Assembly (NCBI RefSeq): GCF_020164435.1
Contig: NZ_JAIUDQ010000003.1
Coordinates: forward strand, 1 to 64,000
Origin: Phyllobacterium lublinensis
GTDB lineage: Bacteria; Pseudomonadota; Alphaproteobacteria; Rhizobiales; Rhizobiaceae
Length of the DNA stretch: 64,000 bases
Direction of reading: 5' to 3'
How positions within the stretch are numbered: the stretch's first letter is position 1; every line of letters begins with the position of its first letter. The notes beneath the pieces are model-generated. The model did no database searches, was not told the DNA's origin, and was given only the letters and a program-made list of their open reading frames with translations. The translations under genes and the position numbers were made by a program. Of the stretch, positions 1 to 64,000 are shown in pieces.

Positions 1-1
1 C

Positions 2-904
2 GCCCAGCTGGTCGACGCCGTGAGTGGCGATCACCTGTGGGCGGAACGGTTCGATCGGGGACTGGAGGATATCTTTGCCGTTCAGGACGAGGTCACAGGC
101 AAGATCGTCGAGGCTCTCCTCGGCCGGCTGCGTGCGCCGCCGCCGCGCAATCGTCCCAGGAATCTGGAAGCCTACGATCTGTGCGTGCGGGCGCGCAAGC
201 TGATCGACGATTCGCCGCAGACGGCGCGGGAAGCGCATCTGATGCTCACGCGCGCCGTTTCGCTCGATCCGGAATATGCCGAGGCCTATCGCTGGCTTGC
301 CATGAATCACTGGATGGGGTGGGTGCATTGGGGCGAACCGATCGAACCGACCCGTCGCTTGGCCCTGGATCTGGCGCGCAAGGCCGTGGCGATGGATCCC
401 AACGATGCCGGGTGCCGCTGGGTCCTCGCAAACCTGCTGGCCTATGAGCGCAGCTTCGACGAGTCGGATGCGGAGTTTGCCAGGGCGATCGAGCTTGATC
501 CGAACGAGGCCGACATCTGGGCAACTTTGTCCGACATTACCGTCTTGGCCGGAAGGGTGGATGAGGGGCTGCAGCACATTCGCAAGGCGTTTCGGTTGAA
601 CCCGTTTCCGGCCAGCTGGTATTATCTGACGTTGGGCCAGGCACAATATGCGGCCGGCGACTATGAAGCTGCCGTCGAGACGCTGCGCAGGGACGAGACC
701 TACCGTACAAGCTCACGCCGGTTCCTGGCCGCGAGCCTCGCCCAACTTGGCCGGCTCGACGAGGCGCGCGCAGAGGTCGAACTGTTCCTCATCAGCAATC
801 CGCACTTCTCGACTCGCCGCTGGGCCGACACCGAGCCATTCTGCGACGCTGCGACGCTTGAGCATTTTGTCGATGGCTATCGCAAGGCCGGCCTTCCGGA
901 GTGA
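2..904 (+). CDS. C-terminal part of a TPR-containing regulator or adenylate-cyclase-type protein (5' end outside window)
   Basis: The reading frame is open from the first bases, so the gene begins upstream and only about 300 residues are visible. The first part has the block VDA..GDHLWAERFDRGLEDIF followed by VQDEVT, which is typical of the linker between the N-terminal domain (guanylate cyclase or winged helix) and the TPR region in large rhizobial regulators. The rest is a series of helical repeats with the usual TPR residues, for example the LDPNEADIW and LNPFPASWY segments. The nature of the N-terminal domain cannot be seen. The nearest downstream gene is on the other strand, so the transcript probably ends near 904. 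The TPR call is firm; cyclase versus CadC-like regulator is open. Confidence 0.75.
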   Translation, partial: AQLVDAVSGDHLWAERFDRGLEDIFAVQDEVTGKIVEALLGRLRAPPPRNRPRNLEAYDLCVRARKLIDDSPQTAREAHLMLTRAVSLDPEYAEAYRWLAMNHWMGWVHWGEPIEPTRRLALDLARKAVAMDPNDAGCRWVLANLLAYERSFDESDAEFARAIELDPNEADIWATLSDITVLAGRVDEGLQHIRKAFRLNPFPASWYYLTLGQAQYAAGDYEAAVETLRRDETYRTSSRRFLAASLAQLGRLDEARAEVELFLISNPHFSTRRWADTEPFCDAATLEHFVDGYRKAGLPE

Positions 905-921
905 CCGGACAAGGCTGGCGC

Positions 922-1314
922 CTATTCCTCAAAGCGGCTCGTAGCATCACGGCCGCGCTCATATCGTCCTTTGAGTGGAAACCGTGGCAACCAGGATTCG
1001 CGACGAATGGTCCAGCTCTCGTAAGTTGGCATGAGTTGATCGGGGGCGTCCAGCGTTCCGAGGTGCACCTCGATCTCGTCTGCGGAGCGTGCATAAACGG
1101 ACGAGCCGCAGCGCGGACAGAAAAATCGCCCGGCGTAGTCGCGCGTTTCTCCATCTATTGTCACTGCATCCTGGGGGAACACAGCGGCGGCATAAAAAAG
1201 GGCGCCATGATGCTTGCGGCAGTCGAGACAATGACAAATGCCGACCCGGTACGGCCGCCCCGACGCCACGATTCGGACGTTGCCGCACAGGCAACCGCCG
1301 GTAAATCGGTCCAT
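922..1314 (-). CDS. GFA-family (glutathione-dependent formaldehyde-activating enzyme-like) protein
   Basis: A 130-residue protein with the cysteine pattern of the Gfa/CENP-V fold: CLCGNV near residue 10, CHCLDCRKHHGA around residues 30-41, and FFCPRCGSSVY around residues 70-80. These cysteines bind structural zinc, and in characterised members the fold binds glutathione. Most GFA proteins have no proven substrate, so formaldehyde activation should not be assumed. I start at the methionine of MDRFTGGC because the fold begins there; an in-frame ATG 17 codons upstream (1365) is possible but adds no conserved sequence. It stands alone, convergent with the TPR gene and divergent from the SDR gene. 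Confidence 0.8.
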   Translation of the reverse strand: MDRFTGGCLCGNVRIVASGRPYRVGICHCLDCRKHHGALFYAAAVFPQDAVTIDGETRDYAGRFFCPRCGSSVYARSADEIEVHLGTLDAPDQLMPTYESWTIRRESWLPRFPLKGRYERGRDATSRFEE

Positions 1315-1441
1315 GCTGCTTCTCCTCTGCGTTGAAGCGGGCGCACTGTTTACAACGAACAACACGATCGTTGCAATTGCCGGCTACCGGACGGTGACGG
1401 ACTGACGTTCCGCTTTTCCGGCCTTGAAACCGGTGTGCACC

Positions 1442-1464
1442 GGGCTACATTGTTGATGTAGCCC
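1442..1464. promoter_or_regulatory. Perfect 9-5-9 inverted repeat upstream of the SDR gene (candidate operator)
   Basis: GGGCTACAT (1442-1450), a five-base spacer, then ATGTAGCCC (1456-1464). It lies about 60 bases upstream of the SDR start codon at 1522 in the gap between divergent genes. There is no following T-run, so a transcription terminator is unlikely. The size and symmetry fit a dimeric repressor site, but no regulator gene adjoins it. Confidence 0.35.
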
Positions 1465-1521
1465 AATCCCATTGCGCTCGCCCGGTGTGACCCCGTGGCG
1501 CTCCCTTGCAAGGATATCAAC

Positions 1522-2364
1522 ATGACATCGAAACCTGTCTGGTTCATTACTGGATGTTCAACCGGCTTTGGCCGGGAACTCGCCCGCCACACGCTTGAGC
1601 TTGGCTATCCGACGGTTGTTACCGCCCGCGACCCCAGGCAGGTCGAGGACCTTGCCGCCAAACACGGCGATAATGCCCTCGTCCTGAAGCTTGACGTGAC
1701 CAAGGGCGAAGACATCGCAGGTGCAATCGCCGCCGGCGAAAAGCATTTCGGCCGCATCGACGTGCTCGTCAACAATGCGGGCATCGGCTATTTCGGCTCG
1801 CTTGAAGAAAGCGATATCGACGAAGTCCGCAAGATGTTCGAGATCAACGTCTGGGGTCTCGCCAATATGACGAGGGCCGTCCTGCCGGGAATGCGCAAGC
1901 GACGGTCCGGAACCATTGTCAATATCTCCTCCCAGGGCGGGCTTATCGCCAATGTCGCCGTGAGCTTCTATGCCGCCACGAAGTTCAGTGTCGAAGCGCT
2001 GTCGGAATCGCTGTCGAAGGAAGTCGCGCATCTTGGCATCAAGGTCCTTATCGTCGAGCCAAGCGGCTTCCGCACCGACTGGGCCGGCCGTTCCGCCAAC
2101 GAGGTACCGGAAACCATGGACGATTATCAGCCGACGGCCGGCTCCCGCATGAAAATGCTGCGCGAATTCAGCGGCAACCAGCCGGGCGATCCCGTCCGGG
2201 CGGCCAAGGCGATCGTCCAGGCGGTGGAAGCTGAAAGCCCGCCGCTGCGTTTGTTGCTCGGCAAGGAGGCACTCGCCAATGCGCGCAAGAAGATCGGCGA
2301 ATTGCAGAAGGATTTCGATGCCTGGGCTGAAGTGACGGAGGCTGCCGACGCGCCGAAGGCTTGA
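1522..2364 (+). CDS. Short-chain dehydrogenase/reductase (SDR), classical type
   Basis: A 280-residue NAD(P)-dependent oxidoreductase. The N-terminal Rossmann nucleotide-binding motif TGCSTGFG is near residue 10, the NNAG motif near residue 84, the catalytic serine in NISSQGG near residue 138, and the YAATK catalytic Tyr/Lys pair near residues 152-156. The pattern resembles SDRs annotated as short-chain dehydrogenases of unknown substrate. I chose ATG 1522 rather than the longer frame from 1495 because the fold starts immediately after it. A palindrome at 1442-1464 lies upstream. It appears monocistronic; the substrate cannot be predicted. Confidence 0.85.
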   Translation: MTSKPVWFITGCSTGFGRELARHTLELGYPTVVTARDPRQVEDLAAKHGDNALVLKLDVTKGEDIAGAIAAGEKHFGRIDVLVNNAGIGYFGSLEESDIDEVRKMFEINVWGLANMTRAVLPGMRKRRSGTIVNISSQGGLIANVAVSFYAATKFSVEALSESLSKEVAHLGIKVLIVEPSGFRTDWAGRSANEVPETMDDYQPTAGSRMKMLREFSGNQPGDPVRAAKAIVQAVEAESPPLRLLLGKEALANARKKIGELQKDFDAWAEVTEAADAPKA

Positions 2365-2380
2365 CCTGCAGGGGGTGCGA

Positions 2381-2404
2381 AAATGGCCGGCCAGCCGGCC
2401 ATTT
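2381..2404. terminator. GC-rich hairpin after the SDR gene
   Basis: AAATGGCCGG and CCGGCCATTT form a 10-bp perfect stem with a four-base loop, 17 bases after the SDR stop codon. There is no clear T-run downstream, so it may be a weak terminator or an mRNA-end stabiliser. Confidence 0.4.
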
Positions 2405-2529
2405 GGGACTTAGGCCCGTCACGATTCATGCCAACACGACGGCTTGCGCTGCCTGAGCCCCGATGACTGCTTGCGCGCCGCGCCCGGAATCTTTATCGCT
2501 TTGCGTAAGACAAGAAAATTGGAAGCGCC

Positions 2530-3654
2530 ATGCATAAGATCGTCATCAGCGGAACGGGCGTTTTCACGCCGGAACAGTCCATCAGCAATGCCGAACTGGT
2601 TGCGGCGTTCAATACCTACGCCAATCGGCAGAACGAGATTCATGCCGACGAGATCGCCGCCGGCACGCGTGAACCGATGACGATGTCGGCGGAGGACTTC
2701 ATCGTCCGCGCCTCGGGGATCGAGCGCCGCTACGTCTTGAACAAATCCGGCATTCTCGATCCACAGGTCATGCACCCGGTCCTTCCCGAGCGCGGCGACG
2801 ATGAACTGTCTGTCATGGCCGAAATGGCGGTCAAGGCAGCGACGCTGGCGCTGGCCAAGGCGGGGCGTTCGGCATCGGAAATCGACGCGGTGATCTGCGC
2901 GGCCTCCAATCACGAGCGTCCCTATCCGGCCATTGCCATCGAGGTGCAGCAGGCACTCGGCATCGAGGGTTTCGGCTTCGACATGAACGTCGCCTGCTCG
3001 TCGGCCACTTTTGGCATCCAGGCGGCCGCCGACATGATCCGTTCCGGCTCGGCCCGGGCGATCCTCATGGTCAATCCCGAAATCTGCTCGGCCCATCTCG
3101 AATGGCGCGATCGCGATTGCCATTTCATCTTCGGCGATGTCTGCACCGCCGTCCTGCTCGAGCGCGACGATCTGGCGACCGCCGCCGACCGGTTCGAAAT
3201 CGTCTCGACCCGTTGCCTGACGCAGTTCTCCAACAATATCCGCAACAATAACGGCTTCCTGCGCCGCACGCGCGAAGGCCATATGGCCGACCGCCGCGAC
3301 ATGCTGTTCCGCCAGGAAGGCCGCAAGGTGTTCAAGCAGGTGGTGCCGATCGTCGCCGACCTCATCCTGACCCACCTTGCCGACGAGAACATTGCTCCCG
3401 CGCACCTGTCGCGCCTCTGGCTGCATCAGGCCAACAAGGGCATGAATGATCTCATCGGCGTCAAGGTGCTCGGCCGCGAGCCAGAGCCCGGCGAGCAGCC
3501 CAACATCCTGCAGGATTACGCCAATACCTCGTCCGCCGGCTCAATCATCGCCTTCTCGCACTATTCCGACGATCTCGCCCCGGGGAGCCTCGGCGTGATC
3601 TGCTCCTTCGGGGCGGGATATTCGGTCGGCAGCGTCATCGTCAGGAAGCTTTAA
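2530..3654 (+). CDS. Beta-ketoacyl-ACP synthase III (FabH-like), long form
   Basis: A 374-residue thiolase-fold condensing enzyme. The catalytic triad is visible: Cys156 in NVACSSATFG, His299 in LHQANKGMND and Asn332 in YANTSSAGS. KAS III enzymes condense an acyl-CoA with malonyl-ACP to start fatty acid or related chains. It is longer than the usual ~320 residues because of extra sequence between residues 30 and 90. The gene stands apart from plsX/fabH clusters, so it is probably not the main housekeeping FabH but a second, specialised condensing enzyme. Its stop codon overlaps that of the convergent puuB-like gene. Confidence 0.85.
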   Translation: MHKIVISGTGVFTPEQSISNAELVAAFNTYANRQNEIHADEIAAGTREPMTMSAEDFIVRASGIERRYVLNKSGILDPQVMHPVLPERGDDELSVMAEMAVKAATLALAKAGRSASEIDAVICAASNHERPYPAIAIEVQQALGIEGFGFDMNVACSSATFGIQAAADMIRSGSARAILMVNPEICSAHLEWRDRDCHFIFGDVCTAVLLERDDLATAADRFEIVSTRCLTQFSNNIRNNNGFLRRTREGHMADRRDMLFRQEGRKVFKQVVPIVADLILTHLADENIAPAHLSRLWLHQANKGMNDLIGVKVLGREPEPGEQPNILQDYANTSSAGSIIAFSHYSDDLAPGSLGVICSFGAGYSVGSVIVRKL

Positions 3655-4937
3655 ATCCGGTCCATCAGCGCGTACCAGCTCAGCGCCAGGAACAGAAGAG
3701 GCGCGCGCAAGCGCCGTCCGCCCGGGAAGGCCGGAACCTTTAGCTCTTCCAGTATGCGTAGCCGGTCGCGATTGCCCGCCACGGTCTCCGCATAGAGCTT
3801 GCCGACGAAGTTCGACAGCATCACCCCATGGCCGGAATAGCCGCCCGCCGAAATGACGTTCGGCATCACTTCGCGCACGAAAGGCTGGCGCGGCAGGGTA
3901 ATGCCGACCGAACCGCCCCAGGCCTGGGTGATCTCGACATTGGCCAAACCGGGGTAGATTTCAGCGATCTGACGGCGAATGTGCGTGCTGATGTCGAGCG
4001 GATTATCGGCGGTGTAGGCTTCGCGCCCGCCAAACAAAAGCCGCCCATCCCTGGTGCGACGGAAATAGCGCACGACGAAGCGTGAATCGTCGACGCTCTC
4101 CCCGCCCGGCAGCACCGGACTGTCTTGTCCGAGCGGCACCGTGGCCCCGATGAATGAGCGGATCGGCATGACATGCGACGCGCTGATCGGCTCCAGATTG
4201 TCGCCATAGGCATTGACGGCGATAAATCCCTTTGCCGCGGTCACGCGGCCGGTTGCGGTTTCGACAATCACCTTGCCGTTTTCCGACTTGATGCCCGTGA
4301 CCTTGGTGTTTTCATAAAGGTGCGCGCCTGCCGCGGCTGCCGCCCTCGCGGTGCCGACGACAAGCTTCATCGGCTGGATATGCCCCGTGCCCTTGTCATA
4401 GATGCCGCCGAGATAGCGAGCGGAACCCAGCCGCTCGGCGGTTTCCTGAAAATCCATGTAATGGATGTGCGGATAGCCAAAGCGGCTTGCCATCAGTTCG
4501 GCGTGGGCCTGATATTGCTTCAGGTAACGCTTCTTGTGGACGACCGACATCTGCCCCGGCATGTATTCAATGTCGATCCCGTGCGTCTCGGCAAATTCAA
4601 GGAGGTGGCTTTTCGCCTCTTCGGCAAGGTCGAACAAGGCCTTGGCGCGGGTAAACCCGTACTGGCCTTCGAGATCTTCCGCCCAGGCACGCTGTCCGGT
4701 GCCGAGCTGGCCGCCATTACGGCCGGAAGCGCCGTCGCCGAAGCGCCAGGCCTCGAGCAGCACCACATCCACGCCCGCCGATGCCAGGTGCACCGCCGCG
4801 GAGAGGCCGGTAAAGCCCCCGCCGATGATCACGACATCGGTCTGCCGCGAGCCATCGAGCGCCGGATATTCGGCGCGGTCGTCGGTCGTGGTTTCATACC
4901 AGGAGATGCCGGGGGAGATGGGTGATTGGTAGGGCAT
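3651..4937 (-). CDS. puuB: Gamma-glutamylputrescine oxidase-like FAD-dependent oxidoreductase
   Basis: A 428-residue D-amino-acid-oxidase-type (DAO) flavoprotein. The ADP-binding motif VVIIGGGFTGLSAA is at residues 35-48, followed by GRNGGQLGTGQR, typical of the PuuB/OrdL group. PuuB oxidises gamma-glutamylputrescine to the aldehyde, the second step of the Puu pathway. Start ATG 4937 is chosen because the upstream 36 codons of the longer frame are repeat DNA. The gene for a PuuA-like glutamine synthetase lies immediately upstream on the same strand, which supports the assignment. The short C-terminal tail after residue 400 is hydrophobic and basic. Closely related oxidases use other amines, so the substrate is inferred from context. 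Confidence 0.8.
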   Translation of the reverse strand: MPYQSPISPGISWYETTTDDRAEYPALDGSRQTDVVIIGGGFTGLSAAVHLASAGVDVVLLEAWRFGDGASGRNGGQLGTGQRAWAEDLEGQYGFTRAKALFDLAEEAKSHLLEFAETHGIDIEYMPGQMSVVHKKRYLKQYQAHAELMASRFGYPHIHYMDFQETAERLGSARYLGGIYDKGTGHIQPMKLVVGTARAAAAAGAHLYENTKVTGIKSENGKVIVETATGRVTAAKGFIAVNAYGDNLEPISASHVMPIRSFIGATVPLGQDSPVLPGGESVDDSRFVVRYFRRTRDGRLLFGGREAYTADNPLDISTHIRRQIAEIYPGLANVEITQAWGGSVGITLPRQPFVREVMPNVISAGGYSGHGVMLSNFVGKLYAETVAGNRDRLRILEELKVPAFPGGRRLRAPLLFLALSWYALMDRI

Positions 4938-4968
4938 GGAACAAACTTCTACATTGATCTGCGGCGTG

Positions 4969-5130
4969 ACTGCTGTGCGTGGTTCGACAGGCTCACCATG
5001 AGGGAAGTGAGCTGGCTGTAACAGTGGAAGAACGGTGAACTGCACGATGATCGGCAGCAGGCGTCACCACTTGGTTCTCTGCGGCCAATCCAGTCCCCTC
5101 ATGGTGAGCCCGTCGAACCACGCACAGCAG
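4969..5130. repeat. Inverted pair of palindromic repeat family A between puuB and puuA
   Basis: Two ~35-base copies in opposite orientation flank about 90 bases. The left arm (about 4969-5005) contains GGTTCGACAGGCTCACCATG; the right arm (about 5095-5130) is its near-exact reverse complement with one A/G difference in the centre. Together they can fold into a large stem-loop in the 221-base gap between the two puu genes. A third copy lies at 33274-33304. No transposase is present, so these are small non-autonomous intergenic repeats. Confidence 0.8.
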
Positions 5131-5158
5131 TTGCGCAGCAGCAGACAACTGGAAATGT

Positions 5159-6595
5159 TCACACATTCAGCAACAGGAACTCGCGTTCCCATGGGCTGAT
5201 GACCTCCATGAAAGTCTCGAACTCGGCCCGCTTGATGGCGGCATAGGTAATGGCGAAGGGTTCGCCCAGCATGGCGATCAGGTCCTTGTCCTGCTCGAAC
5301 AGGATCGTCGCCTCGATCAGCCCGCGCGGCAGTTCGATCAGATTGTCATTGACCGTTGTAGAGGCAGGAGCATCGGGCTCCGTCCTGTTGTTCATGCCGA
5401 GGAGACCGCAGGCAAGGGATGCCGCGAGCGCAAGATAGGGATTTGCGTCCGACGAAGGGATGCGGTTCTCGACGCGGCGTGCGGCAGGATCGGAGCGCGG
5501 CACGCGAAAGGCCGTGGTGCGGTTGTCATAGCCCCATTTGACGTTGACCGGCGCCGAGGCGGCCGGCGTCAGTCGCCGGTAGGAGTTCACGTAAGGCGCG
5601 AACATGACGAGCGAGGCGGGTACATGTTTCTGCATGCCGCCGATGAAATGCCGGAAGGCGTCGCTCTCCGTGCCATCGGGGTTGGAGAACACGTTGCGGC
5701 CGGTCTTCTTGTCGACGATGGACTGGTGGATATGCATGGCCGATCCCGGCTGGCCCTGGATGGGCTTGGCCATGAAGGTCGCATACATGTCGTGCTTGAG
5801 CGCCGCTTCCCTGATCGTGCGCTTGAACAGGAAAACCTGGTCGGCGAGCTCGACCGGATCGCCGTGGCGCAGGTTGATTTCCAGCTGCGCGGCGCCTTCC
5901 TCATGGATGAGCGTGTCGATCTCGAGGCCCTGACTCTCGGAGAAATGGTAGATGTCGTCGATCAGTTCATCGAACTCGTTGACCCCGGCAATGGAATAGC
6001 CTTGGCCGCCGCCAATGGCGCGGCCCGAACGGCCGACAGGCGGGGTCAATGGATAGTCGGGATCGGGATTCTTCTTGACGAGGTAGAATTCGATTTCGGG
6101 CGCAACGACCGGCTTCAGGCCCTTCTTGTTGTAGGCGGCAACGACACGCTTCAGGACGTTGCGCGGTGTGAACTCGACCGCTTGTCCATCCTTGTTGACG
6201 AGATCGCAGATCACCTGCGCCGTGGGATCGCTTTCCCACGGTACTTCCGAAAGCGTCGAAAGGTCGGGCATCAGTTTCAGGTCGCCATCATCCTCCGGGT
6301 AGGAGAAGCCGTGGCCGTCTTCAGGATACGAGCCGGAGATGGTCGCCATGAACACGGCAGATGGCAGGGCGAGCGAGGTATTGGAGGTGAATTTCTTCGA
6401 CGGCATCATCTTGCCGCGCGCAACGCCCGCCTGATCCGGCGTTATGCATTCGATGTCTTCGATATCCCGCCAGGCCAGCCACTCGGATGCTTCGCGCCAG
6501 TTTTTCACGCCGCGGGTCGCCTTGACATAGGCGGGCGTACGCCGCCGTGTTGTGGTCCGTGCGGGTTTCTTCTCGGGGGTATCGGAGGGCATCAA
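5159..6595 (-). CDS. puuA: Glutamine synthetase family protein, gamma-glutamylputrescine synthetase-like
   Basis: A 478-residue glutamine-synthetase-fold enzyme. It contains the beta-grasp region near residues 60-130, then the catalytic domain with PEIEFYLVKK, the glutamate-binding block EEGAAQLEINLRHGD, the ATP-site block KPIQGQPGSAMHIHQS, and NRTTAFRVPRSDPAARRVENR near the end. PuuA ligates glutamate to putrescine with ATP. The following gene is PuuB-like, giving the first two steps of the pathway. No PuuC or PuuD is adjacent. The N-terminal ~25 residues are rich in Lys, Arg and Thr and look disordered. Other members of this family act on ethanolamine or isopropylamine, so putrescine is an inference from gene order. 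Confidence 0.82.
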   Translation of the reverse strand: MMPSDTPEKKPARTTTRRRTPAYVKATRGVKNWREASEWLAWRDIEDIECITPDQAGVARGKMMPSKKFTSNTSLALPSAVFMATISGSYPEDGHGFSYPEDDGDLKLMPDLSTLSEVPWESDPTAQVICDLVNKDGQAVEFTPRNVLKRVVAAYNKKGLKPVVAPEIEFYLVKKNPDPDYPLTPPVGRSGRAIGGGQGYSIAGVNEFDELIDDIYHFSESQGLEIDTLIHEEGAAQLEINLRHGDPVELADQVFLFKRTIREAALKHDMYATFMAKPIQGQPGSAMHIHQSIVDKKTGRNVFSNPDGTESDAFRHFIGGMQKHVPASLVMFAPYVNSYRRLTPAASAPVNVKWGYDNRTTAFRVPRSDPAARRVENRIPSSDANPYLALAASLACGLLGMNNRTEPDAPASTTVNDNLIELPRGLIEATILFEQDKDLIAMLGEPFAITYAAIKRAEFETFMEVISPWEREFLLLNV

Positions 6596-6716
6596 TCACC
6601 AGAATTCGTTGCGATGCCAAAATGATAGAGCAAATCACCACAGGATGGGAGACGGTGCCCGGATAAATTTGCGTGGGCAACCAGGCTGCAATCTTCCGCT
6701 TCGTCGGGCATATACC

Positions 6717-6818
6717 TCTCCGTCATCCTCGGGCTTGACCCGAGGACCCATGCATCTCTCGTTGTCATGCCAAAACATGGGGATTGGATCCTCGGGTCAA
6801 GCCCGAGCATGACGGAGT
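6717..6818. repeat. Inverted pair of palindromic repeat family B
   Basis: Two ~32-base copies, at about 6720-6750 and 6785-6816, lie in opposite orientation. Each contains CCTCGGGCTTGACCCGAG or its complement, itself palindromic. They lie in the 415-base gap between puuA and the small gene after aceA. The rest of that gap holds a short tandem duplication (AAAGATACGAATGA then AAAGATACGGATGA, about 6837-6865) and a terminator-like hairpin; no gene was found. A third family B copy is at 8919-8952. Confidence 0.8.
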
Positions 6819-6932
6819 GCAGAGGGTGGAAGAATGAAAGATACGAATGAAAAGATACGGATGAAGAGGATGACGAACGACCAGCATTGAGGATGACGAA
6901 GTACGTCCTGCCAAGAGGGGGAACCCGTATCA

Positions 6933-6963
6933 AAGCCGCTCGCGATCTCTCGCGAGCGGCCTT
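6933..6963 (-). terminator. Hairpin downstream of the aceA-linked small gene
   Basis: CCGCTCGCGA and TCGCGAGCGG form a perfect 10-bp stem with a four-base loop, 48 bases beyond the stop of the small gene on the minus strand. Only a short T-run (TTT) follows on that strand, so it is a plausible but weak intrinsic terminator for the aceA transcript. Confidence 0.5.
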
Positions 6964-7010
6964 GCGCCGTGCGGGCTCCAGACCGAAACCCGAGAAGGCC
7001 ACGGCAGCGT

Positions 7011-7244
7011 TTACTGGCGGGTGACCACGACGGGGATCAGGAGGTCGCCCCAATTGCCGTCACCCCCATGGTGGCGGGCGGAGCGGACCAGCTCCACGGA
7101 CACGCCGGCGTCAACCGCCTTCATCACGGATTGGTTCAGGCGATGCAGGTCGTTGGCGACCATGCGAATGACAGCCTGCTGGTCTGCATTCATGGCCGAT
7201 GATTGCTCCTCGGCCCGTTCCTTGACGCGTGTCTGCGGTGCCAT
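7011..7244 (-). CDS. Small conserved-looking hypothetical protein downstream of aceA
   Basis: A 77-residue, mostly polar protein that begins MAPQTRVKERAEEQ and ends with a hydrophobic segment LLIPVVVTRQ. A strong ribosome-binding site (AGGAGAAG) sits seven bases before ATG 7244, which decides this start over the longer frame from 7283. The central part (about residues 20-55) is predicted helical and could bind another protein. No family is recognised. It follows isocitrate lyase by 97 bases on the same strand and probably shares its transcript, suggesting a role linked to acetate or fatty-acid growth; that is inference only. Confidence 0.65.
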   Translation of the reverse strand: MAPQTRVKERAEEQSSAMNADQQAVIRMVANDLHRLNQSVMKAVDAGVSVELVRSARHHGGDGNWGDLLIPVVVTRQ

Positions 7245-7341
7245 GATCTTCTCCTTTTCTGGCGTTGCAGCGGACGATCCCATGATCGTCCGGGGGTGGG
7301 CAGGCGGCAGTTATGGGCCGTGTCGCCTGTCCTTTTAAGAT

Positions 7342-8631
7342 TTACTCTGCGGCGGGGCGGAATTGATCCGTCTCGGTCGATTCCTTCATTGCGGTCGTCG
7401 AGGACTGGCCGCCGGTGATGGCCAGCGAAACCGCATCGAAATAGCCGGTGCCGACTTCCCGCTGGTGCTTGGTCGCCGTGTAACCATTGACCTCGGCAGC
7501 GAATTCCGCTTCCTGCAGTTCCGAATAGGCCGACATCTGCCGGTCCTTGTAGCCGCGGGCGAGTTCGAACATGCCAAAGTTGAGCTGGTGGAACCCGGCC
7601 AGCGTGATGAACTGGAATTTGTAGCCCATCGCACCCAGCTCGCGCTGGAACTTGGCGATTGTCGCCTCATCCAGATGCTTCTTCCAGTTGAAGGAAGGCG
7701 AGCAGTTATAGGCCAGCAGCTTGTCCGGGTGCTCCTTGCGCACGCCTTCGGCAAAGCGCCTGGCCTGTTCGAGGTCGGGCTTCGACGTCTCGCACCAGAT
7801 CAGGTCCGCATGCGGCGCATAGGCGATCGCCCTCGCGATGCAGGACTCAAGGCCGTTCTTCACCTGATAGAAGCCTTCCGTCGTGCGCCCCGCATCGTAG
7901 TCGACGAATGGCTGGTCGCGTTCGTCGATATCCGATGTCAGAAGCTTGGCTGCCTCGGCGTCGGTACGGGCGATGACGAGGGTAGGCGTGCCCATGACGT
8001 CGGCGGCGAGCCGCGCAGCGTTCAGATTGCGGATATGCGCCGCAGTCGGGATGAGCACCTTGCCGCCGAGATGGCCGCACTTCTTCTCGGAAGCCAGCTG
8101 GTCTTCATAGTGGACGCCCGCGGCGCCGGCCTCGATGAAGGCCTTCATGATCTCGAAGGCGTTGAGCGGTCCGCCAAAGCCGGCTTCCGCATCGGCGACG
8201 ATCGGCGCGAACCATGTCTCGACCGATAGACCCTTGCCCTCCGCCGCCTCGATCTGGTCGGCGCGCTGCAGCGTCTTGTTTATGCGCTTGGCCAGCTCCG
8301 GCGCGGCATTGGCCGGGTAGAGCGACTGGTCAGGATACATGGCTGAAGCTGTGTTTGCATCGGCTGCAACCTGCCATCCGGAAAGATAAATTGCCTTGAG
8401 GCCTGCACGAACCATCTGCATGGCCTGATTGCCTGAGAGAGCACCCAGCGCATTGACGAAACCATCTTCGTGGATGAGCTTCCAGAGCCGGTTGGCACCA
8501 TTTTCAGCGAGAGTATATTTGATCTGAACCGAGCCTCGCAGGCGCTGGACATCGTCAGGTGTATAGGGGCGTTCGATACCATCATAGCGGCCCTCCGGTG
8601 CGTTTGGTACGAGGTTGTAAAAATCAGTCAT
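7342..8631 (-). CDS. aceA: Isocitrate lyase
   Basis: A 429-residue cytoplasmic enzyme of the glyoxylate shunt that splits isocitrate into glyoxylate and succinate. The catalytic loop KKCGHLGG is at residues 183-190, with Cys185 the general acid, and the metal-binding region ADAEAGFGG is near residues 147-154. Length matches the family. Start ATG 8631 has the ribosome-binding site GGAGATAAT and gives the usual MTDFYNLVP-type N-terminus; the longer frame to 8913 is not supported. The upstream gene on the opposite strand encodes a ScfR/RamB-like regulator, a family known to control glyoxylate-shunt and short-chain acyl-CoA genes, so control by that protein is likely. Confidence 0.95.
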
Positions 8632-8797
8632 TATTATCTCCACAAGAGTTTTATCCTGCACAGCCTGTCCGTTTAGGGAGGATTTCACGACTGCGTTGAT
8701 ATGACTAGATTTACATTGCAATGCGGTATGATCCAGAGATATCGCGTATTCTGGCGTATATATCGAGTTAAGCTGTTGTGCGTTTGACAAATCTGGA

Positions 8798-8820
8798 TTG
8801 TAAATTTGTAAAAATTGTAA
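8798..8820. promoter_or_regulatory. Three direct TTGTAA repeats in the aceA/regulator intergenic region
   Basis: TTGTAA occurs at 8798-8803, 8806-8811 and 8815-8820, spaced 8 and 9 bases, within the 363-base gap between divergent aceA and the regulator. A perfect TTGACA (8784-8789) precedes them on the plus strand. A further inverted pair CCGTCAC (8831-8837) and GTGACGG (8871-8877) lies nearby. RamB sites in actinobacteria resemble TTTGCAAA, which is related but not identical. The rest of the gap toward aceA holds only a long leader and no other gene. Confidence 0.35.
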
Positions 8821-8918
8821 TAGCGTGGTGCCGTCACGAATTGTGTAAAATTTTGTCACAACTGGGAACTGTGACGGTTGCTGCGCCTGGCAAGGGTAGC
8901 CTCTAGCGTCCATCTATC

Positions 8919-8952
8919 CGTCATCCTCGGGTCAAGCCCGAGGATGACGGAG
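8919..8952. repeat. Single copy of palindromic repeat family B upstream of the regulator
   Basis: CGTCATCCTCGGG and CCCGAGGATGACG form a perfect 13-bp stem around a five-base loop. This is the same family as the pair at 6717-6818. It lies about 45 bases upstream of the regulator's start codon, so it will be in its leader RNA and could affect expression. Confidence 0.75.
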
Positions 8953-8994
8953 GGGCAGCTTGGTTGGAACACCGCTGGCAAGTCAGGAGATCGA

Positions 8995-10437
8995 ATGGCT
9001 GAGGGAAAAATCTTCGCGGGTCCGCGCATCAGGCGCATCCGCAACGAGCGTGGCCTCACCCAGACGTCCATGGCCGAGGCGCTCGGCATTTCGCCGTCCT
9101 ATCTCAATCTGATCGAGCGCAACCAGCGCCCGCTCACGGTCCAGCTTCTGCTCAAGCTTTCATCCACCTACAGGATCGAGCTGGACACGCTGCAGGCGGA
9201 GACGGGCTCCTCCATGGCGGCGCTGAAGGAGGTTTTTTCCGACCCGCTTCTCAATGGTGAATTGCCCGGCGACCAGGAACTCATCGAGATCAGCGATGCT
9301 GCTCCCAATGCGGCAACGGGGATCATCAAGCTCTACCGTGCCTACAGGGAGCAATTGGAGCGGCTGTCCGATCTGTCGGAGCTGCTGGCCAAGGATGGCC
9401 GGGCGCCGTCACTGTCGGCGACACGTCTGCCGTTGACGGAAGTGCGCGATGTGCTCGATCGCCGCGCCAACCATTTCCCGCGCATAGAGGGCGAGGTCGA
9501 CAGTTTCATCGGCCTCATCAAGCCGGGCGACGATCTCTTGAGCGCACTCAAGGTGTGGTTGAAGGCCGAGCACGGCATTTCGGTGCGCATCCTGCCGGTC
9601 GCAACCATGCCGAACTGGCGGCGCCGCTATGACCGCCATTCGCAGCGGCTGTTCATCTCCGAACGGCTTTCACCCTTCGACCAGCTGCGCGAGGTGGCGA
9701 TGGAGGCCGCGCTCATGCGCATGCAGGTGGTCATCGCCGCCGAAATCCAGGATCTGAAGCTTTCCTCCGACGAGGCGCGGCGCATCGCGCGCTTCGAGTT
9801 TGGCCGCTATGCCGCCCATGCCCTGATGATGCCGTACCAGCCGTTCCAGACCGCCGCCACGCGCGCCCGCTATGACATCGATGTCCTGCGCTCGCGCTTC
9901 AACGTCTCGTTTGAACAGGCCGCCAATCGCCTGACCTCGCTCACCGGCAAGAACGATATTCCGTTCTTCATGCTGGAAGTCGATCACGCCGGCAACCGCT
10001 TCCGCCGGGCAGGGGCGCAAGGTTATCCGCAGTCGCGCTTTGGCGGCGAGTGCCCGAAGCTGCCTGTCCACGCCGCTTTCGCACAGCCCGGCCAGGTTCT
10101 TGTCGAAGCGGTGGAAATGCCTGACGGCGCCGAGTTCATGACTATCGCGCGGACCCTGGAGGGGCCGCAGGGGGCCTTCAACGAGCGGCCGCGCCGCACC
10201 GCCATCCTCCTTGGCTGTGATATCGAGTTCGCCGACCAGACGGTCTATGGCAGTGCCATCGGCAACCGCAGCATCAGTGCTCCGCCGCTCGGAAAATTCG
10301 TCGGCTCGACCCCGGTCGGCCCCGCCTGCCGCCTGTGCGAGCGCGCCGCCTGCCTCTCCCGCGCCGAGCCTCCCGTCACCCGCCCGCTCGGGCTGGACGA
10401 GATGGTGACGGGACTGAGTGCGTTTGATTTTCAGTAG
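8995..10437 (+). CDS. HTH transcriptional regulator of the short-chain acyl-CoA regulator family (ScfR/RamB-like)
   Basis: A 480-residue regulator. Residues about 8-65 form an XRE-type helix-turn-helix (RIRNERGLTQTSMAEALG...SPSYLNLIERNQRPLT). The long middle and C-terminal part match the DUF2083/peptidase-like domain of the ScfR/RamB group, ending in a cysteine cluster CRLCERAACL (about residues 446-455). Such proteins sense short-chain acyl-CoA status and control aceA or propionate and ethylmalonyl-CoA genes. ATG 8995 has an AGGAGA site; upstream codons are repeat DNA. Its divergent position next to aceA makes aceA the likely target. Confidence 0.85.
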   Translation: MAEGKIFAGPRIRRIRNERGLTQTSMAEALGISPSYLNLIERNQRPLTVQLLLKLSSTYRIELDTLQAETGSSMAALKEVFSDPLLNGELPGDQELIEISDAAPNAATGIIKLYRAYREQLERLSDLSELLAKDGRAPSLSATRLPLTEVRDVLDRRANHFPRIEGEVDSFIGLIKPGDDLLSALKVWLKAEHGISVRILPVATMPNWRRRYDRHSQRLFISERLSPFDQLREVAMEAALMRMQVVIAAEIQDLKLSSDEARRIARFEFGRYAAHALMMPYQPFQTAATRARYDIDVLRSRFNVSFEQAANRLTSLTGKNDIPFFMLEVDHAGNRFRRAGAQGYPQSRFGGECPKLPVHAAFAQPGQVLVEAVEMPDGAEFMTIARTLEGPQGAFNERPRRTAILLGCDIEFADQTVYGSAIGNRSISAPPLGKFVGSTPVGPACRLCERAACLSRAEPPVTRPLGLDEMVTGLSAFDFQ

Positions 10438-10531
10438 GGGTTTTGCTGGATCAATAAAACGAATTTTCTTCGACTATTGTCGGGATTGCGCAACTGCATT
10501 GCCCTGCCAATGATGTGCCCGGGAGGCGTCC

Positions 10532-12085
10532 TTGGTTTCGATTCATAAGGTTGTTGTCACATGGTGGAGGCGTTTGCTGGTCGCGACTGCGTTGCTGGCA
10601 GCGATTTCACTGTCCCTCTCGCTGTTCTTCGGCAGGGCGCAGGACGAGCCTCAAGATCTGACGCCCCTAAACCGGGAAAACCTGGTAGCGAAGGAAACAG
10701 CATTTCTTGAACTCATGAGAAAGGCGGATGCGCAAGGCAATTATCGCGCCGCTGTAGGTTACGCGCGGGAGTGCCATGAAATGTGGACCAGTTCGAAACC
10801 ACAGCGGTGGCGGTCTTCGGAATGCTCGTATTATTACATTGATGCTCTTCTCGTGAGCCCTGGCACGACAAGCAATCCGCAACTCGGCTTTCAAATCCTC
10901 AAACGAATGGTTGAGCCGGACTACAACGAAAGAAAGTCGGCGGTTAAACTGGCGCAGTTCTATTTTAATGGCATAGGAGTTGCGCGCAATCCCGTTGAAG
11001 CCGTGGTTACGCTTTGGCGACATCGCAATGGCCGTTCGTGGGGTTACACTCTTGGGTGCAAGGACTGCGCTGACACCTGGCGAGAAGATTTGGCGCTCGA
11101 GACGCATTGGACTAGCCAACTGACCAGTACAGAGAAGGCAGAGGCCAGATCACTGGAGAGGCAGCGGTTTCCGGATTTATACCGTGAAGTTTACTTCTGG
11201 GATCTATTGGTGATCCTGCTGCGAACCTTAGTACTTTCATCAATTCTATTGGGGTTATATTTTGTAATTATGATAGTGTTGCACTCTATATCTTCTGGAA
11301 AGATGTCCTTAGTTTCGATTCATAAGGTTGTAGACACATGGTGGAGGCGTTTGCTGGTCGCAATTGCGTTGCTGGCCGTGATTTCACTGTCCCTCTCGCT
11401 GTTCTTCGGCAGGGAACAGGACGAGCCTCAAGATACGACCATTCATCGCGAAGGCCTTGTGGATAGGGAACAGGCGTTTCTTCGACTGATCAGGCAAGCA
11501 GACGCGCAAGGGAACTATCGCGTCGCGCTTGATAACGCGCGTGAATGTCATGAAATGTGGCTAGCTTTGAAGCTGCCTCATTGGCGATCCTCTGACTGTT
11601 CCTACTACTATGTCGACGCTGTTGTCGCGGGCAAGGGCATTACCAATAATCCTGTACTCGGCTTCCAAATTCTGGAGCAAACCGTCAAAGCAAATTATGA
11701 CGATACCTACGCCGTTCCCAAGTTAGTACGGTCTTATCTTGACGGTATTGCTACCTCTCGAAACCCTGTTGGAGCTGCTGTCACGCTGTGGCGATTCAAG
11801 AACGGCAGGATATCCGAATTCTTTGCGTGCAAGAACGGGTGTGACGATACTTGGCGTGATATTGAAGATCTTGAGGTGCTGGTGGACGAAGAGTTGTCCG
11901 ATGAAGAAAAATATCAGGCAAAAATGCTAGAACGAGCGCTATTTTCGAAACTATACTACAAAACATTATCATGGAATAAATTTGTATTATTGGCAAAGTG
12001 CGCATTCATTGTGTTGTTGTGTTATGCGTTATTCAAAATATTAATAAAAATTTCTTTAAATATTCAAAGATTGATCAACAAATGA
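10532..12085 (+). CDS. Internally duplicated membrane protein with Sel1-like repeats (candidate immunity protein)
   Basis: A 517-residue protein made of two homologous halves offset by exactly 259 codons (777 bases). Each half has an N-terminal membrane segment (about residues 14-34 and 273-294), a non-membrane domain with paired cysteines and a Sel1-like helical stretch (about 140-170 and 395-425), and a C-terminal membrane segment (about 225-250 and 483-508). The first ~125 bases of the halves are almost identical in DNA, while the rest has diverged. The start appears to be TTG 10532 after GGGAGG; the second half has its own ATG at 11303. The DNA is clearly AT-richer than its neighbours. 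It ends 57 bases before the giant repeat protein's start, so the two are probably cotranscribed. No family name is recognised; immunity is inferred from topology and context. Confidence 0.7.
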   Translation: MVSIHKVVVTWWRRLLVATALLAAISLSLSLFFGRAQDEPQDLTPLNRENLVAKETAFLELMRKADAQGNYRAAVGYARECHEMWTSSKPQRWRSSECSYYYIDALLVSPGTTSNPQLGFQILKRMVEPDYNERKSAVKLAQFYFNGIGVARNPVEAVVTLWRHRNGRSWGYTLGCKDCADTWREDLALETHWTSQLTSTEKAEARSLERQRFPDLYREVYFWDLLVILLRTLVLSSILLGLYFVIMIVLHSISSGKMSLVSIHKVVDTWWRRLLVAIALLAVISLSLSLFFGREQDEPQDTTIHREGLVDREQAFLRLIRQADAQGNYRVALDNARECHEMWLALKLPHWRSSDCSYYYVDAVVAGKGITNNPVLGFQILEQTVKANYDDTYAVPKLVRSYLDGIATSRNPVGAAVTLWRFKNGRISEFFACKNGCDDTWRDIEDLEVLVDEELSDEEKYQAKMLERALFSKLYYKTLSWNKFVLLAKCAFIVLLCYALFKILIKISLNIQRLINK

Positions 12086-12142
12086 TTGGTGCGACAGCAG
12101 GGAATTGCTTCATCGTACAGGATATTAGCAAAGGACATTTCG

Positions 12143-15100
12143 ATGGCAACTCAGAACCCCATTTTGATTCATGTTATACTTCCGAACTATAATATTGGGA
12201 GTGGAGGCGATCTTGATGCACCTCTGCTAGGTCACGCTGCATTCATCATTATTGATGAGAATGGTGGAACCACCTACCAGGAATTTGGACGCTATGATCC
12301 AAATAAGGTTCCAGGTGTGGTGACAATCAATAAAAATTCATACACGGAAGGCAATATTCGGCAGTATCAGATCGTTACAAAGCTCGAATACGATGCCGAT
12401 GGTAATCTGACGGAAAAATCTCTTACCGCAGCGCTCGATGAAGTGTTCAACACGTCTGGTTTGTATAAGAATGTGGATATTGGCGCGGCTTCGGTGACGC
12501 AGTTCAAGATGAGCAGCGAACAATCGGCCAAAATCAGTATTTGGTTCGACGAACAGAAAAAGCTGATCAACGATGGAACCACTCATTATTCAATATTCGA
12601 CAAGAACTGCATGCAATTCGTCTACGATGCCGCGAAGGCGGCGGGTTTGACTATCAGTAATTCACAGAATTTGCCGGGTTTAGCTATCCCAAGTATTGGT
12701 GCAGCCAATATTCTCGAAGTGGCGAAGAAGGGTTATGAATATTTCGCACCAGGTTCGTGGGTCAAAGACCGTATGACGACGATATTCGGACCCGGCACAC
12801 GGACTGCCAATTTTCTGCAAGACCGCGTTTGGCAGGCCGCGAAAGCGGTGTCGGAGTGGTTTGGTGTGAAGCAGCCTACGATCACCCTGGTTTCTTCTAC
12901 AGCGCAGCCCATCGCTGAAATCAAGGACAGTTTGGGAAGCTTGCTGCAGCGCACCTCTATTGAAGAAGGCGGAACGCTGAAGAACGTGACTTTCGATAAT
13001 CTCAGCAACAAAACGAGAGAGGCACTTCTCAACCCGAACGGCAGCCTGAGCACACTTTCCACGTTTAGCCCGGCAGGCATTCTCACGAAAGAGACGAAAT
13101 GGAGCGAAGGCGGTGCTCGTACAGAACGCGTCTTCGAATCCGAGACCGGCAAACTGTCGTCTCATAAGGAATTCGATGCTTTGGGCCGAAAGGCGGTCGA
13201 TATAGCTTTCAGGCCGGATGGCACCGCCACGAAGACGACGCTGGATCTCACCAATACCAAGCCTTGGGATCAGGCAATCGGCGAGTTTGATCGCGACGGC
13301 CGATTGGTCGGCGAGAAGGTCGTCAATGACAATGGCACTCGTTATGACGCGAAGTTCAATCCGGCGACCGGCAAGATGACGGAGAAGACAGAATTCAACG
13401 TCTCCGACAAAGCCACCGCGAAAACGACTTTCAGAAGTGATGGGACAACCTCCAAGGTACTCTTTGATCCAGAAAACAAGGAGACATGGAAAGACGCCGT
13501 CGTCGAATACGACAAGAATGGCAAGCCTTTGACCCAGACCGGCACAAATGACGATGGCAGCACCTTTACCGGTACGTACCAGCCTGGGACGACGTTCCTC
13601 AACAAGCTCACCACGACCCGGACAGACGGCACGAAATCGCAGACCCTCGTCGATGTGGCAGACACGAAGGATTGGGACGAAGCAACCATCGAATACGCCA
13701 AGGATGGCAGTCTTGTCTCCGAGGATGGTACGATGGACGATGGAACGAGCTACAAGCTGACGTACGATCGCGACACCGGCGAGGTGAACCGGCGTGTCGA
13801 CTTCAACCAGCAAGGCCAGAAGGTTTCCGATATCGTAGTCAACCACGACGGAACCCAGTTGGAAACCCACTATGATGTCAACAACAAGCAGGCCTGGCGC
13901 GAAGCTACGCTGCACTACGACAAGAATTGCAAGCTCGTCTTTGAAAAGGGCACCATCGACGACGGGAGCAAATACGACCAGAAATACGATCCGGCAACGG
14001 GACGAACAACGGAAAGAACCGAATACAATCCAGCAGACCGGGTCACCTCGATCACCTCATTCAGGACGGACGGGACAAAGTCGAAGACGCTCTATGATCC
14101 GGAGAACAAGCAGCCCTGGAAAGAGGCCACCGTTGAATACCGCAAGGACGGAAGCTTGATCTCGGAAAAAGGGGTCAATGACAACGCCACGCGCTACGAC
14201 CTGACCTTTGACAAGGATACGGGACAGATCACACAGCGGCAGGAGTATGATGCCGCGGGCCAGAAAACCTCTATCACGACTTTCAGGACGGATGGGACCC
14301 AGTCGCGAAAGTTTTTCGATGTCGGTAACAAACAGGGCTGGAAAGAGGCGACAGTCGAGTATGACAAGAATGGCAAAGTGGTTTCGGAAACGGGCGTCAT
14401 CGACGATGGTAGCCGCTACACGCAAAAGTATGATCCAGTGACTGGAAGGACGACGGAGCGTGGCGAGTACACGGCCGACGGAAAGATGACGTCGAAGGCT
14501 ACCTTCAACGCCGACGGCAGCGAGATCCGGACGGAATATGATACGGACGGTACCAAGCCTTGGTCTGAACGCACGTTAAACTTTGATAAGAATGGCCGGC
14601 TGCAATCGATATCTGGAATTTTGGATGACGGTACCCGGATGGAACTGACTTATGATTCCAACGGGAATATCACGCTCGAACGCCGCTACGACAAGTCCGG
14701 TAACTTGATCTACGACTCGGTCGAGGAAGCAAAGCGGAAGGCTGCTGCGGAGGAGTTTATCAAGCAGAAACTTGCCGAGAGGCACCTCGTGACGTTGAAA
14801 GACGCGGAAGACAAATTCACGTGGGACACCAAGGTCCGCACCTATGATGGATTTGGTCAGCTCATTCGAGAGACGATTGACTTCGGGAAAGGCGCCAACT
14901 CGCACGTGGAGAAAGATTTTGATCTGAGCGGTACGGGACCTTGGCGGGAACGAATAAGGACGATCTACAAAGATGGCACCTTGGTCCACGAGTTCATCAT
15001 CCGAAATGATGGGACATCGAGGGGCACCGCGTACAACCGAAAAACCGGCAAACAAGAAGGCTATACCGAGTACGACAAGAACGGATACGCAATTGCTACT

Positions 15101-16105
15101 GATCAGAAATACCCCGGTACTCTTCCTCCAGTATTCGTCGACCTTCCTATCCCATACCTTGCGCAACAGATGGAGACGCGCGGCATGGCAGGAGAGTTCG
15201 ACCCTCATCTGCCGGATGGGAGTGACGGCCTCCCGCCAGGATGGTGGCAAAGCGGTTCGACCGGCCCTAGGCCTACGACAACGTCTGGGACGCGGCCGAA
15301 TTTGATCACATCACCTTGGGGAACCTTGGGAGTTGATGTGAATGGTGACAAAGACATCTATCCGCGCCGCTACCGAGCGGACTTTTACTCCGATGGAACT
15401 AAGGTCATGAATTGGTCGGACGGCACGAAAGTTGTGTTCGACAAGAATGATAACCTGGTCTTTAGGAGTACGGGAAACACGACCGACATTGGCGGCCCTC
15501 CCAAGACAAGTCCCATTCTCCTCGACCTGAACCGCGACAACCTTATCGACCTGCGCCCGCTCGATCTGCTCTCCGCTTCGTCCACACCGCATTTCGATTG
15601 GAACGGCGACGGGACGCCGGACAAGACCGCATGGGTCGGTCCTGATGATGGCTTGCTGGTGATCGATCTTGGTAAGAGTGGCGCAACGGGTCCTGATGGT
15701 ACCATCGATCAGGCACGCGAAATCGCTTTCTCGCTGTGGAAGACCGAGGCTGCGCTCGATGCGGAGATCATGGCTTCCGTCACCGATCTCGAAGGTCTGC
15801 GTTTCGCCTTCGATACCAATCGTGACGATGTATTGGATGCGCGTGATGCCCGCTGGGCCGATTTCCGCATCTGGCAAGACAGGAACCAGGACGGCGTCAG
15901 CGATCCCGGCGAATTGTTTGGTCTCGATGAACTCGGCATCAAGCTGATCAACCTACTGCCCGATCCGGAGGGTGCGCGGCAATTCGCCGACGGCTCGGTG
16001 ATCACCGGTACGACGACGGCGCTGTTGGCCGACGGATCGACCATGCTCGTCGGCGATGCGGCGCTGCGTTTCCAGCCCTCCCATGCAACCCATCAAATGG
16101 CGTGA
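12143..16105 (+). CDS. Giant YD-like repeat protein with permuted papain-fold N-terminus and calcium-binding-type C-terminus (candidate effector)
   Basis: A 1320-residue protein in three parts. Residues 1-230 carry a histidine in LLGHAAF (His31) and a later cysteine in DKNCMQFV (Cys156), the His-then-Cys order of circularly permuted NlpC/P60 (LRAT-like) cysteine hydrolases. Residues about 356-860 contain seven tandem units, mostly 74 residues long, with the pattern F.xDGTxSKxLxDxxNKxxWKEATVEYDKxG, similar in style to YD/Rhs repeats. The C-terminal ~190 residues have DxNxDG loops (about residues 1152, 1224 and 1246) like EF-hand/dockerin motifs in rhizobial secreted proteins. No signal peptide is seen. 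ATG 12143 has AAAGGA upstream; the frame also opens from TTG 12086. The upstream membrane protein may be its partner. Function is inferred. Confidence 0.75.
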   Translation: MATQNPILIHVILPNYNIGSGGDLDAPLLGHAAFIIIDENGGTTYQEFGRYDPNKVPGVVTINKNSYTEGNIRQYQIVTKLEYDADGNLTEKSLTAALDEVFNTSGLYKNVDIGAASVTQFKMSSEQSAKISIWFDEQKKLINDGTTHYSIFDKNCMQFVYDAAKAAGLTISNSQNLPGLAIPSIGAANILEVAKKGYEYFAPGSWVKDRMTTIFGPGTRTANFLQDRVWQAAKAVSEWFGVKQPTITLVSSTAQPIAEIKDSLGSLLQRTSIEEGGTLKNVTFDNLSNKTREALLNPNGSLSTLSTFSPAGILTKETKWSEGGARTERVFESETGKLSSHKEFDALGRKAVDIAFRPDGTATKTTLDLTNTKPWDQAIGEFDRDGRLVGEKVVNDNGTRYDAKFNPATGKMTEKTEFNVSDKATAKTTFRSDGTTSKVLFDPENKETWKDAVVEYDKNGKPLTQTGTNDDGSTFTGTYQPGTTFLNKLTTTRTDGTKSQTLVDVADTKDWDEATIEYAKDGSLVSEDGTMDDGTSYKLTYDRDTGEVNRRVDFNQQGQKVSDIVVNHDGTQLETHYDVNNKQAWREATLHYDKNCKLVFEKGTIDDGSKYDQKYDPATGRTTERTEYNPADRVTSITSFRTDGTKSKTLYDPENKQPWKEATVEYRKDGSLISEKGVNDNATRYDLTFDKDTGQITQRQEYDAAGQKTSITTFRTDGTQSRKFFDVGNKQGWKEATVEYDKNGKVVSETGVIDDGSRYTQKYDPVTGRTTERGEYTADGKMTSKATFNADGSEIRTEYDTDGTKPWSERTLNFDKNGRLQSISGILDDGTRMELTYDSNGNITLERRYDKSGNLIYDSVEEAKRKAAAEEFIKQKLAERHLVTLKDAEDKFTWDTKVRTYDGFGQLIRETIDFGKGANSHVEKDFDLSGTGPWRERIRTIYKDGTLVHEFIIRNDGTSRGTAYNRKTGKQEGYTEYDKNGYAIATDQKYPGTLPPVFVDLPIPYLAQQMETRGMAGEFDPHLPDGSDGLPPGWWQSGSTGPRPTTTSGTRPNLITSPWGTLGVDVNGDKDIYPRRYRADFYSDGTKVMNWSDGTKVVFDKNDNLVFRSTGNTTDIGGPPKTSPILLDLNRDNLIDLRPLDLLSASSTPHFDWNGDGTPDKTAWVGPDDGLLVIDLGKSGATGPDGTIDQAREIAFSLWKTEAALDAEIMASVTDLEGLRFAFDTNRDDVLDARDARWADFRIWQDRNQDGVSDPGELFGLDELGIKLINLLPDPEGARQFADGSVITGTTTALLADGSTMLVGDAALRFQPSHATHQMA
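13208..14725 (+). repeat. Seven in-frame tandem repeats (222-bp period) inside the giant protein gene
   Basis: Unit starts fall at 13208, 13430, 13616, 13838, 14060, 14282 and 14504. All intervals are 222 bases except the second unit, which is 186 bases (12 codons shorter). The units share a protein pattern but differ noticeably in DNA, so the array is old or under diversifying pressure. A degenerate further unit can be seen at about 14820-15090. Confidence 0.85.
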
Positions 16106-16230
16106 TCCGCAAGCGTCGAGGGCGGATCTCGCCGCCCCGTCGCCCGCCACTGCAATCCATGGGCGAAAACCGACAACACCTCGTCGCGTTCCGGTCTTGA
16201 CCCCGGGCAGAAGCTTGGCATTGTGCGCAC

Positions 16231-17166
16231 ATGAGTGCCACCGCCGTGCCCCTGCCGCCCGTCACCGGGCCTGATCCCGCCAAGAGTTCTTCGGAGGTCG
16301 CGGTCGGCTGCCTGCTCGTGGCAGGAGCCGCAATCGCCTGGAGCACGGGCGGCGCCTTGACGCGCTTCGTCGAGCATGACGACAACTGGACCATCGTCTT
16401 CTGGCGTTCGTTCTTTGCCGCGCTGTTCCTGCTCTGCTTCATGCTGGTGCGCGACGGCCCGCGCGGCACATTGCGCCTGTTCCAGCACATGGGGCTTGCC
16501 GGCATCGGGGTCGCGATCTGCTTCGCCACGGCCTCATCCAGCTTTATCATGGCCTTGTCCTATACGACCGTCGCCAATGTCCTGCTGCTGCAGGCGGGCG
16601 TGCCGCTTTTCGCCGCCCTCATCTCGTGGGCGCTGTTCCGCGAAAGGGTCAGCACGGCAACCTGGATCGCGATCGCCGTTGTCATCGCCGGCGTCGCCAT
16701 CATGGTTTCGGATTCGCTCGATGGCCAAGTCTCGCCAATCGGCGACATGCTGGCATTGTTGATCGCGGTCTGCTTCGCCTCCGCCACCGTCATCACGCGC
16801 CGCCACGCACACCTGCGCATGACGCCGGCGGTGTTTCTGGGCGTTGTCATTGCCGCCGTCGTTGCCTCGTTCATGGCCGGGCGGTTTTCGGCAAGTCCGC
16901 GCGATTTCGCCCTGCTCTTTGCCCTCGGCGCCGTCAATCTCGGGCTGGGCCTGGCGCTGTTCGTCAGCGGCGCGCGGCTCATTCCCTCGGCACTCGCTGC
17001 GCTGATCAGCACGCTCGAGCCCGTGCTTGGCCCCGTCTGGGTGTGGCTCCTGCATAATGAGGTTCCTGCGCCGCGCACCATCATCGGCGGCGCCATCATC
17101 CTTGCTGCCCTCCTGATCCATCTCGGCTGGGAATATCGCCGGCAGCGGCGAACACTACACGCCTGA
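16231..17166 (+). CDS. EamA/DMT-family transporter
   Basis: A 311-residue inner-membrane protein with about ten hydrophobic segments and two EamA halves, the second beginning near residue 165. The segment ALISTLEPVLGPVWVWLL near residue 255 is the conserved family motif. Members export metabolites or amino acids; the substrate cannot be predicted. It follows the giant repeat gene by 125 bases, without an obvious ribosome-binding site, and its base composition matches the chromosome, so it marks the end of the accessory locus. Confidence 0.85.
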   Translation: MSATAVPLPPVTGPDPAKSSSEVAVGCLLVAGAAIAWSTGGALTRFVEHDDNWTIVFWRSFFAALFLLCFMLVRDGPRGTLRLFQHMGLAGIGVAICFATASSSFIMALSYTTVANVLLLQAGVPLFAALISWALFRERVSTATWIAIAVVIAGVAIMVSDSLDGQVSPIGDMLALLIAVCFASATVITRRHAHLRMTPAVFLGVVIAAVVASFMAGRFSASPRDFALLFALGAVNLGLGLALFVSGARLIPSALAALISTLEPVLGPVWVWLLHNEVPAPRTIIGGAIILAALLIHLGWEYRRQRRTLHA

Positions 17167-17340
17167 CGGGTATTGCCGTCCGCGACTCAATTGCAACGTA
17201 CAAAAATTCGCGCTCCTGAAAAATTCAGTGGTCGACGGGCGCCAATGCAGTTGACGAAGCCATCGCAATCTAAAAAGGTAGGGCCAAATTTGGGAACCCG
17301 GTATCGACAGAGTACGTGTGCCGGCAGCATGGAGACATAA

Positions 17341-18432
17341 ATGGGTATAAAGTCTGTTCTTTTGACGGCCACTCTCGCGCTTGGGCTCGCTACTTCAGCC
17401 TGGGCTCAGGAGCGTGTCGTCAATGTGTATAACTGGTCGGATTATATCGATCCTTCCATCCTGGAAGAATTCACCAAGGAAACCGGCATCAAGGTCGTGT
17501 ACGACACCTTCGACAGCAACGAGATCCTTGAAACCAAGCTCCTTGCCGGCGGCACGGGTTATGACGTGGTCGTCCCGACAGCCAACTTCCTGCAGCGCCA
17601 GATTGCCGCTGGCGTGTTCCAGAAGCTCGACAAGTCGAAGCTGCCGAACCTTTCCAATACGTGGGATGTGATCAACCAGCGCATCGCGACCTACGATCCG
17701 GGCAATGAATATTCCGTCGACTACATGTGGGGCACCACTGGCCTCGGTTATAATGCCGACAAGATGAAAGCGATTCTCGGCTCGGACGAGAAACCCACAT
17801 GGGATGTGCTGTTCAAGCCGGAAATGGCGGCAAAGTTCAAGGATTGCGGCATTCACATCCTCGATTCGGCTTCCGATGTCATGCCTTCGGCGCTGGCCTA
17901 TCTCGGGCTGAATCCGGACAGCAAGGATCCGGATGAACTGGCCAAGGCCGGTGCCTTGCTCGAGTCGATCCGCCCCTATGTGCGCAAGTTCCACTCTTCC
18001 GAATACATCAACGCCCTGGCAAACGGCGACATCTGCCTGGCCATGGGCTATTCGGGCGACATCCTGCAGGCGAAGACCCGCGCAGAGGAAGCCAATGCCG
18101 GCGTGAAGGTGGAATACGCCATTCCGGCCCAGGGCGCGCAGATGTGGTTCGACCTGATGGCCATTCCTGCCGACGCGCCGCATGTGGCGGAAGCGCATGA
18201 GTTCATCAACTACATGCTGAAGCCTGAGGTCGCTGCAAAGTCGTCGGATTACGTATCCTACGCCAATGGCAACAAGGCTTCGCAGCCTCTTATGGACAAG
18301 TCTGTCTTCGAGAATCCCGAAGTCTATCCGGATGAGGCAACGCTCAAGAAGCTGTTCACGGTGACGCCCTATGACACCAAGACCCAGCGTGTCGTCACGC
18401 GGCTGTGGACGAAAGTCGTCACAGGCCAGTAA
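17341..18432 (+). CDS. potF: Periplasmic polyamine (putrescine)-binding protein
   Basis: A 363-residue exported binding protein. A Sec signal peptide spans residues 1 to about 22 (ending SAWA), and the mature protein begins QERVVNVYNWSDYIDP, the classic opening of PotD/PotF proteins. Further family blocks include DSNEILETKLL and the GTTGLGYN segment. It captures putrescine or a similar polyamine in the periplasm for the PotGHI transporter encoded immediately downstream. A terminator-like hairpin separates it from potG, which would keep binding-protein transcripts in excess. PotF (putrescine) rather than PotD (spermidine) is favoured by the 303/272-residue permease pair and by puuAB nearby, but not proven. 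Confidence 0.88.
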   Translation: MGIKSVLLTATLALGLATSAWAQERVVNVYNWSDYIDPSILEEFTKETGIKVVYDTFDSNEILETKLLAGGTGYDVVVPTANFLQRQIAAGVFQKLDKSKLPNLSNTWDVINQRIATYDPGNEYSVDYMWGTTGLGYNADKMKAILGSDEKPTWDVLFKPEMAAKFKDCGIHILDSASDVMPSALAYLGLNPDSKDPDELAKAGALLESIRPYVRKFHSSEYINALANGDICLAMGYSGDILQAKTRAEEANAGVKVEYAIPAQGAQMWFDLMAIPADAPHVAEAHEFINYMLKPEVAAKSSDYVSYANGNKASQPLMDKSVFENPEVYPDEATLKKLFTVTPYDTKTQRVVTRLWTKVVTGQ

Positions 18433-18437
18433 ATCTC

Positions 18438-18466
18438 AAGACCCCGGCAGCCACTGCCGGGGTCTT
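18438..18466 (+). terminator. Hairpin between potF and potG (partial terminator or mRNA-end stabiliser)
   Basis: GACCCCGGCAG and its complement CTGCCGGGGTC-type arm form an 11-bp stem followed by a short T-run (TTT). It begins about six bases after the potF stop. Since the transporter genes continue in the same direction, it probably attenuates rather than ends transcription. Confidence 0.65.
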
Positions 18467-18574
18467 TCACATGAAGCGATTTTGGCGCCGGTTTTCTGTC
18501 CGCGATTGCGCCGAGCAACCAGTTGGAGCGGTGCGCCGCTCCGCACGACCTAATGCAGCAAGGCAGGGGACATC

Positions 18575-19720
18575 ATGAAATCATTGGGAAGTTTTCGTCG
18601 CAAATTCGCCCCCTGGAACGATCCGGCAGCGAAGCCGTTCATTGCCATCGAAAACGTCACCAAGAAGTTCGCTGATTTCACCGCTGTCGATGATCTGTCC
18701 CTGAACATTTACAACCGTGAATTCTTCGCGCTGCTGGGCGCATCCGGCTGCGGCAAGTCCACCCTTCTGCGCATGCTCGCCGGGTTTGAAGAGCCAACCG
18801 CGGGCCGCATTCACATTGATGGCCAGGACATGCGCGGGATCCCGCCCTATAAGCGCCCCGTGAACATGATGTTCCAGTCCTACGCACTGTTTCCGCATAT
18901 GACCGTCGAAGGCAACATCGCGTTCGGGCTCAAGCAGGATGGCATGCCGAAGGGCGACATCGAAGCGCGCGTCGCCGAGATGCTCAAGCTGGTCAAGCTC
19001 GAGCGTTTCGCCAAGCGCAAGCCGCACCAGCTCTCCGGCGGGCAGCGCCAGCGTGTCGCGCTTGCACGTGCGGTCGCCAAGCGTCCGAAGGTTTTGCTTC
19101 TGGACGAGCCCCTCGGCGCACTGGACAAGAAGCTGCGCGAAGAAACCCAGTTCGAACTGATGGACCTGCAGATGAAGCTCGGTCTGACTTTCGTGGTGGT
19201 AACCCACGATCAGGAAGAAGCCATGACCATGGCCGATCGCATCGCCGTCATGGACAAGGGCAAGGTCATGCAGGTGGCAACGCCCGCCGAAGTTTACGAA
19301 GCGCCCAACTCGAAATTTGTCGCGGATTTCATCGGCAATGTGAACATGTTCGAGGGCACGACCGCCGCCATCGCCAACGGCAAGATTGACATAGCCGTCG
19401 CGCCCGACAATCTGACCATCCGCACCGAGGCGTCAAAAAGTTGCTCGGTCGGGCAGCCGGTCGGCTTCGCCATCAGGCCGGAAAAAATCCGTATCAGCCG
19501 CAAACAGCCGGCCGACCCGTCGATCAATTCCGCCTATGGCGAAATGTGGGACATTGCCTATTTCGGCGACATGACGGTCTTCCACGTCAAGCTCGAAAGC
19601 GGCCGGATCGTCAAGGCGGCCAGTCTGAACGCGGTGCGTACGGTCGAGGAGCCGCTCGGTTACGACGATATGGTCTGGGTCAATTTCGATACCGATGCCG
19701 GTATCGTTCTGACCGCGTGA
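18575..19720 (+). CDS. potG: Polyamine ABC transporter, ATP-binding subunit
   Basis: A 381-residue ATPase. Walker A GASGCGKST is at residues 55-63, the Q-loop in MMFQSYALFPHM, the signature LSGGQRQR, and Walker B VLLLDEPLGAL follow in order; a TOBE regulatory domain forms the last ~110 residues. It drives import of polyamine delivered by the PotF-like protein through the two permeases encoded next. Start ATG 18575 lies after a weak AGGGGA. The next gene starts 14 bases after its stop. Confidence 0.9.
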   Translation: MKSLGSFRRKFAPWNDPAAKPFIAIENVTKKFADFTAVDDLSLNIYNREFFALLGASGCGKSTLLRMLAGFEEPTAGRIHIDGQDMRGIPPYKRPVNMMFQSYALFPHMTVEGNIAFGLKQDGMPKGDIEARVAEMLKLVKLERFAKRKPHQLSGGQRQRVALARAVAKRPKVLLLDEPLGALDKKLREETQFELMDLQMKLGLTFVVVTHDQEEAMTMADRIAVMDKGKVMQVATPAEVYEAPNSKFVADFIGNVNMFEGTTAAIANGKIDIAVAPDNLTIRTEASKSCSVGQPVGFAIRPEKIRISRKQPADPSINSAYGEMWDIAYFGDMTVFHVKLESGRIVKAASLNAVRTVEEPLGYDDMVWVNFDTDAGIVLTA

Positions 19721-19734
19721 ACGGGGGCCGGCCG

Positions 19735-20646
19735 ATGCAAAGATTGATATCGTCCATAGCCAGCCGCCTCGTCATTGCGGTTCCCTATCTGTGGCTGCTG
19801 ATCTTCTTCCTCATTCCCTTCGTCATTGTCTTCAAGATCTCGCTGTCGGAAGTAGCGATGGCGATACCGCCCTATTCCCCTGTGTTTGAGCTGGCGGGGG
19901 GCTTGCAGGGGCTGAAGGACAACATCTCGCAATTGTCGTGGGACAATTACATCTGGCTGATCGAAGACCCGCTCTACTACAAGGCTTATATCTCCAGCGT
20001 GCTGATCGCCGCGGTATCGACGCTGCTGACGCTTATCGTCGGTTATCCGATCGCCTATGGCATGGCGCGTGCACCGGCCACGATCAGACCGACACTGCTG
20101 ATGCTGGTCATCCTGCCGTTCTGGACCAGTTTCTTGATCCGCGTCTACGCCTGGATCGGCATCCTGAAGCCTGAGGGACTGCTCAACCAGTTCCTCATGT
20201 GGGCGCACGTGATCGATACTCCCTTGAATATCCTCAACACCAACACGGCCGTATTCATCGGCATTGTCTATTCCTATCTGCCGTTCCTCGTGCTCCCGAT
20301 CTATTCGGCGCTGGAGAAGATGGACTATTCGCTCGTTGAGGCGGCCGAGGATTTGGGCTGCCCGCCCATCCTTGCGTTCTGGAAAATAACCTTCCGCCTG
20401 TCCATGCCGGGCGTCATTGCCGGTTGCTTCCTCGTGTTCATTCCGGCGGTCGGCGAATTTGTCATCCCGGATCTGCTCGGCGGATCGCAAACCCTGATGA
20501 TCGGCAAGACACTGTGGAACGAGTTCTTCTCCAACCGCGACTGGCCGGTTTCATCCGCCGTTGCCGTGGTATTGCTGTTGTTGCTTGTGGTGCCGATCGT
20601 GCTGTTCCAGCGTGCCGAAGCGCGTGCACAGGAAAGCGAGAAATAA
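19735..20646 (+). CDS. potH: Polyamine ABC transporter permease
   Basis: A 303-residue inner-membrane protein with about six membrane segments. The EAA loop that docks the ATPase reads EAAEDLGCPPILAFWKIT. A large periplasmic loop follows the first membrane segment, as in PotH/PotB. ATG 19735 is chosen over the long frame from 19441 because the upstream part overlaps potG out of frame. The stop is directly followed by the start of the second permease (one base between). Confidence 0.9.
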   Translation: MQRLISSIASRLVIAVPYLWLLIFFLIPFVIVFKISLSEVAMAIPPYSPVFELAGGLQGLKDNISQLSWDNYIWLIEDPLYYKAYISSVLIAAVSTLLTLIVGYPIAYGMARAPATIRPTLLMLVILPFWTSFLIRVYAWIGILKPEGLLNQFLMWAHVIDTPLNILNTNTAVFIGIVYSYLPFLVLPIYSALEKMDYSLVEAAEDLGCPPILAFWKITFRLSMPGVIAGCFLVFIPAVGEFVIPDLLGGSQTLMIGKTLWNEFFSNRDWPVSSAVAVVLLLLLVVPIVLFQRAEARAQESEK

Positions 20647-20647
20647 G

Positions 20648-21466
20648 ATGAACACCACCTGGTCTCGCTTCAATATCGTGTCGCTGGTTCTCGGCTTCGC
20701 GTTTCTCTATCTGCCGATCGTTCTCCTGGTCATCTATTCCTTCAACGAATCCCGCCTGGTTACGGTCTGGGCCGGGTTCTCGACCAAGTGGTATGTCTCG
20801 CTCTTCAACAATCAAAGCTTCATCGATGCCGCCTGGGTAACGATCCGCGTAGGGCTGCTTTCGGCAACGATTGCGACCGTACTCGGAACGCTCGGCGCGC
20901 TGGCGATGACACGATATACCCGCTTCCGCGGACGGCTCTTGTTCTCGGCCATGATTTACGCGCCGCTGGTCATGCCGGAGGTGATCACTGGCCTTTCAAT
21001 GCTGCTGCTGTTTGTTGCGATCGGGTTCGATCGTGGGATCTGGACCATGATCCTCGCCCATATCACCTTCTCGATGTGCTTCGTCGCGGTGGTTGTCCAA
21101 TCGCGCCTCGTCACCTTCGACCGTTCGCTCGAGGAAGCAGCGATGGATTTGGGTGCGACGCCTGTCACGACCTTCTTCAAGATCACCCTGCCGGTAATCC
21201 TCCCCGCCGTCATCTCCGGTTGGATGCTGGCCTTCACCCTGTCGATCGATGATCTGGTGATTTCCAGCTTCACGTCGGGGCCGGGTGCAACCACGCTGCC
21301 GATGCGCATCTATTCGCAGGTTCGGCTCGGGGTGACACCGGAAATCAATGCTGCCTGCACCATCCTCATTGCCATCGTTGCCGTCGGCGTGATCATCGCT
21401 TCCATCGCCAACAAGCGCCGCGAGGTCCAGAGGGCACGGGACGAACAGGCGGCTGCAAGAAACTAG
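20648..21466 (+). CDS. potI: Polyamine ABC transporter permease
   Basis: A 272-residue permease with about six membrane segments and the EAA loop EEAAMDLGATPVTTFFKIT. It pairs with PotH to form the membrane channel. ATG 20648 begins one base after the potH stop, so translation is likely coupled. This is the last gene of the potFGHI cluster. Confidence 0.9.
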   Translation: MNTTWSRFNIVSLVLGFAFLYLPIVLLVIYSFNESRLVTVWAGFSTKWYVSLFNNQSFIDAAWVTIRVGLLSATIATVLGTLGALAMTRYTRFRGRLLFSAMIYAPLVMPEVITGLSMLLLFVAIGFDRGIWTMILAHITFSMCFVAVVVQSRLVTFDRSLEEAAMDLGATPVTTFFKITLPVILPAVISGWMLAFTLSIDDLVISSFTSGPGATTLPMRIYSQVRLGVTPEINAACTILIAIVAVGVIIASIANKRREVQRARDEQAAARN

Positions 21467-21776
21467 CAATCGTAGGCAACCTCAGGACCAATAGAACGCG
21501 TGCGGATACAACCCTGCATGCGTTGTCGCCCGCATCAAACCCGGCAATAAATCAGCAATGGCGCTCAGAAGCGCGATTGGTTTGAGGGCGGAAGCAGAGA
21601 GCATCGAGCCAGCCGGTGCATCGGGGAAGATTGGCCTCCCCGACCTAGGGCAGGGGCCTTGCCTTCAAACTTGGAGGTGAAGCGATGTGGTATCTACCGC
21701 TTAGCATCACCCCGGAAATGAAAAAGACCTGGACGAGCTGGCATCTCGTTGCAGGCCGCCCTGAGTCGCACCAATC
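21467..21776. other. 310-base intergenic region between potI and the AsmA-family gene
   Basis: Convergent gap. It holds a hairpin at about 21627-21649 (CGGGGA pairing with TCCCCG) but no T-run. A plus-strand open frame with a good ribosome-binding site (GGAGGTGA) begins at 21685 but runs antisense through the AsmA gene and is not accepted as a gene. Nothing else was recognised. Confidence 0.5.
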
Positions 21777-23654
21777 CTATTGGGAAACGATCGGCGAAAT
21801 GAACGGATTGTCCCAAGATCCGCCAATGAAGAAGCGCGTGTGGTTGAAAGTCGGCTCCGGCTTCGGCGCATCGGCTGGCGTACCCTCCGGCGGCGCGGGC
21901 GCGGCAACGGGCACGGCGAAATCTCCCGTCAGCGCGAGGCTTCTGCCGATCAGCGTCACGATGCCGGCAAAATTGAGCGTGCCCTGCTTGTTCTGGATCT
22001 GCGCCGTATCGAGTGCGGCAACGCCGTCCATGATATTGGCCTTGATTTCCAGCCTGTCGAAAGCCAGCCAGGCATCCGTCTTCTCATTGAGGCTGAAGAA
22101 GCGGTCGGTCTTGGCCTTGCTGAGCAAGCCGTTGAAATCGAGGCTGCGGATCTGGCCGGAACCAAACCGCATGCTCAGTGTTCCTTTGGCGCTGGCGAGC
22201 GACGTCGACCATCGCGATAGTGGGCCCTTCAACACGAGCGACATCGTGCCCTTGCCGAGTTCGAAGCGCTTTCCCAATCCGAGCAGGGACGCGATAGCGG
22301 CGCTGTTAACGTCGGTACCGTTGAGACGCAGTTCTCCTAGCGCGCCACCGTCGCCTTCATCAGCGAGCTGGAAACCGGCAGCGACTGAACCGTCGAAGGC
22401 CGACGCCTCGCCAATATCGAAAATCGCCCTGCCATTGCGTATCTGCGCCGTTGCCGCCACCTTTGAAAGGTCGACAGGACCCAGTGTTGCCTTTTGGGCC
22501 GAAACACGCAGGTCAAGATCGAGCTGTTTCAGGAAGGCCGTGTCGACAACCGCATCCGCGCCGGCCGATCCGGGCAATGGCATGAAACCGGAGAACGCCG
22601 AATGAAGGTCGAGCGTCTCGAAGGCAAGCGTGCCTGCAACGCTCGGCTTTCCGTCATCAAGCACGACTTCAATCACGCCCTTGACCGGATTGTCGTTGAG
22701 CGCCGCCGTCAGGCCGTCAAGTTTCATCCTGGTTGCAGATCCGGAGACGGATGCATCCAGCGTAAAGCTGCCGATTGGTGCCCCCGGTATCGTCGCCATT
22801 CTCGACCATTCGAGTGTCCGCCGCAGCGACGGAGAGGTCAGCGACAAAGTTCCTTCAAAGAACTGGTCCTTCGAAATATTCGCCGAACCATTGAACGCTA
22901 GGGTCAGTGGCGTGGAGCTGAGGTTCATCTGCAGCGGACTGGTTCCTCCAGCCAGCAGCAGCAACGCCTTCGTGGCCGAACTGTCGACTTCCGTCTCCTC
23001 GCCATGCCAAATGGCGGTACCGCGGAAACTGGCGACGCCGGACGTCTCCGGCCAGTCGAAGACACCGCTGATGCTTGAGATCTGCTCTTCCGCGCCGTTG
23101 ATGGGCCGTATGAAGGTAACCATCGCATCTTCGAGACGCACCCGTCCGAATGGCTGCGATGAGACGGCGCTCATGTCGGGCTTCGCCGGATTGGTCTCCA
23201 CCGCTGCGCGGGCCTCCCGCACGACATCGCCGATCCGGCCGTCGCTCTTGGCAAGGGACTCGCCTATTTGCGAGAGGCTCTTGATGGGCTCGTCAATGAC
23301 AAACCGTGGCCGAACGATCTTGGTTTCCGTAAATTCAATATTGCCCAGCAGGGCAGACAGCAGCGACAGGTCGACTTCTATCCGCTCGGCCTGCATGAAA
23401 GGCGCGCCCTGACTTTGCCACGGATTGCGAATGGTCACGTCACCCAGCGATGCACTGAAGACGGGGAACAGCGAAATCTGCGGCGACTGGCGGGATTCGA
23501 CTGTGTAGCCGGTCCAGTTGCTGATTTCCTGGATGAGCCGTGCCCTGATCAGATCGGTGCTGACAAGATAGGGCAGGGCAATAACGACTCCTCCGGCAAC
23601 GAGGGCCATCATGAAGATCGTTACAAGAAGGTTCCTTGGCCTGTACCAGGACAT
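21777..23654 (-). CDS. AsmA-family protein
   Basis: A 625-residue envelope protein. One membrane segment lies at about residues 8-30, followed by the AsmA N-terminal signature (TDLIRARLIQEISNWTGYTV then ISLFPVFSASLGDVTI) and a long beta-rich body; the C-terminal AsmA_2 region (about 370-580) contains repeated G.L.L.G-type strands. AsmA-like proteins are now seen as bridge-like lipid carriers between the inner and outer membranes. Start ATG 23654 places the membrane segment next to the N-terminus; the 36 upstream codons are not conserved-looking. The last ~40 residues are rich in Pro and Ala. Confidence 0.85.
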   Translation of the reverse strand: MSWYRPRNLLVTIFMMALVAGGVVIALPYLVSTDLIRARLIQEISNWTGYTVESRQSPQISLFPVFSASLGDVTIRNPWQSQGAPFMQAERIEVDLSLLSALLGNIEFTETKIVRPRFVIDEPIKSLSQIGESLAKSDGRIGDVVREARAAVETNPAKPDMSAVSSQPFGRVRLEDAMVTFIRPINGAEEQISSISGVFDWPETSGVASFRGTAIWHGEETEVDSSATKALLLLAGGTSPLQMNLSSTPLTLAFNGSANISKDQFFEGTLSLTSPSLRRTLEWSRMATIPGAPIGSFTLDASVSGSATRMKLDGLTAALNDNPVKGVIEVVLDDGKPSVAGTLAFETLDLHSAFSGFMPLPGSAGADAVVDTAFLKQLDLDLRVSAQKATLGPVDLSKVAATAQIRNGRAIFDIGEASAFDGSVAAGFQLADEGDGGALGELRLNGTDVNSAAIASLLGLGKRFELGKGTMSLVLKGPLSRWSTSLASAKGTLSMRFGSGQIRSLDFNGLLSKAKTDRFFSLNEKTDAWLAFDRLEIKANIMDGVAALDTAQIQNKQGTLNFAGIVTLIGRSLALTGDFAVPVAAPAPPEGTPADAPKPEPTFNHTRFFIGGSWDNPFISPIVSQ

Positions 23655-23918
23655 GAGGGTTTCCGATAATACTCCACAGACCACCAGTGGTCCGATTTTG
23701 GCATTGGAGCACGAGAGCGCTGCTGCAATGTGGAATGTCAAATTCGTTCCACCAGCCGTCAACCTGGTGGTGTTTCTACTGCTTTACAATTGACGGTTTA
23801 GCGATCATGTGCGGCAATTCAAGCGGTTTAACACCAAATTGCTACATATTGTAACAATTGCGTGCTCGACACATGAAGGAGTCGTTCCGGATGATCAGGG
23901 ATTTGGCAGGGTTATCAG

Positions 23919-26900
23919 CTACTCTGCGAGCACGCGCGTGGATGGAAACGTGATCTCGACCATCGTTCCGCGGCCCGGCGTGGAGTCGATCGTAAAGTTT
24001 GCGCGATTGGCTTCGGCCATTGCCTTGGTGAGCGGCAGGCCGAGACCCGTGCCGTCGCTGCGCGCATGTTTCGGCGTCGTAATCTGCTTGTAGGGGCGCA
24101 GCGCCTGCTCCACTTCCTGTCGGGTCATGCCGATGCCCGTATCGCGCACCCGCAGCAATACATCACCGCTGGTCTCATAACTGGTCGATACGATGACCTG
24201 ACCGCCAGGTCCGGTAAAGCGGATTGCATTGGACAACAGGTTCAAGGCGATCTGCGTGATCGAACGGTGGTCGGCCACAATGTCGGGCAGCCGCGACGTC
24301 AGGCTGGAGCGGATGATGACGCGCTCGCGGTTGGCTTGTGGCTGCATGATCGCGACGGCTTCCGTCAGCGCTTCGTTGAGCGAGACGGCCTCGAAGTCCA
24401 TCTCTACTGCGCCTGCCTCGATCTTCGAAATATCCAGCAGATCGTTGACCAGGGACAGGACATGATTACCGGAACGGCTGATATCCTTGAGGTAATCGCG
24501 ATAGCGTTCATTGCCGACGGGGCCGAACTTCTCATCGGCCATCAGTTCGGAGAATCCGATGATCGCGTTCAGTGGCGTGCGGATTTCATGGCTGATACGG
24601 GCAAGGAACTCGCTTTTCTGGCTTGATGTCCGCTCTGCCTCGCGTTTGGCGCTGATGAGCTCTTCCTCGGCCCGCTTCCAATGGGTGATGTCGCGAAGCA
24701 CGGCGCAATATCCCTTGGACGCGTCGAGTTTGCCGATTGTCATGAACAGCGGAATGAAGCGGCCCTGGGCCTCGCGCCCGATGACCTCGCGTCCGTCATT
24801 GAGCAGGCTGGCGACCCCATTGTCTGACAGGCCCTTCAGGTAGTCCATTGCCGCCCGCTGGCTCTCGATGGCGAACAGCAGCGAGAAGGCCTTGCCTGTC
24901 ACATCTTCCGGTTCATAGCCGAAAAGGGCTGCAGCCGAATGATTGATCGAGCGGATAGTCCCGGCCGAGTCCAGCAGCACGACACCATCGGTCGCCGTAT
25001 CCAGGATCGCATTGAGCTCGTCGATGCGCGTCTGCAGCAATTGCCGCTCGCTCTCGTCGAAATGCGTGTCGGAAGCTTTTGGCGACAAGGCCAGCAGCAG
25101 CGCACGCTCGCCATTTTCAGCGCCATCCTCCCAGCGAACCGCCTGAAGATGCGCCTGAACCCGCGTTATTGAACCGTCGCTCCGGCGCAGGTTCATGCCT
25201 GCTTCGTCCTCGTCATCGCTGCCGGGCCCATCGGCGAAAAGCGTGCTGAGGCCGCCGGCCGCATTGATGGCGTCGGGCGTTTCGTAGAGTATTGTCTCCA
25301 GCAGCGCCGGGTTGGCGTAAAGGATCTCGCCGTGGCGGTGGATCAGCACCGGCAGCGGCAATGCGGCAAGAATGGACGTATCGACACCACGGCGTGCCTG
25401 CGTGCGGATATCGCCGGCAAAGTCTGCCGCCGTTGCTTCCTCCAGCGGCGTCTCCATCGAATCTTGCGCGGTCGCATCCGGGGTTGCGAATCCCGGGCCA
25501 ACGACTTCCGCGTCGGGAACAACTGCCTTCTGGCTGGCAGCAGCCGGCGCGGCAGGTTGCTGAAGGGCCGCGGGCGCTTCCGGCGCGGCATTTCTGCCAA
25601 ACTCGGGACTGTCGTTCAGTACTTCCCGTCGCAACCGTTCGGCAATTTCGCGGAACGCATTGCGTTCGGCATCGTTCAGGCGCCCATCATCGCGCAGTGG
25701 TCGCTGTGTCTTGAGCGGAATGACGTTGCCCTCGATGGCCGCGTGCGTGCCGTTGGATGCATGGTCCGGACGCGGGGTGATGACGATCGCCGGCGTCTCG
25801 CCATTGAAGGCGTCGCTGGCGGCCCCATCAAGGCCGACGGCAGGCTCGAACGGGCCTTTCGCAGCGGCATCCGGTGCTTTTTCTTGCGGTATATCGCGTG
25901 CATCGGCGAAGGTCATGCCGATGGCTTTGGGATCGACAGCCACGTCGCCCATGCGCACCACGCCGAAGCCGCGGAAGCCCATGAAGACGCGGTCGCGCGA
26001 ATAGATCGGTAGCGCCGCCAATTCTATCGGCGCACGCAGCTGTGTGCCTTCGATCGGCCACAGCACCGTCCGGCCCGACCACGTATCGCGCCGCTGCAGC
26101 AGTTCGGCAATCTCCTCGCTGGCATCAAGCCCATGACTGCTAGCGACATCGCGAAAGGATTTGCCAATGACGGAAGCCGAGACCGGCCCCACAGCGGCGG
26201 CAAACTCCGGCGAGATTTCGTTGAAATGCGCCTGCGCATCCACTTTCCAGGCAAAGCGGACCGGAGCCGTCGATGGCACATATGTAAAGCCATGCGATGG
26301 GCTCCCGGATAGCTCTGGCGGTTCGGAGGGGGTGGGGTCGCCGTCCTTGTCGAAGGCGAGCGACGCCTGCGCGTTCTCAGCGGCCGGAGAAGAAACGGCG
26401 CGCGGCAGATCCGGCATCACTTCCTCGGGCCGGCTGGGAACAGCTTGCTCGCTGGCAATCGCGGCAGCCTGCTCTTCCTCGGGTTCAATCGCAAACAGCA
26501 GATGCAGGGCAGGACTGTCGGTCAGTCTGGCAATGCCGGTCGGTACGGCGCCTTTCGCAGTCTGCACCGGGCGCTTTACCAGCCGGTTGCGCTCGAGCCG
26601 CACTTCGCGCACCAGATCGCCGAGGATCTTGTCGTGAAAACCAAGGCGACTGAAATGTTGCGAGGCAGCAATTACTGTACCCACGGAATTGATGATGGCC
26701 GCATGAGCCGACCGGTCGCCGAAACCCTCGATTGCCAGCGCGGCCGTGCCTTGCTCGGAGTTCGTCCGGTCCGTGTTGGCGATGGACAGGAGTATGGCTT
26801 GCTCGCCGCGCGGCAATGCCAGGTCGCTGGCCTGGAATGTCAGGATACGGCTCGCGAGACCGAAGGCGACGCGCAGCGTGATCGTGCGTCCATGGCCGAT

Positions 26901-27137
26901 CGCGGGAAAACCGTCGAGAGCCATGAGTTGGCGTCGTGCCTGAATGCCGAGAACGCTTTCGCCGTTCAGAATGTCGTCGATCGATCCATAGCCGAGCATA
27001 GCGGCACCCTGGCCATTGGCCCACACGACCCGTTCCAGATCCGGCGAGATGACAACGAGCGCATCGCCATTGGCGAAATGCTCGCGGATCTCGTCCAGGA
27101 CGGCAATGTCGATAAACGGGTAGGTTCCAGACGCCAT
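23919..27137 (-). CDS. PAS-domain sensor histidine kinase of the PdhS/CbrA/PleC/DivJ group
   Basis: A 1072-residue cytoplasmic-looking kinase without membrane segments. It has PAS-like regions (about residues 20-120, 290-400, 590-690 and 700-830), a low-complexity Ala/Pro/Glu linker between about 400 and 560, then the DHp box SHEIRTPLNAIIGFSELM with His850 and the ATPase domain with NLLSNAIRFT, DTGIGM and GTGLGL. Kinases of this group (Brucella PdhS, Sinorhizobium CbrA) act on DivK and so on the CtrA cell-cycle pathway. A perfect CtrA box lies about 50 bases upstream. ATG 27137 gives the typical start; 27173 is an in-frame alternative. Confidence 0.85.
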   Translation of the reverse strand: MASGTYPFIDIAVLDEIREHFANGDALVVISPDLERVVWANGQGAAMLGYGSIDDILNGESVLGIQARRQLMALDGFPAIGHGRTITLRVAFGLASRILTFQASDLALPRGEQAILLSIANTDRTNSEQGTAALAIEGFGDRSAHAAIINSVGTVIAASQHFSRLGFHDKILGDLVREVRLERNRLVKRPVQTAKGAVPTGIARLTDSPALHLLFAIEPEEEQAAAIASEQAVPSRPEEVMPDLPRAVSSPAAENAQASLAFDKDGDPTPSEPPELSGSPSHGFTYVPSTAPVRFAWKVDAQAHFNEISPEFAAAVGPVSASVIGKSFRDVASSHGLDASEEIAELLQRRDTWSGRTVLWPIEGTQLRAPIELAALPIYSRDRVFMGFRGFGVVRMGDVAVDPKAIGMTFADARDIPQEKAPDAAAKGPFEPAVGLDGAASDAFNGETPAIVITPRPDHASNGTHAAIEGNVIPLKTQRPLRDDGRLNDAERNAFREIAERLRREVLNDSPEFGRNAAPEAPAALQQPAAPAAASQKAVVPDAEVVGPGFATPDATAQDSMETPLEEATAADFAGDIRTQARRGVDTSILAALPLPVLIHRHGEILYANPALLETILYETPDAINAAGGLSTLFADGPGSDDEDEAGMNLRRSDGSITRVQAHLQAVRWEDGAENGERALLLALSPKASDTHFDESERQLLQTRIDELNAILDTATDGVVLLDSAGTIRSINHSAAALFGYEPEDVTGKAFSLLFAIESQRAAMDYLKGLSDNGVASLLNDGREVIGREAQGRFIPLFMTIGKLDASKGYCAVLRDITHWKRAEEELISAKREAERTSSQKSEFLARISHEIRTPLNAIIGFSELMADEKFGPVGNERYRDYLKDISRSGNHVLSLVNDLLDISKIEAGAVEMDFEAVSLNEALTEAVAIMQPQANRERVIIRSSLTSRLPDIVADHRSITQIALNLLSNAIRFTGPGGQVIVSTSYETSGDVLLRVRDTGIGMTRQEVEQALRPYKQITTPKHARSDGTGLGLPLTKAMAEANRANFTIDSTPGRGTMVEITFPSTRVLAE

Positions 27138-27186
27138 ATGTTGACCAGCATTCCCAGAGGCAATTGACCGCATTCATGCGGCCGTC

Positions 27187-27201
27187 TTAATACTTTGTTA
27201 A
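27187..27201 (-). promoter_or_regulatory. CtrA box (TTAA-N7-TTAA) upstream of the PdhS/CbrA-like kinase
   Basis: TTAA at 27187-27190 and TTAA at 27198-27201 are separated by exactly seven bases, matching the established CtrA recognition sequence. On the gene's strand it reads TTAACAAAGTATTAA and sits about 50 bases before ATG 27137. A related half site, GTTAAC, is at about 27266-27271. Confidence 0.65.
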
Positions 27202-27330
27202 TAATGATCCCGCCGCCGCTCGTCCACTCACAGCCCCCTATCTTACATGTCTTTCTCTTGGTTTAGTTAACTTCCGCATTCGCGGTGCCACCGTCCACAT
27301 AATAATTTTGATGTAGAAACAGGTGCTGGA

Positions 27331-27380
27331 TTGTGCGCTGCAAAATAAATGTTGCAATGCACAAAAAGTTCGATTATATA
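27331..27380 (+). promoter_or_regulatory. Phasin promoter with overlapping TGC-rich candidate PhaR sites
   Basis: A -35 TTGCAA (27352-27357), 17-base spacer and -10 TATATA (27375-27380) would start transcription about 50 bases before the phasin ATG. TGTTGCAATGCAC overlaps the -35, and a second related site TTGTGCGCTGCAA starts at 27331. PhaR repressors of polyhydroxyalkanoate genes bind TGC-rich sites in Paracoccus and Rhodobacter, so this looks like a PhaR operator. Confidence 0.45.
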
Positions 27381-27437
27381 GGGTTCATCAAATCAGTTGC
27401 AGCGACAAAGACCGTCTGCACAAGGAAGGACACGAAT

Positions 27438-27893
27438 ATGAGCAAGACCACCAAACAGACTGCTGATGCGTTCTCGATCCCGACTTTCGACGCCACCGCT
27501 GTAACCGATCAGGTTCGCGAATTCACAGAGAAGGGCGTTGCTCAGTCCAAGGAAGCCTATGCCAAGATCAAGGATCAGGCTGAAGCTGCACAGAAGACCC
27601 TCGAAACCACCTTCGAAACCGCTCAGTCGAACACTGCTGCTCTTTCGCTCAAGGCCCTGGCCGCTCTGCGCGCCAACACCGAAGCCAGCTTCGCTCATAT
27701 CGAAGCCCTCATCGGCGTAAAGTCCTTCGGCGAAGTCATCGAACTGCAGAGCGCATTTGTTCGCAAGCAGGCAGAAGCCATCTCCGGCCAGGCCAAGGAA
27801 TTCCAGGCTGTCGCCACCAAGGCGGTCGAGGAAATCTCCGCACCGGTCAAGTCGGCTGTCGAGAAGGCAATCAAGGACGTCAAGGTCGCCTGA
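27438..27893 (+). CDS. Phasin family protein
   Basis: A 151-residue, alpha-helical, amphipathic protein of the Phasin_2 type. It is rich in Ala, Lys and Glu, with the family segment AKIKDQAEAAQKTLETTFE near residue 40 and VKSFGEVIELQSAFVRKQAE near residue 95. Phasins coat polyhydroxyalkanoate granules and control their size and number. ATG 27438 follows AAGGAAGGA, a strong ribosome-binding site. A typical intrinsic terminator comes 100 bases after the stop, so it is monocistronic and probably highly expressed. TGC-rich sites at the promoter suggest PhaR control. Confidence 0.9.
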   Translation: MSKTTKQTADAFSIPTFDATAVTDQVREFTEKGVAQSKEAYAKIKDQAEAAQKTLETTFETAQSNTAALSLKALAALRANTEASFAHIEALIGVKSFGEVIELQSAFVRKQAEAISGQAKEFQAVATKAVEEISAPVKSAVEKAIKDVKVA

Positions 27894-27991
27894 TCAGGCG
27901 CCCGACACCAGGCAACACTCCGACGGCATTTCTCCCCCCCAGCCGTTGGAGCGCGAGACTCTGGATCCTCCCACCAGTTCTCGCATCAATT

Positions 27992-28026
27992 GAAAAGACC
28001 GGACCCCATTCCGGTCTTTTTCTTTT
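27992..28026 (+). terminator. Intrinsic terminator of the phasin gene
   Basis: AAAGACCGGA and TCCGGTCTTT form a 10-bp stem with a CCCCAT-type loop, followed by a run TTTTCTTTTTTC. It is a textbook strong terminator. Confidence 0.85.
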
Positions 28027-28033
28027 TTCTGTC

Positions 28034-28134
28034 AGAGCAATTCCAGCCAAAGTGGGAACCTGTTTTGCGTCCGAAACTGCGGAAAAGCAAAAGGTTAGCG
28101 TATCTTCGTGACTCGTGTGAAACGGAAATGCTCT
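28034..28134. repeat. 101-bp palindromic element with Bru-RS-like ends
   Basis: The ends AGAGCAATTCC (28034-28044) and GGAAATGCTCT (28124-28134) are inverted with one mismatch, enclosing about 80 bases. Size and ends resemble the Bru-RS/RIME-type intergenic palindromes of Brucella and rhizobia. It fills much of the 322-base gap between the phasin terminator and the tRNA gene; nothing else is seen there. Confidence 0.6.
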
Positions 28135-28215
28135 AATTTTTGTCTTTGTTGCATCGAGCGCTTGCAAAAAGCGTCAATCCTCCGTATGTGACGCCTGTCA
28201 AAAACTTGGCGGTAC

Positions 28216-28292
28216 GCGGTCGTAGCTCAGTTGGTTAGAGCGCAGGATTGTGGCTCCTGAGGTCGGTGGTTCGAGCCCACCCGACCGTACCA
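28216..28292 (+). tRNA. tRNA-His (anticodon GTG), lacking G-1 and with A73
   Basis: A 77-base cloverleaf including the encoded CCA. The acceptor arms GCGGTCG and CGACCGT pair, with a G1-U72 pair at the end. The D arm contains AGCTCAGTTGGTTAGAGC; the anticodon loop TTGTGGC reads GTG; and the T arm has GGTTCGAGCC. The base before position 1 does not form a G-1:C73 pair, and base 73 is A. This is the unusual state described for alphaproteobacterial tRNA-His. hisS, encoding the matching synthetase, is at 56822. Confidence 0.95.
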
Positions 28293-28734
28293 TCCAGACA
28301 ACAGGCAAATCTCCACAATTGGATATCTTTTCAGCCGGGTGCGAAAGCATGCCGGCCATTCTGTTCGTAGTACTGCCGGTCTTGAGGTAGCATTGTGTTC
28401 GCCGCTCACGAGGGCGCAACAGGCGTCTGAGATCGAAAATTCAGATTCTCCATGCGAAAGCGTGCCACCGGCAGGCGCTTCACCCTCAAGGGTGAAACTG
28501 TTTCTGCCGATGCGTGCTATCCCCGAACGGCATTCGTCTCAGGCGAATCCATTAGCGTGGGGACCATACGCAAGCCAGTGCTTTTCGCGGCCACTATCGT
28601 AGCCGTCCAGTTCTTATGGTTTTTGCTCCTGATGCCGGGAAAACCCGGAAATTCAATTCCTGGGACGATCTCCAGCAGCGATACATCGCGCATCGTTGCA
28701 TCGGTACATCACAAGCAGAGCACAGGAGGAAATC
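28293..28734. other. 442-base intergenic region after tRNA-His
   Basis: No gene is supported. It contains two small hairpins: TTCACCCT with AGGGTGAA (about 28480-28497) and CCGGG with CCCGG (about 28634-28647). Neither has a T-run. The promoter of the small exported-protein gene at 28735 must lie in its second half, but no clear -35/-10 pair was found. Confidence 0.5.
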
Positions 28735-29235
28735 ATGCATTTATTCGCTCGGACGGCCCTGGCAGCCGCAATCCTCATCGTTCCATGCGAGGCCCAGGAC
28801 ATGATCAAGAAGATCGGCTCCGCGGCCGGGTGGGACATATTTGTCAATGAGAAGATGGGCCCCGGTTGCGTTATTGCGCGGCAAAACCCCAATGACGGCG
28901 CACAGCTCCTGATCGGCATCGATGCGACAGCCGACCTGCGCGGCTATATGGCGATCTATACCAAAAAGCCTGCAAAGATTTCCCAAGGCGAAAAGCTCTC
29001 GGTTCTGTTCGATGTCGACGGCCAGCAGTTTACCGGCGTCGCCACGGGACAGGAGATGGAGGGTTTCGACGGCGCATCGGTGCCCTTCAACAATCTCGAT
29101 TTCATCTACGATCTTGCCAAGAAGAAGAAGCTGACGATCTCCGCGAAAGGGCGCGACCCGCTGGTGGTTGACCTTACCGGCACCGACGCTGCGTTCAAGG
29201 CGTTGCGGGAGTGCCAGGCTGCTCAGAAGAAGTAG
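28735..29235 (+). CDS. Small exported hypothetical protein
   Basis: A 166-residue protein with a Sec signal peptide (about residues 1-21, hydrophobic core FARTALAAAILIVPC). The mature part has the pattern GWDIFVNEKMGPGCVIARQ and alternates hydrophobic and polar residues, suggesting a small beta-rich periplasmic domain; there are two cysteines, near residues 42 and 160. I do not recognise a named family. ATG 28735 follows AGGAGGA, which rules out the longer frame from 28696. It is monocistronic, between tRNA-His and convergent pepT. Confidence 0.75.
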   Translation: MHLFARTALAAAILIVPCEAQDMIKKIGSAAGWDIFVNEKMGPGCVIARQNPNDGAQLLIGIDATADLRGYMAIYTKKPAKISQGEKLSVLFDVDGQQFTGVATGQEMEGFDGASVPFNNLDFIYDLAKKKKLTISAKGRDPLVVDLTGTDAAFKALRECQAAQKK

Positions 29236-29335
29236 GCAGCAGCCTATGCGATTGTGCCGAACCGGAGCGCAATGGACTTTGGGTTCATGCGTCCCGGATC
29301 GCAGAACTATGCCTTCCGCCTCAGCCCGAAACCCC

Positions 29336-30568
29336 CTAGGAGCGCTCTTCCCAGATCTTTGCGAGTTCGACGATCGTCTGCACCGCCTTCTCCATATCCT
29401 GACGGCTGACCCATTCGAGCGGCGAGTGAAAAGCGTGACCGCCCGCAAAGAGGTTGGCGCAAGGCAGGCCCATGAATGACAGCCGCGAACCATCCGTGCC
29501 GCCCCGAATGCTGCCGCGTACGGGTTTCATCCCGGCGCGCCGGATTGCCTCGAGGGCGTTGTCGACGATCTGCGGATGACGCTCGAGGATGAGCTTCATG
29601 TTGCGATATTGCTCCTTGACCTCGAACGTGTAGGAGGAGCCGGGATAGTCGGCAACAACGTCCTTCACGATCTTCTCGAGTAGGTCCTCCTTGGTGGCAA
29701 GGCCATCATCGTTGAAGTCGCGGATAATGAAGCTCAGCGCAGCCTTTTCCATCGAACCGGTCACGCCCGTGGGATGGATGAAGCCGTCCCGGCCGTCCGT
29801 CGATTCCGGTGCAATCTCCTTCGGCAAGCGGTCGATGATGGCGCCGGCAATCTTGATGGCGTTCTGCATCTTCCCCTTGGCGAAGCCGGGATGGATGGCG
29901 ACGCCGGCAATGGTGATCTCGACGCCGTCGGCCGAAAAGGTCTCGTCTTCGATATGCCCGGCCGTCTCGCCATCCACGGTATAGGCAAATTGTGCGCCGA
30001 GCTTTTTCAGATCGGCCTTGTCCACACCGCGTCCTATTTCCTCATCCGGGGTAAAGAGGATCTTGATTGTGCCGTGCCTGATGCCGGGATTGTCGACCAG
30101 GAATTGCGCTGCTGTCATGATCTCGGCAAGTCCCGCCTTGTCATCGGCTCCGAGCAGCGTCGTGCCGTCGGTCGTGATGATGTCATTGCCGATTTGATCA
30201 CGCAGTGCGGGATGGTCGCTGACACGAATGACCTGCTGCGCTGAAAGCTGGATGTCATCGCCGCGATAGTTTTTCACCAGTTGCGGCTTGACGTTGGTGC
30301 CTGTGAAATCGGGTGCCGTATCCATGTGCGAGCAAAAGCAGATGACGGGCACCGGCTTGTCGACATTCGACGGGACGGTTGCATAGACGTAGCCGTGCTC
30401 GTCGAGATGAGCGTCATCCAGTCCTATGGCGAGCAGTTCCTCGACGAGCAGGCGGCCAAGGTTCTTTTGCTTCTCGGTGGAAGGCTGTGTCGATGATTTG
30501 GGGTCCGATTGGGTGTCGATGACGACGTAGCGAAGAAAACGATCGGTAACGGTATCGGTCATGGTCAT
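29336..30568 (-). CDS. pepT: Peptidase T (tripeptide aminopeptidase)
   Basis: A 410-residue cytoplasmic M20-family metallopeptidase that removes the N-terminal residue from tripeptides. The zinc-binding blocks are visible: SHMDTAPD near residue 80, GADDKAGLAE near 138, DEEIGRG near 175, the VDGETAG pair near 197, and the final histidine in FAGGHAFHS near 380. Length and motif order match PepT. An in-frame ATG two codons downstream (30562) has a better-spaced ribosome-binding site and may be the true start. It is monocistronic. Confidence 0.92.
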   Translation of the reverse strand: MTMTDTVTDRFLRYVVIDTQSDPKSSTQPSTEKQKNLGRLLVEELLAIGLDDAHLDEHGYVYATVPSNVDKPVPVICFCSHMDTAPDFTGTNVKPQLVKNYRGDDIQLSAQQVIRVSDHPALRDQIGNDIITTDGTTLLGADDKAGLAEIMTAAQFLVDNPGIRHGTIKILFTPDEEIGRGVDKADLKKLGAQFAYTVDGETAGHIEDETFSADGVEITIAGVAIHPGFAKGKMQNAIKIAGAIIDRLPKEIAPESTDGRDGFIHPTGVTGSMEKAALSFIIRDFNDDGLATKEDLLEKIVKDVVADYPGSSYTFEVKEQYRNMKLILERHPQIVDNALEAIRRAGMKPVRGSIRGGTDGSRLSFMGLPCANLFAGGHAFHSPLEWVSRQDMEKAVQTIVELAKIWEERS

Positions 30569-30769
30569 TGTCCAATATTTGCTTCAGCGATGAATTGCTG
30601 TAGCGCCTGCCGGCGCCGCCGTGAATATATTCTTCGCCGTGACGACGATTTTTTGCGAGGTGGACCGGGCGTCTTATGTGAACGAATTGGTCGAGGGCGA
30701 TGTTACTCTATACACATTCATATCCATCATAATGCCAGAGATGGTTGGACATCAGGAGCCTTCAACGGC

Positions 30770-30797
30770 TTGGAAAAATCACCGAAACTGCTATGCT
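30770..30797 (+). promoter_or_regulatory. Candidate promoter for the 30.8-kb small RNA
   Basis: TTGGAA (30770-30775), a 16-base spacer and TATGCT (30792-30797) resemble a sigma-70 promoter. Transcription would start near 30804, just before a hairpin and a strong terminator with no open reading frame between. Confidence 0.45.
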
Positions 30798-30803
30798 GAT
30801 CTT

Positions 30804-30894
30804 GGAGCGGGGACGGACTGTCGTCCGCCCCCATTCCTCATCTAAAAAAATGAACCCGGATGGTGAATTGCCAGCTCGTCCGGGTTCTTTTTAT
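30804..30894 (+). ncRNA. Candidate trans-acting small RNA (~90 nt)
   Basis: The predicted RNA has a 5' hairpin (GGGGACGGAC pairing with GTCCGCCCC around a TGTC loop, one bulged A), a single-stranded segment CATTCCTCATCT that looks like an anti-ribosome-binding-site, then a terminator hairpin with a T-run. The whole 590-base gap between pepT and the response regulator has no supported gene, yet it carries this terminator. The layout matches rhizobial Hfq-type sRNAs, but I cannot assign it to a known family. Confidence 0.5.
30852..30892 (+). terminator. Strong intrinsic terminator in the pepT/response-regulator gap
   Basis: GAACCCGGA (30852-30860) pairs with TCCGGGTTC (30879-30887), followed by TTTTT. 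A run of seven A residues precedes it, so it could work in both directions. No protein-coding gene ends just upstream on the plus strand. Confidence 0.8.
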
Positions 30895-31158
30895 GATGAG
30901 GGTGACACTTAGTGGCCTAAACCACATAGCTCACCTCCAAGTTCTGAAAGCAAGGCTGTTGCCCCAGTTGGAGAAGCCCACCCTCCCCAATGCACCGGCT
31001 GGCTCGGTGCTTTCTGCTTCTGCTTTCAAAACGGATCGCGCCTCCACTAATCGCCCGGGGCAGCAGAATCGGCAATGAACGCTGGGTTGAATCGATAGGC
31101 CCACGATTGTTATCCCGGTTGTGCACGGTCTCTTACCATTTGCGGGCTTCGATGTTTC

Positions 31159-31851
31159 ATGCCAATGAACGGCATGCGCATATTGCTCGTAGAAGACACG
31201 CACGATGTGGGAGAAGCCATCTGCAAGCGTTTCGAGGCGACCGGCCACGCCGTCGACTGGGAAACCAACGGGCGCGACGCGGCCGAAATAATCGATTTCA
31301 CCGAGTACGCGCTGATCATCCTCGACGTGATGCTGCCGGGGATGGACGGGTTCGAAATCCTCAAGCATATCCGCAATTCCGGCAATGCCGTGCCGGTCCT
31401 CATCCTCACTGCGCGTTCCGAAATCGATGACCGTGTGGGCGCACTCGACCTTGGGGCCGACGATTATCTGGTCAAGCCTTTCGACTTCAGGGAGCTGGAG
31501 GCGAGGGCCCGCGTGCTCATGCGCCGGCACACCGGCGGCGAGGCCACCAATCTGATCAAATGCGGCGATATTGCTGTCGATCGGGCGGCGCGGTCCGTCC
31601 ATGTCGGCAAGCGCGAGGTCCAGTTGAAGCGCCGCGAACTGACCCTGCTCGAGGTACTCGTCGCGCGGCCCGGCCGCGTCTTCAGCAAGGATGAACTCCT
31701 TGACCAGATTTTTGGCTTCGACGAAGCGGCCAACACCAATGCGATCGAGCTCTATATCGGCCGCCTGCGCAAGAAGCTGGAGGGTGCCAGGGCACGCATC
31801 GTCACGGTACGCGGCCTCGGTTATCAACTGGTATCCGACAATGAAGCATGA
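31159..31851 (+). CDS. OmpR-family response regulator (TctD-like)
   Basis: A 230-residue two-component regulator. The receiver domain (about residues 6-120) has the acidic pair VED, phosphoacceptor Asp56 in ILDVMLPGMDG, and the conserved Lys in LVKPFDF. The winged helix occupies about 135-225 (KRRELTLLEVLVARPGRVFSKDELL). It belongs with TctD-type regulators. Three in-frame ATGs (31159, 31165, 31174) are possible; the receiver fold could start at any. The stop overlaps the kinase start by 11 bases, so the genes are translationally coupled. Confidence 0.9.
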   Translation: MPMNGMRILLVEDTHDVGEAICKRFEATGHAVDWETNGRDAAEIIDFTEYALIILDVMLPGMDGFEILKHIRNSGNAVPVLILTARSEIDDRVGALDLGADDYLVKPFDFRELEARARVLMRRHTGGEATNLIKCGDIAVDRAARSVHVGKREVQLKRRELTLLEVLVARPGRVFSKDELLDQIFGFDEAANTNAIELYIGRLRKKLEGARARIVTVRGLGYQLVSDNEA

Positions 31852-33226
31852 GCCCTCGCTCTTCGCGCGGCTCGCCCGGCGCATTTCCGTCGTGCTTGGC
31901 ATCGGCGCGGCACTGCTCGTCACGGCGGCGTGGTATTATGCCGAGACCGCGGCCAACAAGGCCTATGACCGCCTTCTCGTTGGTGCTGCGCTGCAGATGG
32001 CCGAAAGCCTTTCTGTCGAAGACGGCATATTGGCGGTACGTCTGCCGACCTCTGCGTTCGAACTGCTCGGCCTTGCCGAGCGCGATCGGATTTTCTATCG
32101 CGTCATCGATACGCAAGGACAGACCTTGACCGGGTATGACGACCTGCAAAGCCCCACGCCATTCGATGGCGCTCTCGACGTATCCAGCGTGGAAGAGGGC
32201 GTCTACAAGGGGGAACCGGTGCGCATTGCCCGGGCAACCCGCGTGCTTGCCGATCCGGCCGTATCGGGTCAAGCCTATGTCATCGTCGCCCAAACCAATG
32301 AGGCACGGTCGGCACTGACCCGCGAACTGACATTGCGGGCAACGATCCTTGTTTTCGTCATGAGCCTTCTGGCGTTTGCCGGCGCCATGCTTGCCATTCG
32401 CTATGCGCTGCAGCCGGTAGAACGGCTAGGAACTGCCGTGCGCCGTCGCGATCCGCACGATCTGACGCCGGTTTCGGTGGACGTGCCGCGCGAGCTTGAT
32501 CCATTCGTCGGGTCGATCAATCATTTCATGGGCCGGTTGAATGAACGCGTCGACCTGCTGCAGCGTTTCATTGCAGATGCGGCACACCAGATACGCACGC
32601 CGCTGACGGCACTTGTCGCGCAGATCGATCTGCTTGGCACGGGCAAGCTCGACAGTACCGGCCGCCAGCACTACGAGCGTGTACGGGAACGGACTGGCGA
32701 ACTCGCACGCCTGACCAACCAGCTTCTCAGCCATGCAATGGTCATCCACCGCGCCGATTCAGTGCAGCTCGAGCCGATCAGTCTGGTCGATGTTGCGCGC
32801 CGGGCCTACCGCGCGGCCATCCCGGTAACGGTTGATCCCGACATCGTCATCTCGTTCGAAGCGCCGGATGACCGCCCTATCGTGCTTGGGGATGCAGTCA
32901 GCCTGCGCGAGGCCATCGTCAATGTGATCGACAATGCCCTGCGCCATGGAGCCGATCAGCGGCTGGAGGTACGCGTTCGCGCCACCGGCACGCAAGCTTT
33001 CGTCGAGGTAGAAGATGACGGCCCCGGCATCCCGCCCGAAGGATGGGAGAAGGCAACGCAACGCTTTGTAACATCGAAATCGCATGAAGGAAGTTCCGGT
33101 CTTGGCTTTGCCATTGCCCAGGAAGTGGCAAATGCCCATGGCGGCACTCTGGGTTTTCGCGCGCGCGGCGAGAAGGGCTTCACCGTGGTTCTGACCCTGC
33201 CGCTTGTGACAGGAGAGCCGAAATGA
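31841..33226 (+). CDS. Sensor histidine kinase (TctE-like)
   Basis: A 461-residue inner-membrane kinase. Two membrane segments (about residues 15-31 and 167-188) flank a 135-residue periplasmic sensor domain of the TctE N-terminal type. The DHp box ADAAHQIRTPLTAL carries His249; the ATPase domain has VIDNALRHG, DDGPGIP and GLGFAIA. TctE proteins sense carboxylates. The response regulator gene precedes it and a periplasmic binding protein gene overlaps its end by four bases (ATGA), which suggests the binding protein presents the ligand to the sensor. Confidence 0.9.
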   Translation: MKHEPSLFARLARRISVVLGIGAALLVTAAWYYAETAANKAYDRLLVGAALQMAESLSVEDGILAVRLPTSAFELLGLAERDRIFYRVIDTQGQTLTGYDDLQSPTPFDGALDVSSVEEGVYKGEPVRIARATRVLADPAVSGQAYVIVAQTNEARSALTRELTLRATILVFVMSLLAFAGAMLAIRYALQPVERLGTAVRRRDPHDLTPVSVDVPRELDPFVGSINHFMGRLNERVDLLQRFIADAAHQIRTPLTALVAQIDLLGTGKLDSTGRQHYERVRERTGELARLTNQLLSHAMVIHRADSVQLEPISLVDVARRAYRAAIPVTVDPDIVISFEAPDDRPIVLGDAVSLREAIVNVIDNALRHGADQRLEVRVRATGTQAFVEVEDDGPGIPPEGWEKATQRFVTSKSHEGSSGLGFAIAQEVANAHGGTLGFRARGEKGFTVVLTLPLVTGEPK

Positions 33227-34404
33227 CCAGCTCCGGATCAGCCGGCGGGCATCGCTTTTGCAAGGCACCTCATTCCCTCATGGTGAGCTTGTCGAACCAC
33301 GCACGGCGATTGCCCCGCCGATTGCTTCTTGTTGCTGCACTGCTTTCCCTTGTTCTTCCTGCGAATGCCGAGGACAACAGGACCGAGTTTCCGGCGCCGC
33401 AAGCCGAGACCGGCAAGCTGACGATCTATTCGACGACAGATCTTGCCGCCATGAAGCCGTTGATCGAGGATTTCCAGAAATCCTCACCCGACGTTTCGAT
33501 CGATTATATCGAATACCTGACAAACGAACTGCATGCCCTGGCAAGCGACGCCTGCAGGAAAAATGAGCCACTTGGAGATCTGTTGCTTTCGTCCTCCGTT
33601 GATCAGCTGCTCAAGCTTGCCAATGATGGTTGCGCCGAGTCCCATACATCGCCGGAAACCGCCCGCGTTGCCGATTGGGCCAATTGGCGTGATGAGGTCT
33701 TCGGCTTTACCTATGAGCCGGCGGTCTTCGTCTACAATTCGCGTCTGGTGCCGCCGGCAGAAGTGCCGCGTACCCACGTCGAACTCGCCGACCTCTTGCG
33801 TGAACGGCTCGACTACTATCGGGGCCGCGTCGGCACCTATGATATCCGGCTTTCGGGGATCGGCTATCTTCTCGCCTTCAATGATGCGCGGCAGACGACG
33901 ACCGTCTTCGGCCGCCTGCTGGAAAGCATGGCGCGCGCTTCGGCAGTGGCACGGTGCTGCACCGGCGAGATCCTGGAGGAAGTCGGCAAGGGCAATCTCT
34001 ACATCGGCTACAACATGCTTGGCTCCTACGCCTATGAGGCGGCGCTGCGCAATCCGGAACTTCGGGTAGTCGTGCCGCGTGACTACACACTCGTTCTCAG
34101 CAGAGGCGCGCTCATCCCCAAGGGCGCGGCCCATGCCGATCTTGGCGCACGCTTCCTCGATTATCTCTTGTCCGAACGCGGCCAGTCGGTCGGCCGCACT
34201 CATGCTTTCTATTTTTCGGAAACAGGCGGTCTTCCGCCCGATGTCGACGGTCCGCAAAATCTGAAGGAGTCGGGTATCGCGCAGCCGATCCGCATCGGGC
34301 CTGCGCTGCTGGCCGTCCAGGACAGGGCACAACGTCAGCGCTTCATTGAGGATTGGGCGCAATCCATGATTGAGCTCAACAGCCCGGCATGGACACGGGA
34401 ATAG
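33223..34404 (+). CDS. Periplasmic solute-binding protein coupled to the TctDE-like kinase
   Basis: A 393-residue protein. The mature part (from about residue 48) opens with the binding-protein pattern KLTIYSTTDLAAMKPLIEDF and includes NELHALASDACRKN, similar to iron/thiamine-type periplasmic-binding-protein-II members. The signal peptide hydrophobic core RRLLLVAALLSLVLPANA is at about residues 29-46. Residues about 17-27 (PHSLMVSLSNH) are encoded by a copy of repeat family A, which lies in frame between the start and the signal peptide. The real start may be the Met within the repeat. No permease or ATPase gene is near, so it is probably a sensory partner of the kinase. Confidence 0.8.
   Translation: MTSSGSAGGHRFCKAPHSLMVSLSNHARRLPRRLLLVAALLSLVLPANAEDNRTEFPAPQAETGKLTIYSTTDLAAMKPLIEDFQKSSPDVSIDYIEYLTNELHALASDACRKNEPLGDLLLSSSVDQLLKLANDGCAESHTSPETARVADWANWRDEVFGFTYEPAVFVYNSRLVPPAEVPRTHVELADLLRERLDYYRGRVGTYDIRLSGIGYLLAFNDARQTTTVFGRLLESMARASAVARCCTGEILEEVGKGNLYIGYNMLGSYAYEAALRNPELRVVVPRDYTLVLSRGALIPKGAAHADLGARFLDYLLSERGQSVGRTHAFYFSETGGLPPDVDGPQNLKESGIAQPIRIGPALLAVQDRAQRQRFIEDWAQSMIELNSPAWTRE
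33274..33304. repeat. Repeat family A copy inside the binding-protein gene
   Basis: The segment TCATGGTGAGCTTGTCGAAC and its flanks match the arms of the element at 4969-5130 (same orientation as the right arm). Here it lies within the first 30 codons of a gene and is read through in frame. Confidence 0.85.
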
Positions 34405-34565
34405 AAGTCGCGGGTTTTTGCCGGCCTTGCGCGATATCGAGGAGCTTTTTCCGCAATCGTCCGAAAAGCATCAGAGAATGTGCCATTCTTGACCAACAAT
34501 CAGCGAATCTGATCGAAAAATTTCAACCGGAGCGTGAAAATTTGCTGTGGTGACGCGAACCCGCG

Positions 34566-36149
34566 CTAGAACAGCGAACCCTGTGACCCGCTCGGGACCG
34601 GTGGCTTTTTGCCGGGGACGGGGCGTTCGGGCTTCGCCCGGGCCGGATGCTGCTCACCCTCCATTGCCAGGGCCCTTACCTCGCCATCCTGGAACTTGAG
34701 GGTCAGCTCGTCGCCACCCGCGATGCCTGCGGCGCGCTTGATGGGCGTGCCGGTGGTATCGAGAACGACCGCAAAGCCCCTTTCCAGAACGCCTTGATAG
34801 GAAAGGGTTTTCAGCAGGCGTTCGAGTTCGCTGCCACGCCGTCTTGCCCGGTCGAGATTGAGGTCGACAGCCTGCACCTGACGGCGATCGAGCTGCTGCA
34901 GATGCTGGCGGCCGCGCTCCGCAAGTCGTGCCGTCGGCTCGATGGAGAGGCGGCCAGCCCGCCTGGCATAGAGCGAACGCCGGTCACGCACGAACACCTC
35001 GAGACCTCGGGGCAGCCTGCTCTCCAAGATGCTGATTTCACGTCGTTTTTCGCGAAAACGCTGCTGAAGCAGACGTGGCGATAATTGTCGCGCGCAGCCG
35101 TCGAACTCGCTGCGTTTCTTCTGTGTATTCGCCTGCAGCGCCCGTCCGAGCCGCGCGGCCGTTTCGTCGAAATGCCTGCGGGGCAGGGCCAGCAATTGAT
35201 CCGCATTGGGCAGGGCGCGCGCCAGGGCTCTTTGTGTCTGCCGGCGGCGGTCAAGATAGCGCGATATGCCGGCCGATAGCCGGGCACCCAGCGTCGCAAC
35301 GGTCGCCGACAAGTCGGCCCGCACTGGCACGGCCATTTCCGCAGCGCCCGTCGGTGTTGGAGCGCGCACATCCGCGGCAAGATCGATCAGCGTCCAGTCA
35401 GTCTCGTGGCCAACGGCGGAAATGACTGGAATCCGCGATGCGGCGACGGCGCGAACCACGGCCTCGTCATTGAAGCCCCAGAGGTCTTCAAGGCTGCCAC
35501 CACCGCGCGCCACGATCAGGACGTCAGGCCGGGGAAGGGCGCCGCCTTCTGTTAGGCCATTGAATCCGTTAATGGCGTTCGCCACCTCCAGGCCGCAGGT
35601 CTCGCCCTGGACCCTCACCGGCCAGACCAGCACATGCAGTGGAAAACGATCGGTGATGCGATGGATGATATCGCGGATGACCGCACCAGTCGGGGAGGTT
35701 ACGACTCCGATGATTCGCGGCATGAATGGCAGGCGTTGCTTGATTGCCGGGTCGAACAGACCTTCGGCGCCGAGCTTGCGCTTGCGCTCCTCAAGCAGCG
35801 CCATCAGCGCTCCCGCTCCTGCCGGCTCCATCTGCTCGATGACGATCTGATATTTCGAGGAGCCGGGATATGTGGTCAATTTGCCGGTAGCGATGACCTC
35901 CATCCCTTCCTCGGGCTGGAAACGCAGCCGGCTCATCGAACCGCGCCAGATCACCGCTTCAATGCGGGCCTTGTCATCCTTCAGTGAGAAATAGGCATGA
36001 CCGGAAGAATGCGGGCCACGATAACCTGAAATTTCACCGCGAACCCGCACATGCCCGAACGTGTCCTCGACGGTGCGCTTGAGCGCACCGGAGATTTCGG
36101 AAACGGTATACTCGGCTACATTGGAGGCAGATTCGGGCTTTTCGCTCAT
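34566..36149 (-). CDS. xseA: Exodeoxyribonuclease VII large subunit
   Basis: A 527-residue catalytic subunit of ExoVII, which degrades single-stranded DNA. It has the OB-fold domain (about residues 12-110; [12 protein letters not shown] then [18 protein letters not shown]), the catalytic core with [14 protein letters not shown] and [29 protein letters not shown] and a long coiled-coil-like helical region (about 290-430). The C-terminal ~40 residues are Pro/Lys-rich. The gene is divergent from the UPF0314 gene. The small-subunit gene xseB is not here. Confidence 0.93.
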
Positions 36150-36254
36150 ACGCTATTCCTAGCCGCGCGGTTGTTCACGTCAACCCTCGCGTGCCCCGGT
36201 GGCGGCATTGCCAGAGCGAAGAATTTCGACTTTAAGTGGGGCAAAGGAGACAAC

Positions 36255-36845
36255 ATGTCCGCAACCGAATCTGCTATCGCCAAGCGTCTGAAATTACGCC
36301 ACTATTTGCTGATTGGAGCAGCGCTGATTGCCGTTGCGGCCATGATTCTCCTCTGGATGGGCCGCAACCCCATATGTACCTGCGGCACAATAAAGCTATG
36401 GGTAGCCGAAACGAATTCGTCCGACAATTCACAGCATATCGCCGACTGGTACACCCTGTCGCATATTATCCATGGCTTCCTGTTCTATGGGATGCTTTGG
36501 CTGGTCGGCCGCAGATGGCCGTTGGGGCTGCGTCTGCTGATCGCCATAGTCGTAGAGGCGGCCTGGGAGATCTTCGAGAACACGGACATGGTCATCAACC
36601 GTTACCGGGAAGCGACCATCGCGCTCGGTTATGTCGGCGACAGCGTGCTCAATTCCGTGAGCGATATCCTGTTCATGGTGCTCGGATTCTTCTTCGCCGC
36701 CCGAGCTCCTCTTTGGCTGACAATCGCCCTGGCGATCTTCTTCGAGCTGCTGGCGGGGTGGGTCATCCGCGACAACCTCACCCTTAACATCATCATGCTG
36801 CTCTACCCGCTGGATGCAATCAAGGGATGGCAGAGCGGGCTATGA
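36255..36845 (+). CDS. UPF0314 (DUF2585) membrane protein
   Basis: A 196-residue protein with about four to five membrane segments. The family features are present: the NPICTCG motif near residue 37, [34 protein letters not shown]-type central block, and NSVSDILFM. Function is unknown; the family is almost confined to Hyphomicrobiales, which supports the taxonomic placement. ATG 36255 follows AAAGGAGA. Its stop lies six bases from the stop of the convergent LysR gene, with no room for a terminator. Confidence 0.88.
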
Positions 36846-36850
36846 CCCGC

Positions 36851-37807
36851 TTACCATCCCGGGACGAGTTCCGTCGCGCGTACCTGGCGCAGGCGCTGGT
36901 TGGTCAGGACCGGGACCGTGGCCGGCGCCATGCTGACGGGCGTTGGCATGGAAAGATTATCGAGGCTTTCGACGATGTGTTGGGCCAGCGCGTCGACGAT
37001 TGCCGACGGCTTCGTATGACCGCGCATGATCCCAATGCCAAATTCCGGAAGACGGCCGAAACCGTCGGCTTCGGTCAGCACCCGCATTCCCGGCCGTAGG
37101 GCGCATTCCGGGAGGATCGACACGGCAAGCCCGGCCAGTACCGCGGCTGCCAGGACAGTTGCCGACCAGCTGGTGAAGAGAATGCGGTAATCGTGGTGCA
37201 TCGTATCCAGCACGTCGATCGCGGCCGCGCGCCAGATGCAGGTGGGGCGGCCCACCGCAAGCGGTAGCACTTGTTCCTCATGCACATTGTGGTGTGCCGA
37301 GGTGACCCACAGCAGCTGCTCGCTACGAACCACTTCTGAACGCCGGTGCTCGTCGCACTGTGTGACAAGTGCGATGTCGAGCTGACCTTTGCGGATCATC
37401 TCGTCGAGATTGACCGTTGGCTCACAGACAACGGAAAGTTCGACGCGTGGATTGGACCGCGAAAATCGTGCCATGATTTCCGGGAGGAACCGGTCCGCAT
37501 AGTCGTCCGGCGTGCCGATGCGAATGTGGCCCTGGAGCTGCGTGTCATCAAAAGCTGCGATGGTTTCATTGTTGAGCTGCAGCATTCGCCGCGCATAGGC
37601 CAGCAACCGTTCGCCGTCTTCGGTGAGCCTGTTTGTGCGCCCGTCGCGCTCGAACAGCGGTTTCGATACGCGTTCTTCGAGCCTGCGCATCTGCATCGAT
37701 ACGGCGGATTGGGTCTTGTTCACCTTATCGGCCGCCCTGGTAAAGCTCCCGAGATCGGCGATGGCGGTAAATGTCTGCAATTGGTCGAGGTCAAGCGGTG
37801 CGTTCAT
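36851..37807 (-). CDS. LysR-family regulator, LsrB/VtlR-like
   Basis: A 318-residue regulator. The N-terminal winged helix (about residues 6-65) reads LDQLQTFTAIADLGSFTRAA then KTQSAVSMQMRRLEERV; the substrate-binding domain follows. This N-terminus closely resembles LsrB (Sinorhizobium) and VtlR (Brucella), LysR proteins linked to envelope, redox and symbiosis or virulence control. VtlR is known to activate genes for small DUF1127 proteins, and here a DUF1127 gene is divergently transcribed 200 bases away. That makes the DUF1127 gene a likely target, though this could be a paralogue rather than the true LsrB. Confidence 0.85.
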   Translation of the reverse strand: MNAPLDLDQLQTFTAIADLGSFTRAADKVNKTQSAVSMQMRRLEERVSKPLFERDGRTNRLTEDGERLLAYARRMLQLNNETIAAFDDTQLQGHIRIGTPDDYADRFLPEIMARFSRSNPRVELSVVCEPTVNLDEMIRKGQLDIALVTQCDEHRRSEVVRSEQLLWVTSAHHNVHEEQVLPLAVGRPTCIWRAAAIDVLDTMHHDYRILFTSWSATVLAAAVLAGLAVSILPECALRPGMRVLTEADGFGRLPEFGIGIMRGHTKPSAIVDALAQHIVESLDNLSMPTPVSMAPATVPVLTNQRLRQVRATELVPGW

Positions 37808-38009
37808 GACTGTACTCCCGGACGGATTGATCCATCATTATTATTGAACGTTTACATTAAAAACATTCGTTTGAATAATCAATTTTTATGGATCAATCTG
37901 TACATGTTCAGGAAGCGCAGGTGTCAGCAGATACCATGCGTGGTGCGCGAAAAATGGTTTTTGCGCGGTTTAACTTTCTTGATCAGCGCCATTCAAAGGA
38001 GTTACGGCG

Positions 38010-38297
38010 ATGACGACCACAACGAGAATGACTGAAGTAACTGGTTTCACCCGCTCGATCGCAGCTTATGCGTCGCAGGCCGCCAGCTTTGTCAACCGAG
38101 TGATCGTCGCGCGCCGCAATCGTAAAACGATCCTGAGCCTGGGCGAGTGGAATGACGAAATGCTGCACGACATCGGCATCACACGAGCTGATCTGCATTC
38201 GGCCATTGGCACGTCGCTCCTTGACGATCCGAGTGAACGGCTTGGAGCCCTGGCAGATGTCAGGTTCCGCATTCGCGCAACGCGATCGAATTTGTAG
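38010..38297 (+). CDS. DUF1127-domain small protein
   Basis: A 95-residue basic protein. Residues about 33-62 carry the DUF1127 pattern (ARRNRKTILSLGEWNDEMLHDIGI), an Arg-rich helix pair implicated in RNA binding in some rhizobial and Agrobacterium members. The C-terminal 30 residues are less conserved-looking. ATG 38010 follows AAAGGAGTT. A strong terminator follows, so it is monocistronic. It is divergent from the LsrB/VtlR-like gene, consistent with regulation by it. Confidence 0.85.
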   Translation: MTTTTRMTEVTGFTRSIAAYASQAASFVNRVIVARRNRKTILSLGEWNDEMLHDIGITRADLHSAIGTSLLDDPSERLGALADVRFRIRATRSNL

Positions 38298-38368
38298 GTT
38301 GACGATTTGAAGCTTTAGCAGGCGCCCATTCACGCCGGAATCCCCTCCCGGCGCCTAGCCTGCCTCCT

Positions 38369-38413
38369 GCCCGGCCCACCTTGCATTTGCAACGTGGCCG
38401 GGCTTTTTCTTTT
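38369..38413 (+). terminator. Intrinsic terminator of the DUF1127 gene
   Basis: GCCCGGCCCAC and GTGGCCGGGC form a GC-rich stem (one bulge) with an internal loop, followed by TTTTTCTTTT. Confidence 0.85.
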
Positions 38414-38419
38414 CCGCTG

Positions 38420-39577
38420 TCAGCGATTGCGGTCCATGCCGCGCAGATACTGATCGAATATGGATTCGAGGCCTTTCTGGTACTGGTCGTTGGCCTGCTT
38501 TCCGGTATCGAACATCTGGCCGAGTATATCCTTGAGCGGATTATCCGAAGGGGCCGATGTCGGTGGCGCGGCCCGCTTTTGCGCCTGCGGCCGGGTGGGC
38601 TGTGACACCTGAGGTTGTTGACCACCACCAAATATCTCTCCGAAAATCTGACCGAGAGGATTGTCCCCGAACGGATTTTGTCCTTGTGCGGTCTCTTGCG
38701 GCGCCTCCTCCTGAGGAACCCTGCCACGGGGTGTCGACGCCTGTGGTGTGGCGCCTCCGGGAGCGGCGCCCTTCATCATCTCCTCGAATATCTTGCCAAG
38801 CGGATTGTCACCGAAGGGATTCTGCCCTTGTGCGGTCTCTTGAGGCGCCTCTTCCTGAGGAGCCCTGCCACGCGGGGCTGGCGCCTGTGGTGTGGCGCCG
38901 CCGGGAGCGGCCCCTTTCATCATCTCCTCGAATATCTTGCCGAGTGGATTGTTACCCAACGGATTCGTTTGGCCTTGGGGCTGCTGGCCTGCCGCACCTC
39001 CACCGAACATTCCTTCGAGGATTTGACCCCACGGGTTTGCACCTGCCCCGGGCGCACTCTGTTGGGGCGTGCCCGTCTGTCCGGCGCCGCCTTGCCGCAT
39101 CATCTGTTCGATGAGGTCGCCAATCACATTGCCGCCACCAAGACCAGCCGCCGCAAATTGGCCGGTCGATTTCTTGTACAATCCCCCCATCATCATCGAC
39201 GCCACCACTGGCAGCATCTGCTTCAACGTGTCGGCACCGACACCGGCTGCATTGGCGGCATGATCGGCTACGGCACGCGACAAGTCCTTGGAGCCGAAAA
39301 GCTGACCAAGCACGTAGTTGCCATCAGCAATGCCAGATGGATTGAATGCGGCTTGCGGATTATCAAAATAATTGACGTTCTGACCGGTCGAAAGCGCCTG
39401 GACGAAGGCACCGAAGCCCATCGGGTCCGCTGCATTGCGCTGCAGGCCTTGAGAAAAGGCCGGCATCAGCGCCTCGAGGGCCGCAACAGTCTGCTGAGGC
39501 GACAGGTTGAACTGACGGGAGAGAGCATCGATGTTCTGGCCCCCTTGTCCCTTAAGGAACATATCTATGAGATTCAT
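38420..39577 (-). CDS. DUF937-domain protein with tandem Pro/Gly/Gln-rich repeats
   Basis: A 385-residue protein. The N-terminal ~180 residues match DUF937 (MNLIDMFLKGQGGQNIDAL, then LSPQQTVAALEALMPAF), a helical domain also found in YidB. The C-terminal half is low complexity, built on the motif NPLGKIFEEMMKGAAPGGATPQ repeated twice as near-identical 48-residue units, flanked by related NPLG..F..M segments. The final ~40 residues are more ordered (NPLKDILGQMFDTGKQANDQ). No signal peptide. Function unknown; the NPLGxIFxxM segments could be short protein-binding helices. Confidence 0.75.
   Translation of the reverse strand: MNLIDMFLKGQGGQNIDALSRQFNLSPQQTVAALEALMPAFSQGLQRNAADPMGFGAFVQALSTGQNVNYFDNPQAAFNPSGIADGNYVLGQLFGSKDLSRAVADHAANAAGVGADTLKQMLPVVASMMMGGLYKKSTGQFAAAGLGGGNVIGDLIEQMMRQGGAGQTGTPQQSAPGAGANPWGQILEGMFGGGAAGQQPQGQTNPLGNNPLGKIFEEMMKGAAPGGATPQAPAPRGRAPQEEAPQETAQGQNPFGDNPLGKIFEEMMKGAAPGGATPQASTPRGRVPQEEAPQETAQGQNPFGDNPLGQIFGEIFGGGQQPQVSQPTRPQAQKRAAPPTSAPSDNPLKDILGQMFDTGKQANDQYQKGLESIFDQYLRGMDRNR
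38658..38945. repeat. Two-unit 144-bp coding tandem repeat in the DUF937 gene
   Basis: Units begin at 38658 and 38802 and end before 38946, each 144 bases (48 codons) and nearly identical, with a partial third unit following. Such an array can expand or contract by slippage without breaking the frame. Confidence 0.85.
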
Positions 39578-39664
39578 GGCGACGATCCTCCTTCGCGCTG
39601 GGCACGATGAAGATTAGCGCCGCGTGTACGCAGACATCAATCCTTTTATGGTAACCCCACCCAG

Positions 39665-40603
39665 CTAGAAATAGCGCGCGAGATTAGCGCGGATGCGCTC
39701 CAGGGGATCGATCGTTGCATCACCTGGCTCGAAGGTTCGGTTGGTGATGGTCTCATAGGCCTGAATGTAGACCTTCGTCGTGGCGTCGATCACGTCTTCG
39801 GGGATCTCCGGAATATCATCCTTGTACGGGTCGCAGCGTTCCACGACCCAGTTGCGAACGAAATCCTTGTCGAAGCTGACAGGTCGCTGTCCCGGCACAT
39901 AACTGTCAGCAAACCAGTAGCGGCTCGAATCCGGCGTATGGATTTCGTCCGCCAGAACAATGTTGCCCTGCTCGTCCGTGCCAAATTCATATTTCGTATC
40001 GGCAAGAATCAGGCCACGGCTCGCGGCAATTTCCTGCCCGCGTGCAAAAAGCTTCAAGGCGTAGCTCGATACGCTCTCCCACTGTTCCGCGGTGAGCAAT
40101 TTCTGCTCCATAATGGCTGCTGCCGTCAGCGGCTCATCATGGCCGCCGTCGAAAGCCTTCGAGGTCGGGGTAATGATCGGCGACGGCAGCTTTTCATTGT
40201 CCTGCATGCCATCGGGAAGGGTGAAACCATACATCTGCCGCTGACCGGCCTTGTAGAGGGTCAGGATCGATGTCCCGGTTGTGCCTGCCAGGTAACCGCG
40301 AACGACGATCTCGACAGGCAGGATAGTAAGCTTGCGACAGACCAGCACATTCGGGTCGGGATACTCCATGACATGGTTAGGGCAGATGTCCTGTGTCTGC
40401 TCGAACTGGAACCGCGCGGTCTGAGTCAGAACCTGACCCTTGAGCGGTATGGACGCCAGAATGCGGTCAAAAGCACTGATACGGTCAGTGGCTATAATAA
40501 TGCGCCGGCCGTCGGCCAGATCGTAATTCTCGCGAACCTTGCCTTTATAGTAATTGGGCAGCTCGGGAATGAACGCGTCGGACAGAGCTTTGTGATTCGG
40601 CAT
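39665..40603 (-). CDS. purC: Phosphoribosylaminoimidazole-succinocarboxamide (SAICAR) synthase
   Basis: A 312-residue purine-synthesis enzyme that joins CAIR to aspartate using ATP. Visible blocks are the Lys loop [10 protein letters not shown], the ATP-site region [11 protein letters not shown], the [13 protein letters not shown] segment, and [10 protein letters not shown] with the following [12 protein letters not shown]. It is longer than the ~240-residue E. coli type and matches the longer form also found in yeast. Rhizobia often have a second, short purC in the purSQL cluster, so this may be one of two. It is not in an operon with other purine genes. Confidence 0.9.
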
Positions 40604-40689
40604 GGTTCAGAAATCCGCTTTAATGATCAGGGCTCCGCATAACACATATGGCCATGGACGGGAGTCAAATTTTCGGATCGAGAGGAGTT

Positions 40690-41433
40690 TCAGCGCCCGC
40701 CGGTCACGTCGAGGCAAGCACCCGTGACGTAGGACGACGCGTCGCTGAGGAGCCACACGATCGATTCTCCAACCTCATCCGCCGTACCTGGCCGCCCGAG
40801 CGGCGCAGTTACGCCTAGCCGCTGGGCCCGGTCCGGCTGGCCGCCGCTCGCATGGATGTCTGTTTCGATCAGGCCGGGGCGAATGGCGTTGACGCGGATG
40901 CCTTCGGAACCGACCTCCTTGGAAAGGCCGATGGTCAGCGTGTCCATTGCCCCTTTCGATCCGGCATAGTCGACGTATTCATTTGGACCGCCGAGCCGTG
41001 CTGCGGCCGATGAGAGGAGGACGATTGACCCGCCCTTGCCGCCACGGGACCGGGCGAGGCGACGGACACCCTCGCGCGCGCAGAGATAGGCACCGAGGAT
41101 ATTGATGTCGAAGATGCTGCGCATGCGTTCGATATCCATATCGATCAGAGGCGAAGCGGGAGCAACAATGCCGGCATTGACCACGACCCCGTCCAGCTTG
41201 CCAAGCTCGGCCACCTGGTCGAACATCGATATGACATCCGCTTCAATGGCGACATTGCCCTGTATGGCCTTGGCCCTGCCGCCTGCTGCACCGATGGCAT
41301 CAACGACTTCATCGGCAGCAAGCTTGTTGCCAACATAGTTGACCCCGACGGACCAGCCTTTCCGGCCGGCAATAATGGCTGCCGCACGGCCGATTCCGCG
41401 GCTGGCGCCCGTGATCAAAATGGTCTTGGTCAT
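40690..41433 (-). CDS. Short-chain dehydrogenase/reductase (SDR)
   Basis: A 247-residue classical SDR. The cofactor motif TGASRGIG is at residues 7-14, the NAG motif near residue 87, the catalytic Ser in VLLSSAAARLGG near 140, and YVDYAGSKGAMD gives the Tyr/Lys pair near 156-160; the C-terminal DVTGG is typical. It resembles glucose-1-dehydrogenase or 3-oxoacyl-ACP reductase-like SDRs, but the substrate is unknown. It lies 60 bases downstream of no clear partner and is preceded by gshA on the same strand (60 bases), so the two may be cotranscribed. Confidence 0.87.
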   Translation of the reverse strand: MTKTILITGASRGIGRAAAIIAGRKGWSVGVNYVGNKLAADEVVDAIGAAGGRAKAIQGNVAIEADVISMFDQVAELGKLDGVVVNAGIVAPASPLIDMDIERMRSIFDINILGAYLCAREGVRRLARSRGGKGGSIVLLSSAAARLGGPNEYVDYAGSKGAMDTLTIGLSKEVGSEGIRVNAIRPGLIETDIHASGGQPDRAQRLGVTAPLGRPGTADEVGESIVWLLSDASSYVTGACLDVTGGR

Positions 41434-41492
41434 GGAAGGGCCTTTCGTCTTGCCGGTTTCAGCGCTGTTGATCCTGCCTATGCGGTTACCGT

Positions 41493-42866
41493 CTAGTATG
41501 CATATTCGAGAAAGGCTGGCTCGACCGACGCACCCCAGGCGGTATTGTACTGGGACAGCATTTGCTCTGCGGAGGTAGTGCCGCGCGCCACAACCTCGTC
41601 CAACGAGGCAAGGTAATGTGTTTCGTCAAAGCCTTCGCTGTTCAGCCGCGCACGATTCTTCAGCCCGAGCCGCGCTATCGCCAGCACGTCCCTTGCAATA
41701 TCGTGTGCCGTACGATTGCGGAACGTCGCCTGCAGGCCCTTCGCAGGAACCTCATCACGCAGGGCCTGGACTTCGGGATAGGTCCAGTCACGCGTCAGGG
41801 CTTCTGCCGCGTTCAATGCCTCCGCATCATAGAGCAGGCCGACCCAGAACGCCGGAAGCGCGCAGATGCGCCGCCACGGACCTCCATCGGCGCCACGCAT
41901 TTCAAGGAAACGCTTCAGCCGCACTTCTGGAAACAGCGTCGAGAGATGATTGGCCCAATCGCCCATATTGGGCTCGCCTTCAGGGACCGTGTCCTTCAGT
42001 GCACCGTTCATGAATTGGCGGAACGTCACATGCGTGCAGTCGTAGTAACGGCCATGGCGCATGACGAAGTACATCGGCACATCAAGTGCCCACTCGACAT
42101 AGTCGGCAAATCCGAAGTTTTCGTTGAAGATGAATGGCAATACGCCCGAGCGATTGTTGTCGGTATCGCGCCATATGTTGGAGCGCCACGACAGCAGCCC
42201 GTTCGGCCTGCCTTCGGTGAAGGGCGACATGGCAAAGAGCGCTGTTGCAATGGACTGGAGCTTGACCGAGACCTGCATCTTGCGGCGCATGTCGGTTTCG
42301 GACGAGAAATCGAGATTTACCTGAATGGTACAGGTTCGGTACATCATGTTCAGTCCGTCCTTGCCGACCTTCGGCATGTAGTTGGACATGATGTTGTAGC
42401 GGGACTTGGGCATCCGGGGCGTTTCGGCCAACGTCCATTTGGGGCTGCCTCCGAGGCCGAGAAACCGGATGCCGAGCGGTTCGGCGATTTCGCGAACCTG
42501 GGCCAGATGGGCGTTGGATTCGCGGCAAGTCTGGTGAATGGAAAGGAGCGGTGCGCCCGAAAGTTCGAACTGCCCGCCAGGCTCAAGCGAGATTGCCCCC
42601 TGGCCGGTCGGTTCAACGAGGCCGATAATATTGCCTTCGTCGACGATCGGTTCCCAGCCGAGCTTGGACTGCATGCCTTCAAGGATCGCACGAATGCCGC
42701 GCGGACCATCATAGGGGACAGGGCTGTTGTCTTCAGTGTAGAACGGGAACTTTTCGTGCTCGGTGCCGATGCGCCAGGCAGATTCCGGCTTGGATCCTTG
42801 CGCAAGATAGGCTGCCAGTTCTTCGGAACCGGATATCGGTGTTTCGTCTGTCGTGTCCCGCGCCAT
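41493..42866 (-). CDS. gshA: Glutamate-cysteine ligase (plant/alphaproteobacterial type)
   Basis: A 457-residue enzyme for the first step of glutathione synthesis, joining glutamate and cysteine. It belongs to the alphaproteobacterial/plant GCS2-type group, recognised by WRIGTEHEKFPF near residue 31, EPGGQFELSGAPL near 95, and MYRTCTIQVNLDFSSE near 175. Plant-type enzymes are redox-regulated by disulphides. Length is typical. An SDR gene follows on the same strand. The start ATG 42866 fits the MARDTTDE-type N-terminus. Confidence 0.9.
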   Translation of the reverse strand: MARDTTDETPISGSEELAAYLAQGSKPESAWRIGTEHEKFPFYTEDNSPVPYDGPRGIRAILEGMQSKLGWEPIVDEGNIIGLVEPTGQGAISLEPGGQFELSGAPLLSIHQTCRESNAHLAQVREIAEPLGIRFLGLGGSPKWTLAETPRMPKSRYNIMSNYMPKVGKDGLNMMYRTCTIQVNLDFSSETDMRRKMQVSVKLQSIATALFAMSPFTEGRPNGLLSWRSNIWRDTDNNRSGVLPFIFNENFGFADYVEWALDVPMYFVMRHGRYYDCTHVTFRQFMNGALKDTVPEGEPNMGDWANHLSTLFPEVRLKRFLEMRGADGGPWRRICALPAFWVGLLYDAEALNAAEALTRDWTYPEVQALRDEVPAKGLQATFRNRTAHDIARDVLAIARLGLKNRARLNSEGFDETHYLASLDEVVARGTTSAEQMLSQYNTAWGASVEPAFLEYAY

Positions 42867-42970
42867 GTATGGTGCTTTCCGATAAGATGAGATGGTTGCG
42901 CGTGATTGGCGTTTTTCGCAAGAGAGCGCAAGCGAATTTCGCTGATGCTCCTATCAAGAGAATTTGTATC

Positions 42971-43705
42971 TCACCAATCGCCAATTGTCGCCTGAATCAG
43001 GGCGAGTGCCGCCACCGCGGCAGTATCGGCGCGCAAAATGCGCTGGCCGAGCGGAATCGCCGTGACAAAGGGCAGTTTGTGCAAGGTTTGGCGCTCCTGA
43101 TCCGAAAAGCCGCCTTCGGGACCGATGAGGACGCCGAGTGGCCCACGCGGCAGAGATTGCAGCAGCGGAAGAGGGTTGTGTGAATCATGCCCCTCGTCGC
43201 AAAAGATCAGACGCCGCTGCCCGTCCCATTCTTCGAGCAGTTTCTCCAGCTTTACCGGCTCGCGTGTGAGCGGGATCGCCAGCACGCCGCACTGTTCAGC
43301 CGCCTCGATCGCGTTGGCTTCGATACGTTCGATGCCGATCCTTGCGACCTGTGTGTGCTGGGTAATGACCGGCTGCAAGACACCGGCGCCCATCTCCACA
43401 GCCTTCTGTACCAGATAGTCGAGCCGGCCCTGTTTCAGCGGCGCAAAGCAATAGATGAGATCAGGCGCGGCTGGCTGGTCACGGGTGCGTTCCAGGGGTT
43501 CCAGGAACAGCTTTTTCCTGCTTTCGAAGCGAAGTGCCCCGCGCCATTCGCCGTCGCGTCCATTGAACGCAAGAATCTCGTCGCCATCCTTCATCCTCAG
43601 CACATTGGCGAGATAGTTGATGGCTTCGGGAGGAGTTTCGGCACGCTTTCCGGCGATGAGATCGGCGGTGACGTAGAGTCTCTGCATTTTGTAGTTTGCG
43701 CGCAT
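42971..43705 (-). CDS. rsmE: 16S rRNA (uracil1498-N3)-methyltransferase
   Basis: A 244-residue SPOUT-class methyltransferase that methylates U1498 in 16S rRNA. The knotted C-terminal SAM-binding site is clear: [17 protein letters not shown] and [16 protein letters not shown] near the end. The N-terminal PUA-like domain starts [10 protein letters not shown]. Start ATG 43705 or 43687 are both possible; the frame further upstream to 43888 overlaps the Lrp gene and is not used. The gene is downstream of the Lrp-family gene on the same strand, 20 bases apart. Confidence 0.9.
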
Positions 43706-43725
43706 GATTTTTCCGAAACGAATGT

Positions 43726-44163
43726 TCAGGAGAGCGGGGGAAGACGGCGTTTGACGGGCGATGATTTGACGATCGACGTGTTCGTCTCTCCCTTTTCGGC
43801 CAGCCGGTCGAGAATCGTATCGAGCTGTTCCATGGTCCGGAACTGCAGCTTGCCGATGAAGCAATCGTCTCCAGTTACCTTGTCGCATTCGGTAATTTCC
43901 GGCGTCTCCTTGATGAGCTTTTCGACGATGTGGAGCATTCCGGGCAGGGGGCGAACGCGCACGATGGCGGTGAGGCTGTAACCAAGGGCGACCGGATCGA
44001 TGTCGACGGTGAAAGAGCGAATGACCTTCCGTTCTTCCAGGCGGCGCAATCGCTCGGATACACTCGGAGAGGACAGCCCAACCTTCTGGCTGAGTTCCTT
44101 CAAAGAGATCCGGGCATCGTCTATCAGAATTTCCAGGATCGTTCGGTCAAGTTCGTCGAGCAT
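43726..44163 (-). CDS. Lrp/AsnC-family transcriptional regulator
   Basis: A 145-residue regulator with the N-terminal helix-turn-helix ([19 protein letters not shown] then [17 protein letters not shown]) and a C-terminal RAM (effector-binding) domain. Such proteins respond to amino acids and often control the neighbouring exporter or enzyme. It is divergent from a DMT-family exporter 133 bases away, which is its likely target, similar to other Lrp/exporter pairs. The intergenic region contains inverted GTTAGGTT/ACCTAACC segments that could be its operators. Confidence 0.88.
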
Positions 44164-44172
44164 GACATGCCT

Positions 44173-44232
44173 GTTAGGTTATACGCGTTGTTCGCCTGCA
44201 TTATAAAGGTCAAGAGCCAACTTCACCTAACC
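44173..44232. promoter_or_regulatory. Inverted TTAGG-type boxes between the Lrp gene and the DMT exporter
   Basis: GTTAGGTT (44173-44180) and ACCTAACC (44225-44232) are inverted, 44 bases apart, and both are followed by AT-rich TATA-like stretches. The pair lies in the divergent promoter region, consistent with cooperative Lrp binding. Confidence 0.35.
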
Positions 44233-44295
44233 GAGTATATATCAAATCACACGTCGGCGGCATAGTCTCAAGTGACTTATCAAAGGAGCGCCGAC

Positions 44296-45195
44296 ATGGA
44301 AAAGGATGTGTTCAAAGGTAGTCTGGAAATGACTGCCGCCATGATCATCTCGGGGACGATTGGCTGGTTTGTGCTGATGTCCGGTCAGCCGGTCCTGTCG
44401 GTTGTGTTCTGGCGCTGTGCCATTGGCGCGGCTACGCTCCTTGCCGTCTGCGCAGCCCTGGGCCTGCTGCGACCGGACGTGATCTCGCTCCGGCTGTTCG
44501 GTCTTGCTGTCGTCGGCGGCATCGCGATCGTGTTGAATTGGGTTCTGCTTTTTGCCGCCTATCCCCGCGCGTCGATCGCCATTGCCACGACTGTCTACAA
44601 TGTGCAGCCGTTCATGCTGGTTGGCCTGGGGGCACTGATCTTCAAGGAAAGGCTCACGGCGACCAAACTTTTCTGGCTGGGGTTTGCCTTTGTGGGCATG
44701 CTGTTGATCGTGCAGGCCAAACCGGGCGGTGCCTACACCGGTTCAGACTATATGGCAGGCATTGCATTGTCGCTTGGTGCCGCCTTCCTTTACGCTATTG
44801 CATCCATCGTCGCCAAACGGCTGAAAGGCACGCCGCCACATCTCATCGCCCTTATTCAGGTCTGTGTCGGCATCATCATGCTGGCGCCTTTGGCCGATTT
44901 CACTTCCCTTCCGCAGAGTGCGGGGCAGTGGGCGAGCATCGTCACGATCGGCGTGGTCCATACTGGCCTCATGTACATCTTGCTGTACAGCGCGATCCAG
45001 AAGTTGCCGACCCATATCACCGGATCGCTTTCGTTCATCTATCCGATCGCTGCCATCCTTGTGGACTATATAGCGTTCGGCCATGCATTGCAGCCAAGCC
45101 AATTGGTGGGGTCGGCGGCCATCCTGATCGCCGCCGCCGGCACCAGCCTTGGCTGGACGTTCCGCAGGCCGCGGCAAGTGAACATCCCGGTCTGA
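44296..45195 (+). CDS. DMT/EamA-family transporter, candidate Lrp target
   Basis: A 299-residue inner-membrane protein with about ten hydrophobic segments in two EamA halves (the second begins near residue 155). ATG 44296 follows AAAGGAG and is preferred over ATG 44272. Pairing with a divergent Lrp gene suggests export of an amino acid or related compound, but the substrate is not known. Its stop is one base from that of the convergent hypothetical gene. Confidence 0.85.
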   Translation: MEKDVFKGSLEMTAAMIISGTIGWFVLMSGQPVLSVVFWRCAIGAATLLAVCAALGLLRPDVISLRLFGLAVVGGIAIVLNWVLLFAAYPRASIAIATTVYNVQPFMLVGLGALIFKERLTATKLFWLGFAFVGMLLIVQAKPGGAYTGSDYMAGIALSLGAAFLYAIASIVAKRLKGTPPHLIALIQVCVGIIMLAPLADFTSLPQSAGQWASIVTIGVVHTGLMYILLYSAIQKLPTHITGSLSFIYPIAAILVDYIAFGHALQPSQLVGSAAILIAAAGTSLGWTFRRPRQVNIPV

Positions 45196-45196
45196 T

Positions 45197-45805
45197 CTAT
45201 GGGCCTATCTGCGGGTGATAGCCGGCCCGCAGTGCCGAAACGGTCGAAGGCGGTGTCAGCAGCTCGACGCCGTCCAGCTTGGGCGCTGAAGGCCCGTAGC
45301 CATTCCACGACCACAAATATGGTTTGCCGCCCTTGATCACATAGGCATTGTCGCCGGCCGCGATCATCGCACCATCGGGCAAACGGGCATAGGATCCCCC
45401 GATCCCGTGGCGTCTCTTGCCGCCCTTGGCATCGAGCCTTTCAGCATGGAGGATCGTATCCATTGCAGGGGCGGACGGGGAAGGCGTCATGTTACCATCC
45501 GCCCAGGCAGCCTGGAATGCCTTGGCCCGCTGGTGCTGGCAATAGAAGCATGGCCGATGGCCGGCCGCGAGCGCGGTTGCTTCGTCGAAGAAGAACAATT
45601 CGGTCCAGCTTTGACGCGCCATGACCTCGCGTCGTACGCCTTTGAACTCGCAAACGCAGATGATCCAGGCCTTGATTGTCCAGCGTCTCTTCAGCAGGGT
45701 GCGGGTCGAGGGATCGTGGATGATGCCCCGATTTCCCATCATCGCGCCGCGCTGTGGCACCGCGACGATCTCGCCAAATGGTGTGACACGGTTTTGCAGG
45801 GGCAT
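45197..45805 (-). CDS. Conserved-looking hypothetical protein
   Basis: A 202-residue protein of unknown function. It includes a GNRGIIHDP segment, a WIICVCEFKG block with a following basic helix, a CxxC pair in HRPCFYCQHQRAKAF near residue 88, and a C-terminal part rich in Gly, Pro and Tyr. The two cysteines and nearby histidines could bind zinc. No signal peptide. A GGAAG site precedes ATG 45805. I do not recognise the family. Confidence 0.7.
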   Translation of the reverse strand: MPLQNRVTPFGEIVAVPQRGAMMGNRGIIHDPSTRTLLKRRWTIKAWIICVCEFKGVRREVMARQSWTELFFFDEATALAAGHRPCFYCQHQRAKAFQAAWADGNMTPSPSAPAMDTILHAERLDAKGGKRRHGIGGSYARLPDGAMIAAGDNAYVIKGGKPYLWSWNGYGPSAPKLDGVELLTPPSTVSALRAGYHPQIGP

Positions 45806-45875
45806 TTGACACTTCCGACTCGTTATACCCCATGCTATCCGGGAACCTGGATCAAAGCGATATCAGGCAGGCTTC

Positions 45876-46574
45876 ATGCGCGTTCTCGTCGTTCAGAATT
45901 ACCGGGATACCGGGTTGGGCCAGGTCGGCCGCGCGCTGGAGGAAGCGGAAGCGGATATCGACCTGCGCAAGGCCTATCTTGGAGAGGCCTTGCCTGCCGA
46001 TCATGCAGGTCACGACGCCTTGGTCGTGCTCGGCGGCGATCAGAATGCGCTTGCCGATGGGGATTACCCTTATCTTCCCGCGCTGGCACGGCTGATCAGG
46101 AATTTCGGCAGCGTCGACAAGGCCGTTCTCGGGATTTGTCTCGGCAGCCAGTTGGTTGCGCGGGGATATGGTGCGCAAAACATCATTGGCCGGCCAACGG
46201 AATTTGGCTGGCACGACGTCCTGCGTTCAGATCTGGTCGCAGCCGATCCAGTATTCTCCACCGTTCCCGATCGTTTCCCGATCTTTCACTGGCATAGCGA
46301 TACGTTCTCGTTGCCGGAGGGGGCAACGCACCTTGCGTCGAGTTCCATGACCGCCAACCAGGCGTTCCGCATCGGTCGTGCCGTCTACGGTATCCAGTTT
46401 CACTTTGAGGCTGACACCAAGCTCGTCGAGCAGTGGAAGGAGGCTTTCGGTGACCAGATTGCGGAAAATCATGGAGATTGGTTGAAGAATTACGAGACAC
46501 ACGCCGGCCGCAGCGGCGCCGCTGCCGACGCGGCCGGCCTGGCATTGGCACGCGCCTGGGTCGCGTTGATCTAA
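45876..46574 (+). CDS. Class I glutamine amidotransferase
   Basis: A 232-residue protein with the GATase1 fold. The catalytic nucleophile is in LGICLGSQLVARGYG (Cys near residue 89), and the His/Glu pair is in GIQFHFEADTK near residue 173. It resembles the stand-alone amidotransferases related to GMP synthase's N-terminal half. The partner synthetase is not encoded here. It is divergent from the hypothetical gene. Substrate unknown. Confidence 0.85.
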   Translation: MRVLVVQNYRDTGLGQVGRALEEAEADIDLRKAYLGEALPADHAGHDALVVLGGDQNALADGDYPYLPALARLIRNFGSVDKAVLGICLGSQLVARGYGAQNIIGRPTEFGWHDVLRSDLVAADPVFSTVPDRFPIFHWHSDTFSLPEGATHLASSSMTANQAFRIGRAVYGIQFHFEADTKLVEQWKEAFGDQIAENHGDWLKNYETHAGRSGAAADAAGLALARAWVALI

Positions 46575-46759
46575 GGGATTCATCCATCTGGTCTGACAGG
46601 CATATGCAGTTCAGTTGCAACTCTGCAACACGCGAATACTGAATCGGAATCGGGTCGTGGATTTGTGTTGAGCGTGTCTTTCATTCACTAGTTGGTAAGC
46701 ATTGCATCCTGTAGTGGCCTCACTGGTTAACTGGCATCAAGCCAGGTTCAAGACAAGTG

Positions 46760-46915
46760 ATGGAAACACCCGCAATGACCACCAAGAGTGCTGCTCTTTT
46801 GACCGCCGTAATGCTCTCCGCCATTCTCTTCATGGGCGTGGGATTGTTCTCGGTCGACGCCGGTGGACACACGGTTTCCAGTGATGGGTACGGGATCAGC
46901 ACCGCTTCTCGCTGA
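46760..46915 (+). CDS. Small single-span membrane protein (51 residues)
   Basis: A short frame encoding a protein with a hydrophobic segment (LLTAVMLSAILFMGVGLFSV, about residues 13-32) and a short polar C-terminus. An internal ATG at 46775 gives a 46-residue version. The ribosome-binding site is weak. It occupies the gap between the amidotransferase and the convergent metallophosphoesterase. Whether it is expressed is uncertain. Confidence 0.4.
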   Translation: METPAMTTKSAALLTAVMLSAILFMGVGLFSVDAGGHTVSSDGYGISTASR

Positions 46916-46924
46916 AGCAGGCGC

Positions 46925-47662
46925 TCACACGACCGCTTCCAGAAAAACCTTCTGATCAAAGTCGATCGCTATGGCGCTGAGCCTTCCGCTCGCATAGGCG
47001 CCGGTATCGAGATTGATGCGGTTTGGCCGCTTCTCGACATCGCCGACCGGCGTATGACCATGAACGATGACCTTGGAATGCAGGCGCGGATTGTCCAGGA
47101 ACTCCCACCTTATCCAGATCAGATCGTCGGGATCCTGATCGTTGAGATCGACGCCGGGGCGTATGCCCGCGTGGCAGAAGAAGAAATCGCCGAACACGAT
47201 CGATCGCGGAAGTCCGCGTAGAAATTGGACATGCGACGGCGGCATCGCCTCGGCAAGCGCCTTGCGTCCCGCTGCCACTGAATCCGGGTCGTTGAACTCA
47301 ATGCTGACACCATAGGACAATGCAGTTTGCCGCCCGCCATTACGCGCAAACAGTCCATACGCATCGCCCGTTTCAAGAAATTCGAGCAATCCGACGTCGT
47401 GGTTTCCCGCAAGCGCCAGCATGCGGTGTGTCTTTCGCTGCAGATTGACCAAGAGGTCGAGGACACCCTTTGAATCGGGGCCACGGTCAATATAGTCACC
47501 GAGATGAACCACTACCCAGTCAAAAGGTGGAGATTTTTCGTTTTCGGCAAGGATGCGGCGATGCATTGCCTGCAACAGGTCCAGACGCCCATGCACGTCA
47601 CCAATGGCGTAGACCCGTAATCTGTCCGGGCCGCGTGCGTGTCTGAATTCGATTGTCCTCAT
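46925..47662 (-). CDS. Metallophosphoesterase (calcineurin-like; PrpA/ApaH-like)
   Basis: A 245-residue phosphatase. Metal-binding motifs are in the family order: GDVHGRLD near residue 22, GDYIDRGPDSKG near 52, GNHD near 81, and HGHTPVG near 201. Such proteins act as serine/threonine phosphatases or diadenosine tetraphosphatases. Its start codon overlaps the stop codon of the GntR regulator gene upstream, so the two are cotranscribed. Confidence 0.88.
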   Translation of the reverse strand: MRTIEFRHARGPDRLRVYAIGDVHGRLDLLQAMHRRILAENEKSPPFDWVVVHLGDYIDRGPDSKGVLDLLVNLQRKTHRMLALAGNHDVGLLEFLETGDAYGLFARNGGRQTALSYGVSIEFNDPDSVAAGRKALAEAMPPSHVQFLRGLPRSIVFGDFFFCHAGIRPGVDLNDQDPDDLIWIRWEFLDNPRLHSKVIVHGHTPVGDVEKRPNRINLDTGAYASGRLSAIAIDFDQKVFLEAVV

Positions 47663-48435
47663 TCTGGCTCTCGCTGATTACGCCGCAGGCGAGATATGTC
47701 CTGGCGCGCCCGGTCGCGGGTCGCATCGCTCTGTGCCTGCGCGATGAAGTCGATGTGTTCGCTCACGGCAATGCGGGCACCCGCGGGGTCCGAAGCCATG
47801 ATTGCGTCGAATATCGCGCGATGCTGATCAAGCAGCTTCACCCGCGCGCCAGGAAAACGATAGATCACGCTACGATTGTAAAACACGTCATCCGCAAGCA
47901 ACCGGTAGCAGGAGCGCAATGTATGCAACAGGATGATGTTGTGTGCACACTCGCCGATGGCATTGTGCAATTCGACATCGAGCTCGGCTTCCCGCTCGAA
48001 ATCATCGGTCTGGTACGCTTGCTCCATGGCCGTCATGATGTGGCGCAGCAGAAGCCGGTCATCATCGGTCGCCCGCCGGGCCGCATAGTCGGCGGCGATG
48101 CTTTCGACTTCGCGGCGATATTCGAGATAGTCCGCCGCCGCCCGCCTGTGGCTGGAGATCAGGTCCATCATCGGCTTGGAAAACACCTCGCCGATCACGT
48201 CGGCCACAAATGTTCCACCGCCATGCCGTGTGATGAGCAGGCCTTTGCCTTCCAGCGCCTTGAGCGCACTGCGCAGGATTGGGCGCGATACGTCGAACTG
48301 GACCGAAAGTTCACGTTCGCCGGGGAGGCGATCGCCGACCCGCAGCACGCCTTCAAGAATGAGCATTTCGATTTGGCCGATGATGTCGTCGGCAGTGCGC
48401 GAAGACGGGACGCGGGCGAAAATGGGTCTGGTCAT
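47659..48435 (-). CDS. GntR-family regulator, FadR/FCD type
   Basis: A 258-residue regulator. The N-terminal winged helix (about residues 10-75; SSRTADDIIGQIEMLILEG, then PGERELSVQFDVSRPILRSAL) is followed by an all-helical FCD ligand-binding domain with metal-site Asp/His residues (ELDVELHNAIG near 145, and EHIDFI near 235). FadR-type regulators sense small organic acids. Possible starts are 48435, 48465 and 48495; the last would run into the operator palindrome at 48485-48511, so a shorter form is preferred. It overlaps the phosphatase gene by four bases. Confidence 0.87.
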   Translation of the reverse strand: MTRPIFARVPSSRTADDIIGQIEMLILEGVLRVGDRLPGERELSVQFDVSRPILRSALKALEGKGLLITRHGGGTFVADVIGEVFSKPMMDLISSHRRAAADYLEYRREVESIAADYAARRATDDDRLLLRHIMTAMEQAYQTDDFEREAELDVELHNAIGECAHNIILLHTLRSCYRLLADDVFYNRSVIYRFPGARVKLLDQHRAIFDAIMASDPAGARIAVSEHIDFIAQAQSDATRDRARQDISRLRRNQREPE

Positions 48436-48484
48436 GAATGGGTCCGCAGCAATGGCATGGCTCATACCGTACCGACAAAGCGGG

Positions 48485-48511
48485 AAACTGGTCAATTAAT
48501 TGATCCAGTTT
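48485..48511. promoter_or_regulatory. Palindromic operator upstream of the GntR gene
   Basis: A 27-base near-palindrome with AAACTGG and CCAGTTT arms around a perfect core TCAATTAATTGA. Its TGGT...CCA spacing resembles FadR-type GntR operators. It lies between the GntR gene and the divergent DUF3422 gene, fitting autoregulation. Confidence 0.5.
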
Positions 48512-48627
48512 CGGTCGCCTTTATGGTCTTATTTGCCGCAGCCTTCGCAGATGGAAACTGTTGAAAGCTCGGCCTGATCCGTTCACGATCCCGTGACAGC
48601 AACCGATCAGGACGAGACCGGTCAGGG

Positions 48628-49941
48628 ATGATGGGGAAAAGATTGAAACAGGCAACACCGCCGCTCGCGAGTGTCGCATCAAGCCCAGGCGGCGTCATGG
48701 GATTTCCAGCACATGCAGAACGTGCCGTTGCACTCGGCGAGGTGCACGCGCGGCCTTATCCGCTTGTGGATACGCCGCGCCTGCTGATCCAGCTTGCCTT
48801 CATGACGGAAGGCGGATCGACAGTCGACCACGCCGTGTTGGCCGAACTCAGCCGGAGCATTGGCATAGCGCCGCCGGCTCGTGATGCCCGCCACCACATC
48901 ATGCCCTGGGGCAATGGAACGCTCCGGTGGGAGCGGCATACGGAGTTTTCGACCTATCTTTGGGAGGGGCCCATGCCGCGCGACGGCAGTGTGGCCCAAC
49001 ATCCCTTTGGCCATGGGTTCAATCCTCCCGGGACGGTGATCGACGGTGTCCGGTTGGAAATCATCAAGAAGGATCGAAATGCCCAGGCATTGATTTCCGA
49101 ATTCGACCCCGCAAGCCTTTGCTATAGTGATGTCGAAAACGGGCTGGCCTCGATCGTCACCGATTTCCGGCAGGATCGCGATGGGATGACCCGCATCCTG
49201 ATTCTCGACAATGGCCTGTCTCCGGCCCGCGCTGGCGCACTGTCGCAGAGGGTCATTGAAATCGAAACCTATCGCACGCTCGCCATGCTGGGCCTTCCGC
49301 TGGCACATTCGCTGTCGCCGCGCATCCGTCGTATCGAAGACAGGCTTGCCGGGCTCACCAATGAGATGCGGGACTCCACGTCGGACAGTCACAAGCTGCT
49401 CGACGAGTTGACGTCATTGGCCGCTGAACTTGAGGCTGACGCCGCCTCCAGCCTTTATCGCTTCGGGGCAAGTCGCGCGTACAATGGCATTGTTCTGGAA
49501 CGGCTGGCAGCGTTGCAGGAAGAGCCTGTGACCGGCTACGAAACCTGGGGCGCTTTCATCCAGCGCCGCATGGCACCGGCGATGCGAACCTGCCGTTCGG
49601 TGAGCGGACGGCAGGAGAGCCTGTCTGAAAAGCTTTCCCGGGCCGCGACCTTGCTGCGCACCTCCGTGGACGTCGAACTCGAGCGCCAGAACCGGGACCT
49701 GCTCACCTCGATGAACAAACGTGCCCAATTGCAACTGCGGTTGCAACGGACCGTCGAGGGCCTGTCGGTAGCAGCGATCTCCTATTACGTCGTCGGTCTG
49801 TTCTATTATCTGGCGCGTGGCGCAGAAACCTATATTCCCGAACTGCACGCGTCAGTGCTGACTGCCATCTTCGTGCCCATTGCGATTCTGGCGATGTGGT
49901 ATGTGGTCAAGGCCATCCGCAAATCACATGCGGAGGATTGA
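48628..49941 (+). CDS. DUF3422-family membrane protein
   Basis: A 437-residue protein. The N-terminal part reads AHAERAVALGEVHARPYPLV, characteristic of DUF3422, and the body has long helices including a region near residues 230-350 that looks coiled-coil. Two C-terminal membrane segments (about residues 380-397 and 409-428) anchor it in the inner membrane. Function is unknown; the family resembles CorA-like proteins in its large cytoplasmic domain with two C-terminal membrane helices, but lacks the GMN motif. It is divergent from the GntR gene. Confidence 0.85.
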   Translation: MMGKRLKQATPPLASVASSPGGVMGFPAHAERAVALGEVHARPYPLVDTPRLLIQLAFMTEGGSTVDHAVLAELSRSIGIAPPARDARHHIMPWGNGTLRWERHTEFSTYLWEGPMPRDGSVAQHPFGHGFNPPGTVIDGVRLEIIKKDRNAQALISEFDPASLCYSDVENGLASIVTDFRQDRDGMTRILILDNGLSPARAGALSQRVIEIETYRTLAMLGLPLAHSLSPRIRRIEDRLAGLTNEMRDSTSDSHKLLDELTSLAAELEADAASSLYRFGASRAYNGIVLERLAALQEEPVTGYETWGAFIQRRMAPAMRTCRSVSGRQESLSEKLSRAATLLRTSVDVELERQNRDLLTSMNKRAQLQLRLQRTVEGLSVAAISYYVVGLFYYLARGAETYIPELHASVLTAIFVPIAILAMWYVVKAIRKSHAED

Positions 49942-50841
49942 TCATTTTCGATCCCAGGGAGCCACAGGCCCGTATAGCCCCGCCAGATAATCGATGAACA
50001 GCCGGACTTTCGCAGGCAGGAACTGGCGCGAAGGGTAGACCGCATAGATCGCGATGTTGCGAGAAGCAGCATAATCTTCAAGCACACGCACCAGAAGACC
50101 GTTCGCCAGCTCCGGTCCGATGTCCCAGGTGGAGCGTAACGCGATGCCAAGGCCGCCAAGGACCGCTTCACGCACGACTTCGCTGGAGTTCGTAAGGAGC
50201 GGCCCTGCCGGACGCCATGTTACGGCACCGAATGGCCCAATCAGGCGCCACGGGTCACCGTTGTGAGCGGCGAGACAGACATGGTTCTCGAGATCAGAAA
50301 ATGATTGCGGCAGTCCGTGTTCTGCAACGTAGCGTGGCGCAGCGACAAGGAATCGCTCTACCGGCGCCAGCTTGCGCGCAACGAGACTGGAATCGGATAG
50401 TTCAGCGATCCGGATCGCAAGGTCGTAGCCCTCACCGACGATGTCGACGAACTCGTCGGCGAGGACCAGATTGACCGCCAGATCGGGATTGGCGCGCATG
50501 AATGGCTCGAGATGGGGAGCAATATGCATGCGCCCAAAGGTGGTCGGCACGGCTACCTTCAGCATACCATGCGCCTGTTCGGAGCGGCGCGATACAAACG
50601 CCTCGGCCTCCTCCACCCCTGACAGGATGGCCAGCACGCGCTCATAATATCCTTGGCCTGTCTCCGTCAGTGCAATCTGCCTCGTCGTGCGCTGCATCAG
50701 CCGCGTGCCCAGACGCTCCTCCAGCCGCCGCAACCGCTTGGAAACGACGGCAGGCGACAGGCCGAGCTCCCGACCCGCAGCCGACATGCTTCCAGCAGAG
50801 ACCACGCGCGCAAAGATTTCCATATCGTTGAATTCACTCAT
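49942..50841 (-). CDS. LysR-family transcriptional regulator
   Basis: A 299-residue regulator with an N-terminal winged helix (about residues 4-62; MEIFARVVSAGSMSAA, then [18 protein letters not shown]) and a C-terminal ligand-binding domain. It is of the CrgA/DsdC-like group that often acts as a local regulator. It is divergent from glcDEF, and the gap holds a T-N11-A motif inside a perfect inverted repeat, the classic LysR arrangement, so glcDEF is the likely target. Its stop directly follows that of the convergent DUF3422 gene. Start ATG 50841 is chosen. Confidence 0.87.
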   Translation of the reverse strand: MSEFNDMEIFARVVSAGSMSAAGRELGLSPAVVSKRLRRLEERLGTRLMQRTTRQIALTETGQGYYERVLAILSGVEEAEAFVSRRSEQAHGMLKVAVPTTFGRMHIAPHLEPFMRANPDLAVNLVLADEFVDIVGEGYDLAIRIAELSDSSLVARKLAPVERFLVAAPRYVAEHGLPQSFSDLENHVCLAAHNGDPWRLIGPFGAVTWRPAGPLLTNSSEVVREAVLGGLGIALRSTWDIGPELANGLLVRVLEDYAASRNIAIYAVYPSRQFLPAKVRLFIDYLAGLYGPVAPWDRK

Positions 50842-50929
50842 GCCCGCACTCTTTCTGTCAGGAGATGATAAGGTCAAGCGCAAATGCTAACGTGAGTTTG
50901 GCGCATCTTTACAAAATCGGACAGCGAGA

Positions 50930-50946
50930 GGTAAAGATATTTTACC
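50930..50946. promoter_or_regulatory. GGTAAA-N5-TTTACC inverted repeat upstream of glcD (LysR-type site)
   Basis: A perfect 6-5-6 inverted repeat containing T-N11-A, 32 bases before the glcD start. A further related half site, CTTTAC, lies at about 50907-50912. Position and pattern fit binding by the divergent LysR protein. Confidence 0.5.
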
Positions 50947-50977
50947 AGTTTGGTGAGCAGGCGAGTCGGGAGTTTTC

Positions 50978-52474
50978 ATGTCTGGGTTGATGATGCCTGA
51001 AGCGGATGCAGCGACAATGTCGCGGCGTTCGGACATTGTTGCCGCACTACGCGCGATTGTGCCGGGTGAGGGTGTCGTCGACGTTGTCAATGAAATGCGC
51101 GCCTTTGAAACCGACGCCTTGACCGCGTACCGGCAACTGCCGCTGGTCGTGGTGCTGCCACAAACCGTGCAGCAGGTCTCGCGCGTGCTGAAATATTGCC
51201 ATGAGAACAATGTGAAGGTGGTGCCCCGCGGCTCAGGAACGTCCTTGTCGGGCGGTGCGCTGCCGCTCGAGGATGCGGTCCTCCTGGTCATGTCCCGCTT
51301 CAACAGGATTCTCGAGATCGATTACCCAAACCGCGCCGCTGTCGTTCAGCCAGGCGTCACGAACCTTGGAATTACCAAGGCCGTCGAACATGAGGGGTTC
51401 TATTACGCGCCCGACCCATCTTCCCAGATCGCCTGTTCTATCGGTGGTAATGTGGCGGAGAACTCGGGCGGTGTGCACTGCTTGAAGTATGGCTTGACCG
51501 CCAACAACGTGCTCGGTCTGGAAATGGTTCTCATCACGGGTGAAGTGGTGCGGCTCGGTGGCAAGCATCTCGATACCGACGGTTATGATCTCCTTGGCCT
51601 GATGACCGGCTCGGAAGGTCTGCTCGGGGTGGTAACTGAAGTAACCGTTCGAATCCTGCAGAAACCGGCAACGGCCCGCGCGCTGATGATCGGATTTCCG
51701 ACGAGTGAGGAAGCCGGTCAATGCGTTGCCGACGTCATTGCGGCTGGCATCATTCCGGGCGGCATGGAAATGATGGACCGGCCAGCCATCCATGCGGCCG
51801 AGGATTTCGTGCATGCGGGATACCCTCTCGACGTTGAGGCGCTGTTGATCGTCGAACTCGACGGACCAGTGGTCGAAGTCGACCATCTGATCAGTGTGGT
51901 TGAGGCCATAGGTCGAAGGAATGGTGCTACAACCTGCGTCGTCTCGCAAAGCGAAGAAGAGCGGTTGGTGTTCTGGGCGGGCCGCAAGGCGGCATTCCCG
52001 GCCGTAGGACGTATTTCACCCGATTATCTATGTATGGACGGGACGATCCCTCGCAAGGAATTGCCGAAAGTGCTGGCTGGCATGCGCGAACTGTCCGACA
52101 AATACGGGCTTCGTGTCGCGAACGTCTTTCATGCCGGCGACGGCAATCTCCACCCCCTCATTCTTTACGACGCCAACATACCGGAACAGTTGCACAAGGC
52201 CGAGAGTTTTGGCGCCGACATCCTGCGGCTCTGCGTCAGGGTTGGCGGTGTCTTGACCGGAGAACACGGCGTTGGGGTGGAAAAGCGGGACCTGATGCCG
52301 GAAATGTTCAACGAGGTCGATCTCAATCAACAGATCCGCGTCAAATGTGCCTTCGATGACAAACACCTGCTTAATCCGGGCAAAGTGTTCCCGCAGTTGC
52401 ATCGCTGCGCCGAGCTTGGCCGCATGCACGTGCACGCCGGGCAGGTGCCGTTTCCTGATGTACCGAGATTTTGA
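50978..52474 (+). CDS. glcD: Glycolate oxidase subunit GlcD
   Basis: A 498-residue FAD-linked oxidase. The FAD-binding type-4 domain (about residues 55-230) has VVPRGSGTSLSGGALP and the SSQIACSIGGNVAENSGG segment, and the C-terminal FAD-oxidase domain includes VFHAGDGNLHPLI and GEHGVGVEKRDLM. GlcD oxidises glycolate to glyoxylate as part of the membrane-associated GlcDEF complex. Start ATG 50978 lies after GGGAG. The glcE start overlaps its stop. A divergent LysR gene and operator lie upstream. Confidence 0.93.
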   Translation: MSGLMMPEADAATMSRRSDIVAALRAIVPGEGVVDVVNEMRAFETDALTAYRQLPLVVVLPQTVQQVSRVLKYCHENNVKVVPRGSGTSLSGGALPLEDAVLLVMSRFNRILEIDYPNRAAVVQPGVTNLGITKAVEHEGFYYAPDPSSQIACSIGGNVAENSGGVHCLKYGLTANNVLGLEMVLITGEVVRLGGKHLDTDGYDLLGLMTGSEGLLGVVTEVTVRILQKPATARALMIGFPTSEEAGQCVADVIAAGIIPGGMEMMDRPAIHAAEDFVHAGYPLDVEALLIVELDGPVVEVDHLISVVEAIGRRNGATTCVVSQSEEERLVFWAGRKAAFPAVGRISPDYLCMDGTIPRKELPKVLAGMRELSDKYGLRVANVFHAGDGNLHPLILYDANIPEQLHKAESFGADILRLCVRVGGVLTGEHGVGVEKRDLMPEMFNEVDLNQQIRVKCAFDDKHLLNPGKVFPQLHRCAELGRMHVHAGQVPFPDVPRF

Positions 52475-53688
52475 GCGTGACGGTTCTTACCCCCAATACG
52501 GAACAGGAGATCGTCGAGGCCGTGCAGTGGGCTCTCGCAGAGGAGGCTCCCGTTGAAATCATTGGATATGGCTCAAAGCGCGATCTTGGCCGCCCCTTGC
52601 AGACCGAACATACGATTGCCTTGTCCGCCTATACGGGCATCACGCTCTACGAGCCGGACGAACTCGTCCTCAGCGCCAAGGCCGGTACCTCCATCGCAGA
52701 GCTGGAGACGCTTCTTGCCGAAAATGGCCAGGCATTCCAATTCGAGCCGATGGATTATGGCCCGCTTCTCGGCCTCGCTGCCGGGCAAGGCAGTCTTGGC
52801 GGTTTGCTGTCCACCAATCTTTGCGGTCCGCGCCGTCTCAAGGCGGGCTCGGCCCGCGACCACGTACTTGGGGTGCGGGTCGTCTCGGGTCGAGGCGAAC
52901 TGTTCAAGTCGGGCGGACGGGTGGTCAAGAATGTGACCGGCTATGATCTGTCGAAGGGTATGGCAAATTCCTGGGGGACGCTCGGGATCACCACTGAAAT
53001 CACCTTCAAGGTTCTTCCGGCGCCTGAAACGGAGACCACGCTGGTCATTCGCGGGCTCGCAGACGACGAGGCGGCGCGTGCCATGGCTATTGCCATGGGA
53101 TCTAGTGGCGAGGTGGCCTCCGCCGCACATCTGCCGGGCAACGTTGCCAGCCGCGTCATTGACGGAGCATTGAACGGGGAGGCCTCTACCCTGCTGCGTC
53201 TCGAAGGCTTCGCGCCATCAGTGGCTGATCGTGCCAGCATGCTGAAAAACCTGCTTGCAGCCGCCGGGGCGATCGATGCCCTTCCACTTGAGGTGTCGCG
53301 CAGGTTATGGCGCGAGGTGCGTGACGTCATTCCGTTTGCTGATGCTACCGATCGACCGGTTTGGCGCGTGTCCATGGTGCCGATGGAAGCCTACAAGCTG
53401 GTGGCCTCCTTGCGCATGGGCGCGGCCGTGGATGCGTTTTACGACTGGCAGGGCGGTCTCGTCTGGCTGCGCATGGAGGGGGATCCGGAGGCAGAGGCCG
53501 TCCGTGCGTTGATCCGCAAGTACGGCGGCGGCCACGCCACGCTGGTTCGCGCTCCAGCAAGCGTGCGGGCCAGCTTGTCTGTATTTGAGCCGCAACCGGC
53601 ACCGCTCGCCGCCCTGTCGAAGCGTCTGAAACAACAATTCGATCCTGGCGGAATTTTGAACCCGGGCCGCATGGTCGCAGGAGTATAG
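52471..53688 (+). CDS. glcE: Glycolate oxidase subunit GlcE
   Basis: A 405-residue FAD-binding subunit related to GlcD but shorter. The FAD-binding segment includes EIIGYGSKRDLG near residue 28, and GLLSTNLCGPRRLKAGSARD near 110. The start is a TTG (52471) overlapping the glcD stop, or GTG 52477. It is translated with glcD and glcF in one operon. The last region, PGGILNPGRM, is typical of the family's end. Confidence 0.9.
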   Translation: MSVTVLTPNTEQEIVEAVQWALAEEAPVEIIGYGSKRDLGRPLQTEHTIALSAYTGITLYEPDELVLSAKAGTSIAELETLLAENGQAFQFEPMDYGPLLGLAAGQGSLGGLLSTNLCGPRRLKAGSARDHVLGVRVVSGRGELFKSGGRVVKNVTGYDLSKGMANSWGTLGITTEITFKVLPAPETETTLVIRGLADDEAARAMAIAMGSSGEVASAAHLPGNVASRVIDGALNGEASTLLRLEGFAPSVADRASMLKNLLAAAGAIDALPLEVSRRLWREVRDVIPFADATDRPVWRVSMVPMEAYKLVASLRMGAAVDAFYDWQGGLVWLRMEGDPEAEAVRALIRKYGGGHATLVRAPASVRASLSVFEPQPAPLAALSKRLKQQFDPGGILNPGRMVAGV

Positions 53689-53689
53689 C

Positions 53690-55012
53690 GTGCAGACCAA
53701 TTTCACACCTGAGCAGCTTCTCGATCCCGGCGTAGCGGAGTCCGAGAAAATCTTACGCAAATGCGTACATTGCGGTTTTTGCACTGCCACTTGCCCGACC
53801 TATGTCACCCTTGGCAACGAGCTCGACAGCCCGCGGGGCCGCATATACCTCATCAAGGACATGCTTGAGAACGGGCGTGCCGCCGATGATCAGCTTGTCA
53901 AGCATATCGACCGCTGTCTGTCATGCCTCGCCTGCATGACGACCTGCCCGTCAGGCGTCAATTACATGCATCTGGTCGATAATGCCCGCGCTCATATCGA
54001 GAAGACATACACGCGTCCCGTTCTCGATCGCTTCATTCGCGCATTGCTTGCGTTTGTTCTGCCTTATCCCCGTCGCTTCCGCTTCGCACTCAACGCGGCC
54101 AGGATCGGCCGTCCCCTTGCCCCGCTGTTCAAGTCCTTGCCCGCCCTCAAACCCGTCGGTGCAATGCTGGATCTGGCACCGAAATCCGTGCCTGCGAAAT
54201 CGCCATTCGCCCAGCCTGGCTCCCATGCGGCGCGTGCAAGGCGGAAGGGCAGGGTTGCAATCCTGACCGGCTGCGCGCAACCGGTTCTAAAACCAGGCAT
54301 CAACGAGGCCACGATACGCCTCCTGACACGGCTTGGCATTGAAGTGATTGTGCCCAGGGGCGAGGGTTGCTGCGGTTCACTCGTGCATCATATGGGCCGC
54401 GAAGAGGCGGCACTCGATGACGCTCGCCGTAACGTGGATGTCTGGAGCAAGGAAATTGATGCTGGCGGCCTCGACGCAATCGTGATCACCGCTTCCGGTT
54501 GCGGCACTACAATCAAGGACTATGGATACATGCTCCGCCTCGACCCGCATTACAGCGACAAGGCGGCGCGTGTTTCGGCATTGGCAAGAGATATAACGGA
54601 GTATCTGGCCGGACTGGAGCTGCCGGCCGTCGATAAGCCGACCGGACTTACGGTTGCATATCATTCTGCCTGTTCGATGCAGCATGGGCAGAAGATAACC
54701 CGGCAGCCTAAGGAACTGCTCAAGGCCGCAGGCTTCGTCGTGAAGGAGCCGGCCGAAGGTCACCTCTGCTGCGGATCGGCCGGTACCTACAACATCATGC
54801 AGGCGGACATCGCGCAAACCCTGCGTGATCGCAAGGTCAGGAATATCGAGGCCACGGGGGCTAGCCTCATCGCAACAGGTAACATCGGCTGCATCACCCA
54901 GATCGCCGGTGGCTCCAGACTGCCGATAGTCCATACGGTAGAATTGCTTGACTGGGCCTATGGCGGCCCGAAACCCGAAGGTATCGCGGCATCCTTGCAG
55001 GCAGCAGAATAG
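53690..55012 (+). CDS. glcF: Glycolate oxidase iron-sulfur subunit GlcF
   Basis: A 440-residue subunit carrying electrons from GlcD/E to the respiratory chain. Two 4Fe-4S motifs, CVHCGFCTATCPT (about residues 25-37) and CLSCLACMTTCPSG (about 74-87), are followed by two CCG (heterodisulphide-reductase-type) domains with GCCGSLVHH and LCCGSAGTY. Start GTG 53690 is one base after the glcE stop, giving tight coupling. Two hairpins after the gene likely end transcription. Confidence 0.93.
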   Translation: MQTNFTPEQLLDPGVAESEKILRKCVHCGFCTATCPTYVTLGNELDSPRGRIYLIKDMLENGRAADDQLVKHIDRCLSCLACMTTCPSGVNYMHLVDNARAHIEKTYTRPVLDRFIRALLAFVLPYPRRFRFALNAARIGRPLAPLFKSLPALKPVGAMLDLAPKSVPAKSPFAQPGSHAARARRKGRVAILTGCAQPVLKPGINEATIRLLTRLGIEVIVPRGEGCCGSLVHHMGREEAALDDARRNVDVWSKEIDAGGLDAIVITASGCGTTIKDYGYMLRLDPHYSDKAARVSALARDITEYLAGLELPAVDKPTGLTVAYHSACSMQHGQKITRQPKELLKAAGFVVKEPAEGHLCCGSAGTYNIMQADIAQTLRDRKVRNIEATGASLIATGNIGCITQIAGGSRLPIVHTVELLDWAYGGPKPEGIAASLQAAE

Positions 55013-55016
55013 AAAG

Positions 55017-55073
55017 GGGGCAGCGGTCCAATAAAACCGCTGCCCCAGTTCCCGGCACCGCCCCCGGTGCCGG
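55017..55073. terminator. Two hairpins between convergent glcF and the L,D-transpeptidase gene
   Basis: The first hairpin is GGGGCAGCGGT (55017-55027) with ACCGCTGCCCC (55036-55046); the second is CCGGCACCG (55052-55060) with CGGTGCCGG (55065-55073), a perfect 9-bp stem. Neither has a T-run, so they probably act as bidirectional pause or mRNA-end structures. Confidence 0.65.
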
Positions 55074-55085
55074 CCCCACTAACCG

Positions 55086-55877
55086 CTATCTGACGATGAC
55101 CTTCGTTCCGACATTGACCCGCTCGTAAAGGTCCGTGACGTCTTCATTGCGCATGCGAATGCAACCGCTGGATACAGCATGGCCGATAGTCCATGGGGCA
55201 TTGGTCCCGTGTATCCGATAAAGCGTTGAACCGAGGTAGAGCGCCCGCGCGCCGAGCGGATTGGCAATGCCGCCTTCCATGTGTGCCGGTATGTAGTGGC
55301 CTTTCAGTCTCTCGCGCTCGATCATCGACGCCGGCGGATTCCAGTCAGGCCATTGGGCCTTGCGGCTGATTGTGTTCGTACCTGACCAGCCAAAGCCTTC
55401 CTTGCCGACACCAACGCCATAGCGCTGGGCGGTTCCACCTGCTTCGACCAGAAACAGGAAACGCTGCGATGTGTCGATGACGATGGTGCCGGGTCTCTCA
55501 GGGCCGTTATAGGCGACCGTCTGCGGCAGGAACCGGGGATCCATCGCCCTTTTCTTCGGGCGTTGTTCGCTGGCGGGCGGTTCTGGACGCTGGAATGAAA
55601 CTTCGCGCACGGCGGGGTTCGCTGCAAGGTTGTTCCTGGCGGTTCGCCTGTCCCGTTGAGTGACGGTGCCACGCGACGGACGCTCGGTGAAAACCACATA
55701 GTTACGTGGATTGACCGGCGATCCCACCGGTCTTGCGCGCAACTGCATGACCCAGGGCGCGGCGAGGTCGGGGCTCATCACGACAGGAGCTCTCGTTGCA
55801 TAGCGTTCGCTGGCCATTGCAGGCGTGGCGAGAGCCGCGGTCAGACAGGTTGTCATGAGCAGTCGGGCAATTCTCAT
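55086..55877 (-). CDS. L,D-transpeptidase (YkuD domain), exported
   Basis: A 263-residue periplasmic enzyme. A Sec signal peptide (about residues 1-22, ARLLMTTCLTAALATPAMA) is followed by a basic, Pro-rich linker and a C-terminal YkuD domain (about residues 130-263) with the catalytic motif HGTNAPWTIGHAVSSGCIRM, containing the nucleophile Cys. Such enzymes form 3-3 cross-links in peptidoglycan or attach proteins to it; rhizobia use several. Start ATG 55877 fits the signal peptide; the longer frame from 56078 overlaps the tag gene's upstream region. Confidence 0.88.
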   Translation of the reverse strand: MRIARLLMTTCLTAALATPAMASERYATRAPVVMSPDLAAPWVMQLRARPVGSPVNPRNYVVFTERPSRGTVTQRDRRTARNNLAANPAVREVSFQRPEPPASEQRPKKRAMDPRFLPQTVAYNGPERPGTIVIDTSQRFLFLVEAGGTAQRYGVGVGKEGFGWSGTNTISRKAQWPDWNPPASMIERERLKGHYIPAHMEGGIANPLGARALYLGSTLYRIHGTNAPWTIGHAVSSGCIRMRNEDVTDLYERVNVGTKVIVR

Positions 55878-56055
55878 TGATATTGTTCTCAACACGCTCC
55901 TGACAGGATTTGTCAGGTTTCGGATTGAGTTTGCCCGGGCACAGGTAGAAAAAAGTGAATCGCGCTCAATAAATTGCGATTCTTTGCTGAAACTATCTGG
56001 TGTGGTTACCGACGGGTTTGCAAAACTGGTTAACGATGGGAAAAGGGTGGGCGAC

Positions 56056-56712
56056 ATGCAAGATGACACTCCGGTCAAGACCGGCCTGATAACCGGTGAA
56101 GATGGTGAGACCCGTTGTTTCTGGCCCGGAACCTTGCCGGAATATGTGCACTATCACGACCACGAATGGGGCAGACCGGTCACCGACGATACGCGGCTTT
56201 TCGAGAAAATCTGCCTCGAAGGATTTCAGTCGGGCCTTTCATGGCTGACCATTCTTCGCAAGCGGGAGAATTTTCGCAAGGCATTCGATGGCTTCGATTA
56301 TCATCGGGTTGCCCGCTATGGCGAGAAGGATGTCGAGCGGCTGCTCGCCGATGCGGGCATCATCCGCCACCGCGGCAAGATCAATTCCGCGATCAATAAT
56401 GCCAAGTACGCCATTGAACTCGTCAAGGAGACCGGGTCGCTCGCGGCCTATTTCTGGCAATTCGAGCCGCCCGCAGACGAGCGTCCGAAAGTCGTCGACT
56501 ATCCAACGCTGATTGCAAATCCAACGTCGCCGACTTCGATCCGGTTATCGAAGGATTTGAAGAAGCGGGGCTGGAGCTTTGTCGGCCCAACCACGATATA
56601 TGCGCACATGCAGGCGATGGGATTGGTCAATGATCACATCGAGGGTTGCAAATGCCGCGTGGAGATCGAAAAACTGCGAGCTAGGTTTAAGAGACCGGTT
56701 CCGGCTTCATAG
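56056..56712 (+). CDS. tag: DNA-3-methyladenine glycosylase I
   Basis: A 218-residue repair enzyme that removes 3-methyladenine from DNA. It carries the family opening TRCFWPG (zinc-site Cys) with YHDHEWGRPVTDD near residue 34, LFEKICLEGFQSGLSWLTIL, and the C-terminal zinc residues in HMQAMGLVNDHIEGCKC. Length is somewhat above the E. coli protein because of a ~15-residue N-terminal extension. ATG 56056 is chosen over the long frame from 55825. It is followed by hisS after about 110 bases. Confidence 0.92.
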   Translation: MQDDTPVKTGLITGEDGETRCFWPGTLPEYVHYHDHEWGRPVTDDTRLFEKICLEGFQSGLSWLTILRKRENFRKAFDGFDYHRVARYGEKDVERLLADAGIIRHRGKINSAINNAKYAIELVKETGSLAAYFWQFEPPADERPKVVDYPTLIANPTSPTSIRLSKDLKKRGWSFVGPTTIYAHMQAMGLVNDHIEGCKCRVEIEKLRARFKRPVPAS

Positions 56713-56821
56713 AGTCGCGCGTGCTTCACCAGGGTCATCAATCCTTGCCCTTGAAGCCTTGATAAGCTAGAGCAAACCGGCTTTAGCAGACAGCTTCATT
56801 TCAGGGTATTGGATCATCATC

Positions 56822-58336
56822 ATGGCGACGAAGGCAGACAGGGTAAAAGCGCGGCTGCCGCGCGGTTTCGTGGACCGTGCGCCGGACGATCTGCGCGCTG
56901 CCGAGAAGATGATGGCGGAGATCCGCAAGGTCTATGAACTCTATGGGTTCGAGCCCGTCGAAACCCCGCTCATCGAGTACACGGATGCTTTGGGTAAGTT
57001 CTTGCCCGATCAGGACCGACCGAACGAGGGTGTCTTTTCCTTTCAGGACGATGACGAGCAGTGGTTGTCGTTGCGCTACGATCTGACGGCACCGCTGGCG
57101 CGCTTCGTTGCCGAGAATTTTGAAGGCATCCCGAAACCCTATCGCAGTTACCGCGCCGGCTGGGTGTTCCGCAACGAGAAGCCCGGCCCAGGCCGTTTCC
57201 GGCAGTTCATGCAGTTCGACGCTGATACGGTCGGTGCTCCATCCGTCTCGGCGGATGCGGAAATGTGCATGATGATGGCCGATGTGATGGAGGCGCTGGG
57301 TATCAAGCGCGGCGATTACATCATACGCGTCAACAATCGCAAGGTTCTGGATGGCGTTCTGGATGCCATCGGCCTCGTGGGCGACGAAAATGTTGGCCAG
57401 CGCCTGACGGTGCTGCGCGCCATCGACAAGCTCGACAAGTTCGGCGTCGAAGGTGTCCGGGAGTTGCTCGGGAAGGGCCGTCTCGACGAAAGTGGTGATT
57501 TCACCAAGGGTGCCGGACTCGATGAGGCTGCCATCAAGCTCGTTCTGGATTTTACATCTGCCGGGGGTACTTCGGGCAGCGAAACCATCGCCAATCTTCA
57601 GAGCGTCATCGCTGGCAATGAGAAGGGCGGGGAAGGTGTTGCGGAACTCGCGACCATCGAAGCGCTGTGTTCTGCAGCGGGCTACGAGGGCCGGGTCAAG
57701 ATCGATCCCTCGGTGGTGCGCGGGCTTGAATACTACACCGGCCCCGTATTCGAGGCCGAGTTGCTGGCCGAAATCCCGAATGACGACGGCCAGATCGTAC
57801 GCTTCGGCTCCGTTGGCGGTGGCGGGCGCTACGACGGCCTTGTTTCACGTTTCCGAGGCGAGCCCGTTCCCGCGACAGGCATTTCCATCGGCGTTTCACG
57901 CCTGATGACGGCGTTGAAGAACCTCGGCAAGCTGGATACGTCCGATAATATCGGTCCCGTCGTCGTGCTCGTGATGGATCGCGACACGATCAGCCTCGGG
58001 CGTTATCAGAAAATGGTTTCGGATATGAGGCAGGGGGGTATTCGCGCCGAGATGTATCTGGGCGGTTCGGGCATGAAGCCGCAGATGAAATATGCCGATC
58101 GCCGCGGTGCGCCTTGCGTCATCATCCAGGGTTCACAGGAACGCGAGAATGGCGAGGTGCAGATCAAGGACCTCATCGAAGGCGCGCGCCTGTCGGCTGA
58201 AATCGAGGACAATGTCACCTGGCGCGAAAGTCGCCCGGCGCAGATCACGGTCAAGGAAATCGATCTCGTCGCCGAAGTCCGCAAGATTCTTGAGGCGCAA
58301 GCCGAGGACCGCGCCAACGCAGCGAAGGCGGTGTAG
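56822..58336 (+). CDS. hisS: Histidyl-tRNA synthetase, alphaproteobacterial type
   Basis: A 504-residue class II tRNA synthetase that charges tRNA-His. Motif 2 ([24 protein letters not shown] near residue 115), the HisA-type [12 protein letters not shown] block near residue 300 and motif 3 ([11 protein letters not shown] then [10 protein letters not shown]) are present. It starts directly ahead of hisZ and hisG. Alphaproteobacterial HisRS is known to differ from others because its tRNA lacks G-1; the tRNA at 28216 shows that state. ATG 56822 is chosen. Confidence 0.93.
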
Positions 58337-58342
58337 TCCCCG

Positions 58343-59473
58343 ATGACCGGCTCGCGTGCTCCAATCTTTTCCGGCGATCTGGCTGCGCTGATTTCGGGGC
58401 GGGATGCCGAGCTTGTCGACATTCCCGTCATTCAGCCTGCCGACCAGTTTCTCGACATGGCCGGTGAGGACCTGCGCCGCCGCATTTTCCTGACGGAGAA
58501 TGAGAATGGCGATAGTCTTTGCCTGCGGCCGGAATTTACCATCCCGGTCTGCCGTAATCACATCGAGCTGAACGCCGCGACGCCGAAGCGCTATGCCTAT
58601 CTTGGCGAAGTGTTCCGCCAGCGTCGTGAAGGCGGCAATGAGTTCTTTCAGGCCGGAATAGAGGATCTCGGCGACGCCAACCGGGCCCGGGCTGATGCGC
58701 GCTCGCTGGCCGATGCACTGGCCGCCATCCGCCTCGTTGCACCGCGTGCGCAGCTCGAAACCCTGCTCGGTGACCAGGCCATTTTTGAAGCCGTACTGGC
58801 TGCGCTCGGTCTGCCACGGGGCTGGCAAAAAAAACTGGCTCGCGCCTTTGGCAATCCCGGCCAGCTGAAGGCATTGCTCGAAGACCTTGCTTCAAACCGG
58901 CAGAATGGGGTGCTGCCTGATCGCCTGTCCGCACTTGTGGCCGATGGCGATGAGTCCAGCCTTGCCGCCGAACTGGAGCAGGATATGCAGGTGGCGGGCA
59001 TTTCACCGGGCGCTGGTCGTGCGCCCGTCGAGATCGCGCGGCGACTGATCGAAAAAGCGACACTGGCTTCGGTGAAGCTCCCGACCAAGACTTTTTCGGC
59101 CCTCGAAACGTTTCTCGCCATCCGGGTACCGCTTCCATCGGCAGCGGGACAACTGCTCGCCTTTGCCCGCGCCAACGAGTTCGACCTTGGTCCGGCGCTT
59201 GAACAATTCGAGGCGCGCGCAGCGTCCGTTATCGAAGCTGGAATCGGGCATGAGACCATCGTCTATGATGCCGCCTTCGGCCGCCCGCTCGATTATTATA
59301 CCGGCCTCGTCTATGAGACCCGCGCACTGAAAAATACTGAACTGGGCGCCATCGTCGGTGGTGGTCGCTACGACCGGCTGCTGACCATGCTCGGCGCCGT
59401 AGGTTCCATACCGGGCGTCGGCTTTTCCATCTGGCTCGACCGGCTCGAGCAGATTGCAGGAGATGCGCAATGA
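58343..59473 (+). CDS. hisZ: ATP phosphoribosyltransferase regulatory subunit
   Basis: A 376-residue class II synthetase-like protein without charging activity. It opens with an N-terminal block similar to HisRS ([20 protein letters not shown], then [13 protein letters not shown]) and ends with [26 protein letters not shown]. It binds HisG and is needed for activity of the short HisG. The start lies six bases after the hisS stop; its end overlaps hisG by four bases. Confidence 0.92.
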
Positions 59474-60165
59474 CAATTACATTGGCGCTTCCCTCCAAGG
59501 GCCGTCTGAAGGACGAGGCGCTTGCCGTTCTACACAATGCCGGGCTGAACGTGATCCTCCCCAAGGATCAGCGCAATTATCGGGCGCAGGTCAAAGGCGA
59601 AAGCCAGATCGACATCCTGTTTCTTTCTGCGTCGGAAATTGCCCGCGAACTCGGCTATGGCAGTGTTGACCTTGGCGTGACGGGCGAAGATCTGATCCGC
59701 GAAACCCTGTCTTCTGCTGACGAAAGGGTACAGATTGAAGCCCGCCTTGGCTTTGGTCACGCAGATGTGGTCGTGGCCGTTCCGGAGGTTTGGTACGATG
59801 TATCGACCATGGCTGACCTTGACGACGTCGCCGCCGATTTCCGCCAGCGCCACGGTCGCCGTCTGCGCATCGCCACCAAGTACTGGCGGCTGACGCAGCA
59901 GTTCTTCTCGCAAATGCACGGTATTCAGGTCTATCGCATCGTCGAGAGCCTTGGCGCAACCGAGGGGGCTCCTGCCTCCGGCTCTGCAGACATCATTGTC
60001 GATATCACGTCGACTGGTTCGACGCTGCAGGCCAATCATCTCAAGATTCTGGAAGATGGCGTGATCCTCAGGTCGCAGGCCTGTCTGGTTTCATCGCGCG
60101 GCACAGCCGCAAACGGCGCCGTGGACGAGCTCGCCAGGCGCATCAAGGCCGCCTTGGCAGGCTGA
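59470..60165 (+). CDS. hisG: ATP phosphoribosyltransferase, short form
   Basis: A 231-residue enzyme of the first step of histidine synthesis. It has the N-terminal domain opening [17 protein letters not shown], the central [19 protein letters not shown] segment, and the PRPP-site region [20 protein letters not shown]. The C-terminal feedback domain of the long form is absent, fitting the presence of hisZ. The four-base overlap with hisZ indicates coupled translation. hisS-hisZ-hisG form one operon. Confidence 0.93.
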
Positions 60166-60201
60166 ACTCCTATCAACTCTATGTGAAGTCGTGGCGGTTC
60201 T

Positions 60202-60227
60202 GTAACCTTTGCGGCAGATCATACGTA
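60202..60227 (+). promoter_or_regulatory. ECF-type promoter GTAACC-N16-CGTA upstream of msrB-msrA
   Basis: GTAACC (60202-60207), a 16-base spacer, and CGTA (60224-60227), about 55 bases before the msrB start. This matches the GTAACC-N16-CGAA-type promoter of the SigF/RpoE1-RpoE4 (ECF16-like) sigma factors of Caulobacter and Sinorhizobium, which control oxidative or sulphite-stress genes including methionine sulphoxide reductases. Confidence 0.55.
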
Positions 60228-60280
60228 TTTCCTTCAGAAGACCGGACGAAGTTCGGTATAATGCTGTTGGGAGTCTGGCC

Positions 60281-60775
60281 ATGATCACACGTCGAGCGCT
60301 TTTTGGCAGTGCGCTAGCAGGACTTGGAGTATATGCCGCGACGCGGTTTGCCGGAACGCCGAACGCAAAGGCAGCCGGTAAGTTCGAAGTCGAGCACACA
60401 GCCGCCGAATGGAAAAAGCTGCTTACTGACGAGCAGTACTACGTGTTGCGCGAGGAGGGAACCGAGCGGCCGTTCACCAGCCCGCTCAACCACGAAAAGC
60501 GCAAGGGCGTATTCGCCTGTGCCGGCTGCGACCTGCCGCTCTTCAATTCGGACACCAAATTCGACAGCGGCACCGGATGGCCAAGTTTCTGGTCCCCCAT
60601 CAAGGGGTCGGTCATCGAAATATCAGACAATTCGTTTGGCATGATGCGCACTGCAGTCGAGTGCCACCGTTGCGGCGGCCACCTTGGTCACGTCTTTGAC
60701 GATGGACCAAAACCGACCGGTCTGCGCTATTGCATGAACGGCGTCGCGTTGAAGTTCAAACCTGCATCTGCCTGA
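60281..60775 (+). CDS. msrB: Methionine sulphoxide reductase B, predicted Tat-exported
   Basis: A 164-residue enzyme that reduces methionine-R-sulphoxide. The catalytic domain has the zinc pairs CAGC and CHRC, the TGWPSFW segment, and the catalytic Cys in GLRYCMNG. The N-terminus has an unusual twin-arginine (ITRRALFGSALAGLG) followed by a hydrophobic stretch, indicating Tat export to the periplasm. Start ATG 60281 follows GGGAG. It is 16 bases ahead of msrA and behind an ECF-type promoter, giving a periplasmic repair pair. Confidence 0.9.
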   Translation: MITRRALFGSALAGLGVYAATRFAGTPNAKAAGKFEVEHTAAEWKKLLTDEQYYVLREEGTERPFTSPLNHEKRKGVFACAGCDLPLFNSDTKFDSGTGWPSFWSPIKGSVIEISDNSFGMMRTAVECHRCGGHLGHVFDDGPKPTGLRYCMNGVALKFKPASA

Positions 60776-60791
60776 ACTCGAAGGAATTCCC

Positions 60792-61481
60792 ATGAAACTC
60801 CGTCATCTCCTGCTTGCCGCCGCCATCGTTTTGTCGCCCGGCCTTGCGCTCGCCGCAGAGGCGGTCACCATGGTCCCGCCGCCGGCGCTCGATCAGAAAT
60901 CTTCGGCCAAATCCGAAACGGTGGTCCTCGCTGGCGGATGCTTCTGGGGAGTCCAGGGTGTGTACCAGCACATGAAAGGCGTAACCAGCGCCGTCTCCGG
61001 CTATTCGGGCGGCACAAAGGAAACAGCAAGTTATGAAATCGTCAGTGGTGGCGACACTGGACACGCGGAAGCAGTAGAGGTCACTTTTGATCCGAAAGTG
61101 GTCAGCCTCGGAAAGATCCTCCAAGTGTACTTCTCCGTGGTCCACAACCCGACTGAACTGAATCGCCAGGGTCCGGACTCCGGGACGCAATATCGTTCGG
61201 CCATCTTCACGACCGGCGCTGATCAGGAGAAGGTAGCAACTGCCTACATAGGCCAGCTGGACAAGGCAAAGGCCTTTTCGAAGCCTATCGTGACGACAGT
61301 CTCACAGCTGGTGAAATTCTATCCGGCCGAAGCCTATCACCAGGACTATGCGACGATCCATCCGACACAGCCCTATATCGCCTATTATGACCTGCCCAAG
61401 ATTGAAAATCTGAGCAAGCTATTTCCCGAAGACTACAGGAAAAAGCCGGTCCTGGTTGGCGACGCAAAGCCTTCCAACTGA
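60792..61481 (+). CDS. msrA: Methionine sulphoxide reductase A, predicted Sec-exported
   Basis: A 229-residue enzyme that reduces methionine-S-sulphoxide. The active-site motif GGCFWG is near residue 48, with YSGG and YEIVSGG following, and YHQDY is near residue 182. A Sec signal peptide (about residues 1-22, LLLAAAIVLSPGLALA) precedes a short linker, so the protein is expected in the periplasm. Its neighbour MsrB uses a Tat-type signal instead. The pair would repair both sulphoxide forms outside the cytoplasm. Confidence 0.92.
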   Translation: MKLRHLLLAAAIVLSPGLALAAEAVTMVPPPALDQKSSAKSETVVLAGGCFWGVQGVYQHMKGVTSAVSGYSGGTKETASYEIVSGGDTGHAEAVEVTFDPKVVSLGKILQVYFSVVHNPTELNRQGPDSGTQYRSAIFTTGADQEKVATAYIGQLDKAKAFSKPIVTTVSQLVKFYPAEAYHQDYATIHPTQPYIAYYDLPKIENLSKLFPEDYRKKPVLVGDAKPSN

Positions 61482-61493
61482 TGGAACAAATAA

Positions 61494-61518
61494 AAAAGGC
61501 CGCTTGCAGCGGCCTTTT
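61494..61518. terminator. Bidirectional terminator between msrA and the DoxX gene
   Basis: AAAAGGCCGC (61494-61503) and GCGGCCTTTT (61509-61518) form a 10-bp stem with a five-base loop; A-rich and T-rich flanks let it act on both strands. Confidence 0.85.
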
Positions 61519-61536
61519 CATCGATTGTTGTTTTCA

Positions 61537-61932
61537 TCAACCGCGCTTGGCGTCCAGCGAAAGTGCGCCTGCGCCATAGGCGGCAAGCAGGAAGAAGCCG
61601 CCGGCTATGCCAAGGTTCTTCTGGAAGAACAGGAACTGTGCAGCGCCGGCATCGCCCGACCAGTCCAAGTGCGCCGCAGCGGTAGCAGCCAGCGTGAAAA
61701 GTCCGAGAGCCAATGCGGCAATGCGGGTCTGGAACCCAACGAGTACGGCAAGACCGCCGCCAAGTTCAAGCAGGCCAACCAGGATTGCGACGACGGTCGG
61801 TGCAGGAAGTCCAAGGCTGCCGAAATATCCAGCGGTACCGCCAATGGCAGTAAGCTTTCCATAGCCGGACAGAATGAACATGAATGATAGTAGAATGCGA
61901 CCTATTAGAACGAGTACGCTATTGTTAGCCAT
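61537..61932 (-). CDS. DoxX-family membrane protein
   Basis: A 131-residue protein with four membrane segments (about residues 7-25, 45-67, 73-93 and 105-125). The N-terminal IGRILLSFMFILSGYGKL and LVGLLELGGGLAVLVGFQTR blocks are typical of DoxX/DUF417-type proteins, which are involved in thiol or redox stress in some bacteria. Start ATG 61932 is preceded by CTGGAG and preferred over the frame from 61998. Function is not established. Confidence 0.85.
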   Translation of the reverse strand: MANNSVLVLIGRILLSFMFILSGYGKLTAIGGTAGYFGSLGLPAPTVVAILVGLLELGGGLAVLVGFQTRIAALALGLFTLAATAAAHLDWSGDAGAAQFLFFQKNLGIAGGFFLLAAYGAGALSLDAKRG

Positions 61933-62036
61933 AAAAGTCTCCAGAGTTTTGCGTTGACAACCCAATAACGAGATTCGATTGTCAATCAAAGCCATCATTT
62001 TCTCGACAGATTGTTCACTTTAGAATGACGTTTCAA

Positions 62037-63428
62037 TTACTCTGGCGCAATCATCCGTTCCGGGCGAACGAGACGGTCGTAATCTTCCGCTGAGACGTGA
62101 CCGCTGGCGAGGGCCTCCTCGCGCAAGGTCGTGCCGTTCTTGTGAGCGGTCTTGGCGATCTTGGCCGCATTGTCATAGCCGATCGCCGGCGCCAATGCCG
62201 TTACGAGCATCAGTGAGCGTTCGAGCAGATCCTTGATGCGGACTTCATCGGCTTCGATGCCATCGACGCAATTGTCGGCAAAGGAGATCATGGCATCCGC
62301 GAGGATGCGGATCGACTGAAGGACATTGAGAGCAACAACCGGCTTGAATACGTTGAGCTCGAAATGGCCCTGGCTTGCGGCGATCGTCACCGTGGCATTG
62401 TTGCCGAAGACTTGCGCGGCCACCATGGTCAGGGCTTCGGCCTGGGTCGGATTGACTTTGCCTGGCATGATCGACGACCCCGGCTCGTTTTCCGGCAGCT
62501 TCAATTCGCCGAGGCCGGACCGGGGGCCAGAGCCGAGAAAGCGGATGTCATTGGCAATCTTGAACAGATCGGCGGCAAGCGCATTGAGACTGCCGTGGAA
62601 GTTCGTGAGTGCGCCATGGCTCGCCAGCGCCTCGAACTTGTTGGGGGCAGTCTTGAAGGGAAGGCCGGTAATGTCCGATACCGCTTCAGCAAAGCCCGTT
62701 TCAAAGCCGATAGGCGCATTGAGACCTGTCCCGACAGCCGTGCCACCCTGTGCCAGCAGGAAGATATCACCCAGGCTCTGTTCGATGCGCGTATGGGCGT
62801 ATTCCAGTGCGGCCCGGTAGCCGGAGAATTCCTGGCCCAGTGTGACGGGAGTGGCATCTTGAGTGTGCGTGCGGCCAATCTTTATGATGTCGGCAAAGGC
62901 CTTTTCCTTCTTGGCCAGGGCAGCAGTGAGATGTTCGAGCGCGGGAAAGAGACGCTCTTTGGCTTCGATGGCCGTCGCGATATGAATCGCAGTCGGGAAG
63001 GTGTCATTCGACGACTGGCTCATATTGACGTGGTCATTGGGATGGACAGGCTTCTTGGAACCCTTGGTGCCGCCCAGCATCTCGATGGCGCGGTTGGAGA
63101 TCACTTCGTTGGCATTCATGTTCGACTGGGTTCCCGACCCGGTCTGCCAGACGACGAGCGGGAAGTGGTCGTCGAGTTTGCCCGCAATGACTTCCTCGGC
63201 AGCGACTGTGATGGCGCGGCCGATCACTTCGTCCAGCTTGCCCAGCGCCATATTGGTTTCAGCGGCTGCCCGCTTGGCGATGCCGAGAGCACGCACGAGC
63301 GGGATCGGCATCCGTTCGCCGCCGATCTTGAAATTGTGCAGGGAGCGCTCTGTCTGCGCTCCCCAATATCTGTCGGCTGCCACTTCGATTGGACCAAACG
63401 TATCTGTCTCGGTACGGGTAGAGCTCAT
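62037..63428 (-). CDS. fumC: Class II fumarate hydratase
   Basis: A 463-residue TCA-cycle enzyme converting fumarate to malate. The family signature [15 protein letters not shown] is near residue 318, the catalytic-site region [12 protein letters not shown] near 98, and [15 protein letters not shown] near 186. Length and start ([12 protein letters not shown]) are typical. It is monocistronic and divergent from the SRPBCC-like gene. Confidence 0.95.
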
Positions 63429-63713
63429 CGTGTACTTTCCTGTTGGGAGTTGGCATGAGCACTACTGAAAAGCTCTGCCCGAGGCAAGGTTCGGGAGCCG
63501 AATGATCGGGACGAATTGACCTGCCTTCGGTATAAAATCGATTGTAGGCGCCGCCGCCAGCCGATGCCTCGTGCCGTTGAGCCTGTGGAAGCGCTGTCCG
63601 GTTTAGTGCCGATTCGATCGTAGCGAGAATTTCATTCCGGATGGGACTTTTTGATCAAGACAGACAGCCTTCAGGCGCATAAAATTGGTTGCGGTAGTGT
63701 GGGAGGAGAAGTC

Positions 63714-64000
63714 ATGGCCACGCATGAAGCGCGAACCCTTGAGATTTCCATCAGGCGCAATTGGCATGATGTCTACGATTACGCGAGCGTTCCGGAAAAT
63801 TTGCCGACTTGGGCATCCGGTCTGACATCCGGCCTGCAGAAATCCGGAAATGAATGGCTGGCAGATGGTCCGGCTGGCAAGCTCAGGCTGCGCTTTGCCC
63901 CGATCAACGAATTTGGTGTGCTCGACCATTGGGTCACCACTGAAACCGGTGAGGACGTCTATATTCCGCTGCGGGTGGTCGCGAACGGCGAGAACTGCGA
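63714..64000 (+). CDS. SRPBCC-superfamily (polyketide cyclase-like) protein, 5' part only
   Basis: The first 95 residues of a gene that runs past the window end. The opening (LEISIRRNWHDVYDYASVPENLPTWASGL) is typical of START-like/SRPBCC hydrophobic-pocket proteins. ATG 63714 follows GGGAGGAG. The 285-base gap to fumC holds no recognised feature. The ligand is unknown and the C-terminus cannot be seen. Confidence 0.75.
   Translation, partial: MATHEARTLEISIRRNWHDVYDYASVPENLPTWASGLTSGLQKSGNEWLADGPAGKLRLRFAPINEFGVLDHWVTTETGEDVYIPLRVVANGENC

Follow-up and report, generated by a model that had tools for sequence, protein, structure and literature searches.

A predicted exported methionine sulphoxide reductase pair with an ECF16-type promoter and a candidate CenR-type site in Phyllobacterium lublinensis

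Organisation of the msrB-msrA locus

The analysed stretch of DNA (hereafter the window) is a 64-kb piece of contig C22 of a genome of 4.5 Mb (88% complete) from a rhizobia-related soil bacterium. The locus comprises hisG, a gap of 115 bp, msrB, msrA and a hairpin, followed by the convergent genes doxX and fumC (Table 1). According to profile searches MsrB belongs to the SelR family (PF01641, 170 bits) and MsrA to the PMSR family (PF01625, 189 bits). A search with MsrB revealed the Rhizobiales isolate L003 (85% identical MsrB) and Phyllobacterium pellucidum L004 (80%) as the closest relatives at this locus. In total 80 relatives were kept from this search, 45 of them alphaproteobacterial and 35 beta- or gammaproteobacterial as classed from the record titles. 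Since they include many Bradyrhizobium, the counts among them are not independent, and all p-values ignore kinship.

The ATG at 60281 was taken as the start of msrB as it fits the GGGAG site and the relatives, and the TTG at 60209 offered by a mechanical list of open reading frames was rejected. On the plus strand, the T-run of the hairpin downstream of msrA is an arm of the stem itself. DoxX was not accepted as a member of the unit because its gene is convergent and adjacent to the pair only in L003 and L004 among the 80 relatives.

Table 1. Predicted features of the msrB-msrA locus (window positions).
Feature	Position	Strand	Remarks
TCAA-CTCTAT-GTGA dyad (TCAC-N6-GTGA type), candidate CenR-type operator	60173..60186	.	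7/8 match
-35 element GTAACC	60202..60207	+	sequence and conservation
-10 element CGTA	60224..60227	+	sequence and conservation
Sigma-70-like TTCAGA-N18-TATAAT, possible basal promoter	60233..60262	+	one found versus a mean of 0.9 in shuffles
GGGAG ribosome-binding site of msrB	60269..60273	+	read from sequence
msrB, methionine-R-sulphoxide reductase, predicted to be exported	60281..60775	+	two CxxC (zinc) pairs, catalytic RYC, Thr at the position of the resolving Cys
MsrB twin-arginine signal peptide	60281..60373	+	cleavage after AKA, position 31, by eye
msrA, methionine-S-sulphoxide reductase, predicted to be exported	60792..61481	+	single Cys after the signal (GCFWG)
MsrA Sec-type signal peptide	60792..60854	+	cleavage after ALA, position 21, by eye
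Hairpin between msrA and convergent doxX, probable terminator	61493..61519	.	hairpin search: minus strand only

A conserved ECF-type promoter upstream of msrB

The promoter motif GTAACC-N16-CGTA, which a sequence-only reading of this DNA had placed in front of msrB-msrA, is present in its exact form at 60202-60227 and ends 53 bp upstream of msrB. Its -35 region (TGTAACC, 60201-60207) matches the ECF16 element TGTAAC(C). In a scan for further copies, as had been proposed, the exact form proved unique within the window (one of 100 window shuffles gave any match). The looser form GTAAC-N16/17-CGWA has 66 matches genome-wide, with about 8e-4 matches expected in the hisG-msrB gap. With 66 loose matches one genome by itself cannot exclude chance, and the rarity of the motif in its own genome was rejected as standalone evidence; a control with the backward pattern (293 matches) was set aside due to its different composition.

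It is the conservation of the motif that convinces. Within 220 bp upstream of msrB GTAAC-N16/17-CGTA was detected in 43 of the 45 alphaproteobacterial relatives, all of them with CGTA, versus 37 of 2455 control windows from the same loci. Among the beta- and gammaproteobacterial relatives one of 35 carries a motif at this place (Variovorax, CGA). The spacer sequences diverge between the relatives, and the -35 and -10 boxes stay. Given the offset of 6 bp described for ecfF (PMC3420878), transcription of msrB would be expected to start near 60233.

Assignment of the promoter to ECF16

The genome encodes one NrsF/DUF1109 anti-sigma factor (E 1.3e-65, sole match), whose gene is located behind an ECF sigma factor gene; the ranking of this sigma factor as ECF16 rests on its NrsF partner. 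The sigma factor gene is preceded by GTAAC-N16-CGAA, and GTAAC-N17-CGAA was found upstream of the divergent unit on contig C42. This unit is predicted to encode a methionine-rich exported peptide (L138 5788-6057; MXKDX family, 40.7 bits versus a cut-off of 41), a b561-type cytochrome (PF01292) and an MsrP-like molybdoenzyme, which has an RR start and scores under the MsrP cut-off. Another GTAAC-N16-CGAA on contig C42 (L139, 73709-73733) lies 68 bp upstream of a histidine-phosphotransferase-like ORF (by eye) and may be due to chance.

NrsF is encoded in all 44 motif-bearing genomes among the relatives; of the 34 motif-less genomes 26 are without NrsF and eight, all beta- or gammaproteobacterial, possess it (this tally excludes the L037 and L075 genomes). 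A survey of the order covered 89 msrB loci from 88 of the 147 other genomes in which MsrB was matched, the 88 being taken in listing order together with a deliberate pick of NrsF-encoding ones. Of the 42 msrB loci in NrsF-encoding genomes 13 have the motif (nine CGTA, four CGAA), versus none of the 47 loci in genomes without NrsF (Fisher 2e-5, kinship ignored). Three of the 13 (L207, L208, L270) are located 184-202 bp upstream, apparently in the end of the upstream gene, and may be coincidental. No motif was found upstream of msrB at the other 29 of the 42 loci, 18 of which encode a MsrB classed as lacking a signal, nor in the eight beta- and gammaproteobacterial genomes with NrsF. Thus, ECF16 control of msrB is not universal. 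Three motif-bearing loci (L264, L273, L290) encode a MsrB classed as signal-less. As the ECF16-type motif at L273 (421-500) and L290 precedes a MsrB without signal peptide, promoter type and export are not always linked.

On the sigma factor side of 63 NrsF loci we obtained 30 promoter matches, placed by position, of which 26 carry CGAA and four CGTA. CGTA therefore seems to lie within ECF16 usage, and the idea that the conserved CGTA indicates a sigma factor other than ECF16 was set aside. The general ECF16 consensus has CGAA as the -10 element and a spacing of N16. The msrB promoter fits in its spacing and departs in its CGTA, which agrees with the CG(t,a) reported for EcfF of Bradyrhizobium japonicum (PMC3420878). 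This sigma factor is reported to control three Msr genes via GTAAC(g,a)-N14-15-(c,t)CG(t,a), a consensus spacing equal to that at the msrB of the window (PMC3420878). Against such control being general, the msrA homologues of Caulobacter were unaffected by SigF (PMC3511200).

In Sinorhizobium meliloti RpoE1, RpoE3, RpoE4 and RpoE6 are ECF26 sigma factors with listed promoters mostly of the type GGAAT...CGTC, and RpoE7 alone belongs to ECF16 (PMC6180224). The sequence-only reading had likened the motif to SigF/RpoE1-4 type promoters with a response to oxidative or sulphite stress. Its call of an ECF-type promoter is borne out by the conservation and the co-occurrence with NrsF and can be narrowed to ECF16 (SigF/EcfF/BcrS). 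The likeness to SigF holds, and that to RpoE1-4 does not, RpoE1, RpoE3 and RpoE4 being ECF26. The sulphite response is left unsupported because the sulphite-responsive RpoE1 and RpoE4 are ECF26 sigma factors with other boxes (PMC6180224); this reading was rejected as both the ECF26 -35 GGAAT and -10 CGTC are absent at the msrB promoter. The assignment of this promoter to the ECF16 type instead of the ECF26 type of RpoE1/RpoE4 appears well supported. The examples of EcfF and BcrS make a response of msrBA to oxidants or hypochlorite plausible.

Predicted export of MsrB and MsrA

The N-terminus of MsrB, MITRRALFGSALAGLGVYAATRFAGTPNAKA, contains twin arginines and that of MsrA, MKLRHLLLAAAIVLSPGLALA, is Sec-like without RR, both as read from the sequence. 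As expected of a Tat substrate, the twin arginine of MsrB lies ahead of a hydrophobic stretch and is conserved: RR occurs in 78 of its 80 relatives and KR in the remaining two. Among the loci of the order that a simple hydrophobicity rule classed as exported, 58 of 59 carry RR or KR, a few of the RR/KR loci (e.g. G116, G164, G179) with the pair at a place where a Tat motif is unexpected. The MsrA proteins of the window and of the two closest relatives have a plain Sec-like signal. Since the Pseudomonas relatives of MsrA possess an RR-bearing N-terminus, the Tat/Sec split is not general. The earlier assignment of Tat to MsrB and Sec to MsrA is supported by sequence and conservation, and export via two routes is plausible at this locus.

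Cysteine pattern and candidate electron donor

Both CxxC pairs were recognised by pattern in all 46 alphaproteobacterial MsrB sequences including that of the window, and RYC in 45 of the 46; in 15 of the 35 beta- and gammaproteobacterial sequences the first pair escaped this pattern, which is a crude one. At the position of the resolving Cys (SGCGWPSF in the two-cysteine type) Thr was present in all 58 scorable of 81 sequences, window included, the other 23, which are beta- or gammaproteobacterial, being left unscored by the pattern SGxGWPSF. Counted from GCFW onwards, 40 of 41 MsrA proteins, including that of the window, have a single Cys; their genes were located by tblastn. The usual resolving Cys was found neither in the MsrB nor in the MsrA of the window. 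As the catalytic Cys is the only one outside the zinc sites, both enzymes would need an outside thiol.

The best candidate electron donor appears to be DipZ, a relative of thiol reductases that is located in the membrane and contains a thioredoxin-like domain. Its gene lies downstream of msrB in 24 of the 80 relatives (the match in L070 is partial and that in L065 is truncated at a contig border). In the genome of the window it is located on another contig, unlinked to msrBA. The protein matches the DipZ structures 2hyx and 5cyy; its thioredoxin domain also matches that of MsrA/MsrB fusion proteins (2fy6, 2jzr, 2h30), though far less strongly. No ECF16 motif was seen in front of this gene, which led us to reject control of dipZ by ECF16 here. 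DipZ matches, many of them partial, were obtained in 40 of 50 genomes and none in the other ten, so that other donors must exist. Our literature search found no work joining DipZ, msrB and methionine sulfoxide reductase. A cluster on contig C5 (L157 18-6246) contains genes for a response regulator, a histidine kinase, DipZ, an OsmC-like and a MarR-like protein and a cytoplasmic msrB-msrA pair, named by eye except for DipZ, MsrA and MsrB; the MsrB encoded there is without CxxC pairs.

Extracytoplasmic MsrA and MsrB activities are known from the Neisseria MsrAB (PilB) and from pneumococcal SpMsrAB2-Etrx-CcdA, which receive electrons through a partner of the thioredoxin fold and a carrier in the membrane. 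In contrast to these, the enzymes of the window are separate, are of the single-cysteine type, and include a MsrB that is apparently exported by Tat, with DipZ as the candidate donor.

A dyad upstream of the -35 element

Upstream of the ECF16-type promoter of msrB the sequence TCAACTCTATGTGA was found 15 bp from the -35 element. On the minus strand it reads TCACATAGAGTTGA and scores 10.1 bits on a matrix that was built from 30 Rhodobacter sphaeroides CenR sites (PMC9275681), the median of which is 10.6 bits; across the window a score of this size is reached at 23 of 127,970 strand-positions. In the same genome the promoter of the methionine-rich peptide is preceded by TCACCAATGCGTGA 5 bp upstream of GTAAC, and within 60 bp of the ECF sigma factor promoter no dyad better than 6/8 was found.

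TCAC-N6-GTGA with at most one mismatch and within 200 bp of msrB occurs in 30 of the 45 named alphaproteobacterial relatives versus 2.0 in shuffled sequences, 0-6 with other spacings (N2-N12) and 0 in coding controls. The same criterion yielded 34 of the 89 loci of the order versus 4.9 (shuffled), 2-10 (other spacings) and 1 (coding). The coding controls peak at N11 for the 45 named relatives (14 of 45) and at both N10 and N11 for the loci of the order (13 of 89 each), which indicates that relatedness alone can inflate the dyad counts. The dyad was present at 12 of 20 exported-MsrB loci with NrsF and 17 of 37 without, and at 5 of 32 other MsrB loci. It is also present in L010 and L040, which are both without NrsF and GTAAC motif; as these are MAGs, the absence of NrsF carries little weight. 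With a match of at least 7/8 it precedes 19 of 31 ECF16 sigma factor promoters (shuffled 3.8%) and 8 of 10 divergent promoters (shuffled 2.9%), where in divergent layouts one dyad may count for both promoters (L164, L224, L225, L248, L251). Its distance to the -35 element varies (4-5, 12-17, 20-21 and 36-42 bp).

With the CenR matrix 22 of the 89 loci of the order score at least 11 bits versus 1.2 shuffled and 0 coding, and 5 of the 45 named alphaproteobacterial loci at least 10 bits versus 1.8 shuffled; the low count in the latter is probably caused by the differing spacers of Bradyrhizobium. The dyad thus resembles, at the level of sequence, the sites of the envelope regulator CenR. Term searches of the three ECF16 papers (including PMC3420878 and PMC3511200) revealed no such repeat, and the palindrome strings searched in the literature were found only in the S. 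meliloti CenR work (PMC9561847). For Caulobacter sigF a still unknown second regulator has been reported to act between -37 and +37 (PMC3511200), which is not the position of the dyad.

Two further repeats were noticed. A perfect dyad, TCACGATCCCGTGA, is located in the window at 48583-48596, 31 bp upstream of the ATG at 48628, and is a candidate CenR-type site; the ORF starting there encodes a probable membrane protein and is divergent from a GntR-like ORF (both by eye). A TCAC-N5-GTGA-like repeat occurs in 20 of the 35 beta- and gammaproteobacterial upstream regions (among L003-L082); this peak was left aside as it possibly reflects shared ancestry of similar Pseudomonas sequences.

Comparison with known systems

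Given the gene order of strain USDA110, bll5855 of B. japonicum probably corresponds to the MsrB of the window, given that msrB lies beside flagellar genes in Bradyrhizobium relatives. The EcfF-OsrA system of this organism resembles the one proposed here in its ECF16 sigma factor with NrsF-type anti-sigma factor, its three methionine sulfoxide reductase genes and its promoters GTAAC-N16/17-CG(t,a), and differs in the proposed electron donors Bll1026-1027; one of its proteins, Blr7043, is predicted to be periplasmic (PMC3420878). The available part of that paper contains neither "twin-arginine" nor "palindrom", and the single "inverted repeat" in it refers to ecfQ.

The BcrS-AbcS/bcrXQP system of Brucella melitensis consists of an ECF16 pair, a divergently encoded methionine-rich peptide and homologues of MsrQP, and in this it is comparable to contig C42 (PMC8315932). 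It is HOCl-inducible with CGAA as -10 element. It differs in that no MsrBA target was found in the part of PMC8315932 available, and in that the cytochrome of the present genome is of the b561 type.

The CenK-CenR sites of R. sphaeroides (PMC9275681) and S. meliloti (PMC9561847) have the form T(C/G)(A/G)C-N6-GTGA upstream of the -35 element, as at msrB, though the R. sphaeroides motif is called a direct repeat, TGA-N8-TGA, by its authors. In R. sphaeroides a msrA without predicted signal peptide is a direct, activated CenR target (PMC9275681), and in S. meliloti mutation of AGTCAC-N6-GTGACT lowers the activity of the srlA promoter (PMC9561847). No link to ECF16 was found in the accessible portions of these two works, and "ECF" is absent from that of the R. 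sphaeroides paper.

Alternative explanations

Besides control by ECF16 we considered that another sigma factor reads the msrB promoter, either ECF26 (RpoE1/RpoE4, sulphite) or the general-stress ECF15, or that the motif has no role. ECF15 promoters have a -35 GGAAC and a -10 beginning with CGT. The CGTA at msrB also starts with CGT, like the listed ECF26 -10 elements (PMC6180224). However, the -35 GTAAC shared by 43 of 45 relatives is neither the ECF26 GGAAT nor the ECF15 GGAAC, the presence of the motif tracks the ECF16 anti-sigma factor, and CGTA recurs in four of the 30 sigma-side matches at NrsF loci, which makes another sigma factor very improbable. If the motif had no role, msrBA transcripts would start at the sigma-70-like site or arise by read-through out of hisG, for which the TATAAT at 60257-60262, kept in L003, and the 66 loose matches in the genome could be cited. 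TATAAT is not conserved in L004, which keeps GTAAC and CGTA, the conservation of the motif is far over that in the control windows, and no motif was detected in genomes in which NrsF had not been detected; we therefore give this explanation very little credence.

A larger, though still minor, weight is due to the proposal that msrBA is mainly driven by a CenR-type regulator at the dyad with another sigma factor and that the ECF16 promoter is secondary. The dyad accompanies exported msrB regardless of NrsF (12 of 20, 17 of 37), including L010 and L040 without GTAAC and NrsF, and CenR of R. sphaeroides directly activates a msrA (PMC9275681). On the other hand, the dyad is found in fewer of the named alphaproteobacterial loci (30 of 45) than the ECF16 boxes (43 of 45) and at a varying distance from the -35 element, which renders the proposal rather unlikely. 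With regard to export, MsrB might use Sec or stay in the cytoplasm, the twin arginine being incidental, as RR occurs in Sec signals too and G116, G164 and G179 carry the pair outside the expected Tat position. The occurrence of RR or KR in all 80 relatives and in 58 of 59 exported loci of the order, the latter by a crude rule, speaks against this, and we regard it as quite unlikely.

Proposed model

As a whole, the data are best explained by msrBA forming a two-gene operon of an ECF16 (SigF/EcfF/BcrS-type) regulon, with a probability of roughly 0.75. The only ECF16 sigma/NrsF pair detected is presumed to sense periplasmic oxidants, by analogy peroxide or hypochlorite rather than sulphite, whereupon the released sigma factor would transcribe msrBA from GTAACC-N16-CGTA. 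MsrB would be exported in folded form by Tat, perhaps because its zinc is loaded in the cytoplasm, and MsrA by Sec. The substrates of the two enzymes would be envelope proteins and the regulon's own methionine-rich peptide, whose R and S methionine sulphoxides they would together reduce. The enzymes would themselves be reduced directly by an outside thiol, possibly supplied by DipZ. The CenR-type site upstream of the -35 element would probably provide a second, envelope-stress input, and dual control of msrBA by ECF16 and a CenR-like regulator appears probable from the sequence.

More tentatively, and with less than even confidence, we propose that exported methionine repair in many Hyphomicrobiales is under joint NrsF/ECF16 and CenK-CenR control, with CenR acting just upstream of the ECF16 -35 element at msrB(A), the sigma factor gene and the peptide operon. 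If true, an ECF holoenzyme would here cooperate with a response regulator. Msr genes under ECF16 control and a msrA under CenR control have been published separately; what is new, within a partial literature search and with a prior CenR-ECF16 link being possible, is their meeting at one promoter. The dyad, the absence of the resolving Cys in both enzymes and the position of DipZ downstream of msrB as candidate donor are likewise new here.

Extracytoplasmic methionine repair in Gram-negative bacteria is usually told via MsrPQ. The locus described here suggests a second route, which is based on thiols, follows an export logic of its own and has DipZ as a candidate donor; its promoter may integrate two signals of envelope stress.
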